The notes beneath the pieces are model-generated. The model made no database searches, was not told the DNA's origin, and saw only the letters and a list, made by a program, of their open reading frames with translations. From Caedibacter sp. 38-128 (lineage in GTDB: Bacteria > Pseudomonadota > Alphaproteobacteria > Caedimonadales > Caedimonadaceae): a stretch of 32,192 nt of DNA. The stretch spans positions 1 through 32,192 of the forward strand of contig MKUU01000005.1 in the NCBI GenBank assembly GCA_001898705.1. The letters run 5' to 3'. A program made the position numbers and the translations under genes. Of this stretch, positions 1 through 32,192 are shown piece after piece (position 1 is the stretch's first letter; each line of letters opens with the position of its first letter).

Positions 1-103
1 GACCATCTACTAATAGGCTATCATATCAAGATACAAAATTCAAGAAAATTCGTCACAAATATCAAAAAATAATCTTTTAATATCAATAATTTAAAAAATA
101 TTT

Positions 104-134
104 ATGGGTCATTTTTAGACGTAAAATAACCCAT
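104..134 (-). terminator. Probable terminator of yqgE
   Basis: Positions 104-109 (ATGGGT) pair with 129-134 (ACCCAT) and 111-115 with 123-127, with one C/A mismatch and a 7-nt loop. Read on the minus strand, the hairpin lies about 60 nt past the yqgE stop and is followed by a T-rich run (about 103-92). The rest of 1-192 is AT-rich with no gene that I can support. Confidence 0.5.
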
Positions 135-192
135 TGAAACGCCTGCATAAAAAACCTAAATCTGGTCGAAAGATGATAAAGAAATAGCCGTC

Positions 193-777
193 TTAAGCAT
201 GCCCTGATTCTAGGGACAAAAGCTCGGGGTCAATGCCCATCTTGTTAAGAACTTGCTTCCATAGAAGTTCTAATTCCTTCGTAAAAATAAGATCAAGATC
301 GGCCTCCACCAACAGCCAGCTATTTTGCTGAAGTTCGGTTTCTAGTTGTCCAGCGCTCCAGCCGGTATAACCTAAAGCCAAGATCTTTTTTTGAGGACCA
401 TGACCACTTGCAATTTCATTTAAAATATCAACGGTAGCCGTGAGGGCAATATCCTCATTGATCTTAACTGAGGCTTTATGCAAATAATCTGTTGAATGAA
501 GGATAAATCCTCGTCCCATTTCAACAGGTCCGCCAAAGTGAATAGGAATTTCTTCTTTGATCAAAGGCGTTTGAATGTTTAACTGGTCCAAGAGTTCTTG
601 GAGGGTGAGGGAATCAATCAGACGATTTAAAACCAAGCCCATGGCGCCTTGCTTATCATGTCCACAAACGAGAATAACAGCGTGCGTAAACCGAGGATCC
701 ATCAGTTGAGGCATGGCAACAAGAAGCTTGCCTGTTAAAACGTCTGTTGAGGAAGAGAAAATAGAATTTTTATTCAT
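193..777 (-). CDS. yqgE: YqgE/AlgH family protein
   Basis: This 194-residue protein matches the YqgE/AlgH family (usually about 185-200 residues). Visible family blocks are the N-terminal LLVAMPQLMDPRFTHAVIL, then GAMGLVLNR, HFGGPV and LALGYTGWSAGQLE. YqgE proteins are small cytoplasmic proteins of uncertain biochemical role; AlgH has been linked to transcription control in Pseudomonas, but no reaction is established. The ATG at 777 has no clear Shine-Dalgarno sequence, yet the family-specific block starts about 20 residues in, so this start fits. The gene is transcribed away from the dsbD-like gene, with about 35-55 nt between their starts. Family assignment is firm; function is unknown. Confidence 0.92.
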   Translation of the reverse strand: MNKNSIFSSSTDVLTGKLLVAMPQLMDPRFTHAVILVCGHDKQGAMGLVLNRLIDSLTLQELLDQLNIQTPLIKEEIPIHFGGPVEMGRGFILHSTDYLHKASVKINEDIALTATVDILNEIASGHGPQKKILALGYTGWSAGQLETELQQNSWLLVEADLDLIFTKELELLWKQVLNKMGIDPELLSLESGHA

Positions 778-811
778 TTGTTATGCCAAGATAAGGTAGG
801 ATGAGAAAAAA

Positions 812-2611
812 TTGCATAATGGTACTCAAAATATGCCTAACAACTTGAGAATTTTTAACTATTTAAAGTTTATCTTAGCAGTTCTATGTGTCGACGTACA
901 GATAGCATCTGCGGAGCCTGCAAAAATGGTCAAAGCAGAGCTTCTCAGCGCCGTTCAAGGCATAAAGGGTCATCAAGATATTCTCTTGGGTCTTCAGCTT
1001 GAGATCCCTGAGGGCGCAAAAATAAATGCTCCTTCGCCTAATAACCCTGCTGTTGCCCCTGTTGTTGAATGGCAAGGGTCGCAAAACTTTAAAGAAGCGC
1101 AAATTTTTTGGCCCCCAAGCAAACATCATCAAATCGAAGGAATTGATTTTTATTCTTATGAAAAGACAGTCATTGTTCCTATCCGGTATGTCCCTGCGAG
1201 AACAGATCATTCCATGGCGGCTCACGTCAAATTTAAATATGTTTTATGTCAAGAGCAATGTGTTCCTCAAGAGCTTAACTTAACGCTTGAGCTGCCAAGT
1301 GATCGAGGAGAAGAAACTCAATTTTCTGCGCTTCTCACCCAAGCAAAACAAAGCGCGGGTCAGAATTCTGTGATTGATGAAGAAACGGCAAGTTTTGGTT
1401 TGATGCTTTTATTTGCCTTATTAGGTGGGTTTATCCTTAATTTTATGCCCTGTGTTTTGCCGGTTTTATCCTTAAAATTTATGAGTATCACGCGGCAAGA
1501 GCAACGGCTTCACAAAGAGTTTCACTATCGTTTAGGTTTGTGGGCTACCTTTGCGGGAATTTTATCGTCTTTTTTAATTTTTGGCGCTATTGCAATGGCG
1601 TTGGATTCATTAGGCGCTCAAATAGGATGGGGGCTGCACTTCCAGCAGCCGGCTTTTCTTGTTTTCATGGTTGCCATCTTAACTTTATTTACCTGCAATT
1701 TGTTTGGGTTTTATGAGATTGCTCTACCTGCGGCCCTTCAAACAAGGTTAAGCAACATTTTTGGCCATCATTTTCCACATTTCGTCGAAGATTATTTAAC
1801 CGGTGTGTTTGCAACATTGTTAGCAACACCGTGTACGGCACCTTTTTTAGGGACGGCATTGGGCTATGCTTTCTCGCGCTCAGGTTTTGAAATTCTTTTG
1901 TTATTTAGTGCGATGGGGTTCGGTTTTGGTCTTCCGTATTGGTTAGGTGCGCTTTTACCAACACGATGGCTTAAACTTCCAAAACCAGGTTCTTGGACAA
2001 TAGCTTTATCCAGAATTTTAGGGGGTCTTTTAGCCATAACAACGGGATGGATGCTGTGGGTTCTTGCGGGGGCGCATAGCTTGCTCGCAGCTTTGATCGC
2101 TACAGCAGCTATGATCATGATAGTGGTTCTTTTTTATGCGGCACAAAACCGCCCCTTGCTGCGACGATGGGTGTGGGGACCCTTCTTCATCATCCTGTTG
2201 TCGGTTTTTTTGCCCCCCTCAACAGAAAAAGCACCAGCTTCAACGCGTGAGATACAGGAAAGTCTTTGGCAACCCTTAGATGTGCAGAAGATCCCCGCGC
2301 TTGTTCAAGCTGGAAAGGTCGTCTTTATTGATGTGACGGCTGATTGGTGTTTAACGTGTAAGCTAAATAAAGCTTTTGTTTTGGATGAGAAAAAAGTTTT
2401 AAAAGCCTTAAGTGCGTCTCAGGTTGTGGCGATGCGTGCAGATTGGACACGCTATGACCAAGATATTCAGGATTTTCTCAATCAATACAATCGTGTTGGT
2501 GTTCCTTTTAATATTGTTTTTGGCCCTAAACAAACGCAAGGCTTGATTTTAAGCGAAATTTTAAAGAAGAAGGATGTCTTACAGGCTTTAAAACGTGCAC
2601 AAAGCGATTGA
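812..2611 (+). CDS. dsbD: Thiol:disulfide interchange protein, DsbD/ScsB type
   Basis: This inner-membrane protein would carry electrons from cytoplasmic thioredoxin to periplasmic thiol proteins. It has a signal peptide (hydrophobic run ending near ASA-EPA), an N-terminal periplasmic domain with a Cys pair (CQEQC), and a central multi-helix DsbD domain. The two transmembrane redox cysteines are in MPCVLP (C214) and ATPCTAP (C341). A C-terminal thioredoxin domain carries WCLTC (C513, C516). Its length of 599 residues resembles DsbD/ScsB. The longest start is TTG at 812; the in-frame ATG at 833 keeps the whole signal peptide and is equally likely. An ATG at 801 is out of frame and stops after 15 codons. 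ScsB-like proteins with the same domains cannot be excluded. Confidence 0.9.
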   Translation: MHNGTQNMPNNLRIFNYLKFILAVLCVDVQIASAEPAKMVKAELLSAVQGIKGHQDILLGLQLEIPEGAKINAPSPNNPAVAPVVEWQGSQNFKEAQIFWPPSKHHQIEGIDFYSYEKTVIVPIRYVPARTDHSMAAHVKFKYVLCQEQCVPQELNLTLELPSDRGEETQFSALLTQAKQSAGQNSVIDEETASFGLMLLFALLGGFILNFMPCVLPVLSLKFMSITRQEQRLHKEFHYRLGLWATFAGILSSFLIFGAIAMALDSLGAQIGWGLHFQQPAFLVFMVAILTLFTCNLFGFYEIALPAALQTRLSNIFGHHFPHFVEDYLTGVFATLLATPCTAPFLGTALGYAFSRSGFEILLLFSAMGFGFGLPYWLGALLPTRWLKLPKPGSWTIALSRILGGLLAITTGWMLWVLAGAHSLLAALIATAAMIMIVVLFYAAQNRPLLRRWVWGPFFIILLSVFLPPSTEKAPASTREIQESLWQPLDVQKIPALVQAGKVVFIDVTADWCLTCKLNKAFVLDEKKVLKALSASQVVAMRADWTRYDQDIQDFLNQYNRVGVPFNIVFGPKQTQGLILSEILKKKDVLQALKRAQSD

Positions 2612-2637
2612 CATTTAAAAGAGGGGAGGGTTATAAC
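2608..2637 (+). promoter_or_regulatory. Promoter of rpmE
   Basis: A perfect -35 TTGACA (2608-2613) overlaps the TGA stop of the dsbD-like gene. Seventeen to eighteen bases later is TTATAA/TATAAC (2631-2637). This gives a start of transcription about 25 nt before the rpmE ATG. Spacing and match are strong for a sigma-70 promoter. Confidence 0.7.
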
Positions 2638-2668
2638 ACCCAAAAGAGTTTATATGAGGATTAGTGGC

Positions 2669-2893
2669 ATGAAAAAAGATATCCATCCAGATTACCATAA
2701 GGTTAAGATTGTTTTGACAGATGGAACGAGCTTTGAGACCCGTTCAACATGGGGAAAAGAAGGCGATTCACTTCGTCTTGATATTGATCCAACAACGCAT
2801 CCAGCATGGACTGGTGTTCATCGTCTTATGGACACAGGTGGACAATTATCTAAGTTCAAAAACCGTTTCCAAGGGTTTGGCCTCAAGAAGTAA
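2669..2893 (+). CDS. rpmE: 50S ribosomal protein L31
   Basis: The 74-residue product is L31 of the large ribosomal subunit. It begins [10 protein letters not shown] and carries the family blocks [25 protein letters not shown] and [10 protein letters not shown]. There is no CxxC zinc pair, so it is the zinc-independent form. I chose the ATG at 2669 over the ATG at 2654 for two reasons: MKKDIHP is the usual L31 start, and GAGGA at 2656-2660 is correctly spaced from 2669. The gene has its own promoter and a strong terminator, so it is probably a single-gene unit. Confidence 0.95.
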
Positions 2894-2914
2894 GGTTGAA
2901 TTACTTTCGATATT

Positions 2915-2943
2915 AAAAAAGCCTCCGAAATGGAGGCTTTTTT
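2915..2943. terminator. Bidirectional terminator between rpmE and fbaB
   Basis: AAAAAAGCCTCC (2915-2926) and GGAGGCTTTTTT (2932-2943) form a perfect 12-bp stem with a short loop. A-run and T-run flank it, so it should end both the rpmE transcript (+) and the convergent fbaB transcript (-). Confidence 0.9.
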
Positions 2944-2960
2944 ATGAGCTTCATAGCACT

Positions 2961-3896
2961 TTATGCTTTTCCGAGATAGATCTTGGTCAATTGATCCAAC
3001 ATCTCAAGAGCTTCTGCTCTAGGTCTTTGGAAGGCATTGCGACCAATGATAGAACCATTTCCGCCCCCGTGATGGATCGCACGAGCATCCTCATAGACAC
3101 CGTTTAAATCTTTCGTTTCACCGCCAGAAAATACCACAAGGCGGCGTCCATTAAAGCAACATTGCATCATATGGCGAACGCGATCTGTCATCGTCGACAC
3201 ATTAATTTTATATTTTTCGTATTCTTTGCGGGCAGCCTCAACTTCAAGATGGGCTGAAGGAAGCTTGACCTTAATGATATGAGCGCCCAAAAGAGCCGCC
3301 ATATGAGCGCCATAAGAGACAACGTCAATTGCTGTTTCACCGTCTTTGGAAACATTTCCACGGGCATAAGACCAAATAACAACAATCAAGCCATAAGCTT
3401 TTGCTTCTTCTGCAAGCGCTTGAATTTCTTCAAACATATCTAAACTTGCGTCTGCGCCAGGATAAATTGTAAAGCCGATTCCAATACATCCTAACCGAAG
3501 AGCATCTTGGATAGAAGCAGTCACGGCTTGATCTGAAAGACGTGCTTCTTTTGTTGAAGGAAGAAGTGAGTTTGAGCTGTTAATTTTTAAAATGGTGGGA
3601 ATAGCGCCTGCAAAAGTATCAGCCCCCGCTTCAAGCATTCCAAGCGGAGCCGCATACGCAGAAAGACCCGCATCAACAGCGAGCTGATAATGATAATGAG
3701 GATCATAAGCTGCTGTATTGCTTGCAAAGCTTCTGCCGGGACCATGTTCAAACCCCTGATCCACAGGAAGAATGATCACTCGTCCGGTGTTACCGAGTCG
3801 GCCGTGGGTTAAAAGACGAGCAAGGTTTGTTTTTGTTCCAGGGTTATCACTTTCATAATAACTTAAAATCTTTTTGATTTTATTGTTAATTTTCAT
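2961..3896 (-). CDS. fbaB: Class I fructose-bisphosphate aldolase (DhnA/FbaB type)
   Basis: This enzyme reversibly cleaves fructose 1,6-bisphosphate to dihydroxyacetone phosphate and glyceraldehyde 3-phosphate in the cytoplasm. At 311 residues it shows the DhnA-type pattern: LPVDQGFEHGPG near residue 43, GAHIIKVKLPS with K209 as the likely Schiff-base lysine, VVFSGG (phosphate binding), and GGGNGSIIGRNAFQRP near the end. The start at 3896 has AAAGGA about 7 nt upstream. It lies only 25 nt downstream of tRNA-Pro on the same strand, so it may share that promoter. Assignment to aldolase is firm; related DhnA enzymes with other substrates are less likely. Confidence 0.9.
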   Translation of the reverse strand: MKINNKIKKILSYYESDNPGTKTNLARLLTHGRLGNTGRVIILPVDQGFEHGPGRSFASNTAAYDPHYHYQLAVDAGLSAYAAPLGMLEAGADTFAGAIPTILKINSSNSLLPSTKEARLSDQAVTASIQDALRLGCIGIGFTIYPGADASLDMFEEIQALAEEAKAYGLIVVIWSYARGNVSKDGETAIDVVSYGAHMAALLGAHIIKVKLPSAHLEVEAARKEYEKYKINVSTMTDRVRHMMQCCFNGRRLVVFSGGETKDLNGVYEDARAIHHGGGNGSIIGRNAFQRPRAEALEMLDQLTKIYLGKA

Positions 3897-3921
3897 GGGG
3901 TTTCCTTTAAAAATACCAAAA

Positions 3922-3998
3922 TGGTCGGAGCGGCGGGATTTGAACCCACGACCCCCACACCCCCAGTGTGATGCGCTACCAGGCTGCGCTACGCTCCG
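3922..3998 (-). tRNA. tRNA-Pro (GGG)
   Basis: On the minus strand the 77-nt sequence folds as a cloverleaf. A 7-bp acceptor stem pairs CGGAGCG with CGCTCCG, followed by discriminator A and an encoded CCA (3924-3922). The D loop contains AGCCTGGTAGCGC, and the T loop GTTCAAATC. The anticodon loop CTGGGGG gives anticodon GGG, reading CCC/CCU proline codons. Confidence 0.95.
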
Positions 3999-4008
3999 AT
4001 TAATGGCG

Positions 4009-4037
4009 ACTATAAAGGGGTTATTTCAGCCATGCAA
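4009..4037 (-). promoter_or_regulatory. Promoter of tRNA-Pro
   Basis: On the minus strand, TTGCAT (4037-4032) is followed after exactly 17 nt by TATAGT (4014-4009). This places the start of transcription a few bases before the mature tRNA 5' end at 3998. It may also drive fbaB. Confidence 0.65.
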
Positions 4038-4128
4038 GATGGTTCCAGAAAAAAATATAGTATCTTATAAATTTGTCATTGTGAGTATTCATTCATTTTT
4101 TGCAAGTTTCACTATGAAGAAATGATAA

Positions 4129-4156
4129 TTGACATATTGGAACAGTGATCTAAGGT
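4129..4156 (+). promoter_or_regulatory. Promoter candidate for the 4209 gene
   Basis: A perfect TTGACA (4129-4134) is followed after 16 nt by TAAGGT (4151-4156), which is a weaker -10. The leader would be about 45 nt and contains AGGAGG (4196-4201) just before the ATG at 4209. Confidence 0.5.
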
Positions 4157-4208
4157 TAGATTGTCCAAAATATAAATTATTATTTTCAAAAATTAGGAGG
4201 ATTTTTAC

Positions 4209-5156
4209 ATGAAAAAAGATAACTTTTCCGTTTTAATCTGTTCTTTTTTAATCTTATTTATAGGGGCAACATTTTTAACACCACTCCAACTTTTGGCTTC
4301 AGATGATTTTAAAGACGAGGGAGCTGCTTTAGTTGACACTCCTGCCAAAGCAAATAAAGTTTCAGTTGTAAACAAATTATGCAGTTTAACAAATATAGCG
4401 AACCAACTGGAAATCCATGCAGAAAGAGCAGAAGGACGCATACGCAAAGTTACTCAGCTTGTAGAAGATTCAGCAGATGATATTGCAGAAGATCGTGATT
4501 CTATTGATTTTAAAGCCCTTGTTAAAACGGCGATGCCACAAGGAACTGAGGACGCTTTACAAAAAATTCATGGCGCTCATGAGCGCATTGCTGCTGCTTA
4601 TGAAGTTTCAACCCCAGCAGCTAACCTCACTTTTAGAGTAAAAGAGTTTGAACAAGAGGCTGCGAAGACTCGCCAAGATATGCTTCGTCTAAAAGAGCAA
4701 ACAGGTAAAAGTGGAGATGTTCAAAAAATGCTTGAAGACCAACATAAAACCCGTATTAAAGGTCTGGAAGACCAAATTGCTGCAGTTACTAAGCAAAAAG
4801 GCGAAGAGGTAGCAGCAAAAGTAGCAGAAAAACAACGTGAATTTGATGAAGCTAAAATTGCGCATCAAAAAGCGTTTGATGCGGTTACCAAAGAAAGAGA
4901 AGATGCAAAAGCGCAAGCCGCTGCAAAGCAAACTGAACTTGAGACAGCCAATAAGGAAAAGGCTGGCATTCAAGCAAATCTTCAAACCGTTACGAAGCAA
5001 AAAGATACGGCTGAGCAAAAGGTCGTAACCCATACTCAAGGTTTGAAAGCTCTTGGTGTCTTGTTTGACGGAAAAGATCTTAAGGCAGTCGATGAGAAAA
5101 CAACTAGAGATATGCTACAAGCTATCCAAGCTAAATTAACAGAATTAGCAAAGTAA
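4209..5156 (+). CDS. Secreted coiled-coil protein of unknown function
   Basis: I do not recognise this 315-residue protein. It begins with a lysine-containing N-region and a hydrophobic stretch ending near LQLLA-SDD, a typical Sec signal peptide, so it is probably exported. Residues about 60-150 are predicted helical. Residues about 135-285 are rich in K, E, Q and A with heptad-like spacing, as in a long coiled coil, and include repeated local patterns such as 'VTKQKG', 'VTKERE' and 'VTKQKD'. AGGAGG precedes the ATG by 7 nt, so it should be well translated. It appears monocistronic, with a promoter candidate upstream and a hairpin downstream. A structural, envelope-associated or host-interaction role is possible but unproven. 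Confidence 0.8.
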   Translation: MKKDNFSVLICSFLILFIGATFLTPLQLLASDDFKDEGAALVDTPAKANKVSVVNKLCSLTNIANQLEIHAERAEGRIRKVTQLVEDSADDIAEDRDSIDFKALVKTAMPQGTEDALQKIHGAHERIAAAYEVSTPAANLTFRVKEFEQEAAKTRQDMLRLKEQTGKSGDVQKMLEDQHKTRIKGLEDQIAAVTKQKGEEVAAKVAEKQREFDEAKIAHQKAFDAVTKEREDAKAQAAAKQTELETANKEKAGIQANLQTVTKQKDTAEQKVVTHTQGLKALGVLFDGKDLKAVDEKTTRDMLQAIQAKLTELAK

Positions 5157-5171
5157 AGTCAAAAACGGTAT

Positions 5172-5197
5172 CAGTATGCTTGGTTAAGAGCATACTG
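5172..5197 (+). terminator. Probable terminator after the coiled-coil gene
   Basis: CAGTATGCT (5172-5180) and AGCATACTG (5189-5197) form a perfect 9-bp stem with an 8-nt loop, 16 nt past the stop codon. The following sequence is only moderately T-rich. Nothing else is evident in 5157-5355. Confidence 0.55.
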
Positions 5198-5355
5198 ACT
5201 ACTCTATTCTTAATAAGTGGGCTTAAAACTTACTTTTTTCCTCTATAAAGCCCGCTCTAGCAGGGAGCCGGTAAGAGATAAAGATCATTTCTTAATTATG
5301 ATCGACCTCTTATGGAGCGAATAAATTCCCAAAAAATGTGGCTTTATCTCTTTTG

Positions 5356-6150
5356 TTATGCTTTCCAAATTCCCTCCATGACCGTCACTGCCTCCCCTTT
5401 CAAAAACACACGGTCACCTTGTACTTGGAGGTGTAAAATTCCACCTCGGGGGCTGGCTTGGTATGCACTGAGTACCATTTTTTGCAATTTCTGAGACCAA
5501 AAATAGGCCAGCTTGCGATGAGCATCGCCGGTCACAGGATCCTCATTAATGCCAATGCGGGGAGAAAAAAATCGAGAAACACAGTCATAGGTCTTGCTTG
5601 CTGCGGTTACAATGAGTGCTCTGGTGGTGATTTGTTGGATTTTTGCAAAATCTGGGCTCAATTGTTTAACCATATCTTCGTTTTTCAGCATAACGATAAC
5701 GTCATCGGATGATTCGACAGCCTCTATAATGTTATCTTGGTTGATTTTCAAAGCTGATGCAAATACGGAAGTGTCCAGTTGCTTGCCGGTCTTTTGCAAA
5801 GGAAAATCCAGAACAAGCCCATCTTTCTCCCGCTTGGAGTGTAGGGGGCCAGAAAGTGAGTCAAAGGTTATTTGATTATCGGGGACTAAATTTTCTTGAA
5901 ACAAAATGTGTGCAGAGGCCAGGGTAGCATGCCCGCACAGCGTCACTTCAACTATGGGCGTAAACCAACGAATGTGGAAACGTCCGTCTCTCAAAGGTTT
6001 AACAAAAGCTGTTTCAGAGAGATTCATTTCTGCTGCAATTGAAACTGCATTTTCAGGAAAATCAGACACAATCATTACTGCAGCTGGATTGCCCGAGAAT
6101 GGTTTATTTGTGAAAGCATCAACGATCCAAATTTTGTTATTATGCTTCAT
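5356..6150 (-). CDS. PhzF family isomerase/epimerase-like protein
   Basis: The 264-residue product is a PhzF-family protein, a fold shared with diaminopimelate epimerase. It shows VDAFTNKPFSGNPAAV at the N-terminus, NLSETAFV with the family's catalytic glutamate at E46, IRWFTP.VEVTLCGHATLA, and GINEDPVTGDAH in the second half. PhzF itself isomerises a phenazine precursor; most family members, including this one, have no known substrate, and no phenazine genes are present here. AAGGGAG lies about 9 nt before the ATG at 6150, supporting the start. It is slightly shorter than many members but looks intact. It stands alone, with a promoter candidate at 6189-6216. Confidence 0.88.
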   Translation of the reverse strand: MKHNNKIWIVDAFTNKPFSGNPAAVMIVSDFPENAVSIAAEMNLSETAFVKPLRDGRFHIRWFTPIVEVTLCGHATLASAHILFQENLVPDNQITFDSLSGPLHSKREKDGLVLDFPLQKTGKQLDTSVFASALKINQDNIIEAVESSDDVIVMLKNEDMVKQLSPDFAKIQQITTRALIVTAASKTYDCVSRFFSPRIGINEDPVTGDAHRKLAYFWSQKLQKMVLSAYQASPRGGILHLQVQGDRVFLKGEAVTVMEGIWKA

Positions 6151-6188
6151 CCAGTTGAGCTCCCTTCGGTCGTCTTTTGAGTGAATAA

Positions 6189-6216
6189 ATCACACCAAAC
6201 ATAACATGAGTGTCAA
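6189..6216 (-). promoter_or_regulatory. Promoter candidate for phzF-like gene
   Basis: On the minus strand, perfect TTGACA (6216-6211) is followed after 16 nt by TGTGAT (6194-6189), four of six matches to the -10 consensus. The leader would be about 30 nt. Confidence 0.5.
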
Positions 6217-6415
6217 AAGATCAACAATGTGTCTTTTTGCATATGCGGAGAAAAGTTTCGTTCGTTAAACAAAAGAACCTCAGATATCCTTGTTTAATTT
6301 AGGTCTGCTTGCTTTAGAGCAATTTTGGTAAGAGAGGGGGGATAAAGTGTGCCTTAAATTTATTTTGAGTCAAAACGCAAATACATAAGAAATTTGGATT
6401 TTTAATGCTTTTTAG

Positions 6416-6445
6416 TTGAATTTTATTAAAATCTTAAATTATTGT
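6416..6445 (+). promoter_or_regulatory. Weak promoter candidate for fadL
   Basis: TTGAAT (6416-6421) is followed after 18 nt by TATTGT (6440-6445). It lies about 30 nt before the fadL start in an AT-rich stretch, so chance matches are possible. Confidence 0.3.
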
Positions 6446-6475
6446 GGGAAGGTTGATTAATTTTATGGAGGAAAT

Positions 6476-7813
6476 ATGAATAAATTTCAAACGCTTGCTT
6501 TGATTGCGGCAAGTTTAGTTGGTAGTGTAAGTCCTGTTATTGCCGGCGGTTACGAAGCAAAACTCTGGAACTCAGACAGCATTGGAGAAGCGCTCGCTGG
6601 AAGTTCGGTCAAAGAAGGTGATATCACAACAATGACACGAAATCCTGCCTCAGCATTAGGCTTTATGACTTCGTCTTATCAAGTTGCTGTTATCGGAAAT
6701 ACGGTACTTCCAAAAATCAAATTCAAGAATAAAGGCTCAACAGTTGCAAACGGAGCTGCTTTAACAGGGAACAATGGCGGTAATGCTGGAAAAGATGCAT
6801 TTGTTCCTGCGGCTTATTTGGCTTGGAATTTCAATAAACAAGTTAAGTTTGGGCTTGCGATCACTAGTCCTTGGGGTCTCAAGACTGACTATGAAAAGGG
6901 CTGGGCCGGTCGTTATCATGCGTTGGGGTCAGAGTTAAAAACGATAAATATCATGCCTGCGGTTGCGTATAATTTTAATGACCAACTTGCCATTGGTGGT
7001 GGTGTGCAAATTCAATATATGGATGTTAAGTTAACGCGTGCGATCGATTTTGGCGCAGTTGTGAATAACCAGCTCGGAGCTCCTGTTTTACCTTTACAAA
7101 ATCCCAACTTAGAAGGCGACGTTAAACTTAAAGGCGATAGATGGGGCTATGGCTGGAATGTGGGCTTGGCTTATCGTCTTTTAAAAAACCTTCGCATTGG
7201 GTTGAACTATAATAGTCATATTCATCATAAACTTGCTGGAAAAGCGCACTTTAGTAAACCTGCCATTTTAGCTGGTGCTTTAAATGCAGTTAGAGATCAA
7301 GGTATTAAAACAGATGTAAAAACACCTGAACGCGTTGTATTTGGTGCAGCGTGGGATTTTCATCCTCAACTAACGTTGTTAGGAGAAGTGAACTATACCC
7401 ATTGGAAACGCATGAAAGAGATTAATGTGCGATTCCCAACAACAGCAACACCTGCAGATATCACTCCCATGAAATGGCGTGATACGTTTTCTTATCATGT
7501 GGGGTTGAACTGGCGGGCTTGTGAAGAATGGACATTCCGCACCGGATATGCTTTTGATCCATCTGCTGTTCGTGATTCTTATCGTATTCCGTCGGTTCCG
7601 GATCAAGATCGTCATTGGGCAGCTTTAGGCGCAACATGGTCGCCAGCTGCGGCTAAAGGTTTGACCTTTTCAATCAACTATGCCCATGAATTCGTTCGTA
7701 AAGCGAAGAGCAATCTACGGCCGACAGGTGAACAAGCTATCCGTGGTAACTTGATAGGTTCCTATAAAGCGAGCGTTGATTTGGTGAGCGCTCAGATTAA
7801 GTGGCGTTTCTAA
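6476..7813 (+). CDS. fadL: FadL/OmpP1-type outer membrane fatty acid transporter
   Basis: This is a 445-residue outer membrane beta-barrel of the FadL/OmpP1/TodX family, which admits long-chain fatty acids and other hydrophobic compounds. A signal peptide ends near VIA-GGYEA. NPASALGFM in the N-terminal region fits the hatch domain; SPWGLKTDYEKGWAGRYHA and RIGLNYNSHIHHKLAGKA are typical of the family. Alternating polar/aromatic strands run to a final aromatic residue (QIKWRF), as needed for barrel assembly. GGAGG lies 4-5 nt before the ATG at 6476. It sits just before the beta-oxidation genes but is separated by a strong terminator, so it can be regulated independently. The substrate is inferred from family and neighbours. 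Confidence 0.92.
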   Translation: MNKFQTLALIAASLVGSVSPVIAGGYEAKLWNSDSIGEALAGSSVKEGDITTMTRNPASALGFMTSSYQVAVIGNTVLPKIKFKNKGSTVANGAALTGNNGGNAGKDAFVPAAYLAWNFNKQVKFGLAITSPWGLKTDYEKGWAGRYHALGSELKTINIMPAVAYNFNDQLAIGGGVQIQYMDVKLTRAIDFGAVVNNQLGAPVLPLQNPNLEGDVKLKGDRWGYGWNVGLAYRLLKNLRIGLNYNSHIHHKLAGKAHFSKPAILAGALNAVRDQGIKTDVKTPERVVFGAAWDFHPQLTLLGEVNYTHWKRMKEINVRFPTTATPADITPMKWRDTFSYHVGLNWRACEEWTFRTGYAFDPSAVRDSYRIPSVPDQDRHWAALGATWSPAAAKGLTFSINYAHEFVRKAKSNLRPTGEQAIRGNLIGSYKASVDLVSAQIKWRF

Positions 7814-7836
7814 AAGCTTCTTAAAGAAAAGAAATA

Positions 7837-7870
7837 AAAGGTGCGTGAATCTATCACGCACCTTTTTTTT
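7837..7870 (+). terminator. Strong terminator after fadL
   Basis: AAAGGTGCGTGA and TCACGCACCTTT form a 12-bp perfect stem with loop ATCTA (7849-7853), followed by a run of eight Ts. Confidence 0.93.
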
Positions 7871-7925
7871 AATCATTTTTTAATAAAAATTATTTCAAAA
7901 TATAGGTAAGGAAAGAGGAATAAAC

Positions 7926-9629
7926 ATGGGTAAACAAAAAAAATCTGAACATTTATGGTTAAAAAAGTATCCGCAGGATATTCCTTGGGATGTACAATTT
8001 ATTGGTAAACCAGCTTATGAGTTGCTTGAGGAAAGTGCCAACCGTTTTCCCTCAAGGCCATGTATTGATTTCTTAGGCAAAAAGTTTAGCTATCAAGAAG
8101 TGCTGATACTCGTGAATAAGGTCGCTAAAGGATTGCAAAACCTTGGTGTTAAGAAAGGCACGAAGGTTGGAATTTTTATGCCTAACGCTGCTTATTTCCC
8201 CATTTTTTATTTTGGGATCTTGAAAGCGGGAGGTGTTGTTGTCAATTATAGCCCGCTTTATGTCGTGAACGAAATTGCTGATCAAATTCGAGATTCTGAT
8301 ACTGAAATGATGGTTACGCTTGATCTTGATGTTCTTTATTCGAAGATTCTAGCGGCACAAAAAGAGACTGACCTTAAGAAGATTATTGTTTGTTCTGTAA
8401 AAGATATCCTGCCATTTCCCAAAAATCTTCTTTTCCCTCTTTTGAAAAGAAAAGATCTCGCGTCCATTTTATGGGACCAACGTCACATTTGCTTTAAAGA
8501 GCTCATTGATAACGATGGGCAACCTAAAGCTGTCAAGATTGATCCTGAAGAAGATATCGCTGTTTTCCAATATACAGGAGGCACAACAGGGATTCCCAAA
8601 GGGGCAATGTTGACGCATGCGAATATCTATATTAATGCTCAACAAGCTCGGATGTGGTTTTCAAAAGTCGATGAAGGAAATGAGCGTATTTTAGCGGCTC
8701 TTCCTCTTTTTCACGTCTTCGCAATGACAGCCATTATGACATTAGCGATAAGGTCTGGGGCTGAAATGTTCATGATGTTCCCAAGATTTAATGTCGATGA
8801 AGCCATGAAAATGATTCAAAAGCATAAAATTACATTTTTTCCGGCTGTTCCAACAATTTATACAATGATTAACAATCATCCTGATGTTAAAAAGTTTAAC
8901 TTAACAAGCTTAAAAGCTTGTTTGTCAGGAGGGGCACCTCTGCCAGTTGAAGTCAAAAAGCAATTTGAAGAGTTAACCGGTTGCAAACTTGTGGAGGCTT
9001 ATGGCCTGTCAGAAACATCGCCAGGCGCCACTTCTAATCCTCTTTATGCTCTTAATAAAGCAGGCTCCATAGGCATTCCTTTGCCGGGTACGGAAGTCCA
9101 TATTATGTCTGTTGAGAAAAAAAACCAAGAAGTTTCCCAAGGAGAGCGAGGCGAAATATGCATCAAAGGTCCCCAAGTCATGAAAGGGTATTGGAAGCGT
9201 CCTGAAGACACGCAAAGTGTATTCCAAGATGATTATTTTCGCACAGGTGACATCGGTTATATGGATGAAGACGGGTATATTTTTCTCGTAGATCGCATTA
9301 AGGATTTAATAATTTGTAGTGGTTATAATGTTTATCCTCGCGTTGTTGAAGAAGCCATTTATCAGCATCAAGCTGTTGAAGAAGTGACGGTCATTGGTGT
9401 GCCGGACAAGAAACAAGGGGAAAGTGTTAAAGCTTTTATCAAGCTCAAGACAGGTAAAAAGGTGACGGCACAAGAAATAAGAAGTTTCTTAACAGACCGT
9501 TTGTCGGCTGTTGAAATGCCAAGATATCTTGAATTTCGGGATGCGCTTCCCAAAACCATGATTGGAAAGCTGTCTAAAAAAGAGCTTCGCGCAGAAGAAG
9601 TAAATAAACCAAATAAAAAGACAATTTAG
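7926..9629 (+). CDS. fadD: Long-chain fatty acid--CoA ligase
   Basis: This 567-residue member of the AMP-binding (ANL) superfamily activates fatty acids with ATP and CoA. The phosphate-binding loop YTGGTTGIPKGAML starts at Y216. Later motifs are the A5-type EAYGLSETSPG, the FRTGDIGYMDEDGYIFLVDR hinge segment, and PKTMIGKLSKKEL with the C-terminal catalytic lysine. Length and motif order match FadD. A purine-rich GGAAAGAGG lies before the ATG. It is the first gene of a six-gene run in which gaps are about 20 nt (to the thiolase), an overlap, 3 nt, 39 nt and 4 nt. Substrate chain length cannot be read from the sequence, but the fadL neighbour argues for long chains. Confidence 0.92.
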   Translation: MGKQKKSEHLWLKKYPQDIPWDVQFIGKPAYELLEESANRFPSRPCIDFLGKKFSYQEVLILVNKVAKGLQNLGVKKGTKVGIFMPNAAYFPIFYFGILKAGGVVVNYSPLYVVNEIADQIRDSDTEMMVTLDLDVLYSKILAAQKETDLKKIIVCSVKDILPFPKNLLFPLLKRKDLASILWDQRHICFKELIDNDGQPKAVKIDPEEDIAVFQYTGGTTGIPKGAMLTHANIYINAQQARMWFSKVDEGNERILAALPLFHVFAMTAIMTLAIRSGAEMFMMFPRFNVDEAMKMIQKHKITFFPAVPTIYTMINNHPDVKKFNLTSLKACLSGGAPLPVEVKKQFEELTGCKLVEAYGLSETSPGATSNPLYALNKAGSIGIPLPGTEVHIMSVEKKNQEVSQGERGEICIKGPQVMKGYWKRPEDTQSVFQDDYFRTGDIGYMDEDGYIFLVDRIKDLIICSGYNVYPRVVEEAIYQHQAVEEVTVIGVPDKKQGESVKAFIKLKTGKKVTAQEIRSFLTDRLSAVEMPRYLEFRDALPKTMIGKLSKKELRAEEVNKPNKKTI

Positions 9630-9649
9630 TCATTAAAGAGGGGGTTACG

Positions 9650-10792
9650 ATGACAACAAATGCAATTATTGCCGGATATGTGAGATCACCTTTCACCTTT
9701 GCGAATAAGGGAGAGCTTACAAAAGTGAGGGCAGATGATTTAGTGGCTTTGGTTGTTAAAGGGCTCCTTCATAAAACAGGGATTGTGGCTGAAGATATTG
9801 AAGATTTACTTTTAGGGTGTGCGTTTCCTGAAGGTGAGCAAGGCTTAAATTTGGCTCGATTAGTTGTTTTGCTTGCAGGTCTTCCTCTGTCTGTGGGAGG
9901 CGTTACCATTAACCGATTTTGTGGGTCTTCCATGCAAGCCATCCATTCTGCAGTAGGGGCCATTCAAGCGGGAGCAGGCGAGGTTTTTATCTGCGCGGGC
10001 GTTGAATCGATGAGTCGCGTGCCCATGGGAGGCTTTAATCCGATGCCAAATCCTAACCTTTATGAGGCCATGCCAGCTGCTTACATGTCTATGGGAGAGA
10101 CGGCGGAAAATGTTGCACGACGTTTCGAAATTTCAAGGAAATTGCAGGAAGAATTTGCGGTTGAGAGCCATAAAAGAGCAGCAGCAGCACGTGAAAATGG
10201 TCAGTTGGAAGAAGAAATTATAGCTATTTCTTCCCGCGATCAAATCATCAATAAAGATGGTTGTATTCGTCCAGAGACGACTGCTGAAGTGTTGGCTACA
10301 CTTAAGCCAGCCTTTGAGGAAGGAGGATCTGTTACAGCCGGGACTTCTTCACCCCTAACAGATGGAGCTGCGGCTGTGTTAGTTGTCTCTGAGGACTATG
10401 CAAAAAGAAATAATTTATCTTGTCTTGCGAGAATTAAAGCCATGGCTATTTCAGGGTGTGATCCTGAAATTATGGGAATTGGTCCTGTGAATGCAACACG
10501 TAAAGCATTGAAGCGTGCAGGACTTGAGGCTAAAGACCTTGATATTATCGAGCTTAATGAAGCATTTGCTTCTCAAGCTATTGCGTGTGTTAAAGAGCTG
10601 GGACTCGACCTTCAAAAAGTCAATATTGACGGTGGTGCGCTTGCCCTTGGGCATCCTTTAGGGGCAACTGGGGCGCGAATTACTGGAAAGGCGGCAGCTT
10701 TGCTAAGGCGTGAGCAAAAAAGATATGCGCTTGCCACGCAATGCATTGGCGGTGGCCAAGGGATAGCAACTATCTTGGAGGCATGCGAATGA
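9650..10792 (+). CDS. fadA: Acetyl-CoA C-acyltransferase (3-ketoacyl-CoA thiolase)
   Basis: The 380-residue thiolase performs the last step of beta-oxidation, splitting 3-ketoacyl-CoA with CoA to release acetyl-CoA. Catalytic residues are visible: nucleophile C91 in NRFCGSSMQA, H335 in GGALALGHPLGATGAR, and C365 in TQCIGGGQG. GAGGGGG precedes the ATG at 9650. Its stop TGA (10790-10792) overlaps the ATG of the next gene as ATGA, so the thiolase and the multifunctional enzyme are probably translationally coupled. Family members also work in acetoacetyl-CoA synthesis, but the operon supports beta-oxidation. Confidence 0.93.
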   Translation: MTTNAIIAGYVRSPFTFANKGELTKVRADDLVALVVKGLLHKTGIVAEDIEDLLLGCAFPEGEQGLNLARLVVLLAGLPLSVGGVTINRFCGSSMQAIHSAVGAIQAGAGEVFICAGVESMSRVPMGGFNPMPNPNLYEAMPAAYMSMGETAENVARRFEISRKLQEEFAVESHKRAAAARENGQLEEEIIAISSRDQIINKDGCIRPETTAEVLATLKPAFEEGGSVTAGTSSPLTDGAAAVLVVSEDYAKRNNLSCLARIKAMAISGCDPEIMGIGPVNATRKALKRAGLEAKDLDIIELNEAFASQAIACVKELGLDLQKVNIDGGALALGHPLGATGARITGKAAALLRREQKRYALATQCIGGGQGIATILEACE

Positions 10793-13113
10793 CTTTTGAG
10801 ATTAAAAAAGTTGGTGTGATTGGGGCAGGAACGATGGGCAGTGGAATTGCGGCTCATCTTGCAAATGCTGGCGTTGAAGTTTTGCTGCTGGACATGCCGC
10901 AGTCAGGATTTGGAAAAAAAAATCACCTTGCAGAACAAGCGATTGAGCGACTACAAAAAGCGGATCCGGCGGCTTTTATGACGCCAAAGGCTGCTAAGTT
11001 TATCACCCCTGGCAATCTTGAGGACGATCTTGAAAAACTAAGTACGTGTGATTGGGTGATCGAGGCGATTATTGAGAATATTGAAGCAAAACAAGGTTTA
11101 TATCAAAAACTTGAAAAACTTCTTCAGCCTCATGCAATTATCTCCTCCAATACATCGACGATTCTATTGCAAGAGCTTATTAAAAATAGGACGAGTGCTT
11201 TCCAAGCGTCCTTTATGATTACGCATTTCTTTAATCCTCCCCGATATATGCGTTTGCTTGAAATCGTAAAAAGTCCTCTCACTGATCCAAAAAAAGTTGA
11301 AGCTATCAAGCTGTTTGCAGATCTTAAATTAGGCAAAAGTGTTGTTGATTGCCATGACACCCCTGGATTTATTGGAAATCGTATCGGTGTTTTCTGGCTG
11401 CAGCTCGCAGTTTTAGAAGCTATTCAGCAAGGTATCAAAGTTGAAGAAGTAGATGCTCTTTTCTCTAAACCGATGGGCATCCCCAAGACAGGTGTTTTTG
11501 GCCTAATTGATTTAGTTGGGCTCGATTTAATGCCATTAATTGGGAAGAGCATGAGAGATACTCTTCCTTCTCATGACCCTTATTGTCAATTAGAGCAAGA
11601 GACACCTTTAATCCAAAAAATGATTTCAGAAGGATATGTTGGTCGTAAGGGAAAAGGCGGATTCTATCGAATCAATCGTGAGGATGGGACTAAAACGAAA
11701 GAAGTTATTGATCTTATAACAGGGGCTTACAGTAAGGCAAACAAGGCTAAACTTTCTGCTTTAGAAAATACATCAACGCTCAAAGATCTTCTTTCTTATC
11801 CTGATCGTTATGGAAAGTATACATGGTCGGTTCTTTCTCAACTTCTTTGTTATGTTGTTTCTAAAGTAGATGAAATTGCTGATGACATTATGGCTATCGA
11901 TACCGCGATGAAGCTTGGGTATGGATGGAAATATGGTCCTTTTGAATTATTAGATAAGATTGGAACAACATGGTTTGTACAAAAGTTGAGAGAGGAAGGA
12001 AGAGATGCGCCACCTTTCTTAGAAAAGGTTGATTCACGATCCTTCTACAAAGTGCAAGATGGCAAACTTCACTATTTAACGCTTGAGGGGAACTATCAGG
12101 AGGTTCAACGATGCACGGGGCAACTCTTTCTCTCTGATATTAAAGTTGCTTCACAACCTCTTGCTAAGAATGGTTCTGCAGCATTGTGGGATATAGGCGA
12201 TGGAGTTGTTTGTCTTGAATTTACGAGCAAGATGAATTCAATTGATCTTGATATTATGAAAATGATCAACAAGGCCATTGAAATTGTTCAAAAAGATTAC
12301 AAGGCTCTCGTTATTTATAATGAAGCGCAAAATTTCTCAGTAGGCGCGAATCTTGGACTTGCCTTATTTGCCGCAAATTGTGCCTTGTGGCCTCTTATTC
12401 AACAACTTGTTGGCGAAGGGCAACAATCTTATAAAGCCCTTAAATACGCACCTTTCCCTGTAGTAGGCGCGCCATCGGGCATGGCTTTAGGCGGAGGGTG
12501 TGAAATTTTATTGCATTGCGATGCCGTTCAAGCTCATGCAGAGACCTATATGGGTCAGGTTGAGGTTGGTGTTGGGCTTATACCTGCATGGGGAGGCTGT
12601 AAAGAAATGCTTGGGCGTTGGCTCAATCATCATAAGCGGCCTGGTGGAGCGATGGTCGCTATTGGGAAAGTTTTTGAAATGCTTGGCACCGCAGTTGTGG
12701 CGAAGTCTGCATTTGAAGCAAAAGATCTTTTATTTATCAAAGAAAAAGACGAAATAACGATGAATCGTGATCGTTTATTAGCTGATGCTAAACGAAAAGC
12801 GCTTGAACTTGCAAAAGACTACCATCCTCCCCAAGAACATACTTATTCTCTTCCAGGTGGTGTTGCCCGTGTGGCTCTTTCAATGGCTGTTAAAGGTTTT
12901 GTGAAGGCCGGAAAGGCAACCGCCTATGATGAAATAGTATCAAAACATCTAGCCACAATTTTAAGTGGTGGGGATGTTGATATTATGGAAACTCAAGGAG
13001 AAGAAGAGATTCTAAAACTTGAGAGGGAAGCATTCATGTCGTTAATTAAAAACCCAAAAACCCTTGCGAGAATGGAGCACATTCTTGCAACAGGTAAGCC
13101 TTTGAGGAACTAG
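10789..13113 (+). CDS. fadB: Fused 3-hydroxyacyl-CoA dehydrogenase / enoyl-CoA hydratase
   Basis: The 774-residue enzyme combines two beta-oxidation steps. The N-terminal half is the NAD-dependent dehydrogenase: Rossmann motif GVIGAGTMGSGIAAHLANAG, THFFNPPRYMRLLEIV with the catalytic His, TPGFIGNR, then C-terminal dehydrogenase domains (GRKGKGGFYR; GYGWKYGPFELLDKIG). The C-terminal third is a crotonase fold with SVGANLGLALFA and both expected glutamates (GGGCEILLHCD and GQVEVGVGLIPAWGG). This order is the reverse of E. coli FadB but is common in alphaproteobacterial relatives. I chose the ATG at 10789 because GGAGG (10777-10781) is well spaced and it makes an ATGA overlap with fadA; an in-frame ATG at 10783 is too close to that site. 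Confidence 0.93.
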   Translation: MTFEIKKVGVIGAGTMGSGIAAHLANAGVEVLLLDMPQSGFGKKNHLAEQAIERLQKADPAAFMTPKAAKFITPGNLEDDLEKLSTCDWVIEAIIENIEAKQGLYQKLEKLLQPHAIISSNTSTILLQELIKNRTSAFQASFMITHFFNPPRYMRLLEIVKSPLTDPKKVEAIKLFADLKLGKSVVDCHDTPGFIGNRIGVFWLQLAVLEAIQQGIKVEEVDALFSKPMGIPKTGVFGLIDLVGLDLMPLIGKSMRDTLPSHDPYCQLEQETPLIQKMISEGYVGRKGKGGFYRINREDGTKTKEVIDLITGAYSKANKAKLSALENTSTLKDLLSYPDRYGKYTWSVLSQLLCYVVSKVDEIADDIMAIDTAMKLGYGWKYGPFELLDKIGTTWFVQKLREEGRDAPPFLEKVDSRSFYKVQDGKLHYLTLEGNYQEVQRCTGQLFLSDIKVASQPLAKNGSAALWDIGDGVVCLEFTSKMNSIDLDIMKMINKAIEIVQKDYKALVIYNEAQNFSVGANLGLALFAANCALWPLIQQLVGEGQQSYKALKYAPFPVVGAPSGMALGGGCEILLHCDAVQAHAETYMGQVEVGVGLIPAWGGCKEMLGRWLNHHKRPGGAMVAIGKVFEMLGTAVVAKSAFEAKDLLFIKEKDEITMNRDRLLADAKRKALELAKDYHPPQEHTYSLPGGVARVALSMAVKGFVKAGKATAYDEIVSKHLATILSGGDVDIMETQGEEEILKLEREAFMSLIKNPKTLARMEHILATGKPLRN

Positions 13114-13116
13114 AGA

Positions 13117-14910
13117 ATGCCAATTTATAAAGCCCCCCTGCGTGATATGAAGTTTGCCATGCAAGAGCTTTTTGCAAGCTCTGAGCAACCTACTTTACCT
13201 GGATTTGAAAATTTATCAGAACAAGATATTGAAATGATTCTTGCTGAAGCTGCAAAGTTCTGTGAAAACATTCTTTTTCCGCTCAATTTAAGTGGTGATA
13301 CGGAAGGGTGTCATTGGGAAAATAGGGAGGTGAAGACACCAAAAGGATTTAAAGAAGCATACAAAGAGTTTGTGAATAGTGGGTGGGCTTCTCTTGCTTG
13401 CGAACCTGAATTTGGGGGGCAAGGGCTTCCAGAGACCATAGCCCTTGCTGTTGAAGAGATGGTTTGTTCTTCTAACCTTTCTTTTGGGTTATATCCTGGG
13501 CTTACACGAGGCGCTTATCAGCTTCTTTTAAAGCATGGAACGGATGAATTAAAACACCATTACCTTCCGAAAATGGTTGAAGGTATTTGGAGTGGTACCA
13601 TGTGCTTAACCGAACCGCATTGTGGAACGGATTTAGGTTTAGTGCGGACCAAAGCTCTTCCCCAATCAGATGGAAGCTATAAGATTACGGGGACAAAAAT
13701 CTTTATTTCTTCTGGGGAACATGATCTTACAGAGAATATTATCCACTTCGTACTTGCACGCACCCCTGAGGCACCTGCTGGTATTCGAGGCGTTAGTTTA
13801 TTCCTTGTGCCCAAGTTTTTAACAACCTCGAATGGGGAAATTGAGGGGCGCAATTCTGTTTATTGTGATTCTATTGAACACAAAATGGGGCTTAAAGGTT
13901 CTGCGACATGTGTGTTGAATTTTGAAGAAGCCACAGGGTGGCTTGTGGGGACTCTTTATAAAGGGGTCGCTAATATGTTCACGATGATGAATAATGAGCG
14001 TTTAGCTGTTGGTAATCAAGGGCTAGGAATTGCAGAAATTGCATATCAGAATGCCCTCTCTTATGCAAAAGAAAGATTACAGGGAAGGTCATTGACAGGT
14101 ATAAAACACCCTGAGAAAGCAGCTGACCCTATTATCGTTCATCCAGATGTGCGTAAGATGTTGCTTACAATGAAAGCATATAATGAAGGCAACCGTATGC
14201 TTGGGACTTGGGTCTCTTTTTATATTGCCCGTTCTCAAAAAGCTGAAAATGAAACAGAGCGTGAAGAGGCTGATGAATTTGTTCAGTTGATGACACCTAT
14301 TGTTAAAGCCTTTATGACTGATTGTGGGACAGACGTTGCAAGTCTAGGAATACAAGTCTATGGAGGACATGGCTATATTCATGAGCATGGCATGGAGCAG
14401 TATATGCGGGATGCGCGTATTGCCCAAATCTATGAAGGTACGAATGGAGTCCAAGCCCTTGACCTTGTGGGACGTAAAATTCCCACGGCAACAGGTCGAT
14501 ATTTACGTCGATTTTTTCATCCAGTTTACAATTATATTCAAGAAAAACAGCATGATGAATCATTGGCAGAGTTTATAGCGCCTCTTCAAAAAGCATTTGA
14601 TCGACTTCAACAAGCAACCATCTCTTTGGCCCAGCGTGGGTTAAGCAATCCTAATGAGATGGGAGCGGCAGCTTCTGATTATTTGCGAATGTTTGCTTTG
14701 ACGGCACATGCTTATTTATGGGCAAAGGCTTGTGAAGTTGCTTACGCAAAAAAAGAGGGTCATGATAAAGCTTTTTATGAGAGCAAAATAGTCACGGCGC
14801 GATTTTTTATGCAAAAAATCCTTCCACAAACCTCTTCTCTTTTTGCGTGCATTATGGCGGGTTCTAAGCCCTTGATGGAGATGAAAGAAGAAGAATTTGG
14901 ACCTTTCTAA
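13117..14910 (+). CDS. Acyl-CoA dehydrogenase
   Basis: This 597-residue flavoprotein would catalyse the first oxidation of beta-oxidation, passing electrons through ETF toward ubiquinone. It belongs to the long bacterial type that starts with a short N-terminal extension (MPIYKAPLRDMKFAMQEL). Visible are MCLTEPHCGTDLG, KITGTKIFISSGEHDL, KMGLKGSATCVLNFE, and the region IYEGTNGVQALDLVGRK with the catalytic glutamate E440, followed by an extra C-terminal domain. It begins 3 nt after fadB, in the same operon. No ETF genes lie in the window, so its electron acceptor must be encoded elsewhere. Confidence 0.92.
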   Translation: MPIYKAPLRDMKFAMQELFASSEQPTLPGFENLSEQDIEMILAEAAKFCENILFPLNLSGDTEGCHWENREVKTPKGFKEAYKEFVNSGWASLACEPEFGGQGLPETIALAVEEMVCSSNLSFGLYPGLTRGAYQLLLKHGTDELKHHYLPKMVEGIWSGTMCLTEPHCGTDLGLVRTKALPQSDGSYKITGTKIFISSGEHDLTENIIHFVLARTPEAPAGIRGVSLFLVPKFLTTSNGEIEGRNSVYCDSIEHKMGLKGSATCVLNFEEATGWLVGTLYKGVANMFTMMNNERLAVGNQGLGIAEIAYQNALSYAKERLQGRSLTGIKHPEKAADPIIVHPDVRKMLLTMKAYNEGNRMLGTWVSFYIARSQKAENETEREEADEFVQLMTPIVKAFMTDCGTDVASLGIQVYGGHGYIHEHGMEQYMRDARIAQIYEGTNGVQALDLVGRKIPTATGRYLRRFFHPVYNYIQEKQHDESLAEFIAPLQKAFDRLQQATISLAQRGLSNPNEMGAAASDYLRMFALTAHAYLWAKACEVAYAKKEGHDKAFYESKIVTARFFMQKILPQTSSLFACIMAGSKPLMEMKEEEFGPF

Positions 14911-14949
14911 GGTTATTGGAATATAAAAATAGTTTGTGGGGACGTTTGT

Positions 14950-15474
14950 ATGAATCTAATTATTCGTTTGTTACGTATCTTTTTACATTCATTTTTCCGT
15001 ATACCGCTTGATTTTTTTGAGACATCCATTGTTTTCTTTAGGGTCGCCCCCACAGACCTTGATCTAAACCTGCATATGACCAACTCGCGATATTTTAGTG
15101 TTATGGATTTAGGACGTTTAGATCTTCTTTTACGCTCGAAAGGACGAACTCTTATCTTCAAGAAAAAATGGCAAGCTGTTATTGGGGCTAGCCATATCAG
15201 TTTTCATCGTGCTTTAAAGTGTTTTCAAAAATTTGAGGTTCATAGTCGCATTATTGGTTGGGATGAAAAATGGTTTTATATTGAACAACGCATTTTTTCC
15301 AAAGGACAACTAATGACTGTCGCAATTATAAAGGCTCTTTTTATCAGTAAAAAAGGTTCTGTTCCCACACAAAAGGTATTTTCGGAATTAAAAGTCGTGT
15401 TTGAAAAAGAGCGTTTGACGCCCATAATAAAGCATTGGCTTGAAATGAAAGAGTCCATGCGAGAAAAGAGTTGA
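14950..15474 (+). CDS. Hotdog-fold acyl-CoA thioesterase-like protein
   Basis: The 174-residue product resembles the 4HBT/THEM6-type hotdog thioesterases. After a hydrophobic N-terminus (about residues 3-20, possibly membrane-attached) comes RVAPTDLDLNLHMTNSRYF. D36/D38, H42 and N45 in it fit the catalytic and substrate-binding positions. ASHISFHRALKCFQKFEV and WFYIEQRIF continue the fold. It would release free fatty acid from acyl-CoA, perhaps to rescue CoA or clear dead-end intermediates. It sits 39 nt after the acyl-CoA dehydrogenase and 4 nt before the dehydrogenase/reductase, so it belongs to the same operon. Substrate is unknown; a non-catalytic role is possible. Confidence 0.75.
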   Translation: MNLIIRLLRIFLHSFFRIPLDFFETSIVFFRVAPTDLDLNLHMTNSRYFSVMDLGRLDLLLRSKGRTLIFKKKWQAVIGASHISFHRALKCFQKFEVHSRIIGWDEKWFYIEQRIFSKGQLMTVAIIKALFISKKGSVPTQKVFSELKVVFEKERLTPIIKHWLEMKESMREKS

Positions 15475-15478
15475 TTCT

Positions 15479-16300
15479 ATGACAAATTTACGAGGAAAAA
15501 CGATTTTTATCACGGGTGGAAGTCGTGGTGTGGGACGAGCATTGGCATTAAAAGCGGCTCAAGAAGGTGCGCATATTGTTATTGCAGCAAAAACGGTCGA
15601 GCCTCATCCAAAATTAGAAGGAACCATCTATACTGTTGCTACAGAGATTGAGAAACTTGGAGGAAAGGCTCTTCCTTTGCAGTGTGATATTCGCGACGAG
15701 GGACAAATTCAAGCTGCTGTTGAACAAGCAGTAAAAACTTTTGGTGGAATTGATATTCTTATCAATAATGCAAGTGCAATCTATTTGGCTTCTACCCTCG
15801 AAACCCCTTTAAAACGTTTTGATCTTATGTTTTCAGTCAACGTTCGCGGGACTTTTGCGACAACACAAGCTTGCTTGCCTCATTTGAGAAAAGCTAAAAA
15901 CCCGCATGTCCTTACCTTGTCACCTCCTTTGAATATAAAGGCTAAATGGTTTGAGAAACATGGTGCTTATACGATGTCTAAATATGGGATGAGCATGTGT
16001 GTTCTTGGGATGGCCAAAGAATTTGAAGAAGAAGGTGTTGCCTTTAATGCTTTATGGCCGAAGACCATCATTGCAACCGCTGCAGTTGAAATGTTAGGGG
16101 GACAATCACTGATTCAGGCTGCACGAAAACCTGAAATTGTAGCCGATGCTGCTATTTTCATTCTTAAGCGTGACAGTCGTACCTGTACGGGCCAATTTTT
16201 TATTGATGAAGATGTTTTAAAAGCAGAAGGAATAACAGATTTTTCGTCTTACGCTCAAGATTCTGCGTCAACCTTAATTCCTGATTTTTTCTTAGACTAG
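15479..16300 (+). CDS. HSDL2-like short-chain dehydrogenase/reductase
   Basis: This 273-residue SDR has the NAD(P)-binding ITGGSRGVGRAL (T12-G19), INNASA, and the active-site pair Y164-K168 (YTMSK), with S148 in the LTLSPPLNIKAKWF segment as the likely serine. The stretch around SPPLN...AYTMSKYGMSM and FNALWPKTIIATAA closely resembles human HSDL2, a peroxisomal/mitochondrial protein linked to lipid metabolism, and bacterial relatives. The true substrate is not known. It is the last gene of the fatty-acid run, followed by a weak AT hairpin. A role in processing unusual acyl-CoAs is inferred from context only. Confidence 0.85.
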   Translation: MTNLRGKTIFITGGSRGVGRALALKAAQEGAHIVIAAKTVEPHPKLEGTIYTVATEIEKLGGKALPLQCDIRDEGQIQAAVEQAVKTFGGIDILINNASAIYLASTLETPLKRFDLMFSVNVRGTFATTQACLPHLRKAKNPHVLTLSPPLNIKAKWFEKHGAYTMSKYGMSMCVLGMAKEFEEEGVAFNALWPKTIIATAAVEMLGGQSLIQAARKPEIVADAAIFILKRDSRTCTGQFFIDEDVLKAEGITDFSSYAQDSASTLIPDFFLD

Positions 16301-16303
16301 AAA

Positions 16304-16321
16304 AAGATAAAAAATTATCTT
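16304..16321 (+). terminator. Weak hairpin after the fatty-acid operon
   Basis: AAGATAA (16304-16310) and TTATCTT (16315-16321) form a perfect but A/T-rich 7-bp stem, without a clear T-run. It may terminate poorly. Confidence 0.3.
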
Positions 16322-16364
16322 ACTAGTTACTGAACGATATTTCATAAAGAAGAAAAAACTAAAG

Positions 16365-17672
16365 ATGAAAAAATATATCCTTCTTTTAATAGGACTCTTC
16401 TTGAACTTAAATGCTCAAAGCTTGGATGGATCAGGTCTAATTGAGAATAAAGTGAAGACGATTATCCCTCAAGTTGATCAATTCATCACATCTTATTTAA
16501 AAAAGTTAAAAGCACCTGGTTGCGTTGTTGCGATTGTTGGTCCTGAAGAGGTTTATTTCTTAAAAGCTTATGGAGTTAAGAAATTAGGGAAAGCAGATCT
16601 GCTGACGCCCCGGACGATCTTTCAATTTGCCTCAGTTTCAAAAACAATTTCTGCAACTCTTGCCGTCAAACTTCATCATGCTGGAAAGCTATCTTTAAAT
16701 GAGCCTATTAACAATTATCTTTTGAACTTCAGCTTGAACGGGACACAACAGCCATTATGCCTAAAGCATATTATTAGTCATACAAGTGGTTTATCAAATA
16801 AAGGTATGAATGCCCTCATTGAAAGTTGTGCTCCTCGTAAGAGTTTATACGATCGTGTTCAAAGCCAACCCGTTTCTACTCAACCAGGGAAGTGGTTTGA
16901 CTATCATAATATTGTGTATGGTCTTGTTGAAGATGTTCTTGTATCAGCTACAGGAGAATCTTTTCTCGAACTTTTGCAAGGCAATCTTTTTAAACCACTG
17001 GGGATGCGGCAAGCGAGTGTTGGTTATCAAAATATGATCATTGCTAAAGATCGAGCCTATCCTCATGATATATCAGTTAAATCTAAAATTTTACATCCTG
17101 CTAAGAATTATTCTAGATGTTATTATTCTGTTTTAGCATCTGCTGGCATGAATGGATCCATATTAGATCTTATACCTTTCTTACAAGCGCAATTAGGCGG
17201 GAGACCTGAAGTTTTATCTTCTCAAGATTTAAAAATGCTTCATGCCTCTCAAATTAAGGCCCCTGAAACGCTAAAGAAAATAAAAGAGAAATTTCCACAT
17301 ATAAGTGATTCTGGTTATGCCTTAGGTTGGCGATGGATGGATTATGCAGGAGAAAGAGTTATGTATCATGGAGGATGGGTCAATGGTTCTCGACCAATGA
17401 TCGCTTTCTTACCAAAATATAAAGTTGGTATCGTTATCCTTCATCATGCTGAAACTCCTTTTTCTTTTAGGACAACGATGAAATTTCTAGATCTTTTTTT
17501 GGGGGTGAGTTCTAGCAATCAAGAAAGTCAACGATCGAAAAAGAAAACAAAAAAACCCATTAAAGAAAACAAAAAAGTCATTTTAAAACAAACTCTATAC
17601 ATCAATTCCTTGAGCGAAAGCAGCATTTGCTTGAATAAAGTTAAAGCGTTTTTCAGGGCGGCGCCCCATTAA
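16365..17672 (+). CDS. Beta-lactamase-fold serine hydrolase (class C/AmpC-like family)
   Basis: The 435-residue protein has a signal peptide (hydrophobic run to about residue 18) and a beta-lactamase-related domain. The SxxK motif is S90-V-S-K93, the Y-x-N motif is Y180-H-N182, and an H335-G-G motif replaces KTG, as in the wide family of serine esterases, peptidases and penicillin-binding-like proteins. Calling it an antibiotic-resistance gene would not be justified. After the fold ends (about residue 380) there is a lysine-rich tail, whose last 26 codons overlap the 3' end of the convergent parE. Its substrate is unknown, and the location is periplasmic or envelope-bound. Confidence 0.85.
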   Translation: MKKYILLLIGLFLNLNAQSLDGSGLIENKVKTIIPQVDQFITSYLKKLKAPGCVVAIVGPEEVYFLKAYGVKKLGKADLLTPRTIFQFASVSKTISATLAVKLHHAGKLSLNEPINNYLLNFSLNGTQQPLCLKHIISHTSGLSNKGMNALIESCAPRKSLYDRVQSQPVSTQPGKWFDYHNIVYGLVEDVLVSATGESFLELLQGNLFKPLGMRQASVGYQNMIIAKDRAYPHDISVKSKILHPAKNYSRCYYSVLASAGMNGSILDLIPFLQAQLGGRPEVLSSQDLKMLHASQIKAPETLKKIKEKFPHISDSGYALGWRWMDYAGERVMYHGGWVNGSRPMIAFLPKYKVGIVILHHAETPFSFRTTMKFLDLFLGVSSSNQESQRSKKKTKKPIKENKKVILKQTLYINSLSESSICLNKVKAFFRAAPH

Positions 17673-19601
17673 AGCATCAACAAAGTCTTCTATTACAAGC
17701 GTGCCATTATCATCAAAATTTGCTTCAATTTCAGTTTGAGGAAGATGAACTTGCAACAAGGTTCGTGTTTTTGGATCTAAGGTTGTCTCTTTGAGTTGTT
17801 GCCAGGCCATTTCCCCTAATCCTTTAAAGCGACTTATTTCAATTTTTCCACGGCCTGTGAATTCCTTTTTTAAGAGTTCATCACGATGGGCATCATCGCG
17901 GGCATAGAGGCTTTTGGTACCTTGTGTAATTCGATAAAGGGGAGGCAGGGCAAGATAAATATGACCTTTTTCGAGAATAGGTCGCATTTCTTGAAAGAAA
18001 AAAGTTAATAAAAGCGAGGCAATATGTGCACCATCCACATCAGCATCTGTTAAGATAATGACACGTCCATAGCGTAGTTGAGAGGGATCGCAATTCTTGC
18101 CTGTACCACATCCTAAAGCTTTACCCAAATCTTGAATTTCTTGATTTGCTTTAAGCTTATCGCTTGAAGCGCTTGCGACATTAAGAATTTTTCCGCGTAA
18201 AGGCAAAACAGCTTGGTTTTTTCGATTCCGCCCTTGCTTAGCAGGACCGCCTGCGGAATCACCCTCGACTAAGAAAATTTCTGTTTCGTGAGGAGTCTCA
18301 GAAATGCAATCAGCAAGTTTCCCCGGTAAACGTAAGCGCCGAGTCGGTGTTTGGCGTAAAGTCTCTTTCGCTTCTTTACGTCTCAACCGTTCATCAACAC
18401 GTTCAAGGATATGATTCAAAAGAGTTTCTGCAACATCTCGTTGGCCAGATAACCAATGATCTAAGTGGTCTTTAATAACAGTCTCGACGGCACGCGTTAT
18501 TTCATTGTTAACAAGCTTTTCTTTGGTTTGTCCCTGAAAATGAGGATTTCGAATAAAAGCAGAGAGAAGCATCGCTGCACCAGAAGTGCAATCCTCCGGT
18601 GTAATTTGTGCTACTTTACGGTTACCCAAGCGTTCACCAAATCCTCGTATTGCTTTTGTTAAAGCCTGTCTCAGGCCGGTTTCATGAGTGCCCCCTAAAG
18701 GCGTGGGGACGGTATTACAGTATGAATGTGAAAATCCTTCTCCTTCAAGCGGCCACGTCACCACCCATTCGACACGGCCTAAATTATCTGGAAGCTCTGC
18801 TTCTCCACTAAAAGGCTCAGGACAAACTAAAGGTGCATCTTTAAGAGCTTCAAGTAAGTAATCCTTGAGCCCCCCAGGGAAATGGAAGATATCTTTGGCC
18901 GGGAGATTATCTTCAGGCTTAAGTAATGAGAGATCACAAATCCAATGGATCTCAATTCCTTTAAAAAGATATGCTTTTGAGCGAATCATACGATAAACAA
19001 GAAGAGGTTTAAAATGGGCGTGTGCCCCAAAAATTTCTGGGTCGGGGTGGAATCGAATCGTTGTTCCACGACGGTTACTAATAGGGCCTTTATTCGTTAA
19101 GGGAGATGCAACATGGCCGCGACTATAATGTTGGCACCATAGTTGTTTTTGGGCAACGATTTCAACAGTCAAATGATCGGAAAGAGCGTTCACAACAGAA
19201 AGCCCAACACCATGGAGTCCTCCAGACGTTTCATAAACATCTCCGCCAAATTTTCCACCTGAATGCAGTGTCGTGAGGATGACTTCTAAGGCAGATTGAT
19301 TTGGGAATTTAGGATGGGGATCAATAGGGATACCTCGGCCATTATCGCGAATAGTCACAAAGCCATCGGCAGACAACTCAACGTCGATTTTAGAGGCATG
19401 ACCTGCAACAGCTTCATCCATTGCATTATCAACAACCTCGGCAATCAGATGATGTAAGGCACGTTCATCGGTGCCACCGATATACATGCCTGGACGGCGA
19501 CGGACAGGCTCTAAACCTTCTAAAACCTCGATGTCTTTTGCGCTGTAGTCTGTTTTCGTTGTCTTGCGGGGTACTTGAAAAAGATCAACCATGGCTTTCA
19601 T
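17595..19601 (-). CDS. parE: DNA topoisomerase IV subunit B
   Basis: The 668-residue ATPase subunit works with ParC to unlink daughter chromosomes. GHKL ATPase motifs are present: EVVDNAMDEAVAG, DNGRGIPIDPHPK and ETSGGLHGVGLSVVNALSD. The TOPRIM domain shows FLVEGDSAGG, QAVLPLRGKILNV and TDADVDGAHI, and the C-terminal RFKGLGEMAWQQLKETTLDP is typical. TRRLRLPGKLADC and the short length point to ParE rather than GyrB, which is usually longer. Start options are the ATG at 19601 and the ATG at 19592; neither has a clear Shine-Dalgarno sequence. Its terminal 78 nt overlap the convergent hydrolase gene. Confidence 0.92.
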   Translation of the reverse strand: MKAMVDLFQVPRKTTKTDYSAKDIEVLEGLEPVRRRPGMYIGGTDERALHHLIAEVVDNAMDEAVAGHASKIDVELSADGFVTIRDNGRGIPIDPHPKFPNQSALEVILTTLHSGGKFGGDVYETSGGLHGVGLSVVNALSDHLTVEIVAQKQLWCQHYSRGHVASPLTNKGPISNRRGTTIRFHPDPEIFGAHAHFKPLLVYRMIRSKAYLFKGIEIHWICDLSLLKPEDNLPAKDIFHFPGGLKDYLLEALKDAPLVCPEPFSGEAELPDNLGRVEWVVTWPLEGEGFSHSYCNTVPTPLGGTHETGLRQALTKAIRGFGERLGNRKVAQITPEDCTSGAAMLLSAFIRNPHFQGQTKEKLVNNEITRAVETVIKDHLDHWLSGQRDVAETLLNHILERVDERLRRKEAKETLRQTPTRRLRLPGKLADCISETPHETEIFLVEGDSAGGPAKQGRNRKNQAVLPLRGKILNVASASSDKLKANQEIQDLGKALGCGTGKNCDPSQLRYGRVIILTDADVDGAHIASLLLTFFFQEMRPILEKGHIYLALPPLYRITQGTKSLYARDDAHRDELLKKEFTGRGKIEISRFKGLGEMAWQQLKETTLDPKTRTLLQVHLPQTEIEANFDDNGTLVIEDFVDALMGRRPEKRFNFIQANAAFAQGIDV

Positions 19602-19651
19602 ACTTTATAAAATTTGTTTATAGTTCATTATCATTTTGGAGTTAAATAATA

Positions 19652-19852
19652 ATGCATTCCTTTCTCTCTTATTTAACCATTGCGGCCCTGATTGCAACTT
19701 TTATTGTGTTAATCATGGGGCTGGCAACCTTATTCTTGCAAGGCAAAGACGCGCATCTGAAAAGTAACAAGTTTATGCGCTGGCGGATTCTTCTGCAATT
19801 TGCGGCCCTGTGTTTATTTGCTTTGCTTCTTCTGCTTCAGAAAAAGGGGTAA
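19652..19852 (+). CDS. Twin transmembrane helix small protein (HIG1 domain)
   Basis: This 66-residue membrane protein has two hydrophobic helices (about residues 5-29 and 44-62). They are joined by a short loop, KDAHLKSNKFMRWRILLQ, which matches the HIG1 (hypoxia-induced gene 1) domain. Mitochondrial relatives associate with respiratory complexes; the bacterial role is not established. TTTTGGAG lies about 10 nt before the ATG. The stop is 2 nt from the start of the adenosyltransferase, an arrangement I know from other alphaproteobacteria. Confidence 0.85.
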   Translation: MHSFLSYLTIAALIATFIVLIMGLATLFLQGKDAHLKSNKFMRWRILLQFAALCLFALLLLLQKKG

Positions 19853-19854
19853 TA

Positions 19855-20415
19855 ATGGTTAAGCTAACTAAAATATATACAAAAACAGGTGATTTGGGAA
19901 GTACGGGCTTAGGAGATGGAACGCGCCGAAAAAAGTACGATAGTAGAATTGAAGCTATTGGTGCAATAGACGAGGCCAATGCAGCAATAGGGATAGCTCG
20001 GCTTCATACTCAGAACAATGATGATCGCATGTTAGCTCATATCCAAAATGACCTATTTGATTTAGGGGCTGATTTGTGTTTGCCCCATGATCGACGGTCA
20101 AAGCCTACCTTAAGAATTACGCATAAACAAGTCGAACGCCTTGAAGGTGAAATTGACCGCATGAATGAAGATTTGCAGCCGTTAAATTCATTTGTGTTGC
20201 CAGGGGGTAGTCATGCAAGCGCTAGTTTGCATCTAGCACGCACCATTGTTCGGCGTGCTGAAAGAGTCGTTTATGCTTTAAATGAGAGAGAATCTCTTAA
20301 TCCAGAAATTGGGATGTATCTCAATCGTCTTTCCGATCATTTATTTGTTCTGGCACGGGTTTTGAATGATCAAGGACGGGCAGATGTTTTATGGCAACCT
20401 GGTGAAAATAGGTAA
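19855..20415 (+). CDS. Cob(I)alamin adenosyltransferase, PduO type
   Basis: The 186-residue enzyme transfers the adenosyl group of ATP to cob(I)alamin, making coenzyme B12. N-terminal KIYTKTGDLGSTGLGDG (ATP-binding), IGAIDEANAAIG, and the helical motif VLPGGSHASASLHLARTIVRRAERVV with the conserved arginines identify the PduO/MMAB family. I chose the ATG at 19855, not the upstream in-frame start at 19810, because the protein then begins MVKLTKIYTKTGDLG as in the family, and AAAAAGGGG precedes it. It is probably co-translated with the HIG1-type gene. No B12-dependent enzyme appears in this window. Confidence 0.92.
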   Translation: MVKLTKIYTKTGDLGSTGLGDGTRRKKYDSRIEAIGAIDEANAAIGIARLHTQNNDDRMLAHIQNDLFDLGADLCLPHDRRSKPTLRITHKQVERLEGEIDRMNEDLQPLNSFVLPGGSHASASLHLARTIVRRAERVVYALNERESLNPEIGMYLNRLSDHLFVLARVLNDQGRADVLWQPGENR

Positions 20416-20447
20416 TTTAAATTAAACTAATTGACGGAAAATCGTAC

Positions 20448-20993
20448 TCAAGCTCTTGTTGACAGCCAGATAGCAGCTCGTGTGATAGCTTTAATGCTGT
20501 TGCGTAAGATAGCAAAGCCTGGGGCATCAGCGGCGCCAGCTTCTAAGCCTTGATCTTTATGAGCAATTTCATCGTCACGGAAACGTTTAATTGTTGTCGC
20601 AAGCTCAGGTTCTAAGTTTTCCACCTCAAGCTCTTGTATTTGATTGGCATAATGTTGGTCAATGACCTCTTCGACTGCAACTGTGCATGCCATAGCTGCT
20701 TTTACGCCTAGTTTGGCTGTGATGGCTCCTAAAGCATATCCTCCGATATGCCATAAAGGGGTAAAAAAGGTTGGTTTTATATTCCGTTCAACCAGCAATT
20801 GGTTGAATGCATCAAGGTGTTCTTGTTCTTGTGCTTTCATGTTTTGAATAAGGGAAGAAGAAGGATGATTCTTTAAAACATCAAGTTGACCTTCATAAAT
20901 ACGAATGGCGCCATATTCACCAGCTTGATCAACGCGAATCATCTGTTTAATGCGTTCTTGGGGGGACAGCATGCCAGGGAGCAAACGTTTCAT
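20448..20993 (-). CDS. coq7: Demethoxyubiquinone hydroxylase (Coq7)
   Basis: This 181-residue di-iron carboxylate protein hydroxylates demethoxyubiquinone, a late step in ubiquinone synthesis. Metal ligands are visible in two repeats: RVDQAGEYGA (E26), EQEHLDAF (E56, H59), then VEEVIDQHY and DDEIAHKDQGLE. Its length matches alphaproteobacterial Coq7. The start codon overlaps the stop of dsbB (ATGA at 20993-20990), so the two are probably translationally coupled. It converges on the adenosyltransferase gene with a 32-nt gap and no visible terminator. Confidence 0.94.
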   Translation of the reverse strand: MKRLLPGMLSPQERIKQMIRVDQAGEYGAIRIYEGQLDVLKNHPSSSLIQNMKAQEQEHLDAFNQLLVERNIKPTFFTPLWHIGGYALGAITAKLGVKAAMACTVAVEEVIDQHYANQIQELEVENLEPELATTIKRFRDDEIAHKDQGLEAGAADAPGFAILRNSIKAITRAAIWLSTRA

Positions 20994-21496
20994 AAGGGCT
21001 TTCTTTCCTTTTTTTGTCTTCTCAGAAAATAAAAAGCGATGATTCCCAAAAATAGGCAGTAAAGGGCGTTATATCCAGCCATAGAGATGCCAAAGAGAGA
21101 CCATTGGACATGATCGCAACGAACGGTTTCAGTATTTAAGAGTTGCTCTCGCATTTCCTCAATAGAGTTTCCAGAGAGTTTCTTGTTTTGGCACTGAGTG
21201 GGAGGCTCTACCCAATGGTGTTCAACAGCAACTTGATAGAAAGCGATACCGGCATTAATCACATATAAAATAGCTAAAAAGAGACTTATCTTTTTGGTGT
21301 GTCCTCTTAAGAAAGGTAATAATATTGCAGCACACCCAATTAAGCAGATAGCCATAAAAACGTATTGTTGAAAAAGGCATAATGAGCAGGGGCGTAACTT
21401 AAAGAAATGTTCAGCAACAAAGCCACTTAATAAGGCAAGGAAGGCAGCAAGGGTTAGAAAAAGAGGCTTCGAATAAAGAGAGTTTATTTTACACAT
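20990..21496 (-). CDS. dsbB: Disulfide bond formation protein B
   Basis: The 168-residue inner membrane protein reoxidises DsbA and passes electrons to ubiquinone. Four hydrophobic helices are apparent. The first redox pair is C37-SL-C40 in LRPCSLCLFQQY; the second periplasmic loop carries C102 (PTQCQNKK) and C127 (TVRCDHVQ). The family-typical VQWSLFGISMAGYNAL follows. It lies between a YqaA-type gene (32 nt upstream) and coq7 (overlapping), making a three-gene minus-strand unit; pairing with a quinone-synthesis gene suits its use of ubiquinone. Confidence 0.92.
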   Translation of the reverse strand: MCKINSLYSKPLFLTLAAFLALLSGFVAEHFFKLRPCSLCLFQQYVFMAICLIGCAAILLPFLRGHTKKISLFLAILYVINAGIAFYQVAVEHHWVEPPTQCQNKKLSGNSIEEMREQLLNTETVRCDHVQWSLFGISMAGYNALYCLFLGIIAFYFLRRQKKERKPL

Positions 21497-21528
21497 GAAA
21501 TAATTTTACTTGTAAGGATGTTATCCTA

Positions 21529-22116
21529 TTACCATAAATACTTAACCACTAAAAATCCAAGAATTAAAACGCTCATACCACCAATTGTTACTAGTACGAG
21601 ATTTTTCTCAATATAATTCTTGATACTAGGACCAAAATGCCACAATAAAAGGGCTAAGGAGAAAAAACGGAATCCACGGGCAACAATCGATGCTAAGATA
21701 AATGTACTTAAGTTAAGTTCAGCAACCCCGCTTGTAATCGTAACTATTTTATAAGGAATGGGCGTTAAGCCTTTTAAGGCAACAATCCAGAAACCCCATT
21801 TTTGAAAACTATGTTGCAATTGAACAAATCTTTCTTCAAGACCGTAGGCTTCGACAATCCACATGCCAAAAGTTTCGAACAAAGCATACCCGATGTAATA
21901 GCCTAGAACGCCACCAATAACAGAACTTAAAGTGCAAATAATAGCCAAAGACCAGGCTTTTTCACGATTTCCCAGAATCATAGCCATATAAAGAGGGTCG
22001 GGAGGGATAGGAAAAAAAGAACTTTCTGCAAAAGAAACGATTGTCAATACCCATAAAGCATGACGATGACCAGCAAAACTCATGATCCAATAATAGAGTT
22101 TATGAAGCATTAGCAA
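21529..22116 (-). CDS. YqaA family (DedA-superfamily) membrane protein
   Basis: The 195-residue integral membrane protein matches the YqaA branch of the DedA/SNARE-associated superfamily. It shows SFAESSFFPIPPDPLYMAM with the conserved E and proline-rich re-entrant segment, VIGGVLGYYIGYALFE, and KGLTPIPYKIVTITSGV with the second conserved block. DedA-family proteins are implicated in lipid flipping and membrane homeostasis; the transported lipid of this branch is not established. The Shine-Dalgarno sequence is weak. It is the first gene of the yqaA-dsbB-coq7 unit. Confidence 0.88.
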   Translation of the reverse strand: MLMLHKLYYWIMSFAGHRHALWVLTIVSFAESSFFPIPPDPLYMAMILGNREKAWSLAIICTLSSVIGGVLGYYIGYALFETFGMWIVEAYGLEERFVQLQHSFQKWGFWIVALKGLTPIPYKIVTITSGVAELNLSTFILASIVARGFRFFSLALLLWHFGPSIKNYIEKNLVLVTIGGMSVLILGFLVVKYLW

Positions 22117-22297
22117 CCTGAAAAAAGTAGTTCAAAATCCTGCTTAGCATCGTTAGAAAAGAGGCGCAATAAGATTTGAAAAAGAGTGTGTAAAAAGTCT
22201 ATTTTGTGAAAATGGAAGATTAAAATATGAAAGTTTTTTACTTCTTGTTAAAAACATTTTATAGAATTACTTATATTTTAAAATATGAGAACCTAAA

Positions 22298-23245
22298 ATG
22301 ACATTCGCTTTCCACTCTAAAATTCTTGCTTATTTGGCTTTGAGTTTTTGTATTTCATTTTCTATGGTCAATGCTTCTGATATAGAGGAAGAAAAATCAT
22401 CTTTATTGAAATTTATAAATGCATTTGGAAGTGTAAGTGTCAGTAAAGAAACTCCTAGTCTGGAGAAAACTTTAGAGTTTTCTGAATGGCAAGCAACCTT
22501 TGAAAAGGCAAAGCAAGAAGCCGCACAAAAATATGGTTATCTCCAGGATCTGAGAGAAGGGGATACGAAATCTTATTTTGAAAAAATAGAAGCACACCAA
22601 ACATCTTTAGCGGAAACAGCTAAATTTCTTACGACAACAAAGATTAAAGAGCTGGCTAGCCGCACTGAAAATAAGGCTAAGGATATGTTTGTTGATTCAG
22701 CGACTATCTTTATTGTGTTAAGTAAATTCCATGAGAAGACTTTTGAATATCTTCCTAAGAGGCATAAACTTTTATCCCAAAGCTATGTTGGATTTTCAAG
22801 ATATGAAGAAACAGACCAATTAAAACAACTTGGAGAACTTTTTAAAACCATCAATCCTTTAATGGCAAAATTTGTCGCAGAGCCAGATTTATATCAAAAT
22901 TCAGATGCTTTAAAGGAAATATCAACGCCTATTCGAGTGGCTCAACAATTGATCGATGAGCTGAGTAAAGCAAAACTAAAGAAAAGAAAAGATTCAAGTC
23001 TTGCATGTGTGTCTCCTCGCTCTCCAGGAAGCTCAAAACCTGAAAAAAGTAAAGAAGATGAAAAAGATAAAGAAACAAGTCCAAGGTCAAAAACAGTTAG
23101 CTCGCCTTCTTCGAGCGCAGAGGCAACAACAGATCCGTTAAGAGCTTTCTCGAAAGAGATAGCGGTTAAAGCGCAACATGTAGCTTTTGAGCGCCAAAAT
23201 AGTACGATCAGTAAAAGTGTAAATAACGGAAAATCAGATAACTAA
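22298..23245 (+). CDS. Secreted protein of unknown function with charged linker
   Basis: I do not recognise this 315-residue protein. A signal peptide (hydrophobic run from about residue 9 to 24, ending near VNA-SDI) suggests export. Residues about 30-230 look helical, with Glu/Lys-rich segments. Residues about 232-275 are a low-complexity linker rich in S, K, E and P, followed by a short final helix. The Shine-Dalgarno sequence is weak (GAGAACC). The upstream 181-nt divergent gap is AT-rich with several possible -10 elements, so I assign no promoter. Like the product of the gene at 4209, it could be an envelope or host-facing protein, but there is no shared sequence that I can see. Confidence 0.75.
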   Translation: MTFAFHSKILAYLALSFCISFSMVNASDIEEEKSSLLKFINAFGSVSVSKETPSLEKTLEFSEWQATFEKAKQEAAQKYGYLQDLREGDTKSYFEKIEAHQTSLAETAKFLTTTKIKELASRTENKAKDMFVDSATIFIVLSKFHEKTFEYLPKRHKLLSQSYVGFSRYEETDQLKQLGELFKTINPLMAKFVAEPDLYQNSDALKEISTPIRVAQQLIDELSKAKLKKRKDSSLACVSPRSPGSSKPEKSKEDEKDKETSPRSKTVSSPSSSAEATTDPLRAFSKEIAVKAQHVAFERQNSTISKSVNNGKSDN

Positions 23246-23284
23246 AAAGTTATACAAGAAATATCTTATTTAAAAATTAAAAAG

Positions 23285-23312
23285 TTGACCTGAAGCGTGA
23301 GTTCGTTATGAT
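23285..23312 (+). promoter_or_regulatory. Promoter of tRNA-Leu
   Basis: TTGACC (23285-23290) is followed after 16 nt by TATGAT (23307-23312), placing the start of transcription just before the mature tRNA at 23322. It may also serve rdgB and hemW. Confidence 0.65.
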
Positions 23313-23321
23313 GCGGCCCAG

Positions 23322-23408
23322 GCCCCTGTGGTGGAATTGGTAGACGCGGCAGACTCAAAATCTGCTTTCCGCAAGGGAGTGGGAGTTCGAGTCTCCCCGG
23401 GGGCACCA
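23322..23408 (+). tRNA. tRNA-Leu (CAA)
   Basis: The 87-nt class II tRNA has acceptor stem GCCCCTG/CGGGGGC (one U-G pair), discriminator A and an encoded CCA (23406-23408). The anticodon stem GCAGA/TCTGC encloses loop CTCAAAA, so the anticodon is CAA (reads UUG). A long variable arm (TTTCCGCAAGGGAGT region) and T loop GTTCGAGTC confirm leucine type. Confidence 0.96.
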
Positions 23409-23441
23409 TCTATTTAACTTACATTTTTTCCTTAAGGCCTT

Positions 23442-24041
23442 ATGATGGCGCGAAAATTCACAGAATCTCATCTTATTATTGCAAGCCATAATCAAGGAAA
23501 AATAGATGAGATTTCTCATTTGTTAGTACCTTTTAAGGTTAAGGTGACTTCATCTGCAGCCTTAAAGTTGAGTGAACCGGAAGAAACAGGCGTAACTTAT
23601 CTAGAAAATGCTCTTTTAAAAGCTAAAACATGTGTGGATGAAACAGGTCTGCCTGCTTTAAGTGATGATTCTGGGTTGGAAGTGGAAGCCTTAAAAGGGC
23701 ATCCTGGCCTCCATACGGCGCCTTATGCAAAAGAGCATGGTGGTTATGAGAAGGTATTTGAACTTTGGGCGAAGAACGCTGAAATTCAAAAGAATTCTAA
23801 AGCTTCTTTTTATTGTGTCCAAGTTCTTTTGTGGCCAGATGGTCACCAAGAAATTTTTGAAGGACGGGTGAAAGGAAAATTAACTTTTCCTCCTCGAGGA
23901 GCGTATGGGCATGGTTATGATCCCATCTTTATTCCTGAAGGATTTAATAAGACAGCTGCTGAAATGTCGTTATCAGAGAAAAATAAGGTCAGTCATCGTT
24001 TCCTTGCGCTTCAGCAGCTTGTAGAATCTTGCTTTAAATGA
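23442..24041 (+). CDS. rdgB: Non-canonical purine NTP pyrophosphatase (RdgB/HAM1)
   Basis: The 199-residue enzyme hydrolyses dITP, XTP and similar damaged nucleotides to keep them out of DNA and RNA. Family motifs are IIASHNQGKIDEI (substrate loop), ETGVTYLENALLKA, ALSDDSGLEVEAL with the catalytic aspartates, GYGHGYDPIFIPEG, and EMSLSEKNKVSHRFLAL. Two ATGs (23442 and 23445) could start it; AAGG lies just upstream. It follows tRNA-Leu by 33 nt and overlaps hemW by ATGA (24038-24041), a frequent alphaproteobacterial pairing. Confidence 0.95.
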   Translation: MMARKFTESHLIIASHNQGKIDEISHLLVPFKVKVTSSAALKLSEPEETGVTYLENALLKAKTCVDETGLPALSDDSGLEVEALKGHPGLHTAPYAKEHGGYEKVFELWAKNAEIQKNSKASFYCVQVLLWPDGHQEIFEGRVKGKLTFPPRGAYGHGYDPIFIPEGFNKTAAEMSLSEKNKVSHRFLALQQLVESCFK

Positions 24042-25210
24042 CGCAAGCTCTCGCGCTTTATATTCACTGGCCTTTCTGTCTTTCAAAATGTCCTTATTGT
24101 GATTTTAATAGTCATGTGCGTGAAAGAATCGATGAATCTCTGTGGCAAGAAACTCTTTTAAAAGAGCTCAACTATTTTGGACAGCTGACGCAAGGTCGAT
24201 CACTTAAGAGTGTATTCTTTGGTGGGGGCACTCCTTCTTTAATGTCTCCTAAAACAGTAGAAGCCTTGTTGAATCAGCTCTCTGGTTATTGGCAGCTACA
24301 AGAAGACCTGGAGATCACGCTCGAAGCAAATCCAACGTCAATTGAAGCCAATAAATTTCGCGATTTTAGGTCTGCCGGCGTTAATCGCGTCTCGGTTGGT
24401 ATTCAGGCACTTCAAGACCAAGACTTAAAATTTTTAGGACGTACCCATGGTCGGGAAGATGCTTTGAAGGCGTTAACGATTGCAAGAAACATATTTGATC
24501 GGTTTTCTTTCGATTTGATCTATGCACGTCCTCAACAAACCGTCAAGCAATGGCAAGAAGAGCTGACAGAAGCTTTAAGCTTAGCGCAAGGCCATTTGTC
24601 TCTTTATCAGCTGACAATTGAACAAGGAACAGCTTTTTATACTGCACATCAGCGCAAAGATTTTGCAATCCCAGATGATCATTTGGCGGCAGATTTATAT
24701 GAAGCAACCCAAGAAATGATGGAGAAAGCGGGATTGCCAGCGTACGAGATTTCAAATCATGCGCGTCTTGGTCAGGAATCGCGCCATAACCTTGCTTATT
24801 GGCAAGGAGAAGATTATGCCGGCGTTGGGCCCGGCGCCCACGGTCGTTTAACGCTCGACAACGATAAATTTGCTTTTAAGGGTGTTCGAGCGCCTGAAGT
24901 TTGGATGAAAGCTGTTTTGGAAAGAGAACACGGCACTGATGAAAAAGTTAAACTTTCTGCTGAAGAAGTTTTTACTGAGCGGCTTATGATGGGGCTTAGG
25001 TTACGTAAAGGTATTCCTCGGAAAGAGCTTGAAAATCTTGCAGGAAGGCGAAATTTGAATGAGGTATTTCAAAATTCTGCTCTAGAAACTTTAGAGTCAG
25101 AAAATCTTATAAGGTTGAATGAAAGCGATTTCACTTTAACATCGAGGGGTTTGCAAAGACTAAATGCGATTTTGAATTTTTTATTAAGAAATTTAGCGCC
25201 TATATTTTAA
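24038..25210 (+). CDS. hemW: Radical SAM heme chaperone HemW
   Basis: The 390-residue protein is a radical-SAM enzyme of the HemN/HemW family. The [4Fe-4S] cysteines are C14, C18 and C21 in HWPFCLSKCPYCDF, and the SAM-binding FFGGGTPSLM and GVNRVSVGIQAL follow. A C-terminal HemN-type domain includes the FTERLMMGLRLRKGI block. Having only the CxxxCxxC triad, without the extra HemN cysteine, and being adjacent to rdgB, it is best read as HemW. HemW inserts heme into respiratory proteins rather than oxidising coproporphyrinogen. The stop overlaps the convergent radC stop by 3-4 nt. Confidence 0.92.
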   Translation: MTQALALYIHWPFCLSKCPYCDFNSHVRERIDESLWQETLLKELNYFGQLTQGRSLKSVFFGGGTPSLMSPKTVEALLNQLSGYWQLQEDLEITLEANPTSIEANKFRDFRSAGVNRVSVGIQALQDQDLKFLGRTHGREDALKALTIARNIFDRFSFDLIYARPQQTVKQWQEELTEALSLAQGHLSLYQLTIEQGTAFYTAHQRKDFAIPDDHLAADLYEATQEMMEKAGLPAYEISNHARLGQESRHNLAYWQGEDYAGVGPGAHGRLTLDNDKFAFKGVRAPEVWMKAVLEREHGTDEKVKLSAEEVFTERLMMGLRLRKGIPRKELENLAGRRNLNEVFQNSALETLESENLIRLNESDFTLTSRGLQRLNAILNFLLRNLAPIF

Positions 25211-25887
25211 ATCATTCGCTCATTTCTTAATGAGCGACATTGTCCCTTGCCAACAATAATATGGTCAAAAACCTTAATTCTAAGACGCTCTGAAGCTTCT
25301 CTAATACGGAAGGTTGCTTCGATATCGGCATTGGAGGGGGTTGGATCACCACTCGGATGGTTATGCACGAGGATCAGGCCTGAGGCCCCTAATTCAAGAG
25401 CTCTTTTAACAATCTCACGTGTATAAATGGTTGCTTGATCAACCGTTCCATTTTGCTGAACTTCATCGGCAATCAAGTTATTTTGGCGATCAAGAAAAAG
25501 CAATCGTAACTGCTCATACTTAAGATCACGCATTGCGATTTCACAATAACTTAAAATCTGTGGCCATGATTTTAAAACGGGTCGTTGTAAGATCTCAGCC
25601 TTAAGGCATCGTTCTACGGAGACCTGGACAACTTTAAGCGCTGCAACTACAGCACTTCCTACACCTTTTACTTTTAAAAGGTCTTGGGTATCAGCACTTA
25701 AAATTTGGGGAAATGTTTTAAAGGTCATTAGAAGCTCTTTGGCGAGAGGTTTGACATCACCACGAGGATGGGCCGCGTATAAAATGAGCTCCAAGAGTTC
25801 ATAATCAGCAAGGGCATCGCCTCCTCCTTTAAGGAATCTCTCTCGAAGACGAGCACGATGTCCTTCATAATGCTCTTTAAGTGCCAA
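25207..25887 (-). CDS. radC: RadC family protein (JAB metalloprotease-like)
   Basis: The product is 226 residues from the TTG at 25887. It has an N-terminal UPF0758/helix-hairpin-helix part (HYEGHRARLRERF, DYELLELILYA, LLKVKGVGSAVVAALK). The C-terminal JAB/MPN metal site is H175-N-H177-PSGDPTPSNAD188. The biochemical role of RadC is unsettled despite its name. An ATG 81 nt upstream (25968) would add a hydrophobic segment (starting MLFFSFIFSIVAFLV) not usual for RadC. GGGAG is well spaced before the TTG, which gives the usual RadC length, so I prefer TTG. Confidence 0.88.
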   Translation of the reverse strand: MALKEHYEGHRARLRERFLKGGGDALADYELLELILYAAHPRGDVKPLAKELLMTFKTFPQILSADTQDLLKVKGVGSAVVAALKVVQVSVERCLKAEILQRPVLKSWPQILSYCEIAMRDLKYEQLRLLFLDRQNNLIADEVQQNGTVDQATIYTREIVKRALELGASGLILVHNHPSGDPTPSNADIEATFRIREASERLRIKVFDHIIVGKGQCRSLRNERMI

Positions 25888-26002
25888 GAAATTCTCCCTT
25901 TCATTTTTTTCTTGTTTTATCTTAACCAAAAAAGCGACAATCGAAAATATAAAGCTGAAAAACAGCACTTTAAAAATTCAAAATGTATAAAAGGTGGGGC
26001 CC

Positions 26003-27664
26003 TTGAATCAAAATACAGGGAAGGTGATTCAAAATTTTTTAAATCCTAAAGGGGTAAGAAAGCTCATCGCTTTAACGCTTATTTTTGGGCTCTTAATGGT
26101 GAGTAGCTTTTTAGTTTATACAATGGGGGGGACAAAACTCGCTTACGTTCATGGATTTTATATTCCCATCATTATATCTGGCATTATTTTTTCAGTCCCT
26201 GGTGGTCTCATTACAGCTTTCTTTGCTTCATTACTGTCGGGACCAATCATGCCTTTTGATGTTGCTTTGGAGATCGCTCAACCCTCTCAATCTTGGATGT
26301 TAAGAAGCCTGTTTTTCTTTATGGTTGGAGGGCTTTCAGGCATTGGAGCTAAAATAATTAAAGCTTATTTACAAGATCTTGAAAATCGTTTGATCACAGA
26401 TTCTGTTACTCAGTTATTGAATAGTCGGGGGTTAATAGAAGAGTGGCATCAAAATTTTATGCCTAAACAAGATATGAAGCCTTCTTTAGTGATTTTACGT
26501 ATTCATGAGCTTTCTTCTATAGAAGCTATTTTAAACCCAGATGAAATGGATCAGTTATTTAATAATGTGGCACGGGTTCTTAAAAATGTTGCTAAAGATT
26601 TAGGTGTTATTGCAACTTTAGAGGCAGGTACTTTTGCTCTTTTGCTTTATGGTTCAAAAAAAGTAAAAGAAACAATTGCGAAATGCCGACATGAATTAGG
26701 GAATGTTTTTACAATTAATAATATCCCCGTTTTTGTGAATATTTTTTATGGAATTGCAGAAATTCACAATACAAGAGAATCTATTATTGATTTTCTGCAT
26801 CGTGGTCGTATTGCGGCTGACAAGGCAATCCGCAATAATTCTGAGATTGCTTTTTTTGAAGTCGAAGATGAGACACAGCTTTTAAGAAATGCCAAAATCG
26901 TCCATGATCTAAGCACTGCAATTGCCTCACCTGAGTTGAAACTTTTTTATCAGCCTCAAATTAAGCTTGAAACGGGCAGAGTTGAAAGACTTGAGGCTCT
27001 TGTGAGATGGCAACATCCGGAATTGGGGATGATTCCTCCAAGTGAATTTATTCCTCTTGCAGAAGGAACTCTCTTAATTAATCCATTCACCAAATGGGTA
27101 TTAGACCAAACGCTTTCTCAGTTGGCTTCTTGGCGGGAAAAAGGTTGTGATTTGTGTGTGTCGATTAATTTTTCAATGAAAAATTTCTACGATTCAACAA
27201 TTTTTGACCTTATTCACCAGTCACTTCAAAAATATAAAATTCCGGCGCAAAAGCTTGAAATTGAAGTAACAGAGACGGCATTTGCAGCCAATCTTCATCA
27301 AGTTGCTGATGTGTTACATACCTTACGAGAAATGGGTGTTCGTATAGCCATTGATGACTTTGGAACAGGACAATCTTCTCTCCATTATCTATTGGAATTA
27401 CCTCTCGATGTTGTTAAGATTGATCAAGTTTTTATACGGAATATGCTTGAAAATCCTGACGCTGAAGCAATTGTGCGAAGTGCTATTTTACTTGGGCATG
27501 AGCTTAAGCTTGAGGTGGTTGCTGAAGGCGTTCAAAGTGAGGCTGAATTCAGAAAACTAAGGGATTTAAGGTGTGATTATGGACAAGGTTTTTATTTTGC
27601 TGAACCCATGGCGTCTGATTTCATTTCCTCTTGGTTATTAAAAGAGTCACCGCAATCTAGGTAA
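26003..27664 (+). CDS. Membrane-bound degenerate GGDEF / EAL protein (c-di-GMP phosphodiesterase)
   Basis: The protein is about 553 residues from the TTG at 26003; a GTG at 25994 would add three. It has several N-terminal transmembrane helices (about residues 20-115). A GGDEF-like domain carries E207-A-G-T-F in place of GGDEF, so diguanylate cyclase activity is unlikely. The EAL domain looks complete: E331 in LEALVRW, the N in INFSMKN, E in EIEVTETAF, IDDFGTGQSSLHYL, VKIDQVF, EVVAEGV and YGQGFYFAEPM. It probably hydrolyses c-di-GMP, with the decayed domain serving as a sensor or GTP-binding regulator. It is divergent from radC and lies before the coxB gene. GGTGGGG upstream fits the TTG start. 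Confidence 0.85.
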   Translation: MNQNTGKVIQNFLNPKGVRKLIALTLIFGLLMVSSFLVYTMGGTKLAYVHGFYIPIIISGIIFSVPGGLITAFFASLLSGPIMPFDVALEIAQPSQSWMLRSLFFFMVGGLSGIGAKIIKAYLQDLENRLITDSVTQLLNSRGLIEEWHQNFMPKQDMKPSLVILRIHELSSIEAILNPDEMDQLFNNVARVLKNVAKDLGVIATLEAGTFALLLYGSKKVKETIAKCRHELGNVFTINNIPVFVNIFYGIAEIHNTRESIIDFLHRGRIAADKAIRNNSEIAFFEVEDETQLLRNAKIVHDLSTAIASPELKLFYQPQIKLETGRVERLEALVRWQHPELGMIPPSEFIPLAEGTLLINPFTKWVLDQTLSQLASWREKGCDLCVSINFSMKNFYDSTIFDLIHQSLQKYKIPAQKLEIEVTETAFAANLHQVADVLHTLREMGVRIAIDDFGTGQSSLHYLLELPLDVVKIDQVFIRNMLENPDAEAIVRSAILLGHELKLEVVAEGVQSEAEFRKLRDLRCDYGQGFYFAEPMASDFISSWLLKESPQSR

Positions 27665-27726
27665 CCGCTCGTATTTCCGCTATAAATTTTTAAATAGATG
27701 CGTATACTAGGAAAGATAAGACGTAC

Positions 27727-27731
27727 AGGAG
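27727..27731 (+). promoter_or_regulatory. Ribosome binding site that decides the coxB start
   Basis: AGGAG at 27727-27731 is 7 nt before ATT at 27739. The next usual start codon in frame, TTG at 27820, has no Shine-Dalgarno sequence and would remove the signal peptide. Confidence 0.65.
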
Positions 27732-27738
27732 CATCAAG

Positions 27739-28506
27739 ATTCGAACTTTAAGTTTTTTCTTAAGTTTATTCATTTCGCGTGACTTATTTGCTAAATACCC
27801 ACTTCCGTGGCAAATAAATTTGCAAGAGGCTGCCACGCCTGTCGCCCAGCAGATTCACACCCTTCATAACATGCTGCTTGTTGTCATTGCATGTGTTGCG
27901 TTGGCTGTTCTTTTTCTTCTACTTTATGTTGTCTTGAGGTTTCGTGCTAAAAGGAATCCTGTTCCTTCAAAAACAACCCATAATCCTATTCTTGAAGTTG
28001 TATGGACTTTAATCCCCGCGATCATTCTTTTAGGAATTGCTTTTCCTTCATTTAAGTTACTTTATTTTATGGATAGGACCCATGAGCCTGAAATGAGTCT
28101 TAAGGTTACAGGACATCAATGGTATTGGAGTTATGAATATCCAGAAGAAAAAATAGCTTTTGATAGTTATATGATTCAAGATGCAGATTTAAAACCAGGC
28201 CAACAAAGATTGCTTGAGGTTGATCATGAAATTGTTGTTCCAATTGAAACAAATATTCGTATTTTAGTCACCTCTGCAGATGTGCTTCATAGTTGGGCGA
28301 TGCCTGCATTGGGAATCAAGCAAGATACTATTCCAGGTCGACTTCGAGAAACCTGGATGCGCATTTTGAAAAAAGGAACTTATTATGGTCAGTGTTCTGA
28401 GCTTTGTGGCGTAAATCACGCCTTTATGCCAATCAAAATTAGGGCAGTCTCTAAGCAAGAATATGAACAATGGCTTCATGAAGCAAAACAGAAATTTGCA
28501 TCCTAG
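27739..28506 (+). CDS. coxB: Cytochrome c oxidase subunit II, probable ATT start
   Basis: The 255-residue subunit carries the CuA centre that takes electrons from cytochrome c. Starting at ATT 27739 gives MRTLSFFLSLFISRDLFA followed by KYPLPWQINLQEAATPV, a normal signal peptide and mature N-terminus. The first standard start in frame, TTG 27820, would lack both. Two transmembrane helices follow (about residues 43-70 and 85-110). CuA ligands are H184, C219, E221, C223, H227 and M230 (CSELCGVNHAFM), and the electron-entry segment GHQWYWSYEYP is intact. coxA follows after 23 nt. The CDS identity is certain; the ATT start is an inference from frame, signal and ribosome site. Confidence 0.9.
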   Translation: MRTLSFFLSLFISRDLFAKYPLPWQINLQEAATPVAQQIHTLHNMLLVVIACVALAVLFLLLYVVLRFRAKRNPVPSKTTHNPILEVVWTLIPAIILLGIAFPSFKLLYFMDRTHEPEMSLKVTGHQWYWSYEYPEEKIAFDSYMIQDADLKPGQQRLLEVDHEIVVPIETNIRILVTSADVLHSWAMPALGIKQDTIPGRLRETWMRILKKGTYYGQCSELCGVNHAFMPIKIRAVSKQEYEQWLHEAKQKFAS

Positions 28507-28523
28507 ATAGAAGAATAAGGTGA

Positions 28524-30101
<1,578 letters not shown>

Positions 30102-30104
30102 GCG

Positions 30105-31013
30105 ATGGTTTTTGTCCCTGCAACGGTTTCTCGTTTTTCAGCCCATTCTACAGAAGCGACGGTTAAAGATTTTGTGGGATTGCTTAAACCCGGCGTTATG
30201 GCCCTTGTGGTTTTTAGCGGCTGGGTTGGAATTTATCTCGCACCCAATAATTTGCATCCTTTTTTACAAGGGGTCGCTCTTTTAGCAATTGCTTTAGGGT
30301 CCGGGGCTGCAGGCGCTCTTAATATGTGGTATGATCGTGACATTGATGCTCTTATGAAAAGAACGCAAAGCCGTCCTATTCCCGCAGGCCTTATTGCGCC
30401 TCAAGATGCGCTTATTTTTGGGATGGTCTTAGCTGTTTTTTCAATTGTCTTAATGGGGCTTTCAACCAATTATTTTGCAGCGATTTTATTAGCTTTTTCA
30501 ATCTTCTTTTATGCTGTCATTTATACAATGGTTCTCAAAAGAACAACAGTGCATAACATTGTTATTGGGGGAGCTGCAGGCGCATTCCCACCTGTTATCG
30601 GATGGGTGGCTTCAACAGGCACGATAAGTTTGGAAGCTATCCTCCTATTTCTCATTATTTTTTTATGGACACCGCCTCATTTTTGGGCGTTGGCGCTTAC
30701 AAAAATTGAAGATTATGAGCGAGCCAATATCCCAATGCTTCCTAATGTCGCTGGCCCGCAAGCAACGAAGAAACAGATTTTAATTTATTCACTGATGTTG
30801 GTGATGGCTTCTTACTTTTTTTTCTGGTTTCCTCATTATAGTTGGGTTTATGGCCTCATCATAACGTTCTTGAATTGTTTATGGCTGTTTTTTACGTTTA
30901 AGCTTTATTTTGATGCTCGTCATGCAAACGCAATGCGGCTCTTTGGCTTTTCTATAATTTATCTTTTTCTGCTGTTAGGGGCTTTAGTATTGGATCACGG
31001 GATGAATCAATGA
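30105..31013 (+). CDS. ctaB: Protoheme IX farnesyltransferase (heme O synthase)
   Basis: The 302-residue membrane enzyme adds the farnesyl group to heme b to make heme O, the precursor of heme a. Prenyltransferase motifs are the first aspartate-rich N73-xxx-D77-xxx-D81 (NMWYDRDID) with KRTQSRPIPAG, and the second HFWALALTKIEDYERANIPMLP. Nine or so hydrophobic helices are apparent. It starts 3 nt after coxA and its stop overlaps the small coxF-like gene as ATGA. Confidence 0.95.
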   Translation: MVFVPATVSRFSAHSTEATVKDFVGLLKPGVMALVVFSGWVGIYLAPNNLHPFLQGVALLAIALGSGAAGALNMWYDRDIDALMKRTQSRPIPAGLIAPQDALIFGMVLAVFSIVLMGLSTNYFAAILLAFSIFFYAVIYTMVLKRTTVHNIVIGGAAGAFPPVIGWVASTGTISLEAILLFLIIFLWTPPHFWALALTKIEDYERANIPMLPNVAGPQATKKQILIYSLMLVMASYFFFWFPHYSWVYGLIITFLNCLWLFFTFKLYFDARHANAMRLFGFSIIYLFLLLGALVLDHGMNQ

Positions 31014-31141
31014 TGAATCAAAAAGAAATAGATCACCAAAAAAAACAACGCACTAAAAATATAGCCTTACTTATCGTTTTAGTTTGTGTTGTAGGATTAT
31101 TTTATGGCCTCGCAATTGTGCGGATTAAATGTGGTCATTAA
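31010..31141 (+). CDS. coxF: CoxF-like small membrane protein of the cytochrome oxidase operon
   Basis: This 43-residue ORF has a charged N-terminus (MMNQKEIDHQKKQRTKN) and one helix (about residues 18-37) ending in IVRIKCGH. It fits the small protein found between ctaB and ctaG in alphaproteobacteria (CoxF), thought to help oxidase assembly. The ATG at 31010 makes an ATGA overlap with the ctaB stop, and its TAA is immediately followed by the ctaG ATG. Tight packing and position support it more than sequence, which is short. Confidence 0.75.
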   Translation: MMNQKEIDHQKKQRTKNIALLIVLVCVVGLFYGLAIVRIKCGH

Positions 31142-31717
31142 ATGACATCTCAACGCAATAAGCGCACAGTTCTCTTTCTTTTAATCCTACTTTTTGTCAT
31201 GACAGTTCTTTCTTTCGCGTCAGTTCCTCTTTATCGTCTCTTTTGCCAGAAAACAGGGTATGGAGGGACGCCTCGAATCGCCTTAAAGGGAGCCGATCAC
31301 ATTATTGAACATTCTTTAACGATTCACTTTAATGCCGATATGAATACGTCTCTTCCTTGGAAATTTATACCATTGCAGCCAAAAATAACGGTAAAAGCTG
31401 GTGCTTTGGGATTGGCTTATTATAAGGTGCATAACACGTCAGATGTTCCGCTTCTCGGCATTGCAATCTATAATGTGACACCTGATAAAGCAGCCCCTTA
31501 TTTTAATAAGATTGAATGTTTTTGTTTTGAAGAGCAACGACTTGAACCGCATCAGACGCTTGAACTTCCGGTTCAGTTTTATATTGATCCTAAAATTGCT
31601 GAAGACCCTCATTGCAAAGACCTGACCTCTATCACCCTTTCTTATACATTTTTCGAAGCAAAAGATCCTAAGTTGCCTGAAATTTTAGGGTTGCCGAGCC
31701 TTAAGAAAAAGCAGTGA
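31142..31717 (+). CDS. ctaG: Cytochrome c oxidase assembly protein CtaG (Cox11)
   Basis: The 191-residue copper chaperone is anchored by one N-terminal helix, with its globular domain in the periplasm, and delivers Cu(I) to the CuB site of CoxA. Copper cysteines are visible: C35 in YRLFCQKTGYGGTP just after the helix, and C126/C128 in KIECFCFEEQ. The ELPVQFYIDP block is typical. It starts directly at the end of coxF. In many alphaproteobacteria coxC (subunit III) follows; here the next 475 nt hold no ORF. Confidence 0.95.
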   Translation: MTSQRNKRTVLFLLILLFVMTVLSFASVPLYRLFCQKTGYGGTPRIALKGADHIIEHSLTIHFNADMNTSLPWKFIPLQPKITVKAGALGLAYYKVHNTSDVPLLGIAIYNVTPDKAAPYFNKIECFCFEEQRLEPHQTLELPVQFYIDPKIAEDPHCKDLTSITLSYTFFEAKDPKLPEILGLPSLKKKQ

Positions 31718-31763
31718 GAATGTCGAATTTTCTTAAATTTTTTCATTTTTGTACTGAATTTTC

Positions 31764-31792
31764 TTGAAATTTGTATCTGTATATGGTAGCCT
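31764..31792 (+). promoter_or_regulatory. Promoter candidate for the structured RNA
   Basis: TTGAAA (31764-31769) is followed after 17 nt by TAGCCT (31787-31792), placing a transcription start near 31799, just before the hairpin-rich region and 80 nt after the ctaG stop. Confidence 0.45.
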
Positions 31793-31799
31793 AGTAGTA

Positions 31800-32192
31800 A
31801 ATGGTCAGAAATGATTCCTTCTTATGAAAAGAAGACCTCTTTTCATAAACCCTTTAGCCAGTTTCTGTTGCCCTCTAAAGAAAAAAGAATAATAAAGCAG
31901 GGATAAAAACCTAAATTATTCAAGTTATAAGCCTTTTAACGCTCTTTTTGAGCGAATGCCTTCTCTTTGCCTGATGGAAAGGGGAAAGAAGGGAGGCATC
32001 GAAGGGCAATAGGCAACCTGGTGATGCAACTAGGTGCTTAAAAGGATCTCAGCCTACGTGAAAGGTAGGGTGAGGAGAAAAGCCAAAAAGCAAGAGGAAT
32101 AGCTTTCTTTTCAAGAAATATCTCTGATCTTTGTATCAAGGAGTCTTGGAAGGAAAAAAAGCCGAGGAATCTCAAAATTGAGACGAGGCCTT
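31800..32192 (+). ncRNA. Candidate structured non-coding RNA, type unknown, runs off the window
   Basis: The region lacks an ORF but can form an ordered series of stems. These are: 31822-31832 with 31838-31848 (11 bp perfect); 31940-31944 with 31950-31954 (5 bp, T loop); 31956-31968 with 31985-31999 (long, imperfect); 32016-32022 with 32029-32035 (7 bp, loop GATGCA); and 32048-32057 with 32065-32074 (9 bp around a G-G mismatch, loop GTGAAAG). TTGCCC at 31868-31873 can also pair with GGGCAA at 32004-32009. I cannot match it to RNase P RNA, SRP RNA, tmRNA or a riboswitch from memory. Group II intron 5' region, retron RNA, or a long 5' leader are open options. Confidence 0.45.

Follow-up and report, generated by a model that had tools for sequence, protein, structure and literature searches.

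The sequence downstream of ctaG in Caedibacter sp. 38-128 is not an RNA specific to ctaG but belongs to an element that occurs in copies dispersed through the genome. Each copy has an A+T-rich upstream region, followed by a promoter and then by an RNA of ca. 200 nt with five stems; the core shared by the copies spans about 31758-31998 in the window, by which we mean the whole analysed stretch of 32,192 nucleotides. The window ends at an assembly break, and the first-pass annotation therefore saw a single copy of something repeated. Its reading as a single RNA gives way to a multicopy unit of promoter and leader present in three genomes. No account of this unit was found in the open-access literature, and it looks like an undescribed, genus-restricted cassette. 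Judging from sequence comparison, we think it somewhat more probable than the other readings together that the element is a duplicated promoter with a structured 5' leader acting in cis.

The genus sample comprises three genomes, namely the window's own (G000, 1.96 Mb in 67 contigs) and two relatives (G001 and G002), one of the three being Caedibacter sp. 37-49. A sequence search with positions 31600-32192 returned 25 matches in G000, further copies in the relatives, and zero matches in 54 other genomes. Two covariance models, R1 and R2, cover 31787..31957 (+ strand) and score the window copy at 152.1 bits (E 7.8e-28), a score that includes itself, as this copy is one of the 17 seed sequences. 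Copies found by these models number 19, 20, and 14 across the genus sample. The models gave nothing in a further seven genomes from the order, including one from the same family, and nothing in 189 other members of the class, which were searched with stricter filters. A conserved 32-mer compared with the genome collection had Caedibacter sp. 37-49 as its sole match, and searches of phage, plasmid, and viral-contig collections gave no match. Counts of the promoter block suggest ca. 20-25 copies per genome. The window itself holds a second, truncated copy on the - strand at 1..70 (84% identity over 70 nt), which contains the promoter and the start of the first stem and reads off the contig; the IHF-like sequence TAAATTATTGATA lies just upstream of it, at ca. 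80-95. Both ends of the window contig thus fall inside copies, as do many other contig ends in these genomes, and the assembly breaks are explained by the element. Another feature of the assembly is a locus of G000 (L077, C53:2177-4105) that matches SSU rRNA and whose start resembles a eukaryotic 18S gene; it is probably host DNA.

The promoter proposed in the first-pass annotation, TTGAAA and TAGCCT separated by 17 nt, is kept across an alignment of 34 copies. The -35 hexamer (31764..31769, + strand) belongs to the conserved block TTTCTTGAWWTTTGTATC and its TTGA is nearly invariant, and T1, A2, and T6 of the -10 hexamer (31787..31792, + strand) are invariant. Transcription would be expected to start at about 31798-31800. 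By eye, the -10 box does not fit an RpoH-type promoter. Allowing up to two mismatches, we counted 29, 23, and 25 sites for this 18-nt block in the three genomes, compared with two sites each for reversed-pattern controls. All mismatch-free sites are within copies or close to contig ends, and the block belongs almost exclusively to the copies. In 18 of 48 copies, the IHF consensus YAANNNNTTGATW, where IHF may bind, has its first base at exactly the same distance from the -10 box, 74 nt upstream; it is found anywhere within 160 nt in 21 of the 48, against 20 of 1600 background windows. The window copy has no consensus IHF site.

As had been claimed, no + strand ORF of at least 40 aa follows ctaG, and the - strand has only one ORF, of 45 aa. 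Positions 31792-32192 fold at -122.1 kcal/mol (z = -4.05), and none of 100 shuffled sequences folds equally well. The same stems recur when each copy is folded singly. All five are on the + strand. P1 (31798-31811 paired with 31862-31867 and 31870-31877) begins at the expected +1, has a pyrimidine-rich internal loop, and is seen both in the single-copy folds and as covariation helices 1 and 2. At its tip is the apical hairpin P2 (31822-31830 with 31840-31848), the helix with the strongest covariation support, in which eight of nine pairs show double changes. P3 (31891..31920) has an outer AATAA/TTATT helix (31891-31895 with 31916-31920) and an inner AGG/CCT helix (31899-31901 with 31910-31912), both supported by covariation; all eight of its pairs have double changes, in few cells each. 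The P4 hairpin, CGCTC-TTTTT-GAGCG (31940..31954), is paired in 98% of cells and doubly changed at two pairs. P5 (31958..31998) recurs in the single-copy folds; its 5' strand GCCTTCTCTTTGCCT is kept while its 3' strand varies among copies. The proposal of at least five stems is therefore borne out by covariation over 50 copies for P1-P4 and by single-copy folds for P5.

In an alignment of the 50 copies (A4), 29 of 36 pairs are doubly changed, with 183 doubly changed cells compared with 55±9 after shuffling and 20-57 for structures slid along the alignment; the covariation score is 0.329, while shuffling gives 0.159 and sliding no more than 0.096. A4 was aligned by covariance model and is hence biased towards the structure. 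A MAFFT alignment of 17 copies (A2), which was not fitted to the structure, agrees, with 28 double-change cells compared with 10.8 shuffled. RNAalifold on a raw MAFFT alignment of 34 copies recovered P4 only, and the single-copy folds and the covariance model were needed for the other stems. Covariation and conservation in relatives, on which the suggestion of selection on RNA structure had been made to depend, are thus both present, and together with the conservation of the promoter they indicate selection. The suggested long-range pairing of 31868-31873 with 32004-32009 (TTGCCC/GGGCAA) is complementary, yet it clashes with the conserved P1: its first strand overlaps the 3' strand of P1 and its partner lies outside the shared core, which leaves it unsupported.

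We then inspected the locus in the three genomes. The upstream neighbour at 31142..31717 (+ strand) is ctaG as assigned in the first pass, where coxC had been expected to come next. It is indeed not the next gene, but the RNA does not stand in for it, since coxC of G000 is located elsewhere (C60:39143-39901) and hppA follows instead. In G001, hppA is the gene that comes after the ctaG-linked copy; it encodes an H+-pyrophosphatase (PF03030 by profile). In G000, hppA sits at one end of contig C44, and this contig end aligns to G001 from ca. 105 nt past the last base of the window; hence the order ctaG-copy-hppA also applies to G000, with a short gap. In G002, a copy precedes hppA as well, but the upstream neighbour is different. 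The 3' part of the leader (31999..32192, + strand) is copy-specific. Between 32012 and 32192 it shares 92% identity with the corresponding locus of G001, compared with 85% for both ctaG and cox1, and it may therefore be under a constraint of its own, being closer than the neighbouring genes. This part closes with a hairpin; in G001 a T-run comes after this hairpin, making a possible intrinsic terminator between the copy and hppA.

The genes behind the copies are biased in orientation. Of 38 copies, classified by hand, 30 have their nearest downstream gene of at least 150 aa on the same strand (binomial p 2e-4). Orthologous copies in this count lack independence, and with each locus taken once it becomes about 20 of 26. 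In the eight copies with an opposite-facing gene, several have a small ORF in between. Upstream neighbours are unbiased (24/49 versus 25/49). Most downstream genes were named by reading the sequence rather than by profile search. They include translation genes (rpsL-rpsG-fusA, gatCAB, glyQS, and rimP-nusA), metabolic genes (eno, acs, malic enzyme, and NAD-glutamate dehydrogenase), a yfgM-like/bamB/der cluster, and genes of secreted proteins. Profiles confirmed a phage portal (PF04860) and a capsid (PF05065), and PHROGs a head protease. At three loci (L054, L120, and L121) these phage genes lie behind a distinct subfamily of the element, and they are possibly those of a gene transfer agent. A reverse transcriptase, suggested earlier as a gene to look for, is not among the downstream genes examined.

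The copies also precede small proteins. A search with the small protein at L040 gave a family of 13 members in the three genomes, the query included, which we call FNRWWDL. A copy precedes all 11 members that have enough upstream sequence, and the other two are near contig starts. Variation in the FNRWWDL block is 0.33 at third codon positions and 0.14 and 0.07 at the others, so that these look like real proteins; a Pfam search of them gave no credible family. The HRRN protein occurs once per genome, behind a copy every time. Reading frames were also noted within the leaders and spacers. At L041, L028, L057, and L062, an open frame from the leader runs stop-free into the downstream gene as a long N-terminal extension, with a Shine-Dalgarno-like AACAGGRRG of its own at all of these except L057. 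Spacers downstream of copies (for example at L056, L058, and L063) contain many short palindromic repeats resembling GTCATCCTCGCGAAAGCGGGGATCCAG and GGCAACCTGNNGATG, some of which are read through in small ORFs as ...EILGTRPRMT....

In the cis-acting reading, the promoter, often with an IHF-like site ca. 70 nt before the -10 box, would drive the conserved five-stem leader from +1, and the transcript would run through a variable spacer into the downstream open frame. Its targets would be housekeeping genes or operons, phage capsid or portal genes, and genes for secreted proteins or for small proteins of the FNRWWDL or HRRN type, all of which the 20-25 copies would bring under common control. 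For the 5'-terminal stem we put forward, weakly, that it most likely serves to stabilise or license the long leader. Transcription, read-through, IHF binding, and action of the leader in cis are inferred here.

The copies could instead be a family of independent trans-acting sRNAs, each copy being its own gene, that would act by base-pairing of their pyrimidine-rich strands, UUCUUUCA and CCCUCUCUUUGCC, to the purine-rich ribosome-binding sites on target mRNAs. We regard this as a serious but doubtful alternative. A conserved promoter of their own, a compact covarying fold, and conserved C/U-rich strands, including the 5' strand of P5 whose partner varies, would all suit sRNAs, as would the possible terminator in the hppA copy of G001. 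By eye, rpsL, glyQ, rimP, and hppA appear to have their own promoters near the start, and such housekeeping genes need not depend on the element. However, sRNA genes would not be expected to show the orientation bias or the exclusive linkage to small ORFs, and the copies share no intrinsic terminator in a constant position; few intrinsic terminators were found in the stretch from copy to ORF, one candidate being in L025. The bias, the FNRWWDL/HRRN linkage, and the rarity of such terminators lead us to favour a leader over independent sRNAs.

The downstream genes are common to species while the copy sequences are not: hppA is behind a copy in all three species, and acs, gdh, malic enzyme, glyQ, and rimP are each behind one in two. 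A tree of the 50 copies tracks the genome, with 14 label changes compared with a shuffled mean of 23.8 and a minimum of 17. For loci present in more than one species, it ignores the locus (20 changes versus 20.4 shuffled). The copies at the phage portal, capsid, and head protease genes form their own branch, and the window copy is 96% identical to the copy on C63, a pair whose closeness points to recent duplication or conversion. As the addresses are shared and the copies group by genome, concerted evolution has probably made the copies within a genome alike; independent insertions at the same places are less likely. A tentative extension, for which our confidence is low, is a genus-specific regulon in which promoter and leader are copied and homogenised as a unit at fixed addresses. 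The RNA would then act on the transcribing polymerase or on the mRNA, by antitermination or stabilisation, and would thereby let long untranslated leaders reach orphan small-protein, phage-shell, and growth genes.

The dispersal of the copies, their grouping by genome, and the near-identical window/C63 pair would also be produced by a non-autonomous mobile or selfish repeat, comparable with MITEs, whose promoter would be incidental and which would do nothing for its host. We consider such a repeat unlikely, because covariation and promoter conservation imply selection, the downstream bias is strong, and occupied loci are common to several species. Moreover, the copies share no terminal inverted or direct repeats: their own flank pairs equal mismatched controls, and the longest inverted match between flanks averages 6.85 nt, compared with 6.80 nt in the controls. 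It is improbable that the element is a riboswitch regulon that senses a metabolite, or that it falls into a known leader class such as the T-box. One structured leader does stand ahead of many unlinked genes, glyQ and gatCAB among them, but the other downstream genes do not fit a T-box, and no pathway is common to them; nor is a riboswitch expected to be duplicated along with its promoter and upstream region. The element had matched no known RNA by eye, and Rfam agrees: at the gathering score, only two tRNAs were found in the window, and at a permissive E-value, three other copies gave nothing credible up to E 5. An origin as a copied rRNA-operon promoter and leader with boxA antitermination is scarcely credible: GCTCTTT in P4 resembles boxA and long untranslated spacers would call for antitermination, but the GCTC is paired within P4, and the rrn upstream region of G000 carries an unrelated promoter and lacks any such sequence.

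It is seldom seen in bacteria that one promoter with a long folded leader recurs some 20 times. If the element acts in cis, it would show that copying a single cassette can both build a whole regulon and keep it uniform, and it would offer a way into the otherwise unannotated small proteins of these Caedibacter-like endosymbionts, which are intracellular bacteria.

Among known systems, riboswitch and T-box families likewise place a conserved 5' leader ahead of many unlinked genes, but here the repeated unit extends to the promoter and upstream region, matches no Rfam family, and serves no common pathway. Multicopy sRNA families with pyrimidine-rich conserved strands are known in bacteria; the element resembles them in having several paralogous structured RNAs with such strands and differs in its linkage to downstream ORFs and in having no discrete terminator at a constant position. 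Intergenic repeats that are maintained in a genome also include the REPIN/REP type and mobile promoters; the element is much longer than these and has a covarying multi-stem RNA and a promoter. The Correia repeat enclosed elements (CREE) of Neisseria are ca. 70-157 bp long with inverted-repeat ends and occur in more than 120 copies (PMC2649163). They are dispersed near genes, can supply a promoter, and have positions largely conserved between strains; some copies carry an IHF site, and the transcript contains an RNA stem (PMC2649163). In contrast to CREE, the element has no terminal inverted repeats and only ca. 20-25 copies, its promoter lies wholly inside it, and its five-stem leader exceeds a whole CREE in length. 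Like CREE, it is dispersed near genes and has RNA stems, a predicted promoter, and, in the 18 of 48 copies, the IHF consensus. Although it fails the inverted-repeat test, the element is closest in spirit to the Correia elements.
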